A stretch of 64,000 bases of DNA from Pyrococcus furiosus DSM 3638 (GTDB lineage: Archaea; Methanobacteriota_B; Thermococci; Thermococcales; Thermococcaceae), in NCBI RefSeq assembly GCF_000007305.1, contig NC_003413.1, positions 1,173,318-1,237,317 of the forward strand, read 5' to 3'. The notes under the pieces are model-generated. The model had not been told where the DNA came from and searched no databases. It worked only from the letters and a program-made list of their open reading frames with translations. Both the position numbers and the translations under genes were made by a program. The stretch's first letter is position 1. Every line of letters begins with the position of its first letter. This document shows positions 1 through 64,000 of the stretch, piece by piece.

Positions 1-427
1 GAGCATAAGAAACTTCATCTGGATTGTTGGTCGTAAAAACTATAGGTGCTCCCGTTTTTCTTTTTATTAAAACACAAGCCTTAGCCGGGAGATTAAATCT
101 AAACCCATATAGAACCTGGCAGCTTAGAAAACCTTCTTCAATTTTGTAGTATTCTATGTCCTCGATCTTTACCCTTTTTCTAACCAATAGTCCGATTCTT
201 CCTTTGATCTTAATCCCTTCATCGTCGATTTTTATTGTTATTTTAGTGATATCAAGTGTCATTATTAGGGTTAGGGCAAACACGCCTCCTACAAAAAGGA
301 TAACTTGTTTTGGAATCTCTTCTCCAAGAACTGAAGTAGCGAATCCTATTATGAATATTGACATTAAAAAAGGGATGAGAGTGAGTGTCATTAGCAATTT
401 ACTTTCAATGCTTTCTTCATACTCCAT
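1..427 (-). CDS. Membrane protein with PH-like tail, partial (C-terminus outside window)
   Basis: The minus strand is open from an ATG at 427 to the window edge (142 codons). A GGGGAAGT ribosome binding site lies just upstream of the ATG. The N-terminus is acidic and is followed by two hydrophobic segments (about residues 11-28 and 37-54). The rest is a charged beta-rich stretch that resembles a bacterial-PH or YdbT-like membrane-anchored domain. I do not recognise a specific family. A plus-strand reading frame over the same DNA looks like a shadow. The gene is divergent from uraA and shares a short promoter region with it. Confidence 0.6.
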   Translation of the reverse strand, partial: MEYEESIESKLLMTLTLIPFLMSIFIIGFATSVLGEEIPKQVILFVGGVFALTLIMTLDITKITIKIDDEGIKIKGRIGLLVRKRVKIEDIEYYKIEEGFLSCQVLYGFRFNLPAKACVLIKRKTGAPIVFTTNNPDEVSYA

Positions 428-498
428 TTGTACTTCCCCTATAAAGCACTAAAAGAAAGTTTTTTAAAGGTTTTCTAACACACTTTGAGCGGGCTTTA

Positions 499-1782
499 AT
501 GGGTCCTGACATTAAGGTTAAAATAGATGAGAAAGTTGAACCAAAAAGAGCTATTCTCTTTGGGCTTCAGCACGTCCTTGCAATGTTTGGAGCAACAGTT
601 ACAGTTCCACTAGTAGTTGGAACCACAGTAGGGCTTTCGACAAGAGAGATAGCAACCATGATCCAGGCCGTTTTGTTGGCAATGGGAATTGCAACGATTC
701 TCCAAACCACAATTGGTTCGAGGTATCCAATAGTCCAAGGTTCAAGCTTTGCATTTATCCCAGGTTTGATAAGCATAGGGAAGAGCCTTGGAATGGCCGC
801 TACCCAGGGAGCCCTAATAGTTGGCGGAATAATAGAGGCTCTAGTTGGTGGGCTGGGAATAGTAGGGAAAATCAAAAAGCTCTTTACGCCCGTAGTTACA
901 GGAGTTACAATAATGCTTATAGGATTCTCTCTGGCTCACGTATCGGTAAAGTATTTCTTTAACTACTTCGCCGACCCATCTGGAGCGAGCATTCCAAGAG
1001 CAACAATCGTTGCTCTTATAACCTTTGGAACAACTGTGTACGTTGCTCTAAAAAGCAGAGGTACATTAAGGGCAATGCCCGTTATAGTTGGAGCATTTGT
1101 GGGATATTTAGTCAGCATCCCCCTGGGATTAGCAGATTTTCAGCTAGTAAAAGAGCTTCCAGTTGTCAGTGTTCCAAAGATATTCCCGTGGGGAACTCCA
1201 GTATTTGATGTGGGGGCAATTATAACTCTGCTCTTTGCATTCATGGTCAGCATTATAGAGAGCGTTGGAGATTATCATGCAATCTCAGCTATTGCAGAGG
1301 CTCCCATAACTAATAAGCACATAAATAGGGGAATAATGAGTGAAGGAATTGCATGTTCAATTGCTGGAGTATTGGGAGCATGTGGAACAACAAGCTATTC
1401 AGAGAACATAGGACTAGTGGCTCTTACAAAAGTTGCGAGTAGATACGTTGTCCAGGTTGGTGGGATTATACTCATTGTAATCTCTCTGTTCCCAAAATTT
1501 GCGGGATTGTTAGCTGCAATGCCTGCCCCAGTGCTTGGAGGTCTTACCCTTGCCCTTTATGGAATGATTAGCGTTACAGGGCTAAGGTTAATTAAGGAGA
1601 AAGTAGAACTAAATGACAGGAACACAATAATAATAGCAACGGCCTTAATTGCAGGACTTGGTGCTCCACAGCTTCCACCAGAGTTCTTGGAACACTTCCC
1701 ACAAATAATTGCAAGCATATTGGAGTCTGGAATGGCCGTTGGAGCTATAACGGCTATTGTGTTAGAGCAGGTGTTGAGGTGA
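499..1782 (+). CDS. uraA: Uracil permease (NCS2 family)
   Basis: This 427-residue polytopic membrane protein has NCS2/UraA hallmarks: the N-terminal phrase [18 protein letters not shown], the half-helix SSFAFIPGL near residue 76, the [10 protein letters not shown] stretch near 253 with the substrate-site acid, and TSYSENIGL near 298. The family takes up uracil by proton (or sodium) symport. An AT-rich TTTTTTAAAG element about 35 bases upstream fits a TATA box. The next gene, upp, starts 4 bases after its stop, so uptake and salvage are co-transcribed. Specificity is inferred from this pairing. Confidence 0.93.
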
Positions 1783-1786
1783 TAAT

Positions 1787-2485
1787 ATGATTGAGGATAA
1801 GAGATGGGGTGGAGTTTATTCCTTTGAGGATTCTCCCTATATTATGGAAATACTAACGGAACTTAGAGACAAAGACACCGACAGTATAAAGTTCAGAAAA
1901 GGCCTTGTCAAGCTTGGAAGATACATGGGGTATGAGATCACAAAGACAATGGACGTAGAAAAGGTTAAGGTTGAGACTCCATTGGAAGAAACCGAGGGAA
2001 TAATAGTCAAAGATAGAAGGAATGTGGTAATAATAACAGTTCTGAGGGCGGCCATACCATTTATGGAAGGACTAATAAAAGTTTTTGAGCATGCAAGAGT
2101 TGGAATAGTCTCAGCTGCTAGAGGAAAACCTCCAAAGTTCGAAATCGAGATGAACTACATTAAGATTCCCCAGATAACTCCTGAGGATACCGTTATAGTG
2201 GCTGATCCGATGATAGCAACTGGCTCAACTTTACTAAGAGTTCTTGAGGAAGTTAAGAAATACGGAACTCCAAAGAGGACATTAGTTGTTGGAGTATTAG
2301 CTGCTCCAGAGGGAATTACAAGAATAAAAGAAAAATTCCCGGAGGTTGAAATTTTCGTCGCCAAGATAGACAGGGAATTAAATGATAAAGGTTATATTCT
2401 CCCAGGATTGGGGGATGCTGGAGACAGGGCTTTTGGAGAGCCAGTGAAAATCACTACCCTTCCTCAGGTTCACTATATAGAGTAA
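1787..2485 (+). CDS. upp: Uracil phosphoribosyltransferase
   Basis: The 232-residue enzyme converts uracil and PRPP to UMP and PPi in the pyrimidine salvage pathway. The PRPP loop [14 protein letters not shown] is near residues 132-145, and the C-terminal uracil-binding phrase [11 protein letters not shown] is intact. The GAGGTGAT ribosome binding site lies inside the end of uraA, four bases before the ATG, which suggests translational coupling. The 3' end overlaps the convergent oxidoreductase gene by 32 bases. Confidence 0.95.
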
Positions 2486-4379
2486 CATCAACCCATGTTG
2501 AGTGGAAAGCTGAGGCCTTTCCATACTCTTCTACTTTTTTGTCTGTTGTTAGGAAGTTAACGTTCCAGCCAAGGAGTGAAGGCCAGAAAGCTTTGTACAT
2601 GACAACAACTCCTCTTGGAACGTCCTCGGTTATCTTTGCCCTTGTTATTACCCTTCCATATTCATTGAAAACAATGACTTTATCCCCATCTTTTATTTTC
2701 CTCTCCTGGGCATCCTTGGGATTCATGTAAATTTTTTCATCTATTATCCCATAGGTATTGTGGTACTGGCTTGTTATTGTCATTCTATATGTGGGGCTTA
2801 GTAACCTTAGGGGGTATTTTCCTCTGAACTTCTTGTAAGTGGGGAAAGGAGACAGACCTCTCTTTACAGCTCTTTGGGAGTAAAACTCAATTTTTCCACT
2901 GGGAGTGGGCCAAACTCTTTCCTTTTGGGGAACTTTTACGAAGCCTTTCTCTTTTAGCTCTTCAAAACTAATACCATTAATTTCCAGGACTTTTTTAACG
3001 ACTTCTTCGTCATTTTCGTATATATATGGGTTATTAATACCGAGTTCCTTTGCAAGCAATCTCGTTACTTCACTGTTGCTTTTCCCAGGGCCTTTGGCCA
3101 CGGGCTCATTTAATAGCACATACCTATGATAATAGGAGTCAACTATGTCAAATCTTTCAAAGAATGTGTTGGCAGGTAAGACTACATCCGAGTATAAAGC
3201 GGTGTCTGTCATGAAGATGTCGTGGGTAACAACGAAAATATCTGCATTTTCAAGAGCCCTCCTTAATCTGTTCTGATTTGGATAACTAGCCAAAGGATTT
3301 GAATTATAGATGTAGAGGAATTTTATCTCTCCGCTCTCAATTGCTTCCGCGAGCTCCATTTGAGGTAGAGGATTCTCTGGCTCTGTTCTTAAGAACTTTC
3401 CTTCAGCATAGCTCTTATCTATTGTGACCATGTCATAAATGAAGCCAAACTTGTGGCCTACAAGAGCTGGAAGAAGGGAGACTGCTCTAACACCCTCTCC
3501 TCCAGCCAGTGATCTTTGGAATCCATATCCTATGTGAATTATCCCTCTCTTCTCCCAAAATTCCTGAGCAAATTCAAATATCTTCTCAACCTCAATTCCT
3601 GTTTCTTTACTTATGTAATCAAGGGATAATGTTTTTATGTAATTCTTGAATTCTTCAAATCCATACACGTTTTCTTTCACGAATTCTTTGTCGTACCATC
3701 CATTCTCTATCATAACTTTTGCGATACCCAGTGCAAATAAAACATCAGTGTCTGGCTTAATTTGGAAGAACTTAGAACTCCTCTTTGCAGTTTCAGTTCT
3801 AATAACATCAACCGTCCAAATTTCTACGTTGTTCCTCTTGGCAAGCATAAAGCCATGGAGATTAGTCCAAAATGCATTTATGCCCCAATAAACAATTAAC
3901 TTATGATTGGGAATTTCTTCGGGATCAAGGCCAACAGCTGTTCCATAGACATCTTTCAATGCCTCTTGACCAGCTCTATCGCAAATTCCGCTTTCAATTG
4001 TCCTTGCATTTAAATAGTGAAATAACCTCAGTGGGAAGTTGTAGTTAACAACTCCTCTATCTCCAGCGTATCTGTATACAAGGATGCTCTCACTTCCGAA
4101 TTTTTCTATTGTCTCTTTCAGCTTTTTGGCCACAAGTTTAATTGCTTCCTCCCAAGAAACTTCTGCAAAGTTGTTCTCTCCTCTTTTCCCTTTTCTAATC
4201 AGGGGAGTTTTTAACCTTTCAGGAGAGTGAAACCACTTTGGCAACAAGGCTCCTTTTGGGCATAGAAATCCTCTTGTTATTGGATGCTTCGGATTGCCTT
4301 TTACAGTTAGTTTACCGTTCTTAAACTCGCTTATAATTGCACATGTATCATAGCAGTCTCTCATGCAAGCTGAGAACAT
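2454..4379 (-). CDS. Molybdopterin/tungstopterin oxidoreductase (DMSO reductase superfamily)
   Basis: The protein has 641 residues. An N-terminal [4Fe-4S] motif (Cys5, Cys9, Cys13, Cys40) is followed by the bis-PGD enzyme fold, and the C-terminal cap has the [16 protein letters not shown] phrase typical of the cofactor-binding domain. Cys133 in GICDRAG is a plausible metal ligand. No twin-arginine signal is present, so the enzyme is probably cytoplasmic. The length and single cluster resemble the short formate dehydrogenase / polysulfide-thiosulfate reductase branch, but the substrate cannot be read from sequence. In Pyrococcus the metal may be tungsten. Two small genes lie immediately upstream on the same strand. 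Confidence 0.85.
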
Positions 4380-4394
4380 TTTTCTTCTCCCTCT

Positions 4395-4682
4395 CTAATC
4401 TCTGCCTTGATCTTCTAAAATGTATCGAACTACATATCTACCTTTTTCAAAGTCCTCTTCACTCTCTAACACTTCTACAGGCCTAATTTTAATTCCGAAA
4501 TCTAGGGCTTCCCATTTAATGTCGTCAAAATAATCATAGAGCCCACACGTTTTACAGAAAGTACCCTTGAATTCAATAATAACTTCTTTTCCCTTTATTT
4601 CTTTGATTTCAGCCTGTGCTTCACTTCCATGTAATCTATTGAATTCCTTAATTACATAATTAAGTTTTTCTTTAACGCTCAC
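4395..4682 (-). CDS. Small CxxC protein, oxidoreductase operon
   Basis: The 95-residue soluble protein starts at GTG 4682, two bases after the stop of the upstream gene, behind a very strong AGGAGGTGAT site. A central FCKTCGLYDYFDD phrase carries a CxxC pair that could bind metal or act as a thiol pair. I do not recognise the family. It lies between a small protein gene and the Mo/W oxidoreductase, with about 15 bases on the oxidoreductase side. A role as accessory or electron-transfer partner is inferred from position only. Confidence 0.7.
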   Translation of the reverse strand: MSVKEKLNYVIKEFNRLHGSEAQAEIKEIKGKEVIIEFKGTFCKTCGLYDYFDDIKWEALDFGIKIRPVEVLESEEDFEKGRYVVRYILEDQGRD

Positions 4683-4684
4683 TT

Positions 4685-4963
4685 TTAATCACCTCCTAGG
4701 TAGTCTAGAGTCTCTTCAACAAACTCCTCAAATGCTTCTTCACTAACCTCTTCAAGTCTTAAAGAGAACTTCTTTCCAAAGTGCCACCTAATAGCTAGGG
4801 GTCCTTTGTTGCTCTCAATTATTAACAGTCCAAAAGGCAAATCTCCTGCCCAATGATGCCTATAAAAGCTAACCTCAATTCCAAATTCTTTTAGGTTCTC
4901 CATTATTAGAGAGGGTATCTCGTGAATAGTGGCGTTAACTTCGGCAAACCCAATTATGGGCAT
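4685..4963 (-). CDS. Conserved small hypothetical protein, oxidoreductase operon
   Basis: The 92-residue acidic protein has no cysteines, membrane segment or family I recognise. I chose ATG 4963 because CTAAGGTGG lies just upstream of it; a longer frame from 5005 has no ribosome binding site. It is the first gene of a three-gene minus-strand unit that ends in the Mo/W oxidoreductase. The operon is divergent from proline dehydrogenase, with about 170 bases between starts. Function unknown. Confidence 0.65.
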   Translation of the reverse strand: MPIIGFAEVNATIHEIPSLIMENLKEFGIEVSFYRHHWAGDLPFGLLIIESNKGPLAIRWHFGKKFSLRLEEVSEEAFEEFVEETLDYLGGD

Positions 4964-5136
4964 TTTTAACCACCTTAGTTTCACTTTTATCATTAGATTA
5001 TTCATATTTCGAACCTTTATAGGCCTTTCTGAAGCGTTAAAATTGAAAAAATTTTCATTAATTATATTCCAATTTCTTTATAAGACATTTCTCGAAATAT
5101 TTGCTTGGAATAAATTATTTCAAAGAGGTGAGAAAC

Positions 5137-6606
5137 TTGAGGCCACTAGACTTAACGGAAAAGAAGAAGAAAAAAGTTAGGATATATTTCGAAGGGAAGG
5201 AACTGGAAGCCTATGAAGGAGAAAAATTGCCCGTTGCACTATTGGCCAATGGAATATACTGGCTAACAACAAGCCTAGAAGGAAGAAAAAGGGGGGCATT
5301 TACCTTTGGTCCAGTCCCAATGATCATAAATGGAGTAAAGGGTGTCGATGCTAGGAAAACAAAGGTTAAAGATGGAATGAAAGTACAAAGACAAACCTAC
5401 GGTGATTTTCACGAAGAACCACTTCCACAGGATGGAGAAGTAAAACAAGTTGTGGTTGATGTTTTAGTAATTGGCGGTGGCCCCGCAGGGCTGGGAGCTG
5501 TTCTTGAGATGCAGGAACACCTAAACGTTGCACTAGTTGAGGAGAAAGGCTGGTTAGGTGGGGATATGTTTTTAAAGACTTCAACAGCGGAGGGCTTTGA
5601 AGAAAGCTCAAGAAAAGTCGTTGATAAGCTCGCTAAAGAAGTTAAAGCTAATGTATATCTTGGCACAGTTGCCCTGGGAGTTTTTGATAAAGGGGAATAC
5701 TTTCTAGTTCCAGCAACTAAAGGAAATAATCTAATAGAATTTCTGGCTAAAAGGGTAGTTTTAGCTACTGGTGCGGTGGATAACATAATGCTCTTTGAAA
5801 ACAACGACATGCCTGGGGTCTTTAGGCGTGATTTTGCGCTTGAGGTAATGAACGTTTGGGAAGTAGCTCCAGGTTGGAATGTAGCTGTTACTGGAAGTAA
5901 GGCGGAGGAAGTAATATATGAACTCGAGAGATGGGGAATTGATTACGTAGAGGTGCCCTCTGTAAAAAGGGTTGAAGGGAAAGAGAAGGTTGAGAAGGTT
6001 ATTGACTTCAATGGAAATGAGTACAAGGTTGATGCAATAATATTTGCTGATGGTAAAAGGCCTGACATAAATCCCATTACCCAGGCAGGAGGAAAATTAC
6101 ACTTTAGGAGGGGATATTATAGGCCCGTTGTAAATGAATATAACCAGATTAGAGAGGGGGTATATGTAGCAGGCAGTGCAGTGACGATAAAGCCCCACTA
6201 TACAAATTACCTGGAAGGAAGGCTAGTTGGAGCATATATTCTTAGGGAATTTGGAATAGATTCAGAACCATGCATATACAAAGAAAAGCTTAAGGAATTT
6301 GAACCTGAAGCTCTTCCTGTGCCAAAAATCCCAATAAACAAGCTGAACTTGGATGACGTCCAGATATGTGGATGTGATGTCTCCTTAAGAAAGGTATATG
6401 ATGTAGTCGAAAAGGGCATAACAGATCTTCAAATAATTAAAAGGTTAACCCATCTAGCTATGGGCTTTTGCCAGGGACGTTTCTGCCTCTTCAATGGGGC
6501 AGCAGTTGTTTCCCAGGTTACGGGAATTAAGCTAGGTGAAATAGACCTACCTGTGGCAAGGCCCCCAATAAAAACCGTAAAGTTAGGAATTCTATCTAGG
6601 AGGTGA
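5137..6606 (+). CDS. L-proline dehydrogenase PDH1 alpha subunit (FAD/ATP-type oxidoreductase)
   Basis: The 489-residue protein is translated from TTG 5137 behind GAGGTGA; an upstream in-frame TTG at 5101 has no such site. In order it has a beta-grasp N-terminus like Fer2_4 but without the cluster cysteines, a dinucleotide fold (VLVIGGGPAGLGAV near residue 110), a second degenerate Rossmann segment (NVAVTGSKAEEV), and a C-terminal BFD-like domain with CGCD and CQGRFC cysteines for an Fe-S site. This is the alpha subunit of the archaeal PDH1 alpha4-beta4 dye-linked proline dehydrogenase, related to sarcosine oxidase alpha and HcnB. Its stop codon lies in the ribosome binding site of the beta gene. 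Confidence 0.88.
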   Translation: MRPLDLTEKKKKKVRIYFEGKELEAYEGEKLPVALLANGIYWLTTSLEGRKRGAFTFGPVPMIINGVKGVDARKTKVKDGMKVQRQTYGDFHEEPLPQDGEVKQVVVDVLVIGGGPAGLGAVLEMQEHLNVALVEEKGWLGGDMFLKTSTAEGFEESSRKVVDKLAKEVKANVYLGTVALGVFDKGEYFLVPATKGNNLIEFLAKRVVLATGAVDNIMLFENNDMPGVFRRDFALEVMNVWEVAPGWNVAVTGSKAEEVIYELERWGIDYVEVPSVKRVEGKEKVEKVIDFNGNEYKVDAIIFADGKRPDINPITQAGGKLHFRRGYYRPVVNEYNQIREGVYVAGSAVTIKPHYTNYLEGRLVGAYILREFGIDSEPCIYKEKLKEFEPEALPVPKIPINKLNLDDVQICGCDVSLRKVYDVVEKGITDLQIIKRLTHLAMGFCQGRFCLFNGAAVVSQVTGIKLGEIDLPVARPPIKTVKLGILSRR

Positions 6607-6611
6607 GAGGG

Positions 6612-7760
6612 ATGATTCCAGAAAAAAGTGAAATTGTCGTGATTGGTGGGGGTATTGTTGGAGTTACGATAGCTCATGAGCTCGCTAAGAGAGGAGAAGA
6701 AGTTACCCTCGTTGAGAAGAGGTTCATTGGTTCTGGCTCAACTTTTAGATGTGGAACGGGAATTAGACAGCAATTTAACGATGAAGCAAACGTTCAAGTT
6801 ATGAAGCGCTCTGTAGAGCTTTGGAAGAAGTACAGTGAAGAATATGGTTTTAAGTTCGAGCAAACAGGTTACCTCTTCTTATTGTATGATGATGAGGAAG
6901 TTGAGATATTTAAGCAAAACATAAAGATCCAGAACAAATTTGGAGTTCCTACTAGGTTGATAACCCCAGAAGAGGCGAAGGAGATAGTTCCACTCTTGGA
7001 TATAAGCGAAGTAATCGCAGCTTCGTGGAATCCAACGGATGGAAAAGCAGATCCGTTTCACTCTACAACGGCCTTTGCACTTAAGGCAAAGGAGTATGGT
7101 GCAAAAATACTTGAATACACGGAGGTAAAGGGATTTATCATCGAAAATAATGAGATTAAGGGAGTAAAAACAAATAGAGGGGTAATAAAGACGGGGATTG
7201 TTGTAAACGCAACTAATGCATGGGCAAAGTTGATAAATGCTATGGCTGGTATTAAAACTTCCATTCCAATTGAGCCCTACAAGCATCAAGCAGTGATAAC
7301 CCAACCGATTAAAAGAGGAACTATAAAGCCGATGGTCATATCTTTCAAGTATGGTCACGCTTATTTAACACAAACTGCGCATGGAGGGATTATAGGAGGA
7401 GTTGGTTATGAAGTGGGGCCAACATATGACTTGACTCCAACTTATGAGTTTCTAAGAGAAGTTAGCTACTATTTCTCAAAGATAATACCAGCTCTAAAGA
7501 ATCTACTAATCCTAAGAACCTGGGCAGGTTATTACGCAAAAACTCCCGACAGTAACCCAGCTATCGGGAAAGTTGAAGGTGTAAGTGATTATTACATCGC
7601 TGCAGGATTTTCAGGGCATGGATTTATGATGGCTCCAGCGGTAGCTGAGATGGTTGCTGATTTAATCACAAAAGGTAAGACAGAACTTCCAGTAGAGTGG
7701 TACGATCCTCACAGATTTGAAAGGGGAGAATTAAGAACTGTTGCTCTTCAAATGGGTTGA
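6612..7760 (+). CDS. L-proline dehydrogenase PDH1 beta subunit (catalytic, FAD)
   Basis: The 382-residue DAO-family flavoprotein oxidises L-proline to pyrroline-5-carboxylate. The FAD motif VIGGGIVGVTIAHELAKRG is at the N-terminus, the flavin-contact segment STFRCGTGIRQQF is near residue 41, and the C-terminal GFSGHGFMMAPAVAEM seals the flavin. ATG 6612 is preferred to GTG 6603 because AGGAGGTGA (6599-6606) is correctly spaced for it. It is coupled to the alpha gene. Older annotations call this pair sarcosine oxidase; the fused Fe-S alpha subunit next door favours PDH1. Confidence 0.9.
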   Translation: MIPEKSEIVVIGGGIVGVTIAHELAKRGEEVTLVEKRFIGSGSTFRCGTGIRQQFNDEANVQVMKRSVELWKKYSEEYGFKFEQTGYLFLLYDDEEVEIFKQNIKIQNKFGVPTRLITPEEAKEIVPLLDISEVIAASWNPTDGKADPFHSTTAFALKAKEYGAKILEYTEVKGFIIENNEIKGVKTNRGVIKTGIVVNATNAWAKLINAMAGIKTSIPIEPYKHQAVITQPIKRGTIKPMVISFKYGHAYLTQTAHGGIIGGVGYEVGPTYDLTPTYEFLREVSYYFSKIIPALKNLLILRTWAGYYAKTPDSNPAIGKVEGVSDYYIAAGFSGHGFMMAPAVAEMVADLITKGKTELPVEWYDPHRFERGELRTVALQMG

Positions 7761-7762
7761 AA

Positions 7763-7796
7763 TCTTCTTTCTTTTAGTTTTTAGCTTCTTTTTTGA
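7763..7796 (+). terminator. T-rich terminator after proline dehydrogenase
   Basis: Directly after the beta-subunit stop there are several oligo-T runs, including TTTCTTTTAGTTTTT and a later run of six Ts, without a strong hairpin. This is the usual form of a Thermococcales transcription terminator. Confidence 0.5.
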
Positions 7797-8822
7797 TAGC
7801 AGGCTCATGAAAGATCATTAGTTATATTATCCTAGGAGTGATGCTGTGGAATAATTTCAATGTCAAAAAATTTTTAAGTATGTGTGTAATTTTTTGAGAG
7901 TGGGTGATAATGTGTCAGTACTGAATATAGCGATTAAAGAATTCGAGATAAGCATTAGAACAAAAAGATTCTACGTTATTTTAGGAATATTTTTAGTAAT
8001 TGCAGTGGTATTCATAAGTCAGCTGAACTCAATAATGAACACACTTGGCTTTGAGTTCAAGACTCCATTTCAGCAACTCTTCCTCACGTCATTTTCCACT
8101 GCTTACGTTTATGGTGTAACGTTACTTTCCCTTCTCTTGGCTTCAACAGCTATAAATTCTGAGATAAAACAAGGCACAATTAAAGTTCTTGGAGCTAAGC
8201 CTATTTATAGGGACACGATAATCTTTGGAAAACTTCTGGGAGGGGCTATAACTATTGCTGTAACCGTGGGACTCTTTTATGTCTTTATGATAGGAATTGC
8301 GCTCGTATTTGGTGCTGGAGTAACTGGATATGATATCAGCAGGCTTCTCGCAATTTATCCAATTACAATACTCTATGGAGTGGCACTTTACGCATTAGGT
8401 ATTCTTCTATCGGTAATAATGAGAAATCCAACTAATAGTCTGCTTGCTGGGATATTTGTTTTCATAATATTTGTCTTTGTAATCCCGATAGTTGCCTCAA
8501 TAGTGGCCTTTGCTACAGCAGGAACGCCACCAAGCTTAATCGTTGAATACGAGAACAATACGCCTGTTTTTACTCAAAACAGAGAGTTTCAGGAGTGGAT
8601 AAACAGGTATTATTCAACTTATTCTAAAATCATCATTTTATCTCTTCCTACGGATTTTGGGGAAATATGTAGCCTTATATATGGTTCAAAGGCTGGAGAG
8701 GACATCTTAGGAAGTTTGACATTTTTAGGGGGAAGTGAAGAAAGTGTTAGCATAGTTGAGGATAGAAGCATTATCGAGGGAATAATTCTAGGCCTCCCCG
8801 ACTTAATTCCGATAATAGTTAC

Positions 8823-8841
8823 ATTGTTTACCCTAGTTCCC
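8823..8841. repeat. Target duplication plus left inverted repeat of the IS element
   Basis: ATTGTTT (8823-8829) is the first copy of the target-site duplication. ACCCTAGTTCCC (8830-8841) is the left terminal inverted repeat. Confidence 0.88.
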
Positions 8842-9761
8842 ACCACCTGTGAAGTTGTATAATCTGTCCAGATTCACGGCCAGAATCGCCCCTAAAATCC
8901 TGACAGCTAACCCCCTCAAACTAACACTCCTGCTCGGCCTCAGAAGAAACTCAGAAAACTTCGAAAACAAAGTCTCAATCCTCCTGCGAAAGTCAGACAA
9001 GTACTTGTAAAACTTCTTCTCCTCCAGATTACTAATCTGATTCCCCCGCTTTACTGGCGTGTAAACAACGCCAAACCTCAGAAATTCCTCCTCGAGCCCC
9101 CTGCTAACATACCCCTTATCCAAAAACAGAAAACAGCCAGAAAACTCCTCAACAATCACCCAGAACTTTTCCCGGACAACACTCACATCATGCTTATTCG
9201 CCGGATCAACAGACAGTAAAGCCAGCAAATTTCCATCAGAGTAACAGGTCAGCTTGTACCCATAGTAAAACTTTTTTTAGAGGGAACAAACCCAACTGCG
9301 GGCTTTTCAGAGATGACTTCTGAAGAACCCTCCTTATCCTTCCTGTTTTTTCTGGCCAACTCCTTGGTCTGAATGGGCTTTGAGTCCAGTATTCTAACGT
9401 ATTCTCTGGCGTGTTTTTTGAATAATTCTTCCTGCGCTAGGAGCAGGAGTTTTTCGTGCCTGTTCAAGCGTTCTGTTAGTTTGTTGTACCTGATTTTGGG
9501 GAACAGCTTCATTTCTTCGATTAGGACTCTGTAAGCGTGCTTGTAAACTCCGTTAAAGTGCAAGTGTGCTAGTATTGCGAAGGTTATCAGGTCGTAGAGG
9601 CTGATTACTTCCCTGCGAGTGTTTTTCGGGTAGTGTTTGCTGATTATCGGATAGATTTCGGATTTTATGATCAGGATTTTCCTTTGAAAGCTCAATACAA
9701 CCACCAATCAACCAAAAGACTTAAGTGCTTATAACTCTAACGATCTAATGGGAACTAGGGT
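8830..9761 (-). mobile_element. IS982-family insertion sequence, 932 bp
   Basis: The element is bounded by perfect 12-base inverted repeats, ACCCTAGTTCCC and GGGAACTAGGGT, and flanked by 7-base direct repeats ATTGTTT. It carries one minus-strand DDE transposase gene that almost fills it. Terminal ACC, size and transposase type all fit IS982; a P. furiosus ISPfu3-like identity is likely but not checked. It disrupts the ABC permease gene in opposite orientation. Confidence 0.92.
8833..9707 (-). pseudogene. IS982-family transposase, frame broken at an A7 run
   Basis: The N-terminal part (9707-9249) ends with the first DDE aspartate region DSKPIQTKELARKN. The C-terminal part (ending 8833) has LFLDKGYVS and the RRRIETLFSKF glutamate region. 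The frames join at minus-strand TCT AAA AAA AGT (T run at 9272-9278). A -1 slip, or one extra A, gives KKKFYYGYKLTCYSDG and one continuous protein of about 291 residues, the normal IS982 length. This may be a single-base deletion, or productive -1 frameshifting on A AAA AAG. The exact start (TTG 9707 or a later TTG) is uncertain. Confidence 0.82.
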
Positions 9762-9768
9762 ATTGTTT
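9750..9768. repeat. Right inverted repeat plus target duplication of the IS element
   Basis: GGGAACTAGGGT (9750-9761) is the exact inverse of the left end. ATTGTTT (9762-9768) is the second target copy. Confidence 0.88.
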
Positions 9769-9824
9769 ATTTCCCTATTCCTAAGCTACCTAAAGTTCAT
9801 TAAGCTAGATCTGAGGTGATAGAA

Positions 9825-10751
9825 ATGTACGTTATTGAGATTGAAAATTTAACAAAAAGTTATGGAAAGTTTAAGGCAGTAGATAGTCTTACCTTGAACG
9901 TGAAAGAGGGAATTGCCTTTGGATTTTTAGGTCCAAATGGAGCTGGCAAAACTACGACAATACTTAGCATGCTTGGGCTGATAGTTCCAAATAGCGGTTC
10001 CATAAAAATTTTTGGATATGATATATTTAAAGAACCCATAAAGGCCAAAGAGCGGCTTGGTTTTTTGCCTGAGAATGCAACGCTTTATGAAGAACTAACA
10101 GCATGGAGAAACCTCGAATTTTTTGCCAATTTTTACAAGATGTCTAGGCAAGAAAAAGAAAAGAGAATAGAGGAACTCTTAAAACTTGTCGGTCTGTGGG
10201 ATGTGAGATTTAGAAGGGTTAAGACATTTTCCAAAGGAATGAAGCAGAGGCTCCTCTTAGCTCAGGCATTGATTAATGATCCAGATCTATTGATACTTGA
10301 TGAACCTACGAGCGGCTTGGATCCTGAAGGAGCATATCTTGTAAAGAGTATAATAAGGGAACAGAAAAAAGCTGGGAAGACTATATTCTTCTCTTCACAT
10401 GTGTTAAGCGAGGTTGAGGAGCTTGCAGATGAAGTGGGCATAATTGTAAAGGGAAAACTAAGAACTGTTGGAACCCTTGAAGAAATTAAAAAGCAGTTTA
10501 TGGAGCTTGAAGGATATGAGATTAAGGTGGAAACTAAACAACCTATACCAGAGATCGTTCACCCAGAAATTATTAGGATTGAAAAATTGTCCGAAAACAA
10601 GGCAATAATATTTGCAAAATCCGACATTAGAGAAGATATTAGTGAGGAACTACAGAAGAGAAATATCACAATTTTAAGCCTTGAAGTAGAGGAGCCAAGT
10701 TTGGAGGACGTGTTCTTAAGAACAATTTATAAGAGGGGGGACGAAGAATGA
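9825..10751 (+). CDS. ABC transporter ATP-binding protein
   Basis: The 308-residue ATPase has Walker A GPNGAGKTT near residue 38, signature FSKGMKQRL near 134, Walker B LLILDEPTSG near 154 and H-loop SSHVLSEVEEL. The C-terminal 80-residue extension is typical of ABC-2 exporter ATPases (NatA/CcmA type). ATG 9825 follows GAGGTGAT (9813-9820), which also holds the TGA of the ancestral permease, so the two were translationally coupled before the insertion. It presumably pairs with the permeases at 7912 and 12951. The IS lies immediately upstream and may have altered its expression. Confidence 0.92.
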   Translation: MYVIEIENLTKSYGKFKAVDSLTLNVKEGIAFGFLGPNGAGKTTTILSMLGLIVPNSGSIKIFGYDIFKEPIKAKERLGFLPENATLYEELTAWRNLEFFANFYKMSRQEKEKRIEELLKLVGLWDVRFRRVKTFSKGMKQRLLLAQALINDPDLLILDEPTSGLDPEGAYLVKSIIREQKKAGKTIFFSSHVLSEVEELADEVGIIVKGKLRTVGTLEEIKKQFMELEGYEIKVETKQPIPEIVHPEIIRIEKLSENKAIIFAKSDIREDISEELQKRNITILSLEVEEPSLEDVFLRTIYKRGDEE

Positions 10752-12947
10752 AAAGGTTTTTTGCTTTTGCCATGGTGTTGCTTTTCCTACTCTCTGCACT
10801 TCCAGTATTTGGGGCACAAGAATACGTCAAGAAGGTTAGTGTTTTCTCTGGACATCTTAAAGAAGATCAGAAACTGCAGATTAATGAGTACCTAATTAGA
10901 ATCGAGTTTGGGATTGACGGCAGTCCTTATGTAATTATTGAAGCCAACAACTCAATAAAAGAGATATTGAAAGCTGACTTTGGTGCAGAAGTTGAAACAG
11001 GAAATCTAATTGTCTCTTGTGGGAGTTATGATGCAGAAAAAGGATTATTTATTGTAGTTCTATGGAAAGCCATAGGAGAAGAATACAAGGTGGAAAAAGG
11101 TAGCTTTGTTAAAAACTTTGAGGTACTGGAAGTAAACTCTACAGAAATTACAATTGAGCGCGGTACATCAGTATTTTACATAAAAGCTAACGAGTCAGTT
11201 AAGGTAGACAAGTATATATTAGAGTTCACTGGAAAAAGCCTAGTGATTTATGAACTACCTCAAGTTACTGTTAAAGGGGAAAAAACATTCGAAATTAGTG
11301 TTTCTTTTCCCTACAAGGAAGTTGTCGCTAAACCAGGAGACGTTCTAAAGTTTTCCAATAGTTATTGAAAATAGAGGAGATAACTCCACCGTAATCTCCT
11401 TAGAATTCTTAAGAATTCCCAAAGATTGGAGTGCAGAATTTCTTTATCAGGGAATTGCAGTAAGGAGCATTGAAATTCCAAAAAAGTCTGCTGTAACCTT
11501 AACACTGAATGTTCAAATTCCAGAGGAGTACAGTGGAAGAGAAATAATTGAGTTCAAGGTTAATTCAGAAGTTCACAGAGTAGTTATCGATGTAAAAGGA
11601 GAAACTAGAAAAGGAAAAGTCGAGGTTATTACTTCAATAATTTCCCAGGATGCAGAGGCTGGAGAGGAGATTAAATTCCCCCTTGTAATACAAAGTACGA
11701 TCGAAGCCAATGTGAGTGTAGAGATAGGGGTCCCTGAAGGGTGGGATGCCCATAGCCTATATATGGGAAGCAGAGTTAGCATGATTCACCTAAGTGAAGA
11801 AGACTCGAAGACCCTTGAAATAAGTTTGGATGTTCCAAGAGGAGCCGATCTTGGGAGGTATGAAATTCCTGTAACGTTATCAATTAGCGGAAATGAATAC
11901 TCAGAAACAAAAGTTGTAACGTTCTTTGTCAACATCTATAAGACATACAAGGGGGAAAATGCCACACTTAACATCCTAATCATAGATGAAGAAGGTAATC
12001 CAGTTCCCAAAGCAAAAGTCATTGTTGGGGATAAGGAGATGGGAACGGATTCAAGTGGAAAGGCAGAAATCTCGATTAAACCTGGGGAATATGAAATTTA
12101 TGTGGAAAAAGAGGGGTATGAAAAAGCTTCGAAAAAAGTAGAAGTTGAAGATGGAGAAGTTAAGGACGTTAAGATAATCCTTTCGAGGAAACCTTACTAT
12201 TTTGCAGTAGACACAGAATCTGACGTATATTCGATTCTTCTGGGAACTCCAAATCCTCCATTCCTGATAACAATTGAGAATCTTGGTAAAAATAGCGATG
12301 AGTACAGACTCTCAGTAAGGGGCCTTCCAGAAAATTGGAATGCAATGTTTACTCTAAGTCCAGATAGTAATCTTGAGGTGAACAAAGTTGAAGTAGACCC
12401 AGGACAATCAAAGAATGTCTACTTAAGCGTCTATCCTTCTTTGAATGCACTTCCAGGAGACTATAACTTGACTATTATAGTGGAGAGCATTAGCAGTGGA
12501 ACAAAAGAGGAAATACCAATTACTGTTCACTTAATTGGCACTTATGAAATGTACGTCAACTTAATGAATTATCGCCTTAGCATAACTGCTGGAGAAGAGA
12601 AAACCACCGAAATAGAGGTCGTTAATTATGGAAACGCACCTGTAACCAATGTTAAGATAGAAGTTTCAGCGCCTCAAGGATGGAAAGTTGAAGTTGATCC
12701 AGATTCAGCGCCGATGGTGGCTCCAAAGGATCGCTTTACTTCAACTTTAAAAGTAAAGGTTCCAGAAGGAACACCTGCTGGAGAATACAGGGTTACCATT
12801 AAGGTCACCTCCGACCAACAGGAATGGCAAGACACTCTTAGAGTCGTTGTAAGGCAAAGATCAACCTCAGCTTACATTGGCCTAGCACTCTTGATAGTCG
12901 CATTCCTTGTAGTAATTATCATGATAAGAAGGGTTGGGAGGAGATAA
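10748..12947 (+). pseudogene. Large secreted NEW3-domain protein of the ABC operon, frameshifted
   Basis: The start overlaps the ATPase stop by 4 bases (ATGA). The N-terminus is a signal peptide (LLFLLSALPVFGA). Reading stops at 11368, but one base fewer in the T4 run at 11351-11354 gives PIVIENRGDNSTVISLEFL and an open frame to 12947, 732 residues in all. The restored protein has several NEW3/CARDB-like beta-sandwich repeats, a carboxypeptidase-regulatory-like module (ILIIDEEGNPVPKAKVIVG), and a C-terminal membrane anchor followed by RRVGRR. This is an extracytoplasmic partner often seen with ABC-2 permeases. It may be a true mutation or a sequencing error; translation could restart at 11712. 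Confidence 0.82.
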
Positions 12948-12950
12948 TCT

Positions 12951-13940
12951 ATGGAGGCTGAACTTAACATAGCATTAAAGGAACTTTATACAGCAGTTAA
13001 AACGAAGAGATTCATAATCTTGCTCTCCGTTTATTTAATTTTTCTTGGCCTTGCAATTTATTTTTCAAAAGAATGGGTTGGGGAAGAGGTTGGTGTAGTT
13101 CATCAGAGCATTATGGGGGCTAGCGGATGGGTCTACATGACACCAATTTCCCAAATATTTATGACAAACTCCAATCTTTGGGTATTTTTTGGTGGCCTCC
13201 TGGGAATACTCTTGGGTGCAGATTCAATAAACAGAGAGATTAAGGAGGGAACAATTAAGGTTCTCCTTGGTCATCCAGTTTATAGGGATCAGGTAATAAA
13301 TGGCAAGTTTTTGGGAAACGCCATAGCTCTCCTGATTGTAATATTTGTCGGGTTTATATTTACCCTAGCACTATCTCTAATCTTTGGAATTCCCGTAGAA
13401 GGATTTTCAGTTGCAAGGCTTTTCGTGCTTTCGGTGTTTATACTAACTTATACACTTGTCTTTTTGAGCTTTGGAATTATGATCTCAACACTAATAAAGA
13501 GTCCAGAGACTGCCCTTCTGATTTCAGTTGGTCTCGTGATATTCTTTGTTATAATATATCCAATAGTAGCAGGTAATATCGCAGAGTCCATAGTGGGAGA
13601 TCCTCCCGAGTGTCATCCTATAATGGTAACGAGGACTGTGGAAATTAATGGGCAACAAGTTGTAACAACAGAAACAACAACTGAGCACTGCTATGATTTG
13701 TATAGGGAGTGGCAAGAAAAAAAGGATGCATGGGAAAGGAGAATTAGCTATCTGAATCCCGTGATGCATTTTGCTCAGCTAATGTTGTATACATTTGCTG
13801 GTGAGGAGGGCTACTATGAGTACCTTCCTTTGGTCGACAGCCTTAGCTATGGGATAAACAACTTGGCAATACTAATAATTGAACTTCTGTTTCCTTTTTC
13901 GATAGCGTACGTTAGATTTCTTACTCGGGATCTCAGATGA
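12951..13940 (+). CDS. ABC-2 type transporter permease
   Basis: The 329-residue membrane protein has an N-terminal helix, a large outside loop, the ADSINREIKEGTIKVLLGHPVYRDQVINGKF-type coupling region (about residues 90-120, shared with the broken permease as EIKQGTIKVLGAKPIYRD), and five more helices. A loop before the last helix carries two Cys and several charged residues. It starts three bases after the NEW3 gene and its end overlaps the convergent aminotransferase by 8 bases. It is probably half of a heterodimeric exporter whose other half has been interrupted. Confidence 0.88.
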   Translation: MEAELNIALKELYTAVKTKRFIILLSVYLIFLGLAIYFSKEWVGEEVGVVHQSIMGASGWVYMTPISQIFMTNSNLWVFFGGLLGILLGADSINREIKEGTIKVLLGHPVYRDQVINGKFLGNAIALLIVIFVGFIFTLALSLIFGIPVEGFSVARLFVLSVFILTYTLVFLSFGIMISTLIKSPETALLISVGLVIFFVIIYPIVAGNIAESIVGDPPECHPIMVTRTVEINGQQVVTTETTTEHCYDLYREWQEKKDAWERRISYLNPVMHFAQLMLYTFAGEEGYYEYLPLVDSLSYGINNLAILIIELLFPFSIAYVRFLTRDLR

Positions 13941-15102
13941 GCTTTTTCTCCTTTAGAACTTTTTCCATTCTATTCATTGCTTCTTCTAACTTTTCATATG
14001 CCGTTGCATAGCTTATTCTTATGTATCCTTCCCCAGCTCTTCCAAAGGCGCTTCCTGGGACAACAGCCACCTTTGCCTCCATCAGCATTAGTTCGCTGAA
14101 CTCCTTGCTACTCAATCCAGTGTCCTTGATTCTTGGAAAGATGTAAAATGCTCCTTTAGGTTCAACTGTGGGCAGTCCCATTTCATTAAGTCTTTTCCAC
14201 ACTAGATTCCTTCTCCTCTCATATTCCTTTCTCATTTCCTCAACTGCCTTCCAGCTTCTCTCGTCTCTTAGTGCTTTGGCTGCTGCGTATTGTATAAAGG
14301 TTACTGGACACGTTGCGTTGTACATTTGGAACTTTACCATCTTTTCAATTACCCAGGAAGGCGCTACTACAAAGCCAAGTCTCCATCCGGTCATTGCAAA
14401 CGTTTTTGAGAAGCCATTAACTGTTATTGTTCTCCCAAACATTCCATCCAAGGCTGCTATACTGTAATGCTTAGCTCCGTCATATATGAAGTGTTCATAA
14501 ACTTCATCGCTTATTATCATTAGATCATGCTCATTTGCAAAGTCAGCTATTTCTTCGAGGTCTTTTTTAGTTAGCACTGCTCCAGTGGGATTATTTGGTG
14601 AGTTTATTATTAACGCTCTTGTCTTTTCGCTAACGTGTTTTTTCAGATCATCGACGTTTATTCTAAACTCGTTATCCTCATATGTGGGAACTTCCACTGG
14701 CTTTCCACCTGCTAAAATTACCGCGGGAGCATAACTCACGAACATTGGACTTGGGATCAATACCTCCTCCCCATCCTTTAGAAAGGTTGCTAGGCTCATT
14801 AGAAAGGCTTGATTCGCCCCAACTAAAACCATTATCTCACTGTTTGGATCTGCCTCAATTCCATTCTGTTTCTTTAACTTCTCTGCTATGGCTTCCCTAA
14901 GTTCAGGTAATCCAACGTTAGGACCATAATGGGTCAAGCCTTTGTCAAGGCCTTCCTTTGCATATTCCTTTATATGAGCTGGAGTGTCAAAGTCGGGCTC
15001 TCCAATTCCCAATGAAATTACATCCTTCATGCCAGCGGCCAAATCGAAGAGCTTCCTAATCTCAGAGGGATTAACTAAATCAAGCTTGTCGCTAAGTGCC
15101 AT
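13933..15102 (-). CDS. Aromatic aminotransferase (class I, PLP)
   Basis: The 389-residue fold-type I enzyme has NSPNNPTGAV near residue 168, the SDEVYEHFIYDG motif near 197, the PLP lysine in NGFSKTFAMTGWRLG near 232 and the C-terminal arginine in GYIRISYA. It is nearly identical in layout to P. horikoshii PH1371, an aromatic/kynurenine aminotransferase, and corresponds to the P. furiosus enzyme described as AroAT II. It transfers amino groups from aromatic amino acids to 2-oxoglutarate. It is often labelled aspartate aminotransferase. A TTTATAA box lies about 35 bases upstream on the minus strand. Confidence 0.9.
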   Translation of the reverse strand: MALSDKLDLVNPSEIRKLFDLAAGMKDVISLGIGEPDFDTPAHIKEYAKEGLDKGLTHYGPNVGLPELREAIAEKLKKQNGIEADPNSEIMVLVGANQAFLMSLATFLKDGEEVLIPSPMFVSYAPAVILAGGKPVEVPTYEDNEFRINVDDLKKHVSEKTRALIINSPNNPTGAVLTKKDLEEIADFANEHDLMIISDEVYEHFIYDGAKHYSIAALDGMFGRTITVNGFSKTFAMTGWRLGFVVAPSWVIEKMVKFQMYNATCPVTFIQYAAAKALRDERSWKAVEEMRKEYERRRNLVWKRLNEMGLPTVEPKGAFYIFPRIKDTGLSSKEFSELMLMEAKVAVVPGSAFGRAGEGYIRISYATAYEKLEEAMNRMEKVLKEKKLI

Positions 15103-15214
15103 GGCATTTCACCCAGATAAAATATAATCCTGGGAGTTATAAACCTATATTTTATGATTTACAAAGTTGTAAAACCAAATTTTTGTCATTTTTCGGCAAT
15201 TGTCCTGGAGAAAG

Positions 15215-15222
15215 TTTATATA
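15215..15222 (+). promoter_or_regulatory. TATA box of the NSS symporter gene
   Basis: TTTATATA preceded by a purine-rich BRE-like AGAAAG. The predicted start lies near 15245, giving a leader of about 25 bases with GGAGGTGG before the ATG. Confidence 0.65.
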
Positions 15223-15269
15223 TCGGTGAAAATATGGAGATATTTGTAAAATTCTGGAGGTGGTCACGA

Positions 15270-16832
15270 ATGGAGCAGAGAGATAGGTGGGCAACAAAAA
15301 TTGGACTTATTTTAGCGATGGCAGGAAATGCCATTGGTCTAGGAAACTTCGTCAGGTTCCCAACCCAGGTTGCTGGGAACGGTGGAGGAGCATTCATGGT
15401 TCCTTACTTCTTGGCACTGTTCTTCCTTGGAATTCCAGTGATGTGGGTAGAGTGGGTGCAGGGAAGATATGGAGGTAAATACGGTCACGGAACATTGGGC
15501 CCAACCTTTTATCTGATGGCAAGAGAAACCCTAAAGCCAAGGGGTGCACTATTCTTCGGTCTCATTGGTGGAGCTCTAGCATTTGCAACAACAACTCTAC
15601 TTAACAGCTATTACCTTCACCTAATTGGATGGTCGGCAGCTTACTCATGGTTTAGCATTAGTGGAGCTTATTTCAATGTGGAGAATACGGCAGAGTTCTT
15701 TGCTAGCTACCTCAGTAACCATGGACTGGTGTTCTTATTCTGGGGCATTACTGTGGTCTTACTAGCAATAGCAGTTGGCCAAGGTGTAAGCAAGGGAATT
15801 GAGAGATGGGTCAAGGTAATGATGCCACTATTGTACATATTCGCAATCATTTTAGTTATCTACGTCTTTGCATTGGGATCACCCCTCGGAGATCCCAACT
15901 GGTCCACAATTAAGGGATTCGAGTTCATCTGGTCACCAAACTGGGGCTATCTAAAGGATCACCTATGGGAAGTAATGCTTGCGGCAAGTGGTCAGATATT
16001 CTTTACACTCTCTCTCGGAATGGGTATTATACAGAACTATGCTTCGTATCTTGGACCAAAAGATGATGTTGCACTCTCAGGATTAGCTACAGTTTCACTG
16101 AACGAGTTTGCTGAAGTTGTTCTCGGTGGTTCAATTGCAGTTCCATTGGCTGTAGCATACGCTCCAAAGATTGTGCCGGAAGATGTTCTTGCCCAGGGTA
16201 GCAATGCTGCATTAGCATGGATTTCAGAGAACTTTGGACTTGGATTCTCATACACAAGCCTTCCAAACATATTTGTTCAGATGGGAACTGCAGGTAGGTT
16301 CTTTGGAGCCTTATGGTTCCTCCTCCTCTGGTTTGCAGGATTTACTTCAGCAATAGCTATGTACAACTATCTAACGGCTTTACTGGAGGAAGATCTAGGA
16401 ATATCAAGAAAGACTGGAACTTGGATTGTGTTCGTCATATACTTCCTCCTTGGAATCCCAGTAGTGTACATTAGCGGTTACCTTGATCAGGTAGATGCAT
16501 GGATAAACTTCCAGTTAGCATTACTTGCACTGTTTGACATAATAGTTGGAGTATGGCTGTTCAAGCCTGACAACTTCTGGAGGGAACTACACGAGGGAGC
16601 ATACATCAACGTTCCAACAATCTACAAGTGGATTACCGTAATAATTGCTCCAATTTTCATCGCTCTTCCACTGTTCGGAACATTCTCTGACCTAGTTTCC
16701 AAGACATTAGAAACACCAGCAAAGATCGCAATAGTGGCAATGCTCCTCCTTGGTGCAATCGAAACCTACTATGCAATTAAGAAGAAGTACGGAGAAGAGC
16801 TAGCGAAGAACGAAGTGATAATCAAAGTGTGA
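15270..16832 (+). CDS. Sodium-dependent transporter, NSS/SNF family
   Basis: ATG 15270 follows GGAGGTGG; an open frame reaching back to 15096 lacks such a site. The 520-residue protein has the NSS helix 1 motif GNAIGLGNFVRFP near residue 21, helix 6 region SLGMGIIQNYASYLG, helix 8 FAGFTSAIAMYNY, and about twelve helices. The LeuT-fold family imports amino acids with sodium. The 32-residue gene that follows resembles the MetS small subunit of MetP-type transporters, so methionine or another neutral amino acid is a reasonable guess. Confidence 0.92.
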   Translation: MEQRDRWATKIGLILAMAGNAIGLGNFVRFPTQVAGNGGGAFMVPYFLALFFLGIPVMWVEWVQGRYGGKYGHGTLGPTFYLMARETLKPRGALFFGLIGGALAFATTTLLNSYYLHLIGWSAAYSWFSISGAYFNVENTAEFFASYLSNHGLVFLFWGITVVLLAIAVGQGVSKGIERWVKVMMPLLYIFAIILVIYVFALGSPLGDPNWSTIKGFEFIWSPNWGYLKDHLWEVMLAASGQIFFTLSLGMGIIQNYASYLGPKDDVALSGLATVSLNEFAEVVLGGSIAVPLAVAYAPKIVPEDVLAQGSNAALAWISENFGLGFSYTSLPNIFVQMGTAGRFFGALWFLLLWFAGFTSAIAMYNYLTALLEEDLGISRKTGTWIVFVIYFLLGIPVVYISGYLDQVDAWINFQLALLALFDIIVGVWLFKPDNFWRELHEGAYINVPTIYKWITVIIAPIFIALPLFGTFSDLVSKTLETPAKIAIVAMLLLGAIETYYAIKKKYGEELAKNEVIIKV

Positions 16833-16842
16833 GGTGAAGAAT

Positions 16843-16941
16843 ATGTGGGCCGTGTACATGATAGTTGCGTGGCTGATAATATTCATCATGATGGGCTGGA
16901 GTATAAGTAAGCTCATGAAGGCCGAACAAGCAAAAGCCTAA
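16843..16941 (+). CDS. MetS-like small subunit of the NSS transporter
   Basis: ATG 16843 follows GAGGTGAAG, ten bases after the symporter stop. The 32-residue product is one hydrophobic helix (YMIVAWLIIFIMMGWSI) and a short basic-polar tail ending EQAKA. Bacterial MetP/MetS transporters of the same family have a similar one-helix partner required for transport. Position, spacing and a terminator directly after it support a real gene, though it is too short for routine gene calling. Confidence 0.75.
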   Translation: MWAVYMIVAWLIIFIMMGWSISKLMKAEQAKA

Positions 16942-16971
16942 AGGCTTTTTAGTTTTCTCTTTTCTTTTTTA
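16932..16971 (+). terminator. Hairpin/oligo-T terminator after the symporter operon
   Basis: AAAAGCCTAAAGGCTTTT forms an imperfect palindrome over the small-subunit stop codon. It is followed by T-rich DNA with runs of four and six Ts. Confidence 0.55.
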
Positions 16972-16988
16972 TTTGGGGGTGTGCTTTT

Positions 16989-17723
16989 GTGAAGAGCCCA
17001 GAGATTCTTAAAGAGGTTTCTGAGAACCTGATCAAGACAATTGAAAAACTTGAGAAGGTTAAAGTTTTTGAGGAGAAAAGAAAGAGAAAGCTAATCTCTC
17101 TGTTGGAAGAAGCCTCGGGGAACTTTCTTAAGTTAAGTGGAGAGGTGGAAAATGACAACGTTCAAATGGCGGAATTTTTGAGGAAGAGATCAGTGGAGAT
17201 AAAGAACAACACCAACGATAAGGCAATAGAGAGAATGGGAGAAAAGGAATACATCAAAGCTGTGGAGAAAATGAACTTATACTCTAAAACTGCTTTCTAC
17301 GACTTTAAACCAACGATGCTAAGAAAGCTTAAAAAGGCTTACAGGTCTTTTATATTCGGAATGGCGCTTTATTTTGTTCTAGCTGGACTATCTACAAGGC
17401 CCGAATTAGCAGTAACTGCATTAATTTTAGCAATTCCAGCGATTCTTTCAATGCTGAGCTTGCAGAGAAGAGGATATACAGGTTTAATGCTTGCTTATGC
17501 AGTCGCTCCAATACCCATGATTCAGAGTCCAATGTTAATTAGGATGTTCTATGGAGTTTTGAGAGATCCAGAGGCTATAAGAACAGCCGCTGAGTATCTG
17601 GGCAAAAGTGAGACATTTATAGTTGTTTATGCCTATGTTGTAATAATACTCTCTATAGTGGACTTTGCCTTGTTAGCTTATGGATTGTATGGACTTACAA
17701 AACATAGGCATGCATTTCTCTAG
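16989..17723 (+). CDS. Coiled-coil membrane protein, function unknown
   Basis: GTG 16989 follows GGGGGTG. The first 115 residues are charged and helical with coiled-coil character (LIKTIEKLEKVKVFEEKRKR). The last half has three to four membrane helices starting near residue 121 (FIFGMALYFVLAG). I recognise no family. It may be transcribed by read-through from the symporter operon. The 3' end overlaps the convergent methyltransferase by 4 bases. Confidence 0.75.
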   Translation: MKSPEILKEVSENLIKTIEKLEKVKVFEEKRKRKLISLLEEASGNFLKLSGEVENDNVQMAEFLRKRSVEIKNNTNDKAIERMGEKEYIKAVEKMNLYSKTAFYDFKPTMLRKLKKAYRSFIFGMALYFVLAGLSTRPELAVTALILAIPAILSMLSLQRRGYTGLMLAYAVAPIPMIQSPMLIRMFYGVLRDPEAIRTAAEYLGKSETFIVVYAYVVIILSIVDFALLAYGLYGLTKHRHAFL

Positions 17724-18652
17724 CCTTTCTTTCTAATTTTAGCTATGAAAAATCCACTTGTTTTGTGAGTGTCAGGATAAAATCTTCTTGCCTTTTTTAT
17801 TTCTGGACTGAGCTCGATGCCAAAGGGATTAATCAAGGCAGGTTCTCCATACCTCAGGGGAAGGAGTTCAATATCAAAGTTATCTAGGGCCCATTGAATT
17901 ACGAATTCATTCTCCTCTGGTTCTAACGAGCATGTTGAATAGACTAAAATTCCTCCGGGTTTCAGAACTTCAAGGGCTTTCTCTATCATCTTCATCTGAA
18001 GCCCTTGACAGAATTTTATATCATCTAACGTTCTATTGTGCTTTCTCTCAGGATTTTTGTGAATTGTTCCAGAACCGGTACATGGAGCATCGAGGAGGAT
18101 TTTATCAAAGCTCATATTTAGCTCATCTATATACAAGGATGACTTGTGAATAAGAATTGTGTTTAAAACCCCTAACCTGGAGAGGTTAAGCCTCGTTTCC
18201 TTTAACCTTTCCTCATCTACATCAAAGGCAAAGATTAATCCTTTATTTTCCATTAACTGGGCCATATAACTGGTTTTTCCCCCAGGGGCCGCGGCCATGT
18301 CTGCAACTATCTCCCCTGGTTTTGGATCTAGGGCAACTGGGGGGTACATTGAGCTTGCCTCTTGAATATAGATGAGGCCTGTTAGATATTCAGGCGTGGA
18401 TGTTATTGAAAATGGTTCACGAGTTAAGCAAAATCCTTCTCTTGCCCAGGGGACTCTGGTGAATTGGAACCCCTTCTTCATTAATCTCTTAGTTATCTCT
18501 GAGATAGTTCCTTTAAGCGTATTGACTCTAAAACACCTGGGCAAGGGTTTTTCCATGGCCTCAGCAATTCTTATAGCTCTTTCACCCCAAAGTTGATAGT
18601 ATCTTTCTGCAAAAGTTTTAGAATAACCGAGGGAAAAAAGTTTCTCCAACAT
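17720..18652 (-). CDS. RNA (cytosine-C5)-methyltransferase, NOL1/NOP2/Sun family
   Basis: The 310-residue enzyme has the SAM site MAAAPGGKTSYMAQLM near residue 120, the motif IV cysteine in DAPCTGSGT and the catalytic cysteine in YSTCSLEPEENE. The N-terminal segment holds FRVNTLKG, typical of the family. It corresponds to P. horikoshii PH1374 by length and context. The substrate may be tRNA or rRNA. rpiA lies 2 bases upstream, so the genes form one unit with 19347 on the minus strand. A second, NusB-fused relative is at 23857. Confidence 0.9.
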   Translation of the reverse strand: MLEKLFSLGYSKTFAERYYQLWGERAIRIAEAMEKPLPRCFRVNTLKGTISEITKRLMKKGFQFTRVPWAREGFCLTREPFSITSTPEYLTGLIYIQEASSMYPPVALDPKPGEIVADMAAAPGGKTSYMAQLMENKGLIFAFDVDEERLKETRLNLSRLGVLNTILIHKSSLYIDELNMSFDKILLDAPCTGSGTIHKNPERKHNRTLDDIKFCQGLQMKMIEKALEVLKPGGILVYSTCSLEPEENEFVIQWALDNFDIELLPLRYGEPALINPFGIELSPEIKKARRFYPDTHKTSGFFIAKIRKKG

Positions 18653-18653
18653 T

Positions 18654-19343
18654 TTACCTTTCTAATCTTTTTACTCCTTCTTTTGTCCCTACTAATACTA
18701 TGTCCGCTATATCGGCAAAAATTCCATTTTCAACTACTCCTGGGATAGTGTTAAGTTCGATTTCCATGTCGAGGGGATCATCTATTCTTGGAAATTTTGC
18801 ATCAATGATAAAGTTCCCATTTTCAGTAACAACTGGACCATCCTTTTTAACTCCCATCCTGAGCTCAGCCTTTGCATTGAATATGCTTAACTCTTCTAAA
18901 ATCGCCTTCCATGCAGCTGGAATAACTTCAATTGGAACTGGCATTTTCTGGCAGAGATAATCGACAAGCTTTGACTCATCCACCAGCACGATGAATGTTC
19001 CAGCCCTATACTCGATTATTTTTTCCATTGTGAGGGCAGCACCCCTGCCTTTGATTAAGTTAAGATTTGGATCTACTTCATCAGCACCATCTACCGCTAT
19101 GTCTATTGCATCTACTTGATCCAATGAAAGAACTGGCACCCCACTTTCCATACGCAAGAATTTTTGCTTGATAGGAGGTGGTACTCCATAGATATCTTCT
19201 ACTTTTCCTTTTTCTATCATCTCTCCTAAATATCTTATAAAGTATGCTGTGGTGGAGCCTGTTCCTAGTCCAACCACCATATCATCCTCTATAAACTCAA
19301 GTGCTGCCCTTGCCACGGCCTTTTTCATTTCTTCCACATTCAT
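18654..19343 (-). CDS. rpiA: Ribose-5-phosphate isomerase A
   Basis: The 229-residue enzyme interconverts ribose-5-phosphate and ribulose-5-phosphate. It shows the three family signatures: GLGTGSTTAYFI near residue 25, DGADEVDPNLNLIKG near 85 and the catalytic-glutamate segment MEKIIEYRAG near 108. In Thermococcales the ribulose monophosphate route supplies pentoses and RpiA gives ribose for PRPP. It is placed between a small membrane protein gene (3 bases) and the m5C methyltransferase (2 bases). Confidence 0.95.
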   Translation of the reverse strand: MNVEEMKKAVARAALEFIEDDMVVGLGTGSTTAYFIRYLGEMIEKGKVEDIYGVPPPIKQKFLRMESGVPVLSLDQVDAIDIAVDGADEVDPNLNLIKGRGAALTMEKIIEYRAGTFIVLVDESKLVDYLCQKMPVPIEVIPAAWKAILEELSIFNAKAELRMGVKKDGPVVTENGNFIIDAKFPRIDDPLDMEIELNTIPGVVENGIFADIADIVLVGTKEGVKRLER

Positions 19344-19346
19344 AGT

Positions 19347-19667
19347 TCATCCCTTCGTTATGTTGTAGTAAAGAGCTTTCTCATAATATGCTACTGGTTC
19401 ATAGTTAGTTATAAGAGTGTATGTAAGTCCTGTAAAGTATAGCCAGAAGAAGAAAAAGCTCCAAAATGTTTTTCTGAGTATCACTCTTTCGTTCCTAAGT
19501 TCTTCGGGTAAGTCTGGAACTAGGTTAAGTAAAAGCTTTGGGGCGAGAATGTATATTATCCACCCAATTATCCATCCTAGGGGAGCGTAAGCTAGAATTC
19601 CGCTAATTATCCCTGCAATTGCAAATATCCCATATGCCATTAACATCATCTTGTTTTCCGGATTCAC
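19347..19667 (-). CDS. Small membrane protein, function unknown
   Basis: GTG 19667 follows GGGGATGA. The 106-residue protein has three hydrophobic segments (about residues 8-25, 28-45 and 67-88) and a conserved-looking LPEELRNERVILRKTFW loop. No family is recognised. It is the first gene of the unit with rpiA and the methyltransferase. Confidence 0.7.
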   Translation of the reverse strand: MNPENKMMLMAYGIFAIAGIISGILAYAPLGWIIGWIIYILAPKLLLNLVPDLPEELRNERVILRKTFWSFFFFWLYFTGLTYTLITNYEPVAYYEKALYYNITKG

Positions 19668-19716
19668 TTTTCATCCCCCATTAGCGCTTTTTGTTGTGTT
19701 ATTTCTCTTAAAATTT

Positions 19717-20631
19717 TTAGCCTTTCGATAATAACTTCTCTTCTATACTCTTTATCTTTTCCAAAGCTTCCTCGCTTAAGCTTCTTTCCAACTCTTCTCT
19801 AGCCCTGCTTGCGAGATCAAACTTTGATCTAAATTTTCCTAGTTCTATCCATTCTATCTTTTTATTCTCCACTATTACGTCTATATCACACAGTCTTCTG
19901 TAACCCACGTATTCCAATCCCTTAAGGAGGAATTTTATCCTCCTCGGATCTTCCCAGGTGAATAATTTTAACTTGTATACGGGGACTTTAAGGAGAGGTC
20001 GTGGGTAATCCCAATCCCATCCTTCTCCTACTATAAATCCAAGGTCTAAGTCTTCAACTGCGATTATTAACCTCTCTATGTTTTCTCGGTATTTTCTTGC
20101 TGTGTCGTAAACCTTTATTATGATCTCCTTCCATTCTGTTAATGTCTCCATTAGAATTAATGGAATCTCAAGGATTATACTTCCGTAGACGCGGTGGAAG
20201 TTGTATGGAAGTAGTAGGGAAGCCTCCACATCTTCTATCCTTATTGGCCTTGTAATGGGCCTTCTCGTTAGCATTAATATAGTTTCGTTGTAGGAGGAAT
20301 TTAATATTGCTTCGATCGGATCTAGGAGTTTTCCGTTAAGTCTCTCCTTAATAATCTCGCTGGTTTTAGAAGGATTAGGAGTTCTAATTAGGATGATTAT
20401 TCCTTTACTCTCAGCATCCTCTACGTAGTGAATTATATTTTGAAGAGCAACCCAGGGATACATCTTAACTAATATTGCTTCTTGGGTGTTCAGAACAATA
20501 ATAGTATCTAACTCATCACTTTTGGCAAGAGCCTCTGAAAGGGAGAGAGGAGTTGTCTTTGTTTTCTTCAGTATTTTGTTCTTATCCCCTTTTACACAAA
20601 TAATTCCCGGACCAAATCGAAAACTTCTCAT
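19717..20631 (-). CDS. Hypothetical protein, coupled to a phosphoesterase-like gene
   Basis: ATG 20631 follows AGGGGGC and lies one base after the stop of the upstream gene; an in-frame start at 20667 would lie inside that gene. The 304-residue soluble protein alternates strands and helices (TIIVLNTQEAILVKMYP, GIIILIRTPNPS) like a RecA/KaiC-type alpha-beta fold, but no Walker A is present. The second half is rich in Trp and Asp (GEGWDWDYPRP). The C-terminus is a charged helix. Family not recognised. Confidence 0.7.
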   Translation of the reverse strand: MRSFRFGPGIICVKGDKNKILKKTKTTPLSLSEALAKSDELDTIIVLNTQEAILVKMYPWVALQNIIHYVEDAESKGIIILIRTPNPSKTSEIIKERLNGKLLDPIEAILNSSYNETILMLTRRPITRPIRIEDVEASLLLPYNFHRVYGSIILEIPLILMETLTEWKEIIIKVYDTARKYRENIERLIIAVEDLDLGFIVGEGWDWDYPRPLLKVPVYKLKLFTWEDPRRIKFLLKGLEYVGYRRLCDIDVIVENKKIEWIELGKFRSKFDLASRAREELERSLSEEALEKIKSIEEKLLSKG

Positions 20632-20632
20632 G

Positions 20633-21923
<1,291 letters not shown>

Positions 21924-21984
21924 AAAAGATTTATAATATTTTGTATTGAGAAAGACAAATAAAGATGAACGGGGGGAAGGCTCG

Positions 21985-23358
21985 ATGAATAGGAGCTTGT
22001 ACTTGATTTTTATAATTGTAGGATATACTTTGGGAATATGGACATTTACAGTGATTCCAAAAATATACATGACCATTGGCTTAAAGGGATTAGTACTAAT
22101 GCTAGTCTTTTCCGCAGTTGTAGTTGCTGGAGTACTTGGACAGATAAATTCAATTAAAGAAAAAACATACAGAATCCATGAATTTATGGTGAAGAGTGCT
22201 AGACTTCCAGCGGTTTCAGTAGTTTTAGTAAGTTTCCTGTTCTTTGTTTCTGCTGTAGTGGCTCATTATACAGGATTGGCGGTTGAAAAACTATTTGGCA
22301 TTGGAGCCCCTGGATTTGGACTAATCATTGCTCTAGTTGCAATGATTATATTAATTGGAACCAGAGGGAGATCTCTTGATGCAATAGCCATCTTCTCTAT
22401 ACTGCTTATAATCCTGATTATAATTTCCGTATTCTTCTTACGCTCAAAGGTCAGCGAAGTTGTAGTAAAGGAGACTTCCAGGGAATTCGTAAGAACAACC
22501 TTAGAAACAGTATTTTCATTTAGCGGAGAACTTAACATGAGGACAGTCGTCCTAACATTCTTAACGACTCTCATGATGTTTGGTCTAGGTGTTGGATTCT
22601 ACTATATTATTGGAATGACGATTTCTGGGTGGAAATTTGACATAAAAAAAGTGCTCGCAGTTGTAGTAATTCTGCAGGCACTGTTGTCTCTTTCCGCAGC
22701 ATTGATACTTACGTACTCAATAGGAGCCGCTCATCAAGCTTATTGGTCGGCATTTGAGAAAGGAAAAGCCATGGAAGCTCTTGATGTATACGACAAATAC
22801 TTCCTCCCCTTGTGGAGAGAATATACTTCTCCCGAAAGAATGAACTTTCTTAGACTTATAGACACTGTATATGGAATACCAGATATCCTAAGAAAGCTTG
22901 GAATGGAAGGGGGAACATATATAATTGCATTCTTAATGATCTCATTGTTCTTTGCTGGCTTCACAACTTTGCTAGTTTTAATAGAAACGGGAGGGCAAAT
23001 AATTTCAGATATGTTCCAAGTGACAAGGAAAAATGCTATCCTAATAGTTTCTATCATTACAGGGATATTGAGCACTCTGCTATCTTTACCTGCTATAAAG
23101 GAAGTTCTAGTAGTTCTTGTAGCTCTAATGCTTCCACTGTTTGCATTAATTGAGTCACTACCTGCTCTGAAAGCCACTAAAGGCTCTGGAAAAGTTGCAG
23201 AAGCAATATTTGCAATATTGATAGCAATATTCTTTATCGTTGCTTTAGTTCCAGCTTTACAATCTGGTGGAGATGTAGCATTAATTGGAATAGTCCTAGG
23301 ATTCCTCCTACTGTCTCCTTTAGTGTTTAACAATTTCCTATTAAAGTCCACTAGATGA
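21985..23358 (+). CDS. Divergent NSS/LeuT-fold membrane transporter
   Basis: ATG 21985 follows a GGGGGGAAGG site; TTTATAAT near 21930 is a likely TATA box. The 457-residue protein has about eleven to twelve hydrophobic segments. The phrase SLFFAGFTTLLVLIETGGQIISD resembles helix 8 of the NSS family (compare FAGFTSAIAMYNY in the symporter at 15270), and IGTRGRSLDAIAIFS is compatible. The GNAIGLGN sodium motif in helix 1 is absent, so this is a remote or altered relative. Substrate unknown. Confidence 0.75.
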   Translation: MNRSLYLIFIIVGYTLGIWTFTVIPKIYMTIGLKGLVLMLVFSAVVVAGVLGQINSIKEKTYRIHEFMVKSARLPAVSVVLVSFLFFVSAVVAHYTGLAVEKLFGIGAPGFGLIIALVAMIILIGTRGRSLDAIAIFSILLIILIIISVFFLRSKVSEVVVKETSREFVRTTLETVFSFSGELNMRTVVLTFLTTLMMFGLGVGFYYIIGMTISGWKFDIKKVLAVVVILQALLSLSAALILTYSIGAAHQAYWSAFEKGKAMEALDVYDKYFLPLWREYTSPERMNFLRLIDTVYGIPDILRKLGMEGGTYIIAFLMISLFFAGFTTLLVLIETGGQIISDMFQVTRKNAILIVSIITGILSTLLSLPAIKEVLVVLVALMLPLFALIESLPALKATKGSGKVAEAIFAILIAIFFIVALVPALQSGGDVALIGIVLGFLLLSPLVFNNFLLKSTR

Positions 23359-23419
23359 TCAAAAAACTAATAAATGACACTTTTTCATTTTTTTCTCGAC
23401 AAAAGTAGAGGTGATGAAG

Positions 23420-23836
23420 ATGGGAGATAAGACAAAAGTTCAAGTGAGTAAGCTCAAACCTGGAAGGTATATAATTATTGACGATGAGCCATGTAGAATA
23501 GTCAACATAACAGTGTCCTCTCCCGGAAAACACGGATCAGCAAAGGCAAGAATTGAAGCTGTTGGAATATTTGATGGAAAAGTTAGAAGCATTGTCAAGC
23601 CAACAAGTGCAGAAGTTGATGTTCCAATAATTGACAAGAGAACAGCCCAAGTTATCGCAGTTACTCCAGACACAGTACAAATTATGGACATGGAGACCTA
23701 TGAAATGTTCGAAGTTCCGTTAGATACAGGAGTTGAAGAGGAGATAAAGGACAAAATAAAGGAAGGTATCAACGTCGAATACTGGGAAACTCTTGGCAGG
23801 ATTAAGATCATGAGGATTAAAGGAGAAGAGGAGTGA
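23420..23836 (+). CDS. Translation factor aIF5A
   Basis: ATG 23420 follows GAGGTGAT with four bases between, giving 138 residues. The N-terminal SH3-like domain carries the hypusine loop [12 protein letters not shown] with Lys37 as the modified residue; the C-terminal OB domain ends [10 protein letters not shown]-like. It rescues ribosomes stalled on proline runs. It is monocistronic, and converges on the 23857 gene with a T-rich stretch between. Confidence 0.96.
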
Positions 23837-23856
23837 ATTTTTCTCCTTTCTCTTTT

Positions 23857-25209
23857 TCAAGGTTTTCTTAGCTTTGCTATGAAAAAGCTGTTGCAGTCAT
23901 GTCTATGAGTCCAAGTTCTAAACGTTTTATCCCCGATTTCTAAAAATCCCTTATCTCCCCAGGAGAAGGGATAATCCACTATTTCAAAACCTCTTTCTAA
24001 GCCGAACATTACATTTTCCTCATTTTCGTCTATTCTCACCGAACATGTGGAATACGTCATTTCTCCACCTTCTTTGAGGTTTCTAAAAGCATTTATGAGC
24101 ATGTTCCTTTGAACACTGATTATCCTTTTTATTTTTTCTTCATTAAACCTCCACTTTACTTCTGGAAACTGCCTGTAGGTGCCAGAAGAAGAACAGGGGG
24201 CATCGAGAATTATCTTATCAAACTTTTCTTTGTCAATATAACTTTGCCCATCTGCATAAACAAGCTTGACATTTTTAACTCCAAGCTTCTTCATTCTTTC
24301 CTTCATTCTAACTAGTCTTTCATAGGAATAGTCCACTGCCACAATCTCCCCCTTGTTCTCCATTAAAGCGGCAGCATGGAATGTTTTGCTTCCAGGAGCT
24401 GCTGCTAAGTCTAGCACTCTTTCTCCAGGTTCAGGACTCAAAACATGGGCTACATATGCAGATGCTAAGTCTTGAATGACGAAGTATCCTTTCTTGTACC
24501 CTTCTAACTTTGTTATGGGTTTTTCATATTCTAGAACCTTGAGAACATCATCTACAGGAGTATATGCTACTCTTACCCCGTTCTCTTCTAGGTATTTCTT
24601 TACTTTTTCAATATCAGCTTTTAGGGAATTTATCCTCACATAATACCTTTGAGGCTTTAAATTGCTTAGGAGGAGTCTAACTGCCTCATCATAGCCAAGT
24701 AGGTCTATTACATACTCTACATACCACCTGGGATGGGAGAACCTAACGGCTAACCATTCTATTCTGTCCTTCTCTTTTAGCCGCTTTAAGGCCTTCTCAA
24801 CGTTGAACTTCTCAACTTCCCTGAGAATAGCGTTTGCAAATTTAGCCCGAGTTAAGTCAAACTTTTCCTTAACAACCCGAACTATGGAATCAGTCGCAAT
24901 TGCTGGATTTATCTTTTTAAATTTCATTTCAAAAACTCCAATTCGAAGGAGATTTGCTAGATAAGGATCTAAATCTTCAACTTTTGATCCCCTAAGAACA
25001 GAGTTTATGATAAAATCTATTTTGGCTCTCCACTTTTCAATTTCGAAGACATAAGCATGAGCTATTCCTCTAGCCTTCTCCTTATCTTTGCCTTCAACTT
25101 TTTTGAAAATTTTTTCCAGAGCATGCTTAGATGAAAGTTCTTTCTCCTCTACCAACATTAGAGCATCAGCGACTATCTCATGTATTGTGACTCGATAAAA
25201 TAACTCCAT
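23857..25209 (-). CDS. RNA (cytosine-C5)-methyltransferase with NusB domain (RsmB-like)
   Basis: The 450-residue protein has an all-helical NusB-like domain (residues 1-140, with GVFEMKFKKINPAIATDSIVR), a family linker (FSHPRWYVEYVIDLLG), and a catalytic Rossmann domain with LAAAPGSKTFHAAALM, DAPCSSSGTYRQFPE and the catalytic YSTCSVRIDENEE. The architecture is that of bacterial RsmB/Fmu and of P. horikoshii PH0851. Bacterial RsmB makes 16S m5C967; the archaeal target is not established here. Confidence 0.9.
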   Translation of the reverse strand: MELFYRVTIHEIVADALMLVEEKELSSKHALEKIFKKVEGKDKEKARGIAHAYVFEIEKWRAKIDFIINSVLRGSKVEDLDPYLANLLRIGVFEMKFKKINPAIATDSIVRVVKEKFDLTRAKFANAILREVEKFNVEKALKRLKEKDRIEWLAVRFSHPRWYVEYVIDLLGYDEAVRLLLSNLKPQRYYVRINSLKADIEKVKKYLEENGVRVAYTPVDDVLKVLEYEKPITKLEGYKKGYFVIQDLASAYVAHVLSPEPGERVLDLAAAPGSKTFHAAALMENKGEIVAVDYSYERLVRMKERMKKLGVKNVKLVYADGQSYIDKEKFDKIILDAPCSSSGTYRQFPEVKWRFNEEKIKRIISVQRNMLINAFRNLKEGGEMTYSTCSVRIDENEENVMFGLERGFEIVDYPFSWGDKGFLEIGDKTFRTWTHRHDCNSFFIAKLRKP

Positions 25210-25310
25210 GTTCGCTACGTCTTAAGAGTTCTTTATAAACTCTTTCCCAGTTACTTTTGCAAGTTTAATTCTTTGTGGTTATATTTATGTGTCATTTTTA
25301 TGTCGAAAAA

Positions 25311-25318
25311 TATATAAA
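25311..25318 (+). promoter_or_regulatory. TATA box of the methionine operon
   Basis: TATATAAA preceded by A-rich GAAAAA. The expected start is near 25340, about 10 bases before the ATG at 25351. Confidence 0.6.
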
Positions 25319-25350
25319 GTAAATTTAGAAGTCTTGGTAGAGGTGAGAGA

Positions 25351-26451
25351 ATGGAGCCTCTTCATTATCCTATCTATTTGACTGCAGTATTCAAGCAGAT
25401 AGGGGATGCCTATCTTACTGAAAGAGGTACAGAGCTAAAGTATTCAAGGGAAGAAAATCCAACAGTAAGAAATTTGGAAGATAAGCTTGCTAAGCTAGAG
25501 AATGCTGAGAATGCCCTGGCATTTAACAGTGGAATGGGGGCTATCTCGACTTTGTTCCTATCCTTGCTTAAAGCTGGAGACGAAATTGTTATGTCAATGG
25601 AGGGGTATGGAACCACAATTGAGGTACCAAAGCTTTTAGAAAAATTTGGAGTTAGAGTAAGGCTTGCCTATCCCTCAGCAGAAAAAATTTGTGAAACTAT
25701 AACGTCCAATACAACTCTTGTTTTCATTGAAACAATGACTAACCCAACTTTAAAGGTAATCGACGTTAGGGAAGTTGCTAAAAAATGCAGAGAGGAAGAA
25801 ATCACTTTAATAGTTGACAACACATTTGTTACCCCCATCCTCTACAGGCCCCTTGAAGATGGAGTTAATTTCGTCGTTCATAGCTTGACAAAGTACATTG
25901 CGGGACACAACGATGTTACTGGTGGTGTAATTCTTTGGAATGGAAAATTCTTAAATGATTTATGGGACTGGAGGAGAAGATTGGGAACGATAATCCAACC
26001 ATTTGACGCCTGGATGGTTGAAAGAGGCATGAGAACCCTAAATGTTAGGTTTGAAAAGCAGAGTAAAAATGCCTTAGCAATAGCAGAATTCCTGCAGGAT
26101 CATCCAAAGGTTAGGAAAGTACACTACCCAGGACTACCTAGTGATCCTTATCATGGCATAGCTAGGAGATTATTTAGGAAGGATCTTTATGGGGGAGTAG
26201 TTTCTTTTGACCTGGGAAGTGAAAAAAGCGCACTTGCATTCCTTAGAAGCCTAAAGAAAATATTTCCCTCTCCCTCTCTTGGAGGTGTGGAAAGTCTTGC
26301 AACTTATCCTGTAAAAAGCGCCGTAAAGAACATGGAAAAAGAAACTAGAGACCTTCTTGGAATAACGGATGGTCTAATTAGGCTTTCTGTGGGAATAGAA
26401 GAGGTTGATGAGCTAATAGAGGACTTAGATAGGGCCCTTAAGGGGTGTTAG
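25351..26451 (+). CDS. Cystathionine gamma-synthase/lyase family enzyme (PLP)
   Basis: The 366-residue Cys/Met metabolism enzyme has SREENPTVRNLEDKLAKLE, the substrate-side FNSGMGAISTLF, the DNTFVTPILYRPLEDG strand, and the PLP lysine in HSLTKYIAGHNDVTGG near residue 190. The C-terminal LGGVESLATYP is the family alpha-carboxylate site. It is usually labelled cystathionine gamma-lyase, but leading an operon with MetE homologues makes a synthase or direct sulfhydrylation role (homocysteine supply) at least as likely. Good GAGGTGAG site. Confidence 0.88.
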   Translation: MEPLHYPIYLTAVFKQIGDAYLTERGTELKYSREENPTVRNLEDKLAKLENAENALAFNSGMGAISTLFLSLLKAGDEIVMSMEGYGTTIEVPKLLEKFGVRVRLAYPSAEKICETITSNTTLVFIETMTNPTLKVIDVREVAKKCREEEITLIVDNTFVTPILYRPLEDGVNFVVHSLTKYIAGHNDVTGGVILWNGKFLNDLWDWRRRLGTIIQPFDAWMVERGMRTLNVRFEKQSKNALAIAEFLQDHPKVRKVHYPGLPSDPYHGIARRLFRKDLYGGVVSFDLGSEKSALAFLRSLKKIFPSPSLGGVESLATYPVKSAVKNMEKETRDLLGITDGLIRLSVGIEEVDELIEDLDRALKGC

Positions 26452-26453
26452 GT

Positions 26454-27476
26454 GTGAGGGTGTTTGGTTGTCCAAAGGATCTTCTAAACGGTCCCTGTGG
26501 AGGAGCACTCGATGGAAAGTGTGAGGTAAATTCAAATCTCTGTCCATGGTACTCTCTAATGGAAAAATTTGAGCTTTTAGATGGAGCTCCTCTATTGGTA
26601 GAGCACCCTGTAGTCTTAGAGATGGAAAGGATTTTCGAAGGGGAAGAAGTTGAGATCAAGAGAAGCTCCTTTATAAAAAATCTAGGGCGGGGAAAGGCTA
26701 TTTCAGTCGAATTTCCCATTAGGTTGTTCGAAAAAGGAGTAAGGGAATTTAGGAAAGTTGGCGATCTTTACACAATTCCAGACAATCCATTAGGTTACCC
26801 TCACATATCTCCTACAGCCCTGGGAACTTGGCTAAAATCGAAGGGACATTCTGTTATGCCCCACCTAACAGCTAAGGACAGAAATGTGATAGCAATATCT
26901 TCAGAATTCAGAACAGCTCTAGAGTTTGACTTTGAGGGTATATTAATAACAACTGGTGACTGGTCAGGATTTATACTCCAAGGAAAACCAGTATTTGACT
27001 TGGATTCGGCGAACATGATAAGGCTGGCAAAGTTGATGTTTTCTGGCGTTCTACCCACAGGCGAAAGAGTTGAGGTTAAAGAGCGTCCATTTATAGCAGG
27101 AACTGTAAATCCCAACTATCCGGCAAAATTAGAAGGAAAAAGATTGGCAAGAAAAATTATTGCGGGCGCTGATCTCGTTATAAGCCAAGTGGTTGCCAAT
27201 AGAAAAGTTGTAAGAGAAATTCCAAAAATACTCCAGGAAGCACTTAAGTATTCTCCCCATGAAGTTCCAGTGGTTGTTTCAATTCTTTATCCATTAAAGA
27301 GGGAACTAGAGCCCATACTAAGAAAAATGGGGATAAAGACAGGTGATGATATTAGAGCAATAGTGGAGGAAATTTCTTCCCTTGAATTTGGGGGAATTAA
27401 CGTCATTGTTTTTGAAGAGACTAGGTGGGAGGAAAAATTGAACGAGGTGTTAGATTTGCTGAAGGAATTGCTTTAG
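26454..27476 (+). CDS. Methylenetetrahydrofolate reductase-like protein with N-terminal Cys motif
   Basis: GTG 26454 starts 2 bases after the stop of the PLP enzyme gene. The first 35 residues hold GCPKDLLNGPCGGALDGKCE and CPW, the Cys-rich motif normally found in the MTHFR C-terminal domain family (PF12225). The remaining 300 residues look like a TIM-barrel MTHFR-like domain (ISVEFPIRLFEKG, GDLYTIPDNPLG, GTVNPNYPAKLEGKRLARKIIAGADLVISQ). The FAD enzyme signature is incomplete. Placed before two MetE homologues, it is probably the one-carbon donor side of methionine synthesis. Exact reaction not shown. Confidence 0.75.
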   Translation: MRVFGCPKDLLNGPCGGALDGKCEVNSNLCPWYSLMEKFELLDGAPLLVEHPVVLEMERIFEGEEVEIKRSSFIKNLGRGKAISVEFPIRLFEKGVREFRKVGDLYTIPDNPLGYPHISPTALGTWLKSKGHSVMPHLTAKDRNVIAISSEFRTALEFDFEGILITTGDWSGFILQGKPVFDLDSANMIRLAKLMFSGVLPTGERVEVKERPFIAGTVNPNYPAKLEGKRLARKIIAGADLVISQVVANRKVVREIPKILQEALKYSPHEVPVVVSILYPLKRELEPILRKMGIKTGDDIRAIVEEISSLEFGGINVIVFEETRWEEKLNEVLDLLKELL

Positions 27477-27488
27477 GGGGTGTAAGGA

Positions 27489-28418
27489 ATGATTGTTCCA
27501 GCCCTTATAGGAAGTTTGCCGAGACCAATAGGATTAGCTAAGAAACTTGAGCAATACTACATAGGAAGATTAGATGAGAGGAAGTTAGAAGAAGCGTATA
27601 GAGAATATACAAGAAGAGCTTTTGAGAAGCTTAGGGATGCAAAAATCAAAGTCATAACAGATGGATTGTACAGGTGGGACGATATTTTCAACCCATTTAT
27701 AAGGTTCATTGATGGTATAGAGGTGAATGGCCTCTTCAAATTCTATGAAAACAACTTCTTCTATAGATCTCCTGTAGTTAGGGGAGAGATAGCGTTGAAA
27801 GAAAACCCAATTCCTGAGTGGATTTCAATAGCCCAGGAGATAAAGGAAGATGTTTATCCAGAGGCTACATTGAAGGCTGTGTTACCTGGCCCCGTAACTC
27901 TTGCATACCACTCAATCAACGAGTACTATAAGACACTAACCGACCTTGCCGAAGCTTATGCCCAGGTGATAGGGGAGTTAATAAAAGAGTTAGATGTTAA
28001 AATCGTGGAACTTCAGGAACCATCTCTGGCGGCTGAGATAAGTGAAGCTACTAAGAATATCGAGGACAGAGTAGATAAAGAAGTTGCAAAGAACATAATT
28101 GAAGACCTTGGAAGGATAAAGAAGTTGTGGGTAGTAACGTACTTTGGAACTCCTCAAGTTTTACCTGAGGGAGTTATACTCAACGTTGATTTAATAGAAG
28201 GTTCAGTTCCAGAAGAATACAGTGGAGAGATAGGGCTTGGAATAGTGGACGCCAGAACAACAAAAATGGAGAGGGCAGATAGGCTTAGGGATAAGATTAG
28301 GAAGTACTTGGCAAAGTTTGAAACTATATACGTTACACCTAACACTCTTTTAGATTTCCTTCCTGAAAGTGTCGCTTGGAAAAAGCTGAGACTTTTAGGT
28401 AGGCTTGGAGGTGAGTAA
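27489..28418 (+). CDS. MetE-like protein lacking the zinc site
   Basis: The 309-residue protein has the MetE (beta/alpha)8 fold: LIGSLPRP at the N-terminus, TDGLYRWDDIF, AVLPGPVTLAYHSINEYY, VELQEPSLA. Where the catalytic MetE has HxC (LHVCYSN) it has VTYFGT near residue 213, and where the third Cys should be it has TPNTLLDF near 282. All zinc-binding Cys/His are gone, so it cannot activate homocysteine by the known mechanism. It sits 1 base before the zinc-bearing copy and may be its partner. Confidence 0.82.
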   Translation: MIVPALIGSLPRPIGLAKKLEQYYIGRLDERKLEEAYREYTRRAFEKLRDAKIKVITDGLYRWDDIFNPFIRFIDGIEVNGLFKFYENNFFYRSPVVRGEIALKENPIPEWISIAQEIKEDVYPEATLKAVLPGPVTLAYHSINEYYKTLTDLAEAYAQVIGELIKELDVKIVELQEPSLAAEISEATKNIEDRVDKEVAKNIIEDLGRIKKLWVVTYFGTPQVLPEGVILNVDLIEGSVPEEYSGEIGLGIVDARTTKMERADRLRDKIRKYLAKFETIYVTPNTLLDFLPESVAWKKLRLLGRLGGE

Positions 28419-28419
28419 A

Positions 28420-29436
28420 ATGGAGCTTCCTATTCTTCCTACAAGTGTTATAGGAAGTTACCCAAAGCCTAGATGGTTGCTTAGAATGTACAAGCTAAGA
28501 GAACTAGGAAAAATTCCAGAAGAAGATTTTAAGGAAGCGGTTAGAGATGCAAGCATTTCGGTGTTGAGAGAGCATGAAAGAGCTGGCATTGACATTCCCT
28601 GGGATGGTGAGATGGGAAGAAGTGAGATGACCGAGTATTTTACTTCAAAAATTAAGGGATTTAAGTTTTATGGGCCAGTAAGAGTCTGGGGGAATGCCTA
28701 TTTTAATAAGGCGGCTGCTGTAGATAAGTTGGAATACGAGGAGCCTCTAGTGCTTGATGAATTTCTTTGGGTAAAGGAAAACACTACTAGAGAGATTGTA
28801 AAAATTCCAATAACTGGACCGTATACAATTGCCGAGTGGAGCTTCAATGAGTATTATCCAGATAAAGAGAGTTTCGTCATGGATCTGGCTGAAATAATAA
28901 ACAAAGAGCTTAAGGTACTTGAAAAGCACGGGGCAAAGTTTGTCCAACTGGATGAACCTGCAATGCTTAATCATCCCTCTGAAGTTCCATTAGCTGTAGA
29001 TGCTATAAATAGGGCTGTAAAAGGCATAAAAATGAAAGTGGGACTGCATGTGTGTTATTCAAACTACAATCTTCTGGCCGATTACTTTGATGAAATTAAG
29101 GTTACTCAATTTGCGCTGGAATTTGCAAATAGAAACTTTAGAGACATGGACTTCCTTAAGAAGCTTTCAAATAAGGAGCTTGGCTTTGGAGTAGTTGATG
29201 TTCACAATCCCAGGGTGGAGAGTGTAGAGGAGATAAGGCAAGCAATAAAGAAGGTCTTCACTTACCTTGAACCAGAGTGGGTTTACATAAACCCTGACTG
29301 TGGTCTAAAGCTCCTGGATAGAAAGATTGCATACCAAAAGCTTGTTAACATGGTTCAAGCAGTCAGAGGTGTGAGAAAAGAACTAGAAAAAGAAGGAAAG
29401 ACAACAATAGAATTCAGAACTTTGAAAGATATCTAA
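28420..29436 (+). CDS. Core methionine synthase (MetE C-terminal-type)
   Basis: ATG 28420 follows GGAGGTGA. The 338-residue protein matches the catalytic half of cobalamin-independent methionine synthase. Zinc ligands are visible: H210 and C212 in GLHVCYSN, a glutamate in FALEFANR near 233 and C294 in NPDCGLK. It transfers a methyl group to homocysteine. Lacking the folate-binding N-terminal half, it belongs with archaeal core enzymes that use other methyl donors (corrinoid or an unknown protein). The operon context of an MTHFR-like and a zinc-less paralogue is informative. Confidence 0.88.
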   Translation: MELPILPTSVIGSYPKPRWLLRMYKLRELGKIPEEDFKEAVRDASISVLREHERAGIDIPWDGEMGRSEMTEYFTSKIKGFKFYGPVRVWGNAYFNKAAAVDKLEYEEPLVLDEFLWVKENTTREIVKIPITGPYTIAEWSFNEYYPDKESFVMDLAEIINKELKVLEKHGAKFVQLDEPAMLNHPSEVPLAVDAINRAVKGIKMKVGLHVCYSNYNLLADYFDEIKVTQFALEFANRNFRDMDFLKKLSNKELGFGVVDVHNPRVESVEEIRQAIKKVFTYLEPEWVYINPDCGLKLLDRKIAYQKLVNMVQAVRGVRKELEKEGKTTIEFRTLKDI

Positions 29437-30332
29437 ATAACAGTGGCTTTTTCAAAGAAGTCTTGGGTGGAGGGATAAAATTCAAGTCCAAGCCGTTGCC
29501 TGTACTCCAGTATTTTATCTCTAAGCTCAACTAATTCAAATCTTCCCTTCCCCACTATTTTTATCAGGTCATAAAATGCCCAAATGCCACTGAATACTTC
29601 GTCAAGCTTTTTGCTCAAGTCCCCTGAAAATACTCTTTCCTTAATTAGCCTTTTTATCTCATTCTTCGGATCTATTAATGGGGCTAAAGTAATAGCTTGA
29701 AGAAACATCCAGTTAATTATGGAAGCATCGAGAAATTGGGCTCCCGCTCTAATAACTTTCATTCTCACTTCATTGTATACTGCTTCCTGTTCATCATATC
29801 TGAGAACATCTATTGACGAAAAGAGGACATCTACACTCTCCAAATCCTCCTTTATTACAGATATCTTAGCTTCAAGGGTAGCTGCTATTGTTTTTATATC
29901 GTCAAGAGAGAGTAAAGTTGTTGTTGTGAGTAGAGAGGCTAAGATTGCTATGTCATTTCTGTTATTTAAGCTTCTTATTTCCTCAAAATTCTTATATAAG
30001 AGATATGAAACCTTTGAAACTAGCATTTCCCAGGCAAGCAACTTGAGTTTTTCAAGATCAGGATTATCCATGGCCTCTTCCAAATCTTGCTTGAGAAAGT
30101 ATAGACTTCCATCATCTGTTAACTCACTGTAAGGGAGAACAATTATCCTGTCCCCTCTAACTTTTTCCCAGGTGTCAATGACTGTGATCTTGATTGGATA
30201 GTCGTTGATTTCCAAGATTTCTCTTAAGTCAATTGAAAACTCATTGAGTGTAGAAAGAACTAGCTCAGAGACTTCTTCTGGAGTATCTCCCATGATAAAG
30301 TCCCGCATAAATCTATGGAGATAGGGCTTCAT
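29433..30332 (-). CDS. Hypothetical soluble protein
   Basis: The 299-residue acidic, mostly helical protein has no membrane segment and no motif I recognise. It starts at ATG 30332 close to the tRNA-Leu promoter, and its stop overlaps the end of the methionine synthase gene by four bases (convergent). A short stretch at residues 145-180 (LTTTTLLSLDDIKTIAATL) has regular heptads. Function unknown. Confidence 0.7.
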   Translation of the reverse strand: MKPYLHRFMRDFIMGDTPEEVSELVLSTLNEFSIDLREILEINDYPIKITVIDTWEKVRGDRIIVLPYSELTDDGSLYFLKQDLEEAMDNPDLEKLKLLAWEMLVSKVSYLLYKNFEEIRSLNNRNDIAILASLLTTTTLLSLDDIKTIAATLEAKISVIKEDLESVDVLFSSIDVLRYDEQEAVYNEVRMKVIRAGAQFLDASIINWMFLQAITLAPLIDPKNEIKRLIKERVFSGDLSKKLDEVFSGIWAFYDLIKIVGKGRFELVELRDKILEYRQRLGLEFYPSTQDFFEKATVI

Positions 30333-30354
30333 AATATAAGATTGGAGATAAAAG

Positions 30355-30363
30355 CTTATAAAC
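30355..30363 (+). promoter_or_regulatory. TATA box of the tRNA-Leu gene
   Basis: CTTATAAAC centred about 32 bases before the mature tRNA 5' end, giving a predicted transcript start near 30385 and a short 5' trailer. Confidence 0.6.
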
Positions 30364-30390
30364 CTATGCTTATGTTATTACATTGGACTT

Positions 30391-30478
30391 GCGGGGGTTG
30401 CCGAGCCTGGTCAAAGGCGCGGGATTTAGGGTCCCGTCCCGTAGGGGTTCCGGGGTTCAAATCCCCGCCCCCGCACCA
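30391..30478 (+). tRNA. tRNA-Leu (anticodon UAG)
   Basis: The acceptor arms GCGGGGG and CCCCCGC pair over 7 bases, with discriminator A75-equivalent at 30475 and an encoded CCA at 30476-30478. The anticodon stem CGGGA/TCCCG encloses the loop TTTAGGG, so the anticodon is TAG (decodes CUA). There is a long class II variable arm and the T-loop GGTTCAAATCC is normal. No intron is present. Confidence 0.96.
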
Positions 30479-30566
30479 TTCTACTTCTACATGATATTGA
30501 AAAATCCTTAAAAAAGAGCTCCTCTCCTCCCTAATTTTAAACTCTTGGGAGCATAACTAGTGGATT

Positions 30567-30878
30567 TTATCCTCCCTCCCGAAGTGCTAAATCTAAAACA
30601 AGCTCTATAATGAGACCTAAAAGTGTGAAGTATTCTTTTCTGATGTTCACAGTAAAAGATAGCCCTAGCCATAAGAGTGTGAAGGCTCCAATTGTTATTA
30701 CCTCTTTTAAGGAGGCATATCCATCAAAGTACAATCCCAAAGCTATCATAAATACTATACCTCCCACTTGGATCCACATCCATTGCCGGGTCACTTCTCG
30801 AGGGAAATTAAAAACAAAAATCATTATGAAAAGGAAGAAAAAGTAGAGGGTAGGAAATATTAGTCCCCAGCGCTTCAT
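30567..30878 (-). CDS. Small four-helix membrane protein
   Basis: ATG 30878 follows AGGTGATACT. The 103-residue protein is almost entirely four hydrophobic helices (LIFPTLYFFFLFIMIFVF first) with short loops and one GGIVFMIALGLYFDGY segment. No family recognised. It is a single gene between the tRNA and a gene-poor stretch. Confidence 0.65.
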   Translation of the reverse strand: MKRWGLIFPTLYFFFLFIMIFVFNFPREVTRQWMWIQVGGIVFMIALGLYFDGYASLKEVITIGAFTLLWLGLSFTVNIRKEYFTLLGLIIELVLDLALREGG

Positions 30879-30879
30879 A

Positions 30880-31261
30880 GTATCACCTCATGGGTTTGAT
30901 AGTCCATAGTCATTTATAGAGGATACTTCTCTCGAAGCTTTCATAGAAAAGGCTGAAAAAGAGGACGTGGGATGGGAGGTGGAGGATGAGGTGTTCTCTA
31001 AATAATTTAAAAAAAGCGTAAAGCGTGCTATCTGTTGTGGTGTAGTGGTGATCTCGAGTATGTGGGGGTTTAAGCCCAAGCGAAGATTTGGAGAGTAACC
31101 GTTCCCCCAGAAAGCCAGCCAATGAAGATGGCAGCCGTTTTAATATTCACAAGCTTAACAAAAGTTTGGCTGATCAGAACGGATATTGAGTATTATCTCT
31201 TCTTTGTTATCCTCAGGAATACATTAATTAAGTCCAAAACTAGTATATTTAGGGATCTCTC
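30880..31261. other. Gene-poor stretch with possible small-gene remnants
   Basis: No complete gene is seen. On the plus strand a stop-free stretch at about 30920-31004 reads EDTSLEAFIEKAEKEDVGW and ends FSK-stop, like the tail of a small acidic protein such as an antitoxin. At about 31059 GGTGATC is followed by an ATG and 12 codons (MWGFKPKRRFGE). Neither has a partner. The pxpA promoter must lie in the last 60 bases (CTAGTATATTTAG). Confidence 0.4.
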
Positions 31262-32029
31262 ATGAAGGTCGATTTAAATTCAGATCTTGGGGAAAGTTTT
31301 GGGAGGTATAAGCTTGGCTTAGACGATGAAGTTATGAAATACATAACTTCAGCAAACGTTGCCTGCGGATGGCACGCTGGAGATCCACTAGTAATGAGAA
31401 AAACTGTAAGATTGGCTAAGAAAAACAATGTTCAAGTTGGAGCTCACCCTGGGTATCCTGATTTAATGGGGTTTGGGAGAAGATATATGAAATTAACTCC
31501 AGAAGAAGCTAGGAACTATATACTCTATCAAATAGGGGCATTATATGCTTTTGTCAAAGCGGAAGGTCTAGAATTACAGCATGTTAAACCTCATGGGGCA
31601 TTATATAACGCGATGGTAAAAGAAGAAGATTTAGCTAGGGCAGTCATAGAGGGCATTCTGGATTTTGACAAGAGGTTGATAGTTGTGACTTTAGCAGGTT
31701 CTAGGGTCGTGGAAATAGCAAGGGAAATGGGTGCTCGAGTTGCCCAAGAAGGATTTGCCGATAGGGCTTATAATCCAGATGGAACTTTAGTTCCAAGGTC
31801 AAGGCCTGGGGCAGTTATAGAAGATAAGGAAGAAATAGCGGAGAGAGTAATTTCAATGGTCAAAGATGGAGGGATCAGAGCTATTAATGGAGAATGGATT
31901 GAGTTAGAGGTTGATACCATCTGTGTCCACGGAGATAATCCAAAAGCAGTAGAGATTACCGCCTATATTAGAAGAAGACTAGAGGAGGAGGGAGTAAAGG
32001 TACTCCCGATGGGGGATTTCATAAAATGA
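31262..32029 (+). CDS. pxpA: 5-oxoprolinase subunit A (LamB/YcsF family)
   Basis: The 255-residue protein starts [18 protein letters not shown] and has CGWHAGDP near residue 36, [16 protein letters not shown], and [13 protein letters not shown]. It is the PxpA subunit of the ATP-dependent PxpABC enzyme, which opens 5-oxoproline (pyroglutamate) to glutamate. Its stop overlaps the pxpB start by four bases. A Pcp peptidase that releases 5-oxoproline is encoded about 19 kb away. Confidence 0.93.
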
Positions 32030-32709
32030 AAGTTAGAGTGGTTGGGGACTCTTGCATTGCGATAATATTTGGCGAAGATATCAGCGAAGAAACAAACAGA
32101 AAAGTTCATGCTTTGGCAGATTATTTGTTGAACTACAATCCTGAATGGCTTCTAGATGTTGTTCCCTCTTACTCGGCTCTTTATGTTTACTTTGATCCCT
32201 TAATGATAGACTATCGAGAAGTTATAGACATCATAGGAAAAATCAAGATTAATGAAGTTGAAAGGAAGGAAAAAAGAATCATTAAAATCCCCATAGCTTA
32301 TGGAGGGGAATTCGGGCCAGACATAGAGTTCGTAGCTAAATACAATGGATTAAGTGTGGATGATGTAATTGAAATTCACTCAAAACCGCTTTATAGGGTT
32401 TATTTCCTTGGCTTTCTCCCAGGATTTGCTTACCTGGGTGGAATGGATGAGAGAATTGCTACACCGAGGCTTGAGAAGCCTCGCTTAAAAGTTCCTGCTG
32501 GAAGCGTAGGAATTGCAGGAAAGCAGACTGGATGGTACGCTATAGAAAGCCCAGGGGGCTGGAGGATTATTGGAAGAACGCCCTTGAGAACTTTTAATCC
32601 AGAAAAAATTCCCCCCAGCATCGTTTCTCCTGGAGATTATGTGAAATTCGTCCCAATAGATGAGAACGAATTCTGGGAAATTTACAGGGAGGAGTGGGGA
32701 AATGATTGA
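32026..32709 (+). CDS. pxpB: 5-oxoprolinase subunit B (KipI family)
   Basis: The 227-residue carboxyltransferase-subdomain 1 protein has the family phrases [14 protein letters not shown] near residue 125, [18 protein letters not shown] and [20 protein letters not shown]. It overlaps pxpA by four bases and pxpC by eight, so the three subunits are translationally coupled. Confidence 0.93.
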
Positions 32710-33691
32710 AGTACTCTCTGTTATAACTTCTGCCACAGTTCAAGACCTGGGAAGGTGGGGATATCAGAGGTACGGTGTACCTGTAAGCGGAGTTATGGAT
32801 GAAGTTTCCGCGAGAATTGCAAATTATTTAGTGGGGAATCCTGACAATACTCCGCTAATAGAGTTCACCGCGGGAGGAATATCCATAAAATTTCACACCT
32901 CGGCTGTTTTTGCAGTCACTGGAGATGCCACACTTTATCTAAACGATACCCAGTTGGAGCCCTGGGAGAGTTATTGGGCTAAGAGAGGAGATGTACTTAC
33001 GGTGAGGTTAAGCAAAGGAATGTATGGCTACATAGCATTTTCGGGGGGAATTGAGTGCAGGAAGATTTTGGGAAGTTGTTCCACTTACTTAAGGGCAAAA
33101 TTTGGAGGCTTGCTCAAACCTGGAGATAAACTAAAGCTCGGCTACTCCCTTCTAACGGGAAAAGCGGGAAAAAGGTTACCTGAGGAATTAAGACCGAGGT
33201 TTGATAAGACTGTTAGGGTAATCCTGGGGCCGAACATAGAACATTTTACCCCAGAGGGAATGAGGACTTTTCTCACCTCTGAATACACTGTAACTCCTGA
33301 ATCAGATAGAATGGGATACAGGTTAGAGGGACCTAGAATAGAACATTCCGAAAAGGGAGCGGATATAATAACTGAACCAATTCCTAGGGGAGCCATACAA
33401 GTTCCAGCAAACGGGAAACCGATAATAATGTTGGCGGATGCACAGACAACTGGAGGATATGCAAAAATAGCGACTGTGATAAGAGTCGATATCCCAATGG
33501 TGGTTCAAACTAGGCCAGGAGAAAAGCTTAGATTTAAGGCAGTTAGTGTAAATGAAGCAGTTCAAGAGTTAAGGAAGCGTGAGAGAATAATGAATGCAAT
33601 AAGAAAAGCTCTCCAAGATGAATGGAATCTCTACAGAATTAAGGTTGGAAAAGAAGAATTCCTAATCTTCGCTGGTATGGAGGAAGATTAA
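32702..33691 (+). CDS. pxpC: 5-oxoprolinase subunit C (KipA family)
   Basis: The 329-residue carboxyltransferase-subdomain 2 protein has VQDLGRWGYQRYGVPVSGVMD near the start, FAVTGDA, YIAFSGGIE, RMGYRLEGP and the C-terminal ADAQTTGGYAKIATVI. ATG 32702 inside the end of pxpB is chosen because GGAGGAG precedes it. An upstream in-frame start at 32660 lies within pxpB and lacks such a site. Confidence 0.93.
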   Translation: MIEVLSVITSATVQDLGRWGYQRYGVPVSGVMDEVSARIANYLVGNPDNTPLIEFTAGGISIKFHTSAVFAVTGDATLYLNDTQLEPWESYWAKRGDVLTVRLSKGMYGYIAFSGGIECRKILGSCSTYLRAKFGGLLKPGDKLKLGYSLLTGKAGKRLPEELRPRFDKTVRVILGPNIEHFTPEGMRTFLTSEYTVTPESDRMGYRLEGPRIEHSEKGADIITEPIPRGAIQVPANGKPIIMLADAQTTGGYAKIATVIRVDIPMVVQTRPGEKLRFKAVSVNEAVQELRKRERIMNAIRKALQDEWNLYRIKVGKEEFLIFAGMEED

Positions 33692-33726
33692 TAACTTCTC
33701 CTTATTTCTATAAGCTGGGATAAGAA

Positions 33727-34035
33727 ATGGCTGGAAGGATGTATGTGAAGGTCTATAGGGTCCAGGGCGAAGTCCTAGTGGCTGCTTGTGATGAAGAATT
33801 GCTTGGAAAAACGTTTAGAGAAGGGGAACTCAAGCTTGAGGTTAAGGAGAGGTTTTACAAAGGGGAACTTATGGATGTAGAAGAGCTTGGAAGGCTTCTT
33901 GAGGAAGCCACCATAGCAAATTTAACTGGAGAAAGAGTTGTTAGGAAAGCCATTGAGCTAGGGTACATAGATGAGAGTAGGGTCTTAAGAATACAGGGAG
34001 TTCCTCATGCCCAAATGGCGAAAATGCTGTATTAA
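33727..34035 (+). CDS. DUF424 family protein
   Basis: The 102-residue protein matches the archaeal DUF424 family: a beta-rich first half (VKVYRVQGEVLVAACDEELLGKTFREGELKLEV) and a helical end with NLTGERVVRKAIELGYI. The family is widespread in archaea and has been linked to translation, but I cannot assign a role. It is 35 bases after pxpC and may be separately transcribed. Confidence 0.8.
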   Translation: MAGRMYVKVYRVQGEVLVAACDEELLGKTFREGELKLEVKERFYKGELMDVEELGRLLEEATIANLTGERVVRKAIELGYIDESRVLRIQGVPHAQMAKMLY

Positions 34036-34313
34036 TCCTCTGGAGTTTGGATTGAGTGAAAGTTCATTGTTAATAGTAGATCTACAAACCCACTCTCAAT
34101 GTTTTTCTTAATCTTTGGAAGGTACTTCCTCAACTCATCTTTGTTAAGCTCTTGCTTGGTGCTTAGCCTTTTTATCTTACCATCGTTTTTGTCGAGCACG
34201 ATAATATCATCATTAATGTAGAGGGGAATGTAGTTCATTCTGAAGCCATAAAACATCTCTGCAAATTCCATCCTCGCTCTAAGCAGTTCCAAATACTCAA
34301 ATAGTTCCTCCAT
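34032..34313 (-). CDS. Small hypothetical protein downstream of queE
   Basis: The 93-residue charged protein has no recognised family. It starts at ATG 34313, directly after the queE stop, and its end overlaps the DUF424 gene by 4 bases. It is co-transcribed with queD-like and queE. Confidence 0.65.
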   Translation of the reverse strand: MEELFEYLELLRARMEFAEMFYGFRMNYIPLYINDDIIVLDKNDGKIKRLSTKQELNKDELRKYLPKIKKNIESGFVDLLLTMNFHSIQTPED

Positions 34314-35078
34314 TTAAAGCACCCCTAAGTATTTGTGAACTTGAAAGCTCAGGCTAACATTCTTCTTCCCCATGATTTTCGCGGCAACATTGTAGAAGTC
34401 CATAACTTTCTTTATAGGCATATCCATGGGCTCTTTTGGTTGTATTACCATTGGAGCTATTCCCTTTAGCATTTCTGCATACCAACGCACGTTTTCAATC
34501 CTAGTTTCTCTTGTTACAACGAGCTTAACATATACTTTTGCTCCAGCCTCCTTTAGAATCTTTGTACTAGCTATTTCATTAACTACCAGCTTTCTCCAAT
34601 CTTTGGTCGCGTTCGCACTTTCATCTTTAATATCAACGCTTGCATAATCCGTTAGGTAGGCTATTTTCTTAATTAGATGAGGATGGCCCCCATGAGTTTC
34701 CAGAAAGTTGTCGTAGCCAAGCTCTTTTGCTTTTTCCATTAGCGAGGCAAGGCCCAATATTTGAAGCGTTGGCTCTCCTCCAGTGTAGCTAATGGAGTGA
34801 ATATCTCCGGTATCTAACTTTGTAATCCACTTTATAACTTCTTCCACGTCTACGGGGTTGTTAAAGTATTTGAACTTTCCAGAAAATGGCTCCACTTCAA
34901 CTCTATACTTTTTTACACTCCTGGGATCTATATACTTCCGAGAGTCACAATATGTACACCTTAAATCACACCCAGCAAACCTGACAAATATCTGCCTCCT
35001 TCCAAAGGCTGAGCCTTCAACACTCCCTCCTTCTCCCTGCCAACTATTGAATATTTCCCCCAAGATTACCTTCACCAT
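34314..35078 (-). CDS. queE: 7-carboxy-7-deazaguanine synthase (radical SAM)
   Basis: The 254-residue enzyme has the radical SAM cluster motif GCDLRCTYC (CxxxCxxC) near residue 33, the substrate-side WQGEGGSVEGSAFGRR at the start, SYTGGEPTLQ near 98 and ETHGGHPHLIKKI. It converts 6-carboxytetrahydropterin to CDG, the deazaguanine precursor of archaeosine in tRNA. The start overlaps the PTPS-like gene by 7 bases. Confidence 0.92.
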   Translation of the reverse strand: MVKVILGEIFNSWQGEGGSVEGSAFGRRQIFVRFAGCDLRCTYCDSRKYIDPRSVKKYRVEVEPFSGKFKYFNNPVDVEEVIKWITKLDTGDIHSISYTGGEPTLQILGLASLMEKAKELGYDNFLETHGGHPHLIKKIAYLTDYASVDIKDESANATKDWRKLVVNEIASTKILKEAGAKVYVKLVVTRETRIENVRWYAEMLKGIAPMVIQPKEPMDMPIKKVMDFYNVAAKIMGKKNVSLSFQVHKYLGVL

Positions 35079-35416
35079 TCCAGTTCCACTCCAAACTCGT
35101 TACCTTCCCAAAGGGAAAGTCTCTTGAGCTTTACATCACCTGGGAGGTTCTTTCTAATTCTCTCAGATATCCAAAGGGCTATGTTTTCCGTAGTTGGATT
35201 GTCCATAATTTTGTTGAGGTTTCTGTGGTCGAGTTCCTTTACAACACCATCAACTACTTTCTTAAGCTTAAGAAAGTCCATGACATATCCTTTCTTTATC
35301 TCTCCTTCAACAACAACTTCAAGAGAAAATGTATGGCCATGAAGTTCTTCCCACTCTTCAATCTTAACTGCGTGTGCTGCATCAAAAGAAGCTCTATAGA
35401 TAATCCTAGCCTTCAT
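35072..35416 (-). CDS. 6-pyruvoyltetrahydropterin synthase-family protein (QueD-like)
   Basis: The 114-residue T-fold protein has the zinc histidines in FDAAHAV and LHGHTFSLEV and the C-terminal LWEGNEFGVELEW. The catalytic QueD cysteine that normally stands four residues before HGH is missing; instead WEELHGH has Glu at -3. That Glu pattern marks PTPS subfamilies that form 6-hydroxymethyl-dihydropterin (folate/pterin route). Linkage to queE supports a QueD role. The two readings conflict, so the exact reaction is open. Confidence 0.85.
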   Translation of the reverse strand: MKARIIYRASFDAAHAVKIEEWEELHGHTFSLEVVVEGEIKKGYVMDFLKLKKVVDGVVKELDHRNLNKIMDNPTTENIALWISERIRKNLPGDVKLKRLSLWEGNEFGVELEW

Positions 35417-35456
35417 CTAATCACCAAATTAAAATGGGGAGAAAAAGGTAATAAAG

Positions 35457-36002
35457 TTATAGGCTCTGGGAGAGAATCTTTGTTGTTACGTCGTTTCCTT
35501 CCTTGTCGTATATTCTGTAGTAGCACTTGCATGGGAACTTCATTGCAGCTCTTCTTGCCCCCTCTATGGCGAACTTAAGGTGCTGTCTGTTAACCCTTAT
35601 TGAGAGGATCTTCTGATCCTTCTTTAGTCTAGCAGCAAGTCCTATTGGCTTACCGAATGGCCTTCTCATACCGTTTCCATAACGGTCAGCTTTTCTTCCC
35701 GTAGCCATTGGGTTTTCTCTAAGCACTTGGAATGGGTAGACTCTAATCTTGAAGTGGTAGTTGCTTCTACCGACGTTCTTCTGTAGGTATCTGTTAACCT
35801 GTTGTCTTGCGGCCTCAAGAGCGTTCTGTCTTATCTGAACGGGTTCAGCAGTGTGAAGTGAAACCTCAAACTCAAAATCTCCAGCAGGATTTCCCATATC
35901 GAAGATGGTTATCTTTGGGCCTGGGGCTCCTCTAATGTATTCCCTTCTGGTATATGCAGGCTTATCAACATACCTGTCAATCTTGGCTGGCCTTAGAGCC
36001 AT
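35457..36002 (-). CDS. rpl10e: 50S ribosomal protein L10e (uL16)
   Basis: The 181-residue protein has the L10e N-terminus ([21 protein letters not shown]), [15 protein letters not shown] near 120 and [10 protein letters not shown] near the end. It is the archaeal counterpart of bacterial L16 at the A-site side of the large subunit. It is preceded by GGGAGGTGAG and a TTATAA-type box near 36055, and appears monocistronic. Confidence 0.96.
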
Positions 36003-36224
36003 ATTCTCACCTCCCGGTGATAGTGAAGCCTATTCCCTAACAAGCTTGTAGACTTATAAAAGTTTTGGCAAAGAGAAAAAGACTTAACTTGGGGCTGGGA
36101 AGCTTTGTCGTGTAAACAAGTAATCTCTCAAAAACATTCGTTCTAAGATCTTAATGATTTTGCCTGTTGATCTAAAATTTACCCTACTCGCAAGGCAACA
36201 TCATCTGTTACAGCTAAAACTGTA

Positions 36225-36749
36225 ATGGAGAATCTCTTCAGATACGGTGAACCTGTTATAGGTAAGAACTTTGCAGATAGAAAAAAGGAGCTCGAAGAGC
36301 CGAAGGTGGAGATTTTAAGTGGTCAGAACGTGATAATTTTTGAATTTACCTTTGGAGAAGAGGAAATTTGTTTTGATGAGTCACTGGGACTACCCCAACG
36401 GCTAGCAGAACATCTTGGGAAGAGAGTGGTTGTGGTCTTCAGTTCCAGGAGAAAGCTCAAGGGAAGTCTTGAAATGGAAGACGTAGAAAAGACGTTTGAA
36501 GAACTAGTCAAGGATAGTGAAGCCAGCTACATCGAGATATGGGGCTCACTTCCTCTCTCCCAGGAGAAGGTTCTTCTAGCTATAGCTAGAGGAGAAGGGG
36601 ACTTTCTGAGTTCCTTATAAAAGTTTAGCTCAGCTTCATTAGTTCAGTACTCAAAGAAGGAGCTGATATACCGCATTAACGGAGAATTTGAGATCTGTGA
36701 TCCATTTCTCCATCACTGGCTTCTTTGGAGATTCGGAAGTGGGAGGTGA
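36225..36749 (+). pseudogene. Decayed archaeal ATPase (Arch_ATPase / SSO1545 family)
   Basis: The open part (131 codons) begins MENLFRYGEPVIGKNFADRK, the typical N-terminus of Thermococcales archaeal ATPases, but the Walker A region is deleted. The end ...LPLSQEKVLLAIARGEGDFLSS matches the start of the C-terminal helical domain. After the stop a shifted frame reads LIYRINGEFEICDPFLHHWL and ends at TGA 36749, which is the family tail YxVxDPxFxxWL. The gene is thus an internally deleted and frameshifted remnant. Confidence 0.8.
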
Positions 36750-36825
36750 ATACCCACTCAACATATTTACAGTCAACTTTCATAATTCTCCAGAAAATTT
36801 GATGAAGAAGTGGTTACTGACTTCT

Positions 36826-36842
36826 ATCATAAAAGAATAAAA
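36826..36842 (-). terminator. T-rich terminator after the superoxide reductase operon
   Basis: On the minus strand the sequence CTTTTTATTCTTTT follows a C-rich segment shortly after the superoxide reductase stop codon. Confidence 0.4.
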
Positions 36843-36870
36843 AGTAGGCGGGGGAGGGGAATGAAAACCG

Positions 36871-37245
36871 TCACTCTAAAGTGACTTCGTTTTCCCAAAG
36901 GCCGTGGATGTTACAGTAGCTAAGAGCATAGAGCTTGCCCTTCTTCTTAGTCTTGAGCACAAAGTAAGCTATGGGTTCTGTGTACACATCACTCGTGTTT
37001 GGGCCGTTTACAGACTCTCCGTGAGCTGTAAACTCAACTCTTCCAACCTGGTAAACAAAGTTCTCACCTTCTGGTAAGAAATAAAGCTCTATGTATCTGA
37101 TGTGGTGCTCAGTGGTGTTTGGATGCGGGATTTCTTTACCAACCTGCACCTTAACTTTAACAAGCTCCCCTTCTCTTTCATACTCTATAACGGGGACGTG
37201 CTTTTCTCCTTTCCAGTCCCCACTTCTTATGGTTTCACTAATCAT
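36871..37245 (-). CDS. sorA: Superoxide reductase (neelaredoxin type)
   Basis: The 124-residue protein reduces superoxide to hydrogen peroxide using a mononuclear Fe(His)4Cys centre. The ligands are visible: His16 in GEKHVPVI, His41 and His47 in IPHPNTTEHHI, Cys111 and His114 in CNIHGLW; Glu14 is the sixth, labile ligand. ATG 37245 follows GAGGTGG; a frame from 37254 adds three residues. The rubredoxin stop is ten bases upstream, so the electron donor is co-transcribed. Confidence 0.96.
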   Translation of the reverse strand: MISETIRSGDWKGEKHVPVIEYEREGELVKVKVQVGKEIPHPNTTEHHIRYIELYFLPEGENFVYQVGRVEFTAHGESVNGPNTSDVYTEPIAYFVLKTKKKGKLYALSYCNIHGLWENEVTLE

Positions 37246-37255
37246 CTCCACCACC

Positions 37256-37420
37256 TCAATCTTCTAACTTTTCAAATTCACTTTTTGGAGCCCCACAAAT
37301 GGGGCAAACCCAATCATCTGGTAGCTCCTCAAACTTAGTTCCAGGAGAAATACCATTGTCTGGATCTCCTGCATCTTCATCATATATGTATCCGCATATC
37401 TTACAAACCCACTTTGCCAT
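37256..37420 (-). CDS. rub: Rubredoxin
   Basis: The 54-codon gene is too short for routine calling. ATG 37420 follows GGTGGTATC. The protein ([18 protein letters not shown]... to FEKLED) has the two iron-binding CxxCG knuckles, VCKICGY and VCPICGA, and is the well-known P. furiosus rubredoxin. It passes electrons to superoxide reductase and rubrerythrin. It is the first gene of the rub-sor unit. Confidence 0.97.
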
Positions 37421-37451
37421 GATACCACCATCCAGATGTTATTATTCAGAT

Positions 37452-37459
37452 CTTATAAG
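37452..37459 (-). promoter_or_regulatory. TATA box of the rubredoxin-superoxide reductase unit
   Basis: CTTATAAG on the minus strand, about 35 bases before the rubredoxin ATG. It lies between that start and the rubrerythrin stop. Confidence 0.5.
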
Positions 37460-37496
37460 GTTTATGGTTCGAACCAATGTTGTCAAACAATAAATA

Positions 37497-38012
37497 TCAT
37501 TCAAAGACAACGAACTTTTCTTTTGGAGCTCCACAAACTGGACAGTATTCTGGAGCCTCATCAACAGCGGTGTATCCACAGATTGGGCATATGTAAACTT
37601 TCTTTATTTCAATGTCTTCCCCTTTCTCAGCTTTCTCTTTTGCCTTTCTATAGAGTTCAGCGTGGATCTTCTCCGCCTCTAAAGCATAGTGGGTTGTTCT
37701 AACTGCTTCCTTTTCTCCTTGGAATTCTGCGGCTTTGTTGTATACTGGGTACATTTCCTCAACTTCGAACGTTTCTCCCTCTATTCCCATCTGTAAGTTT
37801 TCTGGAGTTTTGCCTAATTTTCCTAGAGCTATGAAGTGGTTTTTAGCGTGAACAAACTCTGCGTAAGCTATTGCCCTGAACAGCTTGGCTATGTTTGGAA
37901 ATCCTTCTTGTTCAGCTTTCTCGGCAAAGATCAAATACCTCATATGGGCCATGCTTTCGCCTGCAAAGGCTTCTTCCAAGAACTTTTTAGTCATTGTTCT
38001 TTTCACGACCAT
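37497..38012 (-). CDS. Rubrerythrin
   Basis: The 171-residue protein has a four-helix diiron domain with Glu/His ligands (LEEAFAGESMAHMRY, AIAYAEFVHAKNH, HYALEAEKIHAELY) and a C-terminal rubredoxin-like domain with CPICGY and CPVCGA. It reduces hydrogen peroxide made by superoxide reductase, using rubredoxin. ATG 38012 follows GGTGG. It has its own TTAAATATT box upstream and forms an oxygen-defence group with the two downstream genes. Confidence 0.95.
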   Translation of the reverse strand: MVVKRTMTKKFLEEAFAGESMAHMRYLIFAEKAEQEGFPNIAKLFRAIAYAEFVHAKNHFIALGKLGKTPENLQMGIEGETFEVEEMYPVYNKAAEFQGEKEAVRTTHYALEAEKIHAELYRKAKEKAEKGEDIEIKKVYICPICGYTAVDEAPEYCPVCGAPKEKFVVFE

Positions 38013-38116
38013 GTGGACCACCAGAATATATCTATATCCTTCAATATTTAACTTTTTCTTAAAATCAGTTCAAAAAATATGCCGTGAATAAAACTGAAAA
38101 AATAGGTAGAAGGAAG

Positions 38117-38296
38117 TTAAACATGCCTTGCATAGAGAGTCTTTCTGCCTTCAGCTTGGGCCCTCTTAACGGCTTTCTCGATGAGGGCCTTGACTTCAGC
38201 TTCGAGGGCTTCATAGAATTCCGGGCTTACTCTCATATCCTTGTCGATGCTTGAAACAAACTCCTTAACTTTTGACTTGACTAGTAGCTCAACCAT
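38117..38296 (-). CDS. DUF1931-like histone-fold protein
   Basis: The product, about 59 residues from ATG 38296 (preceded by GGAGGTGAAGG), is one histone-fold-like unit: a helix with KSKVKEF, a loop MRVSPEFYEALEAEVKALIEKAVKRAQ and the ending GRKTLYARHV. This is the DUF1931 pattern, not the classic archaeal histone (no RVS-RKT spacing of HPyA). DNA binding is inferred. A longer start at 38311 is possible. Confidence 0.75.
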   Translation of the reverse strand: MVELLVKSKVKEFVSSIDKDMRVSPEFYEALEAEVKALIEKAVKRAQAEGRKTLYARHV

Positions 38297-38425
38297 CTCC
38301 TTCACCTCCATTCATTCATTGCTAGGCATTTTTATTTTCTAAGTTTCCCTTATAAACCTTTTTCAAAGTTGTAAGAGGTTCAGCTTCCTTTTGATTATTA
38401 ATGTATGCCACTCTAAAAACAATGA

Positions 38426-39520
38426 CTAAATGAGAGCTTGTATTACGTCGATTACTGTACTTCTAGCTTTTCCTTTTAAGAAATACAAATTGCTAGTTAA
38501 AGTTTCTCCAATTCCATATATTAATAATCGAAGGGCTTCCTCTCTATTTAGTCCTCGTGATCTCAGGTAAAATAATGCTTCCTCATCTATTTGTGTAACA
38601 CTTGATGAATGCGATGCATTTTCAATGTCCCCAGTGTCCACTTCTAGCATAGGAACACTAACTCCAAGGGAACCTCTATCCATAATTATCACATGGGAAG
38701 AAACCTCACTACTTGCTCCTTCTGCTTCCTCAGAGATTTTTGATGTTCCCCTATGGACCACCCATCCATTTTTATAGGAAAATCCGTGTACTCGTATCTT
38801 GCTTTTACTGGACTTTCCATAATGGACAATATTTGTAATATAGTCTACCGCGGAGCCTATGCCAACAGGCAATCCTGCAAGAACAAGTTTGCTTTCCTTT
38901 CCTTCTAGGGAGTAGTCTTCTCTGTGATGACTCATAGTTCCTCCTTTTATTATGGTGAAAGTTTTAAGCGTTGAGTTTCTGTCCAAGATTGCTCTCAGTA
39001 GGAAGTGAGATAGAGAGGAATGGTTTCCAATTGTTAATATTTCAGAACTCCCCTCTCTTATTGCCAGCTCCACTACTAAAGATTTTGTCCCCTTCTCGGA
39101 TATGTCGTAGAGGATAATTGGTGCAGAGGCCTTTTCAATTTCAATGCTTAAATGATGACTGACGAATGCTTTTTCTGATAGATGGGAAACTATAATCAGT
39201 GGCTCCCTTAAGTCTCTCTCTATTCTTATCTTGTAAGCTTTCTTCAGGGCATAAAAATGAAATCCTAGAATTCTAGACTCCTGGGAGTGAGATAAATTTA
39301 GGCTCCCTTCTCCCACTTCAATGTTGTTAGGTAGATTAAACTCTACGTCACTACCAGAAAAAATTATATGTCCCCTTATTCCCAATTTTTTCCCAGGAGC
39401 TTGAGTTGGGAGTGTAAGAGGAGAATTTTCTTCGAATAAATGCCATTTAGTATAGCTCTTGATTGTTGGGCTATCACCATACTTCTGGTAGGTCAATCCT
39501 TCTAGATTTACTTTCATCAA
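38426..39520 (-). CDS. sufD: Fe-S cluster assembly scaffold subunit SufD
   Basis: The 364-residue protein of the SufB/SufD family has a beta-helix core and the C-terminal phrase ENASHSSSVTQIDEEALFYLRSRGL, where the His corresponds to the functional SufD histidine. It overlaps the sufB stop by four bases and is last in the sufC-sufB-sufD unit. It is shorter than bacterial SufD (about 420). Confidence 0.85.
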   Translation of the reverse strand: MMKVNLEGLTYQKYGDSPTIKSYTKWHLFEENSPLTLPTQAPGKKLGIRGHIIFSGSDVEFNLPNNIEVGEGSLNLSHSQESRILGFHFYALKKAYKIRIERDLREPLIIVSHLSEKAFVSHHLSIEIEKASAPIILYDISEKGTKSLVVELAIREGSSEILTIGNHSSLSHFLLRAILDRNSTLKTFTIIKGGTMSHHREDYSLEGKESKLVLAGLPVGIGSAVDYITNIVHYGKSSKSKIRVHGFSYKNGWVVHRGTSKISEEAEGASSEVSSHVIIMDRGSLGVSVPMLEVDTGDIENASHSSSVTQIDEEALFYLRSRGLNREEALRLLIYGIGETLTSNLYFLKGKARSTVIDVIQALI

Positions 39521-40944
39521 CCAACACCTCCAATCTCGCTAAATTCTAGCTCGATAACTTTCTTCAAAACTTCCACATATTCAAAAGGCAGATCCTCAAG
39601 AACTTCAGAGATAAAACCTAGGACAATTAGACTCTTTGCTTCTTCTTCTTTAATTCCTCTAGCCTTTAAGTAAAAGAGCTTGTCCTCGCTTAATTTCCCT
39701 GTAGTTGCTTCATGTATTATGCTTGCAGTTGGCTCATCGTTCTGATTGTGGGGATATGTATAGGCCTTGCTCTCTTTGTCCAATATTAGTGAATCACAAG
39801 AAACAGTTGCTGTTGAGTTTATTGCGCCTTTCATTATCCTCACAAGACCCCTATATATGTTAATGCCTCCGTTAGCACTTATACTCTTAGAAACTATCTT
39901 TGAGCTAGTATTAGGAGCTAAATGCCAAGTTTTTGCTCCAGTATCTTTCAAATAAGGTCCATTACTAAGGGAAACTACATATTGGGTAGTTTTTGCTCCA
40001 GGGCCTTTAAGTACGCTCGATGGGTATGTATAAGTTATCCTACTTCCTATGCTTCCCTCAATCCACTCTACGTATGCATTATCTTCGATTATTGCACGTT
40101 TATTATTGAAGTTAATCACATTTCTGCTCCAGTTTTGGATCGTAGTGAACTTAACAGTTGCATCTTTATGGGCATAGATTTCAACCATTCCATCATGGAA
40201 TGAAAATCCCTTGTACATTGGAGCACTACATCCTTCAATGAAATGGAGATAACTTCCCTCATCTGCAATTATTAATGTGTGCTCGAATTGCCCTTCTAAC
40301 GCAGAACCTATTACAAAGAACGCCTCAATTGGAAATGGTATCTTTACTCCCTTTGGAACATATACAAAGACCCCACCACTCCAGAGAGCATGGTGAAGGG
40401 CTGCAAATTTATGATCCCCAGGAGGAAAGACTTTTCCAAAGTATCTCTTGACTAAGTCAGGATACTTTCTTACAGCCTCCTCCATTGGCACCATAATTAT
40501 ACCCTTTTTCTCGAACTCTGCCTTCAATTTTGAGTATATACTCTCACTATCAAATACAGCGGTTAATCCGGAAAGAAACCTTTTTTCTATCTCTGGAATG
40601 TTTAGCCTTTCAAACGTCTTCCTAATGTTTTCAGGAAGATCATCCCAATCTCTTACTTCATTTTGAATTTCAGGTTTGGTGTATAATACTAGGTTATCCA
40701 AATCAAGTTCTTCAATTCCAACGACCCATTTCGGCATGGGCAATTTTTCAAAGAGTTCTAAGGCTTTTAATCGATGCCTTAACATCCAGGAGGGTTCATT
40801 TTTAACTTTAGATAACTCTTCAATAGTATCTCTACTAATTTTCCCCTTTATCTCAATCTCTTTAGGATACGGAACGGCAGTACCTAAGATTTCTTCTAAG
40901 GATCCCGCTTTTAGAATTTCTTCTAAGTGACTTTTACTCTTCAT
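39517..40944 (-). CDS. sufB: Fe-S cluster assembly scaffold SufB
   Basis: The 475-residue protein has GVFVYVPKGVKIPFPIEAFF, the EGCSAPMYKGFSFHDGMVEI region, the conserved cysteine in VSCDSLIL and the tail LSEDKLFYLKARGIKEEEA. With SufC and SufD it forms the SufBC2D scaffold for [4Fe-4S] assembly. The start overlaps the sufC stop by 11 bases. No SufS, SufE or SufU is near. Confidence 0.94.
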   Translation of the reverse strand: MKSKSHLEEILKAGSLEEILGTAVPYPKEIEIKGKISRDTIEELSKVKNEPSWMLRHRLKALELFEKLPMPKWVVGIEELDLDNLVLYTKPEIQNEVRDWDDLPENIRKTFERLNIPEIEKRFLSGLTAVFDSESIYSKLKAEFEKKGIIMVPMEEAVRKYPDLVKRYFGKVFPPGDHKFAALHHALWSGGVFVYVPKGVKIPFPIEAFFVIGSALEGQFEHTLIIADEGSYLHFIEGCSAPMYKGFSFHDGMVEIYAHKDATVKFTTIQNWSRNVINFNNKRAIIEDNAYVEWIEGSIGSRITYTYPSSVLKGPGAKTTQYVVSLSNGPYLKDTGAKTWHLAPNTSSKIVSKSISANGGINIYRGLVRIMKGAINSTATVSCDSLILDKESKAYTYPHNQNDEPTASIIHEATTGKLSEDKLFYLKARGIKEEEAKSLIVLGFISEVLEDLPFEYVEVLKKVIELEFSEIGGVG

Positions 40945-41665
40945 TGTCCCCCACCGCCGAATATCCTCTCTCTTCTATAATTTTGACAAGATCAATGCTT
41001 CCTGAGGCTACTATTTTTCCATTTTTTATTACGTGGACTTTTGTTGGATTTAGATACTCCAATATCCTTCCGTAGTGGGTAATCAAAAGCACTGACGTTC
41101 CCCGTTCGTAAAGTCTTCGTATAATTTTTGCTATTGTCTTTAAAGAATCGACGTCAACCCCACTGTCAGGTTCATCAAGAATCAAAAGTTTAGGTTCTAC
41201 TAAATAAGCCTGAAGCATCTCTAATTTCTTTCTTTCGCCTCCTGAAAATCCTACATTTAGAAACCTCGTTAGAATTGATTCATCTAGACCGAGTTCCTTG
41301 ATAGCCGTGTAAATAGCTTCATATGCTTTTATCTCGTCCATTCCTTTTAGATTTTTGAGAATTCTCTGTAGGAAATGAATTATCTTTACTCCATCTACTT
41401 CTACAGGGTGTTGAAAGCTCAGAAATATTCCTTTTTTTACACGTTCCTCTGGAGGAAGCGACGTTATTTCCTCTCCTTCGAATAGTATACTCCCCTGTAT
41501 AACTTTATACTTGGGATGGCCAGCGATTGTTAGTGCTAAGGTCGATTTTCCACTTCCATTAGGTCCCATTACTACGTGGAGTTCGTTCTCTCCAATATTT
41601 AAGTTAATGCCCTTGAGTATTTCTTTATCTTCGACTTTAACCCATAGATTCTCTACTTTTAGCAT
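40934..41665 (-). CDS. sufC: Fe-S assembly ATPase SufC
   Basis: The 243-residue ABC ATPase has Walker A MGPNGSGKSTLA near residue 34, signature FSGGERKKLEML near 142, Walker B LLILDEPDSGVD near 164 and the H-loop THYGR. The SufC-specific QHPVEVDGV segment is present. ATG 41665 follows GGTGATC; an in-frame ATG at 41677 is four codons upstream. It is the first gene of the suf operon. Confidence 0.94.
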   Translation of the reverse strand: MLKVENLWVKVEDKEILKGINLNIGENELHVVMGPNGSGKSTLALTIAGHPKYKVIQGSILFEGEEITSLPPEERVKKGIFLSFQHPVEVDGVKIIHFLQRILKNLKGMDEIKAYEAIYTAIKELGLDESILTRFLNVGFSGGERKKLEMLQAYLVEPKLLILDEPDSGVDVDSLKTIAKIIRRLYERGTSVLLITHYGRILEYLNPTKVHVIKNGKIVASGSIDLVKIIEERGYSAVGDNEE

Positions 41666-41690
41666 GGTGATCACCATTCCTAACTTGTCT

Positions 41691-41746
41691 AATTTTGAGT
41701 AAAAATATACATTTTTAAGTCTTTCTTACCCAAATTTGGGTAAAAT
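41691..41746. promoter_or_regulatory. suf promoter with 18-bp palindrome (operator candidate)
   Basis: TTACCCAAATTTGGGTAA (41726-41743) is a perfect inverted repeat. A related half-site, TTTTGAGTAAAA (41693-41704), lies 30 bases away. AT-rich TATA-like DNA on the minus strand (TTAAAAATG near 41711-41719) lies between them. The pair brackets the core promoter of sufC, in the 77-base gap after thiI. No poly-T follows, so it is not a simple terminator. Confidence 0.55.
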
Positions 41747-41754
41747 ATAGAGGG

Positions 41755-42846
41755 TTACAGAAGACCCTCTTTTCTAAGCTCATCTCTTATAAAATAAAAT
41801 TCAGTGATCTTTCCTTGTGTAATAACTCTGTTGGGTCTAAAGGGACATTCACAATAGGGGTACTCCAAGAACGCATCGTAGGTACCTATTCTTTTTGCTA
41901 TTGAAACAATTTCTTCTTTATCAAAACCGATTAATGGCCTGTATATTGGATAATCCACACTGATGGTTTCTATGAATAAGTTGCTAAGCGTTTGAGAAGC
42001 AACTTGACCCAGGGAGTCACCCGTAACTATTCCCAGTGCTCCTTCTTCTTTTGCAATTTCTGCTGCTCTTTTTAACATTGCAATTTTGCAGAGTATGCAT
42101 GTCCATTCTCTTTTTTGAAGTTTGGCTAGCACTGAAACATAAGGTTTCAAAATTTCAAAATGATTCTCTACTATTAACTCTATTGGCTCAGGGGAGTAAT
42201 CACTAAGTATCTCGACAACTTTCTCCACAACTTTTTTGGCATTAGTTCCTTGATCAAAATGAAGGGCTATTACTTCTGCTCCTCTTTTCAGCATTAAAAA
42301 TGCTGCCACTGGAGAATCAATTCCTCCACTTATTAGAGCAACTACCTTTCCTTGAGTTCCGACAGGAAGCCCTCCAACTCCCTTAATCTTCTCGAAAAAC
42401 ACGTAGGCTTTTCCATCAATTATTTCTATTCCTATAACTAACTCAGGATTTTCTAAGTCAACTTTCCACCCAAACTCTTTCACTACAAATTCTCCAATTT
42501 CTTTGTTAATCTCAAGAGATGTTTTTAGAAATGTTTTATCTAATCTCTGCGTCTCTACTTTAAAGCTTTTTGGATTAAAACCCATAAGAGTCTTTTTAAG
42601 GTAATTTGGAATCTCTTCATATTCCATAACCTCTGCTGGGGATACAGAAACTACTCCTGGCGTCTTTGCAATTATATTTGTAGCTTCATTTGGAGCATCG
42701 ACTAATATCCTACCCCTTGAAATTTTTGTCTTTCCTGGAATTCCTTTTCTCTTGAGTATTTTTTCTATATTATCAGCTAGCTTTTTTTCAAATTCTTTTC
42801 GTTTTCCCCTTTTTATTGCAATTTCACCATATCTAACAATAATCAT
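41755..42846 (-). CDS. thiI: tRNA 4-thiouridine sulfurtransferase ThiI
   Basis: The 363-residue protein has an N-terminal ferredoxin-like and THUMP region, the PP-loop ALISGGIDSPVAAFLML near residue 170, and no C-terminal rhodanese domain. Cysteines WTCILCK near 250 and EYPYCECPFRPNR near 330 suggest the archaeal Fe-S-dependent ThiI that takes sulfide instead of rhodanese persulfide. It modifies U8 of tRNA. It is 2 bases from the E1-like gene and just upstream of suf. Confidence 0.92.
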   Translation of the reverse strand: MIIVRYGEIAIKRGKRKEFEKKLADNIEKILKRKGIPGKTKISRGRILVDAPNEATNIIAKTPGVVSVSPAEVMEYEEIPNYLKKTLMGFNPKSFKVETQRLDKTFLKTSLEINKEIGEFVVKEFGWKVDLENPELVIGIEIIDGKAYVFFEKIKGVGGLPVGTQGKVVALISGGIDSPVAAFLMLKRGAEVIALHFDQGTNAKKVVEKVVEILSDYSPEPIELIVENHFEILKPYVSVLAKLQKREWTCILCKIAMLKRAAEIAKEEGALGIVTGDSLGQVASQTLSNLFIETISVDYPIYRPLIGFDKEEIVSIAKRIGTYDAFLEYPYCECPFRPNRVITQGKITEFYFIRDELRKEGLL

Positions 42847-42848
42847 TG

Positions 42849-43811
42849 TTATCCACCTAAGTATCTGGCGAAAATGTTCTTTGCAGTTTTTTCATCCTCT
42901 GCTCCTCTTATAATCATTCTCCCTCCTTTGAATATAAGAACTTCGTAGTCTTCATCTTCAAACTGGATAAACTGAGAGGTCAAAATGTATTCAATTCCCA
43001 TTTCTTCTAATCTTTTAGCAAGATCTTCAAGGTCTACCTCAAGCCTCTCAGGAGGTACTACTTGTATTGATCCATCACACATTCTCTCGATTTTTATTTG
43101 CTTCTCCAGAAATGTTAATTCTTTTCTAACACATGCAGGACAATCATCTCTCCTGGGAATCTCAATTTTTTCAAATTCTAGTGTTTTTGTGTCAAAGAAT
43201 ATGAGTTCGCTCTTGACTTCCTCTCCTAGCAGGATTTTCGTTGCGAGGCTTACTGCAATTGCAGCAGCTAGTGGGGGTACATAGCTCATGATTCCTGCTG
43301 TGGCACATGTTGGTAGAGGACGGGAGGGCAATTTGGGCATTATACACCTAAAACATGCAGTTTTTTCTGGGATAATTGGCATTATATTGCCGTAAGTAGC
43401 TAAAACACCCACATATATCCATGGTTTTCCAGTTTTTATTGCGTAGTCATTTATTACCTGTCTAGTATATATATTGTCCGTCCCATCAAGTATGAGATCA
43501 GCTTCGTCTAAGAGATAAAGAGTTCCTGGGTTTAAATCTTCGAAATATCCTTTAACACCAAACCTATCTCTAAGCACGTCAACCTTTGGCCTTCCAATGT
43601 CTTTTTCCGTATAGATTGTTCTGGGAATATCACTCGCCTCTACAAAATCCCTATCCACTACTATTATTTCACCAACCCCCAATTTTTTGAGAAAGTAAAC
43701 TTCCCAACTTCCTAAAGCTCCAGCTCCTACAACAGCAACCTTTTTCTCTTGGAGTTTTCTCTGTCCTTCAATTCCTATTATGGGAAAATGCCTTGAAAAG
43801 TCAATTCTCAT
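42849..43811 (-). CDS. E1-like ubiquitin-like protein activator (ThiF/MoeB/UbaA family)
   Basis: The 320-residue enzyme has the adenylation domain VAVVGAGALGSWEVYFLKK near residue 29, DGTDNIYTRQVINDYA near 114, the zinc CxxC pairs ACFRCIMPK and DCPACVR, and the candidate catalytic cysteine in LPTCATAGIMSYVPP. About 80 further residues at the C-terminus are unlike MoeB's rhodanese tail. It activates small modifier/sulfur-carrier proteins for molybdopterin synthesis and tRNA thiolation. Grouped with thiI. Confidence 0.9.
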   Translation of the reverse strand: MRIDFSRHFPIIGIEGQRKLQEKKVAVVGAGALGSWEVYFLKKLGVGEIIVVDRDFVEASDIPRTIYTEKDIGRPKVDVLRDRFGVKGYFEDLNPGTLYLLDEADLILDGTDNIYTRQVINDYAIKTGKPWIYVGVLATYGNIMPIIPEKTACFRCIMPKLPSRPLPTCATAGIMSYVPPLAAAIAVSLATKILLGEEVKSELIFFDTKTLEFEKIEIPRRDDCPACVRKELTFLEKQIKIERMCDGSIQVVPPERLEVDLEDLAKRLEEMGIEYILTSQFIQFEDEDYEVLIFKGGRMIIRGAEDEKTAKNIFARYLGG

Positions 43812-43900
43812 GCTCTCACCCTACTTAGATTGATATTTGGGAATTAATAAATTAACTGATGATCAGCAACCCTTATAGACTTCAAAACTAAGTAAGATAC

Positions 43901-44470
43901 ATGAAGATTTTGGTAGTGGCACCTTGCCTCTTAACTCCTTTCTATGTTTACAGGGGTCCTAAAGACAAAGAATACAAAACATCAAGTGAACTGAGAAAAC
44001 TTTTAGCTGAGCTTAGTGATGAATGGTTTATTTTCCTTTATCCCTGTCCAGAACTCTTAGCCGTAGGATGGCCGAGACCTCCAATGAGTAGAGAAGTCTT
44101 AGAAAGGCTGGGAACGAGGGAAAGATCAAAGATAATCGCCGATTTTATAGGGAGGGTGTTGACGGAAGAAAAGCCAGAAAAAGTTGTGTTTGTTGGAGTT
44201 AAGGGATCTCCCACTTGTGGAGTTTTCACAACGACCTCTAGCAATCCTGATGAATTTCCTTATGTGGCTGTTCAGGAGTTCTTCTACCTATCAAAGGAAG
44301 AGAGATTGAGGAAGTACAAAGAGTTGACAAAAAACTTCAAAGTTATTAATGCTCCTGGGCTCTTGTTTGAAATATTAATGGCAAGGTTTCCAGAAGCAAT
44401 ATTCGTTGAATTTGATAAGGATAATATAGAGGAGAGCATTAGAAGAATAAGAGAAGTAGTCAAAGAATAG
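43901..44470 (+). CDS. TudS/DUF523-like Fe-S protein (thiouracil desulfidase family)
   Basis: The 189-residue protein has the DUF523 cysteine pattern: APCLL (Cys9), YPCPELLAVGWPRPP (Cys near 49) and VKGSPTCGVF (Cys near 106), three ligands of a [4Fe-4S] cluster that takes sulfur from thiolated bases in characterised TudS. The protein is longer and more divergent than bacterial forms. It is divergent from the E1-like and thiI genes, so a link to thiolated RNA turnover is attractive. Confidence 0.75.
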   Translation: MKILVVAPCLLTPFYVYRGPKDKEYKTSSELRKLLAELSDEWFIFLYPCPELLAVGWPRPPMSREVLERLGTRERSKIIADFIGRVLTEEKPEKVVFVGVKGSPTCGVFTTTSSNPDEFPYVAVQEFFYLSKEERLRKYKELTKNFKVINAPGLLFEILMARFPEAIFVEFDKDNIEESIRRIREVVKE

Positions 44471-44532
44471 AAACATTTAAAAACCCCTAAGAATTTAGTT
44501 AATTTTGGTAAGAAAAATCGGGAGGTGGGAAA

Positions 44533-45291
44533 ATGGTGTACGTTGCAGTACTTGCAAACATAGCGGGAAACTTACCGGCACTAACAGCAGCATTATCGAG
44601 AATAGAGGAGATGAGAGAGGAAGGGTACGAGATTGAGAAGTACTATATTTTAGGAAACATAGTTGGCTTGTTCCCATATCCAAAAGAGGTTATTGAGGTT
44701 ATAAAAGACTTGACCAAGAAGGAAAATGTGAAGATAATTAGAGGAAAATATGACCAGATAATTGCAATGAGTGATCCTCATGCCACAGATCCTGGGTATA
44801 TAGATAAGCTCGAGCTTCCTGGCCATGTAAAGAAGGCCTTAAAGTTCACTTGGGAAAAGCTTGGGCATGAGGGAAGAGAGTACCTTAGGGATCTTCCAAT
44901 ATATCTGGTTGATAAAATTGGAGGCAATGAGGTATTTGGAGTCTATGGCAGTCCTATAAACCCCTTCGACGGAGAAGTTCTTGCTGAGCAACCCACCAGC
45001 TACTACGAGGCCATTATGAGGCCCGTAAAAGACTACGAAATGCTCATAGTAGCAAGTCCGATGTATCCGGTAGATGCGATGACAAGATACGGAAGAGTTG
45101 TCTGCCCAGGAAGCGTTGGCTTCCCGCCTGGAAAGGAACACAAGGCAACATTTGCCTTAGTTGATGTAGATACCTTAAAACCAAAGTTCATAGAGGTTGA
45201 ATACGATAAGAAGATAATCGAGGAAAGAATTAGGGCAGAAGGCTTACCTGAGGAAATCATTAAGATCTTATATCACGGAGGAAGGCCATAA
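44533..45291 (+). CDS. Calcineurin-like phosphoesterase homologue lacking metal ligands
   Basis: The 252-residue protein has the phosphoesterase layout but changed signature motifs: LANIAGNLPAL (Asp and His lost from SDxHGN), ILGNIVG for GDxVG, RGKYDQ for GNHD, and ASPMYP for GHTHxP. VCPGSVGFP near residue 195 is normal. It matches the P. furiosus protein with a known structural-genomics fold. It is probably not a metal-dependent phosphatase. Good GGGAGGTGG site and a leader of its own. Confidence 0.85.
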   Translation: MVYVAVLANIAGNLPALTAALSRIEEMREEGYEIEKYYILGNIVGLFPYPKEVIEVIKDLTKKENVKIIRGKYDQIIAMSDPHATDPGYIDKLELPGHVKKALKFTWEKLGHEGREYLRDLPIYLVDKIGGNEVFGVYGSPINPFDGEVLAEQPTSYYEAIMRPVKDYEMLIVASPMYPVDAMTRYGRVVCPGSVGFPPGKEHKATFALVDVDTLKPKFIEVEYDKKIIEERIRAEGLPEEIIKILYHGGRP

Positions 45292-46552
45292 CTTTTTCTA
45301 TATCCTTTATTTCTGTAATAAGGTAAATCAAAATTGTATAAGGGAATTTTAGGGACAACAATTGTAGAGGAATAGCTAAAAGGGTTGGTTTTAGTATTTT
45401 CGCGTTTATATTGAATTTTCTCTTGCTTTCCCACAAGACCAGTGCAAAAATTATTGCGTAACCAAGGGTGAGGCCTAAAAGGGTTCCTATAGCTCCTAAT
45501 CTGGGGATTAAAAGAATCCAAAATATTCCTGACACCATGGCACCAATCAGAGAAAATATTGCTGATTTTTTCACAAACTTCGTTGCTGTTAGAAGGTTAA
45601 TCAGTGGATTGTATGCTATGTACAACTCAACTCCTATTAGAGCTAAAAGAAGTTCTGCTCCCATCTTAATGTTAAACAGCACCTCAACAAATGACTTTGC
45701 AAAAATTAATCCAAAGACTAGTAGGGAGGAGAAAAGAGATAAAAGTAAAGTTGAGTTTTCGGCCAGTTCTTTTATTGCTTTATCATCCCCTTTAGCGTAG
45801 TCATAGGCATAGAGAGGGACTATCGCAGATTGGAGTATTTGTGGGAGGTAAGAAAGTAGGAACGCCGTTGAGAGCGCCACAGAGACTATTCCCGCCTCGA
45901 TGTTTCCTGCAAGCTTTTCCGTAAGAAAATAGGGTGCTTGTAGTAGAAATATCCCCGCAATAGTGCCTAGAAATGCCCATGTTGAAAAGCCAATAAGTGC
46001 TTTAGTATCTTCTCTCCCTGGGAGACCAATTAAGCTTCTCGATACAAGGTAAGAGAGTGAGAAAATTCCAATTGTTCCCAGGAGGAGATAATAAGGAAGA
46101 AGAGGTCCATCTAAAAAGCCAAGGAGGAAAAATGGGAAGGCTAATATAACAGAATAAGCATAAAGTTCGCCTTTGTGAAGTCCATAAATAAAGCTTCTAA
46201 AAGTTAGTTGAATTGCCCTTAGTACTGAAAGCAGAGCGACATGAAAGTTTAAGGGAATTAGAATTAAACCCAGAAAGGGAAACGTGAAGGAAATTCCGGT
46301 GAGCTTTTTTATCCTATTGTATTCTCCTTTTCCCAGGAATTCGGAGGTAAATTTCCCCAGGCCAACTGAGAAAAATGCCAAAAATCCAGCTACAAAAAAT
46401 GCTTGCGAAATTATAGAGTTAGTATATCCAAGGGTTTCAACCCCATACTTTCTCCCTATGATGACGTTATATAGGAATCTGCTCCCCCCAAATATTCCTA
46501 AGGCTACTAAACTTGCAATTGAATGCCTCACCATAACTTTCTTTCTGTCCAT
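45260..46552 (-). CDS. Polysaccharide/lipid flippase (MOP superfamily)
   Basis: The 430-residue protein has about twelve to fourteen membrane helices and the N-terminal phrase ASLVALGIFGGSRFLYNVIIGRKYGVETLGY, typical of Wzx/RfbX polysaccharide biosynthesis transporters. It flips lipid-linked sugars across the membrane. The substrate is unknown and no glycosyltransferase is adjacent. Its end overlaps the convergent gene by 32 bases. Confidence 0.85.
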   Translation of the reverse strand: MDRKKVMVRHSIASLVALGIFGGSRFLYNVIIGRKYGVETLGYTNSIISQAFFVAGFLAFFSVGLGKFTSEFLGKGEYNRIKKLTGISFTFPFLGLILIPLNFHVALLSVLRAIQLTFRSFIYGLHKGELYAYSVILAFPFFLLGFLDGPLLPYYLLLGTIGIFSLSYLVSRSLIGLPGREDTKALIGFSTWAFLGTIAGIFLLQAPYFLTEKLAGNIEAGIVSVALSTAFLLSYLPQILQSAIVPLYAYDYAKGDDKAIKELAENSTLLLSLFSSLLVFGLIFAKSFVEVLFNIKMGAELLLALIGVELYIAYNPLINLLTATKFVKKSAIFSLIGAMVSGIFWILLIPRLGAIGTLLGLTLGYAIIFALVLWESKRKFNINAKILKPTLLAIPLQLLSLKFPYTILIYLITEIKDIEKVMAFLRDIRS

Positions 46553-46619
46553 GGATATCGAGCGAAAATTAACAAAACTTATTTAAAAATAATCTCCCGC
46601 TTTACCTTAGGTGGGTTGG

Positions 46620-48059
46620 ATGGTAGAGAGAAAGAAGTGGAGTGAAAACTTCAGTGAGTGGTTTAATGAAGTAATAGAGGAGGCTGGAATCCTAGACAAA
46701 AGGTACCCTGTAAAAGGAATGAACGTCTGGCTTCCATATGGGCTTAAAATAATGAAGAACATTGAAAAATTCATTCATGAAGAGATGGAGAGAACGGACC
46801 ATCAGGAAGTTCTCTTTCCAGCTTTAATCCCTGAAACTGAGTTCCAAAAGGAGGCCGAGCATATTGCTGGCTTTGAGGGAGAGGTTTTCTGGGTAACCCA
46901 TGCTGGCCATGAGCCGTTGGATGTTAGATTAGTTTTGAGGCCAACAAGTGAAACTGCAATGTACTCAATGTTTGCCCTCTGGATAAGGTCTCACGCTGAT
47001 TTGCCTTTCAAGGTTTACCAGATAGTCAACGTGTATAGGTATGAGACAAAGCACACTAGGCCTCTAATTAGAGTTAGGGAAATTAGCAGGTTCTTTGAGG
47101 CCCACACAGCTCATGCAGACTTTGAAGATGCAGAGAGACAGATAAAGGAAGACCTTGAGATCTTTGATAACCTAATGAAAAAGCTAGCAATAGCATATGT
47201 CATATCTAAAAGGCCAGAATGGGACAAGTTCCCAGGAGCTTACTACTCCCTGGGAGCTGAAGTTGTAATGCCCGATGGAAGAACCTTGCAGATAGGAACG
47301 ATGCACAACTATAAGCAGAACTTTGCCAAGGCATACAACATCCTCTATGAGAAGGAGGACGGTACTCACGACTACGTTCACCAGACCACGTTTGGCATGA
47401 GTGAAAGATTGCTAGCTGCAGTCATAGCAATTCACGGAGACGACAGGGGAATGGTTCTTCCACCAACCATAGCCCCAATCCAAGTTGTTATAGTTCCAAT
47501 CCCAAAGAAGGGAAGTGAAGAGGAAGTTTACTCATATGCAAGAGAGATTGAGGAAGAGCTAAAGCTTGCTGGAATAAGGGTGCACTTAGACTTGAGAGAC
47601 AAGAGGCCTGGATGGAAGTTTTACGATTGGGAGCTTAAGGGGGTTCCAGTGAGAATTGAAGTTGGGCCGAGGGATGCCGCTGAAAAGACCGTTGTTCTTG
47701 CAAGGAGGGACAAGCTCGAAAAGATAACGGTTTCAAGGGAAGAGCTAGTTGATAAAGTTAGGGAGCTGTTTGATGACATAATGCAGTACCTCTACGAGAG
47801 GGCCAAAGAGTGGTTGGAGAGCCACATCAAACGGGTTGACACAATTGAAGAGGCCAAGGAACTATTCAATGACAGGAGAGGTATAGTGGAGATTCCATGG
47901 TGTGGAGAGGAGGAGTGTGGACTTAAAATGGAAGAGGAGCTGGAGGCTAAAATGCTTGGAATCCCTTATCCTGAGGAGAGTGCAAGGGTGGAAGGTAAGA
48001 AGTGTCCCGTATGTGGTAGGGAAGCTAAATTCATAGCTAGGTTTGCAAGAACGTACTGA
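46620..48059 (+). CDS. proS: Prolyl-tRNA synthetase (archaeal/eukaryal type)
   Basis: ATG 46620 follows TTAGGTGGG, giving 479 residues. Class II motifs are visible: [16 protein letters not shown] (motif 2 region), FRYET-like [36 protein letters not shown], then an anticodon-binding domain and a C-terminal zinc-type domain (WCGEEECG and KKCPVCGRE) ending ARFARTY. It charges tRNA-Pro. Confidence 0.96.
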
Positions 48060-48074
48060 GGGGGTTCCTCCCCC
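48060..48074 (+). promoter_or_regulatory. Hairpin covering the UPF0200 ribosome binding site
   Basis: GGGGGTTCCTCCCCC (five G-C pairs, 5-base loop) ends right at the ATG at 48075. The G run is the ribosome binding site of that gene, and the stop codon of proS overlaps its edge. Translation of proS would melt it, so coupling is a natural reading. Confidence 0.5.
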
Positions 48075-48635
48075 ATGATACTTCTTTTGACAGGAATGCC
48101 AGGCTCGGGAAAGGGTGTTGTGGCTAGAGAGTTCGAAAAAAGAGGAATACCTGTTGTTTCAATGGGGGATGCAATTAGGGAGGAGGCAGAAAAAAGGGGT
48201 ATTCCAAAGACTCCCGAAGGATTAAAAGAAGTGAGCTTAAAAGTAAGGGAAGAATTGGGGCCAGGAGCTGTCGCCATTCTTACAGTACCCAAGGTTAGGA
48301 AATTATTGGAACTAAATCCAGTTGTTGTGGTGGAGGGGGTTAGAAGTCCCTACGAAGTAGAAGAATTCAGAAAAGAATTCAAAAACGAAGAGATAAAGGT
48401 TGTGGCAATTCATTCCTCTCCAAAATCTAGATTCCAGAGACTATTAAAGAGGCAGAGAAGTGATGATCCGAAGACCTGGGAGGAATTTGTAGAGAGAGAT
48501 AGGAAGGAGTTAAACTTCGGCATTGGAGAGGTCATAGCCCTAGCGGATTACATAATAGTTAATGAGTGTGGTTTTGATCAATTAAAGGCAAACATAGAGA
48601 AGCTAATCTCCATGATTTTTGATGGGAAGATTTAA
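48075..48635 (+). CDS. UPF0200 P-loop nucleotide kinase-like protein
   Basis: The 186-residue protein has Walker A LTGMPGSGKGVVA, VVSMGDAIREEAEKRGI near residue 33 and VVEGVRSPYEVEEF near 88. It resembles dephospho-CoA kinase and adenylate kinase, and belongs to the UPF0200 family; a role in coenzyme A metabolism is suggested but not shown. It starts 15 bases after proS. Confidence 0.85.
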   Translation: MILLLTGMPGSGKGVVAREFEKRGIPVVSMGDAIREEAEKRGIPKTPEGLKEVSLKVREELGPGAVAILTVPKVRKLLELNPVVVVEGVRSPYEVEEFRKEFKNEEIKVVAIHSSPKSRFQRLLKRQRSDDPKTWEEFVERDRKELNFGIGEVIALADYIIVNECGFDQLKANIEKLISMIFDGKI

Positions 48636-48651
48636 AAGTTTAACCTAGGTA

Positions 48652-48659
48652 TTTATAAA
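48652..48659 (+). promoter_or_regulatory. TATA box of the TBP gene
   Basis: TTTATAAA, 32 bases upstream of the TBP start codon. The GGGGGTG site (48673-48679) would lie near the predicted transcript start, so the transcript may begin slightly earlier or be nearly leaderless. Confidence 0.55.
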
Positions 48660-48683
48660 AGGCTTTTTAAAGGGGGTGCTAAG

Positions 48684-49259
48684 ATGGTGGATATGAGCAA
48701 GGTTAAGCTCAGGATAGAGAACATAGTTGCTTCCGTCGATCTTTTCGCTCAGCTCGACCTTGAAAAAGTTCTTGATTTGTGCCCAAATTCTAAGTACAAT
48801 CCTGAAGAGTTCCCAGGTATTATTTGTCATCTCGATGATCCGAAGGTTGCTCTCTTGATCTTCAGCTCTGGAAAACTTGTCGTTACCGGCGCTAAAAGCG
48901 TTCAAGACATTGAAAGGGCTGTAGCTAAGCTTGCTCAAAAGCTGAAGAGCATTGGAGTTAAGTTCAAGAGGGCACCACAGATAGATGTGCAGAATATGGT
49001 GTTTAGCGGTGACATTGGTAGGGAATTTAATTTAGACGTGGTAGCCTTAACCTTGCCAAACTGTGAGTATGAACCAGAGCAGTTCCCAGGTGTGATATAT
49101 AGAGTCAAGGAACCAAAGTCAGTGATTCTCCTATTCTCGTCTGGAAAGATCGTTTGTTCTGGTGCAAAGAGTGAAGCAGATGCCTGGGAGGCAGTGAGAA
49201 AGCTGTTGAGAGAATTGGATAAGTATGGACTGCTAGAGGAAGAAGAGGAGGAGCTTTGA
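48684..49259 (+). CDS. tbp: TATA-box-binding protein
   Basis: The 191-residue protein consists of two imperfect 90-residue repeats, each with an [13 protein letters not shown] / [13 protein letters not shown] strand and an [16 protein letters not shown] / [15 protein letters not shown] strand. The tail is acidic (EEEEEEL). It is the archaeal TBP that recruits TFB to promoters. Its own promoter has a consensus TATA element, which would allow self-limitation. Confidence 0.98.
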
Positions 49260-49263
49260 TTTC

Positions 49264-50088
49264 ATGAAGTTTGCTGGAGTTTCGTTAGATACTCCCAAAG
49301 TAATGGGAGTCATAAACGTTTCCCCTGAAAGCTTCTTCAAGGGGAGTGTGAAGAGAGGAGAAGAGCTTATAGAAACAGCGGTAAGAATGGTTGAAGAGGG
49401 GGCGGCGTTTATAGATATTGGCGCAAAATCAACTGCTCCCTACTTAGAAACTGAGATACCAGTTGAAGAGGAAATTAGAAGGGCCGTTGAAGCTATAAGA
49501 GCTATTAGAGATGCTGTAGATGTCCCGATAAGTATTGACACAACTAATGCTAAGGTTGCTGAGGAAGCAATAAAAGCTGGGGCAGACATTGTGAACGATG
49601 TAACTGGGCTTAAGGGAGACCCAGAGATGGTTAAAGTTGTTAAAGAATATGATGTCCCCGTCGTTATATGTGCACATCAAGAAAATGTAAGGAACTTTTC
49701 AGATCCAGTTCATGAAGTGATAGACTCCTTGAAGGAAAGTCTTCAGATAGCATACAAAAACGGGATAGAGAAAGAGAACATAGCAATAGACCCAGCCATA
49801 GGATTTTTCAGGCCCGAATATCCTCCCTGGTATGTTTGGGATTCGAAGGTAATAGCGAATTTAAAGTTACTGAAAGTCTTTGGACTTCCAATTTTAGTTG
49901 GAATATCAAGGAAGTCATTCATTGGAGCTATAACGGGAAGGGAGGATCCAAGTGAAAGGCTTGAAGGAAGCTTGGCCGCTACGGCGATAGCTGTGTTAAA
50001 TGGAGCAAACATAATAAGAGCTCATGACGTCAAAGAAACCCTAGATGTAATAAAGGTTGCAGACTTCATTCGGAGATTCACTCTATAG
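49264..50088 (+). CDS. folP: Dihydropteroate synthase homologue
   Basis: The 274-residue pterin-binding TIM barrel has [12 protein letters not shown] near residue 14, [45 protein letters not shown] and the C-terminal [12 protein letters not shown]. The fit to DHPS is good, although archaeal relatives may act in other pterin pathways. There is no strong ribosome binding site, except a GAGGAGG in the end of tbp. The PTPS-like protein at 35072 may supply a precursor. Confidence 0.82.
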
Positions 50089-50500
50089 GAACTCCGTCCT
50101 TAGTCCTTGGAGCTAGCCATTTCATTAGCTTTTGCGGCTCCTTCGTTCTTATTATTATTGTTATCGGACCTAGAGGTGATTCTTCGTTGAAGTTTACCTT
50201 CCCCACATAGGCCACTTGCTTGTGGACCTTAATTATTATCTCCTCGCCAAAGTAACCCTCCTCGAGCATCATTCTGGCAGTATCAAGTATCTGCTGCCCC
50301 CTAAAGAGCTCATAAAGTCTTTGTAAAGCTCTCTTGTCCCTTGTCCTTCCAACGAGAATCATGTACTCTCCCTTATCAAAAGCTTCAAACTTTAGCCCTG
50401 GGACTAAGTTAAGCATTGCCTTCTTTACCTTTTCTATATCTTCTGTGGGATAAACATAGGCCTCAACTTCAACTTCCTCAAACATGTTCATCGATACCAT
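50078..50500 (-). CDS. UPF0201 (DUF54) protein
   Basis: About 140 residues with [19 protein letters not shown], a central [28 protein letters not shown]-type segment and [19 protein letters not shown] near the end. This is the archaeal UPF0201 family, of unknown but probably RNA-related function. Start is uncertain: ATG 50500, 50491 and 50485 are in frame, and 50515 is the longest. The 3' end overlaps folP by 11 bases. Confidence 0.82.
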
Positions 50501-50523
50501 GGAGTAAAATTCCAATTAAAAAC

Positions 50524-51033
50524 TTAACTACAACTCCACAACCCATATCGGTTTTCTCTCGCTATTTCTTCTTTCTTTAAATATTCCTTCATTTTTTCAA
50601 ATTTTTTCTCATAGAATACTCTAGCAAGTCCTTTCTCCACCATAAGCTCGTTGACATCAGTTGAATCTAAATAGAGGTAAGCGAGCAATCTTCCATATTT
50701 ATCCCGCTCACCTTGATATCTATCCATTATGAGAACAACTTCCTTGCCCAGGGTTAAGTTCCTGAGGTAATCCTTTGCAATCTTCCCATATTTGAGAAGG
50801 CATGAGGTGTTGGTTATGTTTCCATACTCCCCAGGCCTCATTATTTCTTCCTCTAACTCGGGAGCATCTATACCCACAAGCCTAACCTTGACTTTTCCCC
50901 CACTCTCAAGCTCTACATAGACAGTATCTCCATCTACAACTCCCACGACTTTTCCTCGAAGCTCATTCTCTCTGCTTGTGCACCCACTAAAGAAGAGAAA
51001 TAAAATTAGGACTACAGCTATTTTGGCTCTCAT
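50524..51033 (-). CDS. Thermonuclease-like lipoprotein (SNase domain)
   Basis: The N-terminus is a signal peptide with a lipobox-like FFSGC at residues 14-18, so it is likely an exported, membrane-anchored lipoprotein. The SNase core follows: VVDGDTVYVELE, VRLVGIDAPELEEE, DKYGRLLAYLYL and a final ENRYGLWS. Catalytic Asp/Arg/Glu residues appear present (DGDT, RLVGIDAPE, DKYGR). It starts with ATGA overlap to pcp. Confidence 0.88.
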   Translation of the reverse strand: MRAKIAVVLILFLFFSGCTSRENELRGKVVGVVDGDTVYVELESGGKVKVRLVGIDAPELEEEIMRPGEYGNITNTSCLLKYGKIAKDYLRNLTLGKEVVLIMDRYQGERDKYGRLLAYLYLDSTDVNELMVEKGLARVFYEKKFEKMKEYLKKEEIARENRYGLWSCS

Positions 51034-51656
51034 AACAACTCCTCGAGCGCAACCTCTATGGCTACTTTAACAGCTTCAAGCTCCATCTCATAGCACATGC
51101 TTGGAGGCACTTGGCCCTTCCCTATCTTATCTATGATCTGCTCTGGGATGTAAGGGACGTGTATAAATCCGCTCATCTTTGGATATCCTTTAGTCGCTGA
51201 GTGATGGAGGCTTAGGTACATAACGTAGTTGCAGAGATAAAGTCCAGCGGAGTTTGAGATGTAAGCGGGAATTCCTCTTTCGTGTAACTTCTTCATGATC
51301 TTCTTTATTGGAAGTGTAGAGAAATACGCCGTTGGGGCTCCTGGGACTATTGGCTCGTCCTCAATCTTCTTCCCTTCATTATCCGGAATTCTAGCGTCAA
51401 TAGCATTGACGGCTATCCTCTCTATACTTATTGCGCTCCTTCCTGGGGCCAATCCCACATGAATTGCTATGTCTGGCTTTATCTCCTCTAATGTTTTCTC
51501 CAATACTTCCTTGGCTTTCCCAAAGACCACTGGGAGGACTCTCCCAAATACTTGGGCATCTCCAATCTTAATCCCGTCAAGATCCTTTGCTATTCTTTCG
51601 GTGGGGTTAATTTTCTCTCCTCCAAACGGCTCAAACCCGGTAACTAATACTTTCAT
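51030..51656 (-). CDS. pcp: Pyrrolidone-carboxylate peptidase
   Basis: The 208-residue cysteine peptidase removes N-terminal pyroglutamate. It has the start MKVLVTGFEPFGGEKINP, Glu81 in ISIERIAVNAID, Cys in SNSAGLYLCNYVMYLSLHH (near 142) and His in FIHVPYIPEQ (near 166). ATG 51656 follows AGGGGGTT; 9 extra codons upstream are not needed. Overlaps UPF0248 by 4 bases. Free 5-oxoproline would feed PxpABC. Confidence 0.97.
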   Translation of the reverse strand: MKVLVTGFEPFGGEKINPTERIAKDLDGIKIGDAQVFGRVLPVVFGKAKEVLEKTLEEIKPDIAIHVGLAPGRSAISIERIAVNAIDARIPDNEGKKIEDEPIVPGAPTAYFSTLPIKKIMKKLHERGIPAYISNSAGLYLCNYVMYLSLHHSATKGYPKMSGFIHVPYIPEQIIDKIGKGQVPPSMCYEMELEAVKVAIEVALEELL

Positions 51657-51907
51657 TTTAACCCCCTCTTCCTGCTTTCCCAAACTACCCTCCCATCTTT
51701 TCTAACAACCTTAAGTATCCTATGATACGGAATTTGTGTTTCTCCAACAAAGAAATAACCGTGACCGAGCTCAATCAATGAGACTGGTATTTTTCTAACG
51801 TTGCCATAACTTCCTCTGTGTTCGATTATTATAAAGTAATCTTCCTCATTCTCCCTGGGATCATATTTTATTTTTGCTAAAACTTCTTTTACGCTCCCTT
51901 TTCTCAT
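51653..51907 (-). CDS. UPF0248 (DUF504) protein
   Basis: The 84-residue protein has KIKYDPRENEEDYFIIIEHRG, the IPVSLIELGHGYF strand and IPYHRILKVVRKDGRVVW, the DUF504/UPF0248 pattern. It is fused by overlaps (TAATG and ATGA) to its neighbours on both sides, inside the MBL-pcp-nuclease operon. RNA-related function is often suggested for the family, not shown. Confidence 0.85.
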   Translation of the reverse strand: MRKGSVKEVLAKIKYDPRENEEDYFIIIEHRGSYGNVRKIPVSLIELGHGYFFVGETQIPYHRILKVVRKDGRVVWESRKRGLK

Positions 51908-52593
51908 TAAAGCCCCTCCAGATGGTCGAGTATTCTATAGATGTTAGACTTCCAATCATCTATTAACTTTCCATGCCCAGGGAGGCCAAGTCTAACTTCA
52001 TATCTTGCAAGTCTCTCTAGAGATCTTATCAGTTCTTCTTCATCCCCCGTTGGCAAATCTGTCCTTCCATATGCATTTAAGAAAACTGTATCCCCTGAGA
52101 ACATTATTCTTTCGTCTTCATAGTATAAGCAAGCACTCCCCTGAGTGTGTCCTGGAGTGTGAATTACCGTTAGATTAACATCCCCTATGGAGAGAAGATC
52201 TCCATCCTTAAGCTTAATATCTACTGGATGGGGCTCGTACTTTCTGCCATAATGGTAAGATAAGATTATTGAGTCATCTCCCTCCTCGAGTGTTCTTGCC
52301 GTATCTTTATGGGAAGCAAACTCAACTTCTATTCCTTTTTCTTTAAAGAATTTCATGAAAATATGATTACCCCCAACATGATCAAAGTGTTCGTGGGTAT
52401 TGAAAATCACAACCCTAGATATGTTCTTAAACCATCCCTCCTGTTGAGCTATGCTTAGATATCTATTCCAAAAAACTCCCGTTCCACTATCAACTATCAG
52501 CAGCTCTTTCCCACTTTTTAGAAAGTATATGTTGGAATCAAGATATTCTCCCTTTAACATTAAGATGTCCGGCTTTATTATGATCGGAACCAT
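51907..52593 (-). CDS. Metallo-beta-lactamase superfamily hydrolase
   Basis: The 228-residue protein has the zinc motif NTHEHFDHVGGNHIF near residue 68, TPGHTQGSACLYY near 145, FSGDTVFLNAYGRTDLP and a final GLPGHGKLIDDW. It resembles glyoxalase II-like and thioesterase-like hydrolases. ATG 52593 follows GAGGTGA; an open frame reaching 52638 enters a GC-rich leader and is probably untranslated. First gene of a four-gene unit. Confidence 0.88.
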   Translation of the reverse strand: MVPIIIKPDILMLKGEYLDSNIYFLKSGKELLIVDSGTGVFWNRYLSIAQQEGWFKNISRVVIFNTHEHFDHVGGNHIFMKFFKEKGIEVEFASHKDTARTLEEGDDSIILSYHYGRKYEPHPVDIKLKDGDLLSIGDVNLTVIHTPGHTQGSACLYYEDERIMFSGDTVFLNAYGRTDLPTGDEEELIRSLERLARYEVRLGLPGHGKLIDDWKSNIYRILDHLEGL

Positions 52594-52612
52594 AGTTTTC
52601 ACCTCAAAGAAG

Positions 52613-52690
52613 GGCTCCAGGGGGGACCGCCTCCTCATCCGGGGGAGCGCAACCGTCAGGAGGGGTTAAACTCTTCATCGCCCTTTTTAT
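52613..52690 (-). other. GC-rich structured leader upstream of the MBL gene (K-turn-like)
   Basis: This stretch is far richer in G and C than the surrounding genes. On the minus strand CCTCCTGACGG (52653-52663) and GGATGAGGAGG (52630-52640) can pair through CCTCCT/AGGAGG and leave a CTGA / ATGA internal element as in a C/D or K-turn motif. A weak AT-rich element (AATTTTTTGT region near 52715) could be its promoter. It may be a 5' leader or a small RNA. Confidence 0.4.
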
Positions 52691-52754
52691 CTCCTGGGAG
52701 TTTCACCTTAAAATTTTTTGTCCCAGGGGCACTATGTGCGGGAACTCAATAAGG

Positions 52755-52762
52755 TTTATAAT
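52755..52762 (+). promoter_or_regulatory. TATA box of the H/ACA RNA candidate
   Basis: TTTATAAT, 30 bases before the predicted 5' end of the RNA at about 52785. Confidence 0.6.
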
Positions 52763-52784
52763 TTGGTTTGGAGATGTTAAGAAT

Positions 52785-52845
52785 GCCCCTCCCCTCTCAC
52801 ACCCCCGTGAGAAGTGAGCGGGGGGCGGTCGGGGAGGGGACATCA
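52785..52845 (+). ncRNA. H/ACA guide RNA candidate
   Basis: Lower stem CCCCTCCCC (52786-52794) pairs with GGGGAGGGG (52831-52839), followed directly by the box ACA (52840-52842) and 3 final bases. Inside, an upper stem CCCCCG (52802-52807) with CGGGGG (52819-52824) is capped by the loop TGAGAAGTGAG, which has the UGA/GA pairs of a K-loop that binds L7Ae. The two unpaired sides (TCTCACA on the left; GCGGTC on the right) form a typical pseudouridylation pocket, about 15 bases from the ACA. The target is not determined. A TATA box lies upstream. Confidence 0.72.
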
Positions 52846-53250
52846 CTCTATCTCCACTATTTTTACTTCCTTAACCTCGTTTATTTCTTTTAGTGTACTT
52901 TCCAAGTCTTTTAGTGATATCTTTGCCCCACTAACGTCAACGACAGCAACTATTGCCGATAGTCCCAATGATTCGAGCTCTTCGGCTTCGTTAAACAAGA
53001 TGTTTATTCCATTTTTCCCCAAAATGCCTGCAATTTTTGCAAGGACTCCAGGTTTATCTTCAACCACAAGCTCAATCTCCACCAGCTTTTTCCCTGGGAG
53101 AGCAACCCTCTCAACGTGGAGCTCCTTGATGTCTGTGTCAATCTCAACCAAAAAGTAAGCTCCTTTAACTAGGCCAACCTCATAGGCGAGCTCCTGGGGA
53201 ATTTTAATAACTCCATCTTCATGAATCTTAATAAGGAGGTACTCCCTCAA
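52843..53250 (-). CDS. ACT-domain protein with AbrB-like N-terminus
   Basis: TTG 53250 follows GGAGGTGAT with four bases between, the spacing used by neighbouring genes; a GTG one codon earlier is an alternative. About 135 residues: first EYLLIKIHEDGVIKIPQELAYEVGL, like a swapped-hairpin AbrB strand, then a ligand-binding ACT domain (VEIELVVEDKPGVLAKIAGILGKNGINILF). Such proteins are usually amino-acid-responsive regulators. The 3' end meets the H/ACA RNA. Confidence 0.7.
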   Translation of the reverse strand: MREYLLIKIHEDGVIKIPQELAYEVGLVKGAYFLVEIDTDIKELHVERVALPGKKLVEIELVVEDKPGVLAKIAGILGKNGINILFNEAEELESLGLSAIVAVVDVSGAKISLKDLESTLKEINEVKEVKIVEIE

Positions 53251-53318
53251 CACAATCACCTCCGGCGATGATGAATAGCAAGCCACCTGAAGAGTGATGA
53301 GGTGAACACCCCCTGAGC

Positions 53319-54026
53319 CTATTCCATGTACACTTCAATTATTCTCACTGGCTTTGCTCCTCTAAGCGTTTGCTCCTCCACCAATATTTTAACTATCCTT
53401 CCAGGCTCTGCGTCGGGAACCGCTGGAAGCCAATAGTAGCCGGGCTTAACATTGGCTGCTATGTCATCGTGCACGTAAACTCTAACTAAGTCCCCCTTAA
53501 CTTCTTCAACAACTCCATAAGTGTAATCTCTCCCATACTTTGACTTAAACCAGTGCCTAAAGACTAGAACAGTAGCTAAAACTGCAAGTAAGTATATGTA
53601 GTAGTGGTAGGGTGAAGTTGAATACTCTCTTACTATAATAAATCCACCGTACGATATTGTTGCGATAATTGATAGGCTTAGATAAAATGCTCTATAGGGT
53701 TGATAATCGATGAAAAATTCTCTGTTCGTAATTAGAAGATATCTCAGGTAGAGGAAGTAAAAAAAGGCCACAACTATAAAAATTTTCCAAAAATTCATGA
53801 ACACAAGGAGCAAGCTAAAGATTAGATACACCAAGAAGACTAACTGAAGCTTTAAGCTAAGTAGCTCGTGGGGAGTCTTTGCTCTCTTAGCTAATCTTCC
53901 CAGGATAGATCTAGGGAGTTCCTGGGAAGGAGAGGGAAGAAGAAGGTTTTTGGTTATATAGAAAATTTTCCAGATTCCTACCTCTATCTTCTCGCCCAGG
54001 AGGTATAAGAATTCTTCCAGTTTCAT
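53319..54026 (-). CDS. DUF2101-like membrane protein
   Basis: The 235-residue protein has four to five membrane helices in residues 55-160 and a soluble C-terminal beta-domain (YGVVEEVKGDLVRVYVHDDIAANVKPGYY). It fits the DUF2101 family of Thermococcales. The start lies 9 bases after the DUF2341 protein gene, so it belongs to the pilin-like surface operon, perhaps as an anchor or assembly helper. Confidence 0.72.
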   Translation of the reverse strand: MKLEEFLYLLGEKIEVGIWKIFYITKNLLLPSPSQELPRSILGRLAKRAKTPHELLSLKLQLVFLVYLIFSLLLVFMNFWKIFIVVAFFYFLYLRYLLITNREFFIDYQPYRAFYLSLSIIATISYGGFIIVREYSTSPYHYYIYLLAVLATVLVFRHWFKSKYGRDYTYGVVEEVKGDLVRVYVHDDIAANVKPGYYWLPAVPDAEPGRIVKILVEEQTLRGAKPVRIIEVYME

Positions 54027-54035
54027 GATTTCACC

Positions 54036-56522
54036 TCACTGACAATTATAGCCATATAAGAGTTCACATGCTCCTCTTGGTCCGAATATTTCTTTAGCTG
54101 TATTCTCATCGAGGAAGAACGGAATTAGTGATAGATTTGTTCCCGAATAACTTCCGAAAGATATGCCCCAAACTCTATATCCTTCAACTTTATCTCCATG
54201 TCTGAAGTAATATGTAAGGAAATAGTAGTCTGCACTGCTAACATTAGTTATTGTCAGTCCAAAATTGGCCATAAGAGTGGAAAGCTTTTGGTCGTAGGAA
54301 GGATGAGGTATCATAAAGCTTACTAGGCCTATTGGGTAGTATCCGCTAGGAGGCTTGTAGTTTAGCTCTTCTTGCATTTTATGAGCTAATGCTACGTATT
54401 TGTCGTGATTTGCGTTACTCCCCTCGAGCCTCTCAAAGAATGACCATCCACTTTCGAGTGCAAAATACCTTTGATCTTCAAGGCAGCTTATGAAAGGTTG
54501 AATGTCGTAGACTGAGGCGTTAACTATCTCTTTTGCGGAAGTTGTTGGTTTGCTCTCAATTACATCACTTGGAGTTGTACTCTTCCAATAAAACGTTATT
54601 CCATTAAAGTAGGGATCATCGAGTAGATCTGTGTTGGGTCTTTTTCTAACTAAGACATAGTCATAGTATGTCCAAATATAATCGTATTCACTATCCGTGA
54701 CAAGATAAATGTAGGCGAGCTCAGAAAAAATCCTTAGATAATAATAATTATAATACTCATTATAATCATCGTTTAATCTGTTTTGTGAGTTTGCATTGCT
54801 GTCAAGGACATCTTTAAATTTTGCATCATAATATCCTTCACTAACATTATTCATAATGGCTTCATAGGTGTGGTAAGTAGTGATATCAGAACGTCCAGAG
54901 TCTCCAGTTGTTAGGTAGTTCCGCCAGGGTCTATGAATAGCTATTCCCTCACCGGAATCTTTATTACCATTTATAACATTAGGATCTATATCATCTGTGA
55001 ACAATAGGATACCTCCTTGGTTGTCTTCTACTCCAACTCCACTGTCCCAATTTATTTTATTCCCTATAATCCTTATCTCTCCTTTCATTCTAAACCTTAC
55101 AGAGAATGACCCTGTAAATCCAATATAGTACTTACTTTTTACTGCAAGTACATTATTACCTCCTTGAATATAAAGTTCCCCGTTGCTTTGAGTTGGTGTG
55201 ACATCAACAGCCTCCCACTTGTCCGTCCATGTAGAATCCTCAAAGTCATCAAAAAATATGAATACGGCCTCTCCATTTCCTTTTGTTGGTGTTCCGCTAC
55301 CAAAGTACAGTGAATACGTTTTTCTGCCTCCATTCGGAATGCTGTCTCTAATCCAAATTAGTGCTTTCTGGTTTGTTGGATCCCAGTATTCTATCCAAAA
55401 TGGAATCGGATTGCAGTTTGAGTCATAAATTTCGATTGCAGCGCCTTTTCTGAATATATCTTGATCATTGGTAGTTTGGGTGTTTGAAAATATGAAGTCG
55501 AGAATTTCCTGTGTAAATCCTTTTGCCGTAGATATTAATAATGGTATTTGATAATCATCTAAGTCAATTCCTACGTTATTTTGGATAGTCAAGTTTATCC
55601 TGTACTGAAGTGACGAACACCATCTAACTTCGCTTCCCTTTCCTCCCTCAAATACCAAAACTCCCCTATCTCCATTATTAAGAATAAAATCTCTCGGACT
55701 TACTTTAACACCATTAATTGTAAGATTTGTGATATAGTAACCTGTGTCGGAATCCACTATATGGGTAGCGTTAGAAATAAATTCAATGCCAAATCTCCCA
55801 ACTAAAACTCCACTTCCAATCCCCTCACCTTCGGCAAAAGTAAAGGGGGGAGATATGTTGGAATAAGCGTACTCACAGGCTCTCAATGAGCGTTTATACC
55901 TACCCTTTGTCATTGCGGAGTGGAAAGGATCTTCAAGATTATTTAGGTTTACTATGGAGTATGCATATCCTTTTCTCGGTAGAGAGCCACTATAAATAAC
56001 TTTCCCAGAAAGATCTTCTATGGTGATGTTGGGAATTCTAATCTTGATAACAATTGTGAAAGCATCAAGGGGTGCAACCAGAATTTCGGTATTTGCAAGT
56101 ATTTCGTCTTTTGAAGGTTTGAGTATATATCCCTGCTTCTTTAGAATTCTTTCAACTCCACTAAGCCATGCTTCAAGAGTTTGATTGCCCATTATCCTGG
56201 TAGCATCGTACCCTGGAAGAGAAGAGGAACGTCCATAAAATATCAGCTCGGCAATTGTTTTGTTAGCCATTCCACTGATAAAGTTTGTAGTAGTAGCTAC
56301 ATAGTCAATGGTAGCAATGATTGCTCTTTTTCCGGAAATTTCAACGCTCTTTTCCAGCTCAATTTCAAGGAAATTCACAACGCTGTACGTTCTCTCTGCT
56401 TGGGATCTTTCTGCTTGGGAATGCATTACATAGGAGGATATCTCGGCATATGTTGCTGCCAATAGAAGAAGAGGGATAATTAGAATTAAGAGTGTAGAAT
56501 TTATGATGAACCCTCTCCTCAT
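54036..56522 (-). CDS. Surface protein with pilin-like N-terminus and DUF2341 domain
   Basis: ATG 56522 follows GGAGGGAG; the longer frame from 56537 would add five residues. About 828 residues. The N-terminus RRGFIINSTLLILIIPLLLL is a charged stub plus a hydrophobic helix, like archaeal class III pilins. A DUF2341 module (about residues 300-430: YRINLTIQNNVGIDLDDYQIP ... IPFWIEYWDPTNQKALIWIRD) is followed by a concanavalin-like beta domain (FFDDFEDSTWTDKW) and a globular end. Start overlaps the previous stop by 1 base (TAATG). Confidence 0.8.
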   Translation of the reverse strand: MRRGFIINSTLLILIIPLLLLAATYAEISSYVMHSQAERSQAERTYSVVNFLEIELEKSVEISGKRAIIATIDYVATTTNFISGMANKTIAELIFYGRSSSLPGYDATRIMGNQTLEAWLSGVERILKKQGYILKPSKDEILANTEILVAPLDAFTIVIKIRIPNITIEDLSGKVIYSGSLPRKGYAYSIVNLNNLEDPFHSAMTKGRYKRSLRACEYAYSNISPPFTFAEGEGIGSGVLVGRFGIEFISNATHIVDSDTGYYITNLTINGVKVSPRDFILNNGDRGVLVFEGGKGSEVRWCSSLQYRINLTIQNNVGIDLDDYQIPLLISTAKGFTQEILDFIFSNTQTTNDQDIFRKGAAIEIYDSNCNPIPFWIEYWDPTNQKALIWIRDSIPNGGRKTYSLYFGSGTPTKGNGEAVFIFFDDFEDSTWTDKWEAVDVTPTQSNGELYIQGGNNVLAVKSKYYIGFTGSFSVRFRMKGEIRIIGNKINWDSGVGVEDNQGGILLFTDDIDPNVINGNKDSGEGIAIHRPWRNYLTTGDSGRSDITTYHTYEAIMNNVSEGYYDAKFKDVLDSNANSQNRLNDDYNEYYNYYYLRIFSELAYIYLVTDSEYDYIWTYYDYVLVRKRPNTDLLDDPYFNGITFYWKSTTPSDVIESKPTTSAKEIVNASVYDIQPFISCLEDQRYFALESGWSFFERLEGSNANHDKYVALAHKMQEELNYKPPSGYYPIGLVSFMIPHPSYDQKLSTLMANFGLTITNVSSADYYFLTYYFRHGDKVEGYRVWGISFGSYSGTNLSLIPFFLDENTAKEIFGPRGACELLYGYNCQ

Positions 56523-58687
56523 TAACTCTCCCTCCATACTCTAAGGGTTATTTGAATTGGCTCGAATAAACCTGGAATCTCTCCCATTGACGCAAATTCT
56601 ATATTCACATTTTCTGGGAGCTTAACTGTAATTGGTGAGTCCCTAGTCCCGTACCCTCCAAGATTCTTGAAGAGTCTAATTATGGCGTCATCTACGGCAT
56701 ATTGTTTGCTTCCTTCGAGGAGTTCTTCTGCACTTAACTGGCAATAAGGCTCTTCACCTGCTGTTATTGTATCCTCATAAACGTTTATGCCATCAGTCCA
56801 GTGGTATGTTATATTATATCCCCCACATCCTTCCCGTATATACTTTGGAAAGACCTTTCCATAGCCAGCATACGCATTTAGGAAATACTTTACTACTCCC
56901 CTAGTAGCCCCCTTTCTATAAGATGTTCCCCCTTCGTCTACTCCAACATCAAGTGTTGCTGTGAATGTGTTTTCTTGATTTGGAATCATCATATACTGCT
57001 CGTTTAACCTAGTATAGGCAATTCTTAATGAATAAACGCCATTTGGCCCGCTGTAAAACTCGTATCTATTTTCAATTAGCCTCTGGGTAGTGCTTGATGC
57101 AAAACAATAGCCAACCCAGAGATCTACATACCAGGGCTCTGCATAGGGAGGGAGGGTATACTTAAAGCTCAGACTCTTGTATGTATCAAGTTCACAGTCC
57201 CATCCAGTGTAATCAGAGTATTTGATGTCCGAGTAGCCTACCTTTATTGATACTGGAATGCTGTAGGGAGTTCTCAAGATTTTTGGCGTGTACTTAATTT
57301 CAATTATGGAGTCTGGATATCCATAGAGTCTGCGAGTTCTTACCCCTTCACAGTCAGGACAGGTTATAGGGTAATACTCTCCATTATACCATATAAAGTA
57401 ATAACCTCCTCCATAAAGAAATCTTCCAATGTTCTCGTCATACTTGGCATCAACAGCTAATACAAAGTCAAAGACCATCTTGGAGAGATTTGAATACGAC
57501 ACTCCTATCCGAGATAATCCCTCTCGTATTTCATCATCAGTAAACTCCACAGTTTCGATTGATGCGGGATCAACGTATTTCTCGGAAATTAGCCAAAGAT
57601 TTTCTCCTAATCCATAGTATAACCTAACTACTTGAGCCCCTTTAACTTTAAATTTCATATTTATACTCTCAATATCTCCTGGGACGAAGTTTTCAAGCAA
57701 GTAAATAAACCCTGTATATTGGGAGGTGACGTCATAAATTTTTATGACTCCCGGGTCTTCTACATATGGAATGCTACTTAGGTATTTCACATATATTGTT
57801 GTACCGCTTCCTATACCCATTTCCCAATAAGAAGAGGAATTATAAAATTTGAATTCTATCACGTTGTCCCCAGGAACGAGGTAATCTTTTATGTCGGGGG
57901 CATTTGGAGCCCCTGAGGTTAGAGATACTCTGTTCCCATTAATATAGACCTCCATTTTTTCGTCACTTCTTTTTACAAAGTTTCCATCTGCCTCTAAAAT
58001 TTTGCTATCAATAGGTAGGTATATGGTTGCATTTACATATAACTCGGTACTCCATATATGTAATGTGTTCTTCCATTCTATTCCTGCCCAGGCCTCAGCA
58101 AGAACTCTCATAAATCCGAATAAGTCTTCTCTAACGGATGTAGCTCTAGTTAAGTATGCCCTTGCCATATATCCCCTGGGGGTCTGATTGTATGCATAAC
58201 CACTCATTAGAAGAGTGGCCTCTGAAACATATGGAGCTTTAGAGTAGTTGCTTCCAACTCTTCTCAGATATGGGCTCGTGTAATTATTAATCAAGAGTTC
58301 GTAGTTATATCCTTTCAAAGTTTGGTTAAGGATGTAGCCTAAAATTATCTCAGCCTTATGCTTTAGATCTTTTTCCGGAAATATGGGATCTGTTGCCCAA
58401 TAAGTAGCAACGATATCTAAGGGTGACATATCTGGTGAGACTATTTCGGAATCCAATATTCCACTCTCACTCCACTTTAAAATTATTTCAGACGAGACTA
58501 GCTGGTTTAATGGTGCCGTCCTAAGAACAATAAGAACATTCTCTGCAGTATGCTGGTATTGGGAGACTAAATAACTTGAATATACCTCTCTCTCAGTCCT
58601 CAGTAGGGAAAAAGTACCAGCTACAACTACAGTTGTTAATAGTAAGGCTAGGAGAGCATCGAGGGTAAATATGAATCCCTTCCTCAT
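56522..58687 (-). CDS. Large surface protein with pilin-like N-terminus
   Basis: The 721-residue protein starts MRKGFIFTLDALLALLLTTV, the same charged-plus-hydrophobic pattern as its neighbours. The rest is beta-rich, with many Asn and Tyr residues and paired Cys (CPDCEG, CYFASST-like region), consistent with an exported structural or adhesive protein. No enzyme motif seen. ATGA overlap with the gene before it. Confidence 0.75.
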   Translation of the reverse strand: MRKGFIFTLDALLALLLTTVVVAGTFSLLRTEREVYSSYLVSQYQHTAENVLIVLRTAPLNQLVSSEIILKWSESGILDSEIVSPDMSPLDIVATYWATDPIFPEKDLKHKAEIILGYILNQTLKGYNYELLINNYTSPYLRRVGSNYSKAPYVSEATLLMSGYAYNQTPRGYMARAYLTRATSVREDLFGFMRVLAEAWAGIEWKNTLHIWSTELYVNATIYLPIDSKILEADGNFVKRSDEKMEVYINGNRVSLTSGAPNAPDIKDYLVPGDNVIEFKFYNSSSYWEMGIGSGTTIYVKYLSSIPYVEDPGVIKIYDVTSQYTGFIYLLENFVPGDIESINMKFKVKGAQVVRLYYGLGENLWLISEKYVDPASIETVEFTDDEIREGLSRIGVSYSNLSKMVFDFVLAVDAKYDENIGRFLYGGGYYFIWYNGEYYPITCPDCEGVRTRRLYGYPDSIIEIKYTPKILRTPYSIPVSIKVGYSDIKYSDYTGWDCELDTYKSLSFKYTLPPYAEPWYVDLWVGYCFASSTTQRLIENRYEFYSGPNGVYSLRIAYTRLNEQYMMIPNQENTFTATLDVGVDEGGTSYRKGATRGVVKYFLNAYAGYGKVFPKYIREGCGGYNITYHWTDGINVYEDTITAGEEPYCQLSAEELLEGSKQYAVDDAIIRLFKNLGGYGTRDSPITVKLPENVNIEFASMGEIPGLFEPIQITLRVWRES

Positions 58688-60126
58688 GAATCATCCCACA
58701 CCCACAGTTTTATTATAGCAGCGTCTAATTTTGGAGCAAGCGCCCACTTAATATCTGGAATTATTTCTATCTTTACTGAACCTCTGTCCCATCCCTCCAA
58801 AGAGTAGAGCCACATTGCAACTGTATCTCCTTCTTGGGGATTGCCAAAGAGATCTTTTAGGGGTATTGATATCGAAGTACTGTTTCCAGTATAGTGAATT
58901 GAAGTGTTTCCATGAACTACAACCGCTCTAACGATGTTTTCAAAAGGCATTCTGTATATCATAAGTCCACTCATATCGGATTTTGATAGCACTACAAAGG
59001 ACATGTTTCCTGGAAGATCGGGAACTGTAATCTTAAGGTAAGAGCCCGCAGGAAGTTGAGATCTAAGAACTCCATAGATCATAGGGACTTCAGAGGATGG
59101 ATTTGCTGAGAGGTCGTAGAGAAAGGTCTCAATGCTCACTGTTCTCTTTTCCACTTCTACCCAGGGAGAACGCTCCATTGATGCCTCGATTATAATTTTA
59201 TCGTTGATAACAGTTCCGTTTATCACGCTAAAGGACAAAGTAGGAATATCCTGAAGTTCAACAACTTGAGCAAATGTGTAGTTTCCTAGGATATTTGGAA
59301 CTGTGCTGTCGTATGCGGAAACAGTGACTACGACGTTTCCCTGTCCAGTAATCTTTAACGTCTGCCAGCATGGATTGAAGTTAATTTGAAGGTCACTTGT
59401 TTTATTGAGAATGAATATCTCTATAACAGTTCCCGGAGGTACAATGATAGGAGGCCTATCGTCTTTTTTATCATCTATTGAAGTGCTTTCTGTTGTTATT
59501 ATCTTCATATAATTTATATAACTTTCATCCTCTTTTTTATTATTTTTATTACCAAGCTTTAGTACGTTTCCCTTTACTAATTTACAGACTTCTTCATTTT
59601 CATATTCGGTTCCGTCAGATCTTCTTAAGAGAATGTAGCTAACGGTAAAGTCTCTTCCATCTGGGCTTTCCACTCTAAAATTGGCCCCACCAGAAGGATT
59701 ATCAAGTCCAAAAGTAACATTTGCAAGGTATACTCTGGGAAAAGTCCCGTTAATGCTAACATTATATCTTGAGAGAAAGACCTCAAGCATGAAGTCTTTC
59801 CCGTTGGAAATATCTATGGCTTTTCCAATAACCTCGGGAGAAGAAAGCTTCATAACTTTGAGATAATCTAGAGCGTAGCTCCTGTTAGAACTTCTAAGTC
59901 CAACAACTTCCAACTTTGAGATATCTAGATGCCAATCTTCGGGCTCACCTGGGCTCTTTAAAAGAACATCCAACATATTCTCAGCTACGTTAGCTCTCTC
60001 ATACCAATCGATAAGTGAAACTATCTCATTCTTTATGCTCTCCGATGTAGCAGAGACCGTTCCAATTATCATAACTACAATTACCATTGAGACCAGTGCA
60101 TCCATGGAAAATACTTGACCCCTCAA
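58684..60126 (-). CDS. Surface protein with pilin-like N-terminus
   Basis: TTG 60126 is chosen because GGTGGGAG precedes it, giving MRGQVFSMDALVSMVIVVM, the same pattern as the next two proteins. A GTG at 60138 would add four residues. About 480 residues. The N-terminal helix is followed by mostly beta structure with an NVSINGTFPRVYLANVTFG segment and many potential N-glycosylation sites. First large gene of the operon. Confidence 0.75.
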   Translation of the reverse strand: MRGQVFSMDALVSMVIVVMIIGTVSATSESIKNEIVSLIDWYERANVAENMLDVLLKSPGEPEDWHLDISKLEVVGLRSSNRSYALDYLKVMKLSSPEVIGKAIDISNGKDFMLEVFLSRYNVSINGTFPRVYLANVTFGLDNPSGGANFRVESPDGRDFTVSYILLRRSDGTEYENEEVCKLVKGNVLKLGNKNNKKEDESYINYMKIITTESTSIDDKKDDRPPIIVPPGTVIEIFILNKTSDLQINFNPCWQTLKITGQGNVVVTVSAYDSTVPNILGNYTFAQVVELQDIPTLSFSVINGTVINDKIIIEASMERSPWVEVEKRTVSIETFLYDLSANPSSEVPMIYGVLRSQLPAGSYLKITVPDLPGNMSFVVLSKSDMSGLMIYRMPFENIVRAVVVHGNTSIHYTGNSTSISIPLKDLFGNPQEGDTVAMWLYSLEGWDRGSVKIEIIPDIKWALAPKLDAAIIKLWVWDDS

Positions 60127-60183
60127 CGCTCCCACCACTTCATAATTATATTGTGTATGGCTTATTTAACGATTTTGATTCAT

Positions 60184-60603
60184 CTATATGTATCCATGCT
60201 CTTGCAAGACACTGATCCACGCTTCCTCAATCTTTCTCGCTAGTACATCTTTTAAAAGCTCTTTTATATCTTCAAATTCAAAAAGGCCCTCCCGATATAC
60301 TATTCCAGAAGTTTTGAGCTTTATCTCTACTTTCTTCTCATTTTTGTCAATTTTTATATCTTCAACTTCGATTTCATGCTTTTTGAGTACCTCTGCTGTT
60401 TTATTCCAGTTACTTTCAAAAACTGTATTTAGAACATCTTCATCTAACTCTCCAATAACATAGGTAATCGTTGCCTGATATTTTATCCCCACAATTTCGG
60501 TATCGTTGAAGATTCTCTCTACTTCAGCGTGAAACATGAACCATTCTCTTTCCTTTTCATCTCCCATTCTAATGAGATCTGAGATCGTGATTTTCTTTAT
60601 CAT
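60184..60603 (-). CDS. Hypothetical protein upstream of the surface operon
   Basis: ATG 60603 follows GGAGGTGCAC; three codons upstream of it are possible but unneeded. The 139-residue soluble alpha-beta protein has no recognised family. The gap to the pilin-like gene is 57 bases, so it may be the first gene of that operon or a separate unit. Function unknown. Confidence 0.65.
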   Translation of the reverse strand: MIKKITISDLIRMGDEKEREWFMFHAEVERIFNDTEIVGIKYQATITYVIGELDEDVLNTVFESNWNKTAEVLKKHEIEVEDIKIDKNEKKVEIKLKTSGIVYREGLFEFEDIKELLKDVLARKIEEAWISVLQEHGYI

Positions 60604-60719
60604 TTTGTGCACCTCCTTTCACGTTATAAAGAAATAGGCATTTAAACCTTCCTAGAATAAGTTCTTTGATACCTTAAGATGATAGTGGAGAACTAACATT
60701 AGCTCCTGCCAAATTCACA

Positions 60720-60923
60720 TTGATACTCAAACCCTCTAAACCTTATTCTTTCTGCTTTACTACTTATCCTTGGAAAAAGTTAAAGCTCAAGGAGCATTCA
60801 AAGGTCATCATTAAGATAATTGATGAGGAGGAGATTGAGAAAATCTTGGATTCAATGATTATCGAGAAAGTTGAGGGTATAGATTATAAGAAGCTTAAGG
60901 AGACCCACTATGAATCTCTCTAA
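60720..60923 (+). pseudogene. VapB-type (DUF104) antitoxin remnant
   Basis: The segment from about 60765 reads YPWKKLKLKEHSKVIIKIID, like the LEKLDLKEGTKV core of DUF104 antitoxins, and ends ...GIDYKKLKETHYESL. The 5' part is not antitoxin-like and lacks a ribosome binding site, so the start is lost or shifted. The end overlaps the VapC fragment by 14 bases, the normal arrangement of vapBC. Confidence 0.6.
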
Positions 60924-61050
60924 AGTCTTTGTAGATTCTTATATTCTGGGTAGGATTGGTGACGAGAACGCAAAGGCATTATCTCGTAGAATATTAGATT
61001 ATCTTGGCTCTCAGGATAAAAAAACTAGTGAACCAAAACGACAATTATGA
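60910..61050 (+). pseudogene. VapC (PIN-domain) toxin fragment
   Basis: ATG 60910 opens MNLSKVFVDSYILGRIGDEN, the first PIN strand with its catalytic Asp, but the frame stops after 46 codons, whereas VapC is about 130-140. Downstream DNA holds further decayed pieces such as EAQTPKEVLEELKSSP ending near 61204. The toxin is inactive. Confidence 0.6.
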
Positions 61051-61656
61051 AAACTCATAAAACAATGAGTTTTAGCTGTAAACTAGCTAGATTAATTATC
61101 TCTCAAAACAAACCTAAGCATAATTAATGGGATTTCTGCTGTGCTACTATTAATGAAGCACAAACACCTAAAGAAGTGCTGGAAGAGTTAAAATCAAGCC
61201 CATAAATCTTGGAGAAGTTGAATCAAAATATTAATTCAAAAAGTTCCTTATGAGAAAGAAGCGCTAGAGTAGTCACTTGATTGGTAAAGACAATGCATGA
61301 AATCTCGGAGGAAGACTACAAACCTGCAAAAGCGTTCGAAAACCAGGCATATTTAATAATATTCTCAGTGTATTTGGGATAACTTAGACATAAAATAAAA
61401 AACGGTTACTTCAGTAACCCTTGCAATATCTGCAACTTCCCGCTCATAGTCGTAAATCAGCTTAGAGGAACCACAACTTGGACACTTGCCAATATCCACC
61501 CCAAAATACAACAAACACCCTCAAGGAGCCCTTAAAATCAGAATTTCTTGAAATTCTAGGCTTCAGAAATTTTTACCAGAAATATGGTAAGTTTCTGACC
61601 ACTATTGTATGGAAGTTGTTCTCCACTTAACAACCTAAAATTTCCGTAATGCAAAA
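61051..61656. other. Degraded region between VapC and the 61657 gene
   Basis: No intact gene is visible. It holds more VapC-like debris on the plus strand (to about 61310) and a minus-strand zinc-ribbon fragment (61365-61499, listed separately). The 3' end of the region, 61500-61656, is AT-rich and shows nothing clear. Confidence 0.45.
61365..61499 (-). pseudogene. Zinc-ribbon protein fragment
   Basis: GTG 61499 opens a 44-residue frame: VDIGKCPSCGSSKLIYDYER and then 24 more residues, ending at TGA 61365-61367. The first half is a clean CxxC zinc-ribbon knuckle like those of TFB, RNA polymerase subunits and some transposases, but the second CxxC is absent. It is a short remnant or a very small protein. 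Confidence 0.4.
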
Positions 61657-61926
61657 TTACTGCACTTTCTTTAGATACTTCTCAGCAAACTCCTCAAGAT
61701 TAAAGGCCAATTGATGGGCAAGCTCGTGAGAAAATCTAAAATACCTCTCAAGATAAAACTCAAAAACTTCATGCAGAATTGTTTTCAATTCTTCCAACTT
61801 GTTCTCCTGCTCGACAACTATAATTTCACCTTCCTCAAACCACCATCCTGTTTCTTCAAGAATCTCAGCCCAGTTTGGATAAGAAGCCTTAATCTCAGAA
61901 GGCTTAAGAACCCGGACTACAACCAC
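61657..61926 (-). CDS. Small helical protein of mobile-element flavour
   Basis: The 89-residue protein has a short beta start (VVVRVLKPSEIKASYPNW) and a helical end with ILHEVFEFYLERYFRFSHELAHQLAF. Similar short proteins, with an H-E...H-x2-A-H-x-L pattern, are common in Thermococcales virus- and plasmid-like regions. Function unknown. It is divergent from the 61997 gene. Confidence 0.6.
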   Translation of the reverse strand: MVVVRVLKPSEIKASYPNWAEILEETGWWFEEGEIIVVEQENKLEELKTILHEVFEFYLERYFRFSHELAHQLAFNLEEFAEKYLKKVQ

Positions 61927-61996
61927 AGTATCACCAATAGACCATTTCTAGCAAACTTTAAATACTTTTCTATTAAATTACAGTTGGGTGAAGATT

Positions 61997-63487
61997 ATGA
62001 AATACAAGGATATTAATACACTAAATTACAAAAATTTACAAGACATGGAGTACATTGCAGCCTTGACAGGTAAAGTACCGTACTACGACTTTGAAACAAA
62101 AGAGTCAAAATTTATTGAGAAGAACAAAATTCAACAGCTAATTTCAGAGCTCGTAAAGGAGGAAAAGTTTGCTGAGGCAAAAGAGCTGATGGAGTCCTCG
62201 AAAAAAGACTACCTTAAAGAGCTTGAGAAAAACCTCACTCCAAAACTCCTCTCCCTCAGGATTTCGTTTCCATTGTGGGTGAAGCTTTACGCTTTGGCAC
62301 TCAAGCATGAGACTTCCCCATCAGCAATTCTCAGGAGGCTTTTGATCAATGCAACTAAAAGCCTCATTGATGAATTGAACGAGGCAGGGATAATCACTCC
62401 AAGGGCTTACTTGCTGATTAAGGAGTCCCTTGACAGCTTGGAGAAACTGCAGGAGAGGAGGACGTTTAATGAGGATGAAGTAGGCAGGAAGTACATACTA
62501 ATTTATGAACATGAGGAACCGATAAGTGTTTCTGACTTAAAGCACATCCATTATTTCTTGAAGCGTCTTGTGAAAGCCTACGTCAAGCAGGATAACATTC
62601 CAGAAGAAATCGTGAACTTGCTTTTTGAGAAAACCGTCGCTAGCGATTTTGAAACCCCTGAGGCGTTCTTTTACACATACGTGGGTGTTTTCAAAGAGAA
62701 TAATGAGATATTCCTAAGGTTAGGTCCAGAAGTGAATACTCTCGACTTTTACTATGTTGTGTTTGAGTACCCAATAAGAGCAATTCAAGAATTTCCACCA
62801 GAAATTGTACTGAAATTTCACAAGAAGATTCTCTTTAATGCCTTCGTGGATTGTCCTCATGTTATTGAAAAGATAAAGGCAAAGCTTGAAGGGGATGAAG
62901 CTTTGACTCTTGATGATTACAAGAGCATTTTCTGCCATAACTTTGACAAAGAGATAGAGATATTATTCAGAGAAGGCACCAAGCCGTTTATTTATCCTGA
63001 AGGGGGTCAAGAATTCATGCATGTTGAATTTCTGCCCTACTGTTTTGAGGACTATCCCCTACCCCTATTTGGGATGGAGTTTTCAGAAAGAGAGCTTAAG
63101 ATAGATGGAATAGCTCTCAAGAGAAGGCCAAGCAAAAATGAAGTTAAGGAGAATCTTGAAAGATTAAGGAGCATTGCTAAAAAAGCATACTATGAAGCTG
63201 TAGGGTTAAGTGATGAAAAGGTTACTGAAGCGAGGGCAAAAGTCGAGAAAGGAGAAATTGATGAGGAAGTGTTAGAGATTCTCAGTGTTGCTAAGGGTGT
63301 CGATGCATTTCTTGACTATCTGCTTGTAAGGCAAGAGGGGGGTAAGGATTTGCTCTCAGCGTTTTCAAAGCCCTCTGAAGTGTTCACAACAACATTTCCA
63401 AAGCCTCTCGTCAGAATACTGGAGCTGTTCTATGGAAAGAAAGTAAAAGAGATCTTGGAAGAACTTATTCTCAAAGAACAGCTTTAA
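61997..63487 (+). CDS. Large hypothetical protein in accessory region
   Basis: ATG 61997 follows GGGTGAAG; a GTG 9 bases earlier is also in frame. About 496 residues, charged, mostly helical, with no membrane helices. Residues 85-120 read LSLRISFPLWVKLYALALKHETSPSAILRRLL, resembling a short ribbon-helix-helix or recruiting segment. No family recognised. A TTTAAATA box lies about 35 bases upstream. Not operonic with its neighbours. Confidence 0.7.
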   Translation: MKYKDINTLNYKNLQDMEYIAALTGKVPYYDFETKESKFIEKNKIQQLISELVKEEKFAEAKELMESSKKDYLKELEKNLTPKLLSLRISFPLWVKLYALALKHETSPSAILRRLLINATKSLIDELNEAGIITPRAYLLIKESLDSLEKLQERRTFNEDEVGRKYILIYEHEEPISVSDLKHIHYFLKRLVKAYVKQDNIPEEIVNLLFEKTVASDFETPEAFFYTYVGVFKENNEIFLRLGPEVNTLDFYYVVFEYPIRAIQEFPPEIVLKFHKKILFNAFVDCPHVIEKIKAKLEGDEALTLDDYKSIFCHNFDKEIEILFREGTKPFIYPEGGQEFMHVEFLPYCFEDYPLPLFGMEFSERELKIDGIALKRRPSKNEVKENLERLRSIAKKAYYEAVGLSDEKVTEARAKVEKGEIDEEVLEILSVAKGVDAFLDYLLVRQEGGKDLLSAFSKPSEVFTTTFPKPLVRILELFYGKKVKEILEELILKEQL

Positions 63488-63589
63488 CTTTTCTTCTTTT
63501 TGTCTCCTAATTCTAGTACTTGAAGAGGCATGCACTATGAAAAACCGAAAAATTTAAAATACAACAATATTACAAAATGCAAAAATTTT
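63488..63589. other. AT-rich intergenic segment
   Basis: No gene seen. Contains AT-rich runs (AAAAATTTAAAATA) and precedes the direct-repeat pair. Confidence 0.4.
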
Positions 63590-63624
63590 ATATTACGGAA
63601 GTTTCTAGTATAATATTACGGAAG
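63590..63624 (+). repeat. Tandem ATATTACGGAAG direct repeats before the last gene
   Basis: ATATTACGGAAG occurs at 63590-63601 and 63613-63624, 23 bases apart (about two helical turns). The second copy adjoins the AGGTGAT ribosome binding site. TTCCGTAAT, the reverse of the core, occurs at about 61642-61650. Confidence 0.6.
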
Positions 63625-63633
63625 AGGTGATAG

Positions 63634-64000
63634 GGTGGAGACATTGGTAGTTTTACTGAGCCAAGGTTAATTGTTGGGAGTAAGGATCTTGTACATGAGA
63701 AAAATGAAAGAACAAGAGTGTATTCCACAGCTAGGGGAATGAGAGGCCGTGAAAATGGACAAGTATTATTTGAAGCGTTGATTGATTACCTCGTAGCTGA
63801 TTGTTGGGAATGCACTAAGAAATTAGCAAGTGAAGAATTCGAGAAGACTACTCAAGAACACTGCTTTAAAGTGTTGGCAAAAGAAATTGAATGGGATGTC
63901 TCAAAAGCAAGAGTTCTGCTTGAATATGTTGAAATTTTCAAAAATGATTCTTTAATGAAAGGACTTGAAGAGGGTTTTGATTGGTTAAAAATTGATTTGA
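63634..64000 (+). CDS. Hypothetical protein, partial, start uncertain
   Basis: From 63634 the frame GGT GGA GAC ATT... runs open to the window end, but a TAG precedes it and no normal start lies in its first part (GTG 63718 and ATG 63739 are the first). A GTG at 63635 behind GAGGTGAT gives only 11 codons in another frame, so a one-base deletion near 63640 is likely. The visible protein (EPRLIVGSKDLVHEKNER ... WECTKKLASEEFEKTT) is unlike any family I know. Confidence 0.5.

Follow-up and report, generated by a model that had tools for sequence, protein, structure and literature searches.

Four adjoining genes of Pyrococcus furiosus, here called A to D, appear from their sequences to be part of the clade 1 type IV pilus (T4P), a system that has already been described, rather than of a new structure. 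When close relatives are compared, the proteins encoded by A, B, and C prove to have had their bodies exchanged, with sharp breakpoints. We consider it likely that these 3 proteins are very large minor prepilins belonging to the clade 1 T4P of Thermococcales and form a tip adhesin complex that is diversified by cassette exchange. The genes are located as follows in the window (the whole stretch of DNA analyzed, 64 kb in length):

58684..60126, minus strand: gene A, minor prepilin-like protein, 480 aa from a TTG start; N-terminus RGQVFSMDA
56522..58687, minus strand: gene B, minor prepilin-like protein, 721 aa; N-terminus RKGFIFTLDA
54036..56537, minus strand: gene C, large class III protein with DUF2341, 828 aa; N-terminus RRGFIINST
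53319..54026, minus strand: gene D, DUF2101 membrane protein, 235 aa (Pfam PF09874, E 4.6e-101)

The gene arrangement given in an earlier note on this DNA was recovered throughout: 3 adjoining open reading frames (ORFs) of 480, 721, and 828 aa with overlapping starts, a DUF2341 module in one of the products (that of C), and a DUF2101 membrane protein after the trio. The overlap between A and B is 4 bp. That between B and C is either 1 bp or 16 bp, according to which of 2 start codons C uses; the upstream one, an ATG at 56537, gives a protein of 833 aa. Gene A has an alternative start as well, an upstream GTG that gives 484 aa. NCBIfam profiles gave no match of weight to A–D, and a scan of genome contigs with B as the query gave no match. 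A scan for promoters of the sigma-70 type, which is the wrong promoter type here, returned the same count as shuffled sequence.

N-termini, domains, and structure models

The N-termini of A, B, and C all fit the class III cleavage pattern [KRDE][GA][ALIFQMVED][ILMVTAS] as given in PMC5517150, followed by a hydrophobic segment. In a pattern scan, only 4 of the 109 ORFs of at least 80 aa in the window had such an N-terminus, the fourth being a 427-aa membrane protein at 499-1782. The proteins would probably be cleaved after the Gly or Ala of the [RK][GA] motif, and their N-terminal helix would hold them in the membrane.

A D-A-L-type N-terminus had been proposed as common to all 3 proteins, which holds for A and B and fails for C. 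Profile-profile comparison aligned the N-termini of A and B over 75 columns (E 9.7e-8), while the match between C and B was weak (25 columns, probability 21.5%). Asp was found at position +6 in 78 of 79 A proteins, the exception being that of locus L137, whose start was placed too far upstream by the longest-ORF rule, and in 80/80 B proteins. C has Asn at +4, and none of 80 C proteins has an acidic residue at +5 or +6. The anchor patterns, which themselves require +6 Asp in B, +4 Asn in C, Glu in the protein QT, and Glu or Asp in the protein QIS, matched 80/80 B, 80/80 C, 75/78 QT, and 72/77 QIS sequences. An acidic residue at +5 is usual in type IV prepilins, though not universal; it is absent here, with Asp at +6 in A and B and no acid at +5/+6 in C.

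Structure models of B (pLDDT 86.7, N-terminal helix at residues 9-57) and C (pLDDT 80.3, pTM 0.57, N-terminal helix at residues 3-78) both show the long N-terminal helix and beta-rich head typical of type IV prepilins, although pLDDT is low for some stretches of the helix. The following domains and segments were delimited:

56879..57265, minus strand: B residues 475-603, jelly-roll resembling CBM35/BcsB carbohydrate-binding domains, borderline
55212..55445, minus strand: C residues 360-437, DUF2341 domain (Pfam PF10102, E 5.1e-23)
54633..55262, minus strand: C residues 421-630, legume-lectin/ConA-like beta-sandwich, from the C model
54543..55481, minus strand: C residues ~348-660, equivalent of the piece replaced between close relatives (identity profiles of L160/L155 and L137/L138, DNA breakpoints of L160/L155)

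DUF2341 was the only Pfam family detected in C, and no Ig or CARDB family was found by Pfam in A–C. When C and B were compared by sequence with solved structures, only chance antibody matches were returned. The top Foldseek rows for the whole models, GH43 xylosidases for C and unrelated large beta-rich proteins for B, had TM-scores by query length of 0.06-0.2 and were dropped as a clue to function; folds missing from these structure-match lists were not counted as evidence, as one domain filled the lists.

Locus organization in relatives and in the window

Clade 1 T4P loci are known from Thermococci, Methanococci, and Methanobacteria (PMC4858521). Their features in common with the A–D family are large DUF2341 proteins, of which the class III protein C is one, a set of class III proteins, genes of the FtsZ and squalene-cyclase families, a VirB11-type ATPase, and 2 TadC proteins. 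The cluster was sought across relatives, as the earlier note had suggested, in 115 genomes from outside the Methanococci. DUF2101 was present in 87 genomes, of which 78 (all except G006, G038, G074, G076, G077, G080, G090, G091, and G114) gave, together with G107, a set of 79 loci. Among 14 control genomes, including Methanocaldococcus jannaschii, none had DUF2101.

A single gene order was found across the 79 loci. A, B, and C adjoined each other in all of them, and D followed C in 77. A prepilin-like gene stood directly before A in 78, usually after genes for CetZ and a squalene-cyclase-like protein, the latter being present in 74. Together with the class III pattern and the N-terminal helix of the B and C models, this prepilin-like neighbor supports the assignment of the proteins as minor pilins.

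The motor genes were located at a separate site. In 24/24 genomes chosen for having an ATPase match, genes for the ATPase, 2 TadC proteins, DUF515, and a secreted protein lay within one stretch of 17-19 kb, and in 24 genomes picked as having both genes on one large contig, the ATPase gene was at least 36 kb from B. Motor genes were seen as neighbors in L119 and L123. In the window, 40 queries including T4P ATPase and TadC gave no match (best E 0.097; best ATPase match E 0.61), in agreement with the earlier observation that no secretion ATPase is encoded nearby. The further suggestion of a distinct surface structure working without an ATPase is not supported: because the cluster corresponds to clade 1 T4P and the ATPase is encoded elsewhere in 24 relatives, the earlier note's own counter-scenario, that of an already described cluster served by standard ATPases elsewhere, largely applies. 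A novel ATPase-less secretion structure was rejected because relatives encode the motor elsewhere.

Unlike clade 1 T4P loci, the window has the trio standing apart from the rest of the locus. Prepilins, an FtsZ-family GTPase, and a squalene-cyclase-like protein share the locus in relatives and are not found in cis in the window, in which no gene of the relatives' locus other than A–D was detected (E 1e-5). Only one of the 79 loci, L187, lacks the upstream prepilin-like gene, and since this locus ends at a contig edge, the arrangement in the window stands alone. Neither of the flanks of A–D recurs within the 64 kb or matches anything in the relatives' loci (E 1e-4), and on this scale nothing points to an insertion sequence at the breakpoint. 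A rearrangement in the P. furiosus genome may have split A-B-C-D from the half of the locus that contains the pilin and CetZ genes.

Replacement of A, B, and C bodies between close relatives

The contrast between the trio and the remainder of the system is exemplified by genomes G004 and G053. Their 5 motor proteins are 96-98% identical, and their CetZ, 210-aa, and squalene-cyclase-like (SQ) proteins 93-99%, whereas identity is 24% for A, 32% for B, and 27% for C. More generally, CetZ is >90% identical between close relatives, as are the motor proteins in the closest pairs.

We compared 23 close pairs, drawn from 32 genomes and thus not independent, among the 69 of 79 loci that had all 9 genes and full-length SQ and D. 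In 15/23 pairs, identity was <50% for one or more of the proteins A, B, and C; the same was true of QT in 3, QIS in 1, SQ in 1, and D in none (median identity of D 0.86, minimum 0.55). With a looser pair cut, SQ fell below 50% in 5/16 pairs and some motor proteins were down to 51-77%, loci L129, L130, L133, and others being left out of the comparison of motor and locus identities. Variability is not confined to A–C, as QT, QIS, SQ, D, and some motor proteins also vary.

At the DNA level, 11/11 pairs selected for contrast showed an alignment of 85-97% identity that breaks off abruptly at some point from the first prepilin gene to C and resumes within B, C, or D. Identity drops from >90% to little or none inside one gene and then returns. 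In C, the replaced piece can be the DUF2341-lectin-like module alone (L160/L155, L137/L138). No report of such cassette exchange in this locus was found in a literature search; both the exchange of A–C and the +6 Asp and +4 Asn signatures go beyond those parts of the clade 1 T4P account in PMC4858521 that were considered here.

Variable surface genes are also known in Thermococcales as VARTIG, of which 31 islands in 22/42 genomes encode Ig-domain proteins in variable gene sets (PMC8416519). As is proposed for A–C, these are surface-exposed and varied by recombination between species, but A–D form one locus of pilin-like proteins in a fixed order. VARTIG is marked by an arCOG07710-type Ig protein with variable sets of downstream genes; membership was rejected, as Pfam found no Ig or CARDB family in A–C and one gene order was kept in the 79 loci.

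A candidate exchangeable pilus tip

Under the reading that we prefer, A, B, and C would be assembled jointly as a tip or priming complex, with the lectin-bearing C outermost, while D would accompany the trio as a membrane helper and the motor (ATPase, 2 TadC proteins, DUF515) would be provided from its separate genomic site. Each of the 3 proteins would have conserved ends and a variable middle domain facing outward, and homologous recombination, acting through these ends and the flanking genes, may replace the middles, so that binding changes and the machine does not. By analogy, the complex is probably positioned at the tip: DUF2341 proteins of clade 1 T4P have been proposed as tip adhesins by Makarova and colleagues (2016, PMC4858521). 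PilY-type adhesins of bacterial T4P, in which DUF2341 is stated to be present (PMC4858521), resemble C in this domain and in the large tip adhesin role proposed for it, but C carries a class III N-terminus and a helix of its own, and Pfam assigns it DUF2341 only. PilY adhesins have a PilY1-type C-terminal domain. In Neisseria, antigenic variation of PilE alters the pilus surface by recombination; A–C, in contrast, change between strains or species, and in minor-pilin-like subunits.

More tentatively, the tip of the clade 1 pilus in Thermococcales may be a strain-specific recognition device, in which interchangeable lectin-like and other modules on 3 co-evolving subunits are mounted on a fixed motor and frame, with many alleles kept by diversifying selection and recombination via conserved ends; we find this plausible, though short of probable. 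Candidate selective forces would be partner recognition, specificity for surfaces or DNA, and escape from pilus-using viruses. The abundance of T4P in hyperthermophilic archaea is called a major enigma in the abstract of Makarova and colleagues (2016, PMC4858521). Swapping of tip modules with a constant motor would show which part is under diversifying selection and provide natural chimeras. As genetic tools exist for Thermococcus and Pyrococcus, adhesion, DNA uptake, and partner recognition are testable by allele swap.

It is possible, if somewhat unlikely, that the tip complex serves mainly for DNA uptake in natural transformation, its variable modules binding DNA or tuning which DNA enters. 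In Methanococcus maripaludis, transposon insertions in the pilus genes epdI and epdH and in the DUF2341 gene numbered next to them (MMJJ_08190-08210) were among transformation-defective mutants (PMC10133366, which also names P. furiosus and Thermococcus kodakarensis as competent). These genes recall the trio in that a DUF2341 gene is numbered next to 2 epd genes, which may correspond to A/B; DUF2101 was found in none of the 14 control genomes, M. jannaschii among them. The lectin-like fold of C points to sugars, however, and DNA uptake on its own requires no allele diversity.

We regard it as unlikely that A–C sit as minor pilins in the shaft or at its base instead of the tip, with C as the sole adhesin. 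Makarova and colleagues (2016, PMC4858521) placed minor pilins without DUF2341 near the base, and the N-terminus common to A and B is missing from C. Against this, the bodies of all 3 proteins are exchanged, and a long B is paired with a short C in 10/12 cases, which together suggest that the proteins share one exposed surface.

An ATPase-independent, bindosome-like structure in P. furiosus, or decay of the detached block, is improbable. Neither motor nor other pilin genes of the locus were detected in the window, an arrangement that stands alone, since among the 79 loci only the contig-end L187 lacks the upstream prepilin-like gene, and the multi-contig genome G105 has A–D and no PF00437 match among the matches listed; yet all 4 ORFs are intact and have kept their conserved ends, and 24 relatives encode the motor elsewhere. 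Ordinary fast evolution under relaxed constraint is very improbable as the source of the divergence: membrane and surface proteins are generally quicker to evolve (PMC9425974), but identity collapses and recovers within one gene, and body types recur on the flank tree, on which the 14 types of B require 38 changes (FastTree, with no support check).

Beyond Thermococcales, the haloarchaeal family DUF7288 matched 8/32 B members with E values no higher than 0.1, the lowest being 1.4e-4, the one match of known score reaching 17.7 bits against a cut-off of 27, and did not match B of the window. In a Halobellus locus with DUF7288, the small neighbors are class III-like.

The block in the window and its locus in relatives

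The earlier note described three successive large ORFs followed by a membrane protein, and these are indeed present, all on the minus strand:

58684-60126, minus strand: A, an ORF of 480 aa from a TTG start
56522-58687, minus strand: B, an ORF of 721 aa
54036-56522, minus strand: C, an ORF of 828 aa, or of 833 aa if the ATG at 56537 is the start
53319-54026, minus strand: D, an ORF of 235 aa

In line with that note, Pfam searches found DUF2341 in one of the large proteins (C) and assigned D to DUF2101; no family was matched by A or B. Of the ORFs in the window, 109 are 80 aa or longer, and 4 of these have a class III-like N-terminus as defined by our own pattern; A, B, and C are three of the four. 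The DAL-type start that all three were said to share is found in A and B, whose alignment spans 75 columns at E 9.7e-8, and not in C. A 142-aa ORF (60184-60612), also on the minus strand, directly precedes A; it has no relative among the fetched loci and a weak, sub-threshold Cas6-like match (19.3 bits, cut-off 58.65). Between this ORF and A, a TATA-like TTAAATAA was seen by eye at approximately 60162-60169.

The class was represented by 115 genomes; DUF2101 was present in 87 of them, A in 84, and B in 82 by single-sequence search or 85 by profile. In the 79 loci fetched for comparison, A-B and B-C were always adjacent, with A and B 240 bp apart in one locus (L072). D directly followed C in 77 loci; in L192 the contig ends, and in L146 (genome G036), the sole other split of the block seen among these loci, D lies about 40 kb away. 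The gene immediately upstream of A in 78 of the 79 loci (in L187, the contig ends first) was QT, which has no Pfam match and is termed prepilin-like from its N-terminus. Further upstream are QIS, also prepilin-like, whose class III signal scored 23.2 bits in the one member scanned, slightly below the cut-off of 23.7, as well as a protein of about 210 aa and a CetZ-type tubulin. A secreted squalene-cyclase/TED-like protein (SQ) is also encoded upstream in 74 of the 79 loci. This arrangement agrees with that of the clade 1 type IV pilus which Makarova et al. (2016, PMC4858521) outlined for Thermococci; they list a squalene cyclase and an FtsZ-family GTPase among the locus genes and proposed a tip adhesin role for the large DUF2341 proteins. 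The gene family and an adhesin prediction for it are already in print.

Divergence of A, B, and C between close relatives: probable cassette exchange

When aligned to the window proteins, A, B, and C were conserved at their ends and less so in the middle. Loci with all nine genes in full (69 of 79) entered a pair comparison, in which a close pair was defined by identities of ≥95% for CetZ and ≥90% for the 210-aa protein (23 pairs, 32 genomes). The median identity was 0.93 for SQ and 0.86 for D, compared with 0.44 for A, 0.47 for B, and 0.52 for C. Identity fell below 0.5 in 13, 12, and 11 pairs for A, B, and C, in one for SQ, and in none for D; at least one of A-C was below this value in 15 of the 23 pairs, and all three in 9. 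As A, B, and C were at least 0.9 identical in 6, 6, and 5 pairs, some close pairs have kept the same alleles. QT and QIS fell below 0.5 in 3 and 1 pairs, respectively, so the variable zone sometimes extends to them.

The motor proteins, encoded apart from the block, served as a control in 16 pairs whose CetZ identity was 93% or more. In G004/G053, the five motor proteins were 96-98% identical, versus 24% for A, 32% for B, 27% for C, and 69% for D; in G044/G068, they were 93-99% identical, versus 29%, 63%, 73%, and 71%. The contrast was less clean in other pairs: motor proteins were 51-84% identical in G068/G071 and G044/G071, and SQ was below 50% in 5 of the 16.

At the DNA level, similarity stopped abruptly in all 11 pairs chosen for alignment. 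The replacement was confined to the body of B in L177/L077 and to the middle of C in L160/L155, and L135/L173 was a mosaic of several pieces. In L152/L145, identity was 94% across QT and the beginning of A, after which similarity was weak or absent until D, from where it continued at 85%. Within the C proteins of L160/L155, residues 1-320 and 681-826 were 95-100% identical, two border blocks 68%, and the stretch between the borders 12-50%. This replaced stretch is the DUF2341-lectin module, and DUF2341 is retained in both alleles. The pairs L138/L162 and L160/L155 come from contigs of roughly 2 Mb, which makes a binning error improbable for them.

With a 50% identity threshold, the bodies sorted into 31 types among 77 for A, 14 among 80 for B, and 25 among 66 for C. 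On the flank-gene tree, the types of A, B, and C required 40, 38, and 36 changes. The lowest possible numbers for the rows placed on that tree were 28, 13, and 22, and 200 shuffles gave 48-57, 42-53, and 41-47. The counts are thus higher than single origins would give and lower than random. In the window, the body of A is a type of its own, and those of B and C fall into the largest types. B proteins of at least 800 aa (12 of 80) were paired with a C of less than 400 aa in 10 of 12 cases, which suggests that one job is shared by the subunits; a DUF2341 search gave no match at all in three short-C genomes (G040, G052, G056). Another kind of inserted body was seen in an 834-aa A allele (L059:6685-9189), part of which resembles bactofilin (PF04519, E 8e-8).

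Motor genes and the detached block

In all 24 genomes selected for having an ATPase match, the genes for the ATPase, two TadC proteins, a DUF515 protein, and a secreted protein lay inside one stretch of 17-19 kb, and they were adjacent in both loci inspected for gene order (L119, L123). In 24 genomes picked for carrying both genes on one large contig, the distance between the ATPase and B was never below 36 kb and had a median of 276 kb, so that an A-B-C block without a neighbouring ATPase is the rule. In the multi-contig genome G105, which has A-D, no PF00437 was found among the matches listed. The ATPase ORF exceeded 900 aa in 23 of the 24 genomes and was 814 aa in L119; the clade 1 pilus ATPase at L123:7061-10657 contains an intein bearing a LAGLIDADG homing endonuclease.

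What sets the window apart is that the pilin/CetZ half of the locus is absent as well, not only the ATPase. Apart from A-D, none of the relatives' locus genes was found within the 64 kb, and a search with the flanks of the block at E 1e-4 found nothing similar in the fetched loci. Elsewhere in the window (8833-9707), two minus-strand ORFs resemble, by eye, one transposase gene split in two; on one side of them is an ABC-type permease (7882-8862), on the other a probable ABC ATPase (9816-10751). The superoxide reductase encoded in the window agrees over 124 residues without a mismatch with the chain of PDB 1do6, a Pyrococcus furiosus entry, which makes P. furiosus the probable source of the DNA.

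N-terminal signatures and function

Aspartate occupies position +6 after the predicted cleavage site in 78 of 79 A and all 80 B proteins. All 80 C proteins have asparagine at +4 and an acidic residue at neither +5 nor +6. QT and QIS carry glutamate at +5; a pattern demanding an acid there was matched by 75 of 78 and 72 of 77 members, respectively. The absence of an acidic residue is typical of the outermost pseudopilin, GspK, of type II secretion, to which C may by analogy be likened. In Halobellus (L214:3801-7948), small class III-like proteins are the neighbours of a DUF7288 protein whose N-terminus, RGQAHTLEA, has its acidic residue at +6, and DUF7288 was matched weakly by 8 of 32 B members. 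Together, these likenesses may point to a minor-pilin set of greater age in archaea.

Of the possible functions of A-C, we rank a tip adhesin complex first. DNA uptake follows as a strong contender, either in its place or alongside it, because a screen for transformation-defective Methanococcus maripaludis yielded insertions in epdI and epdH, which may correspond to A and B, and in the adjacent DUF2341 gene (PMC10133366). A full-text search of mainly open-access papers found no report of cassette exchange in A-C. One Thermococcales class III pilin family, arCOG04026, which may be among these genes, is listed with a variable region (PMC9425974), and VARTIG, as presented in PMC8416519, is a separate hypervariable module of Thermococcales, different from the A-D locus.
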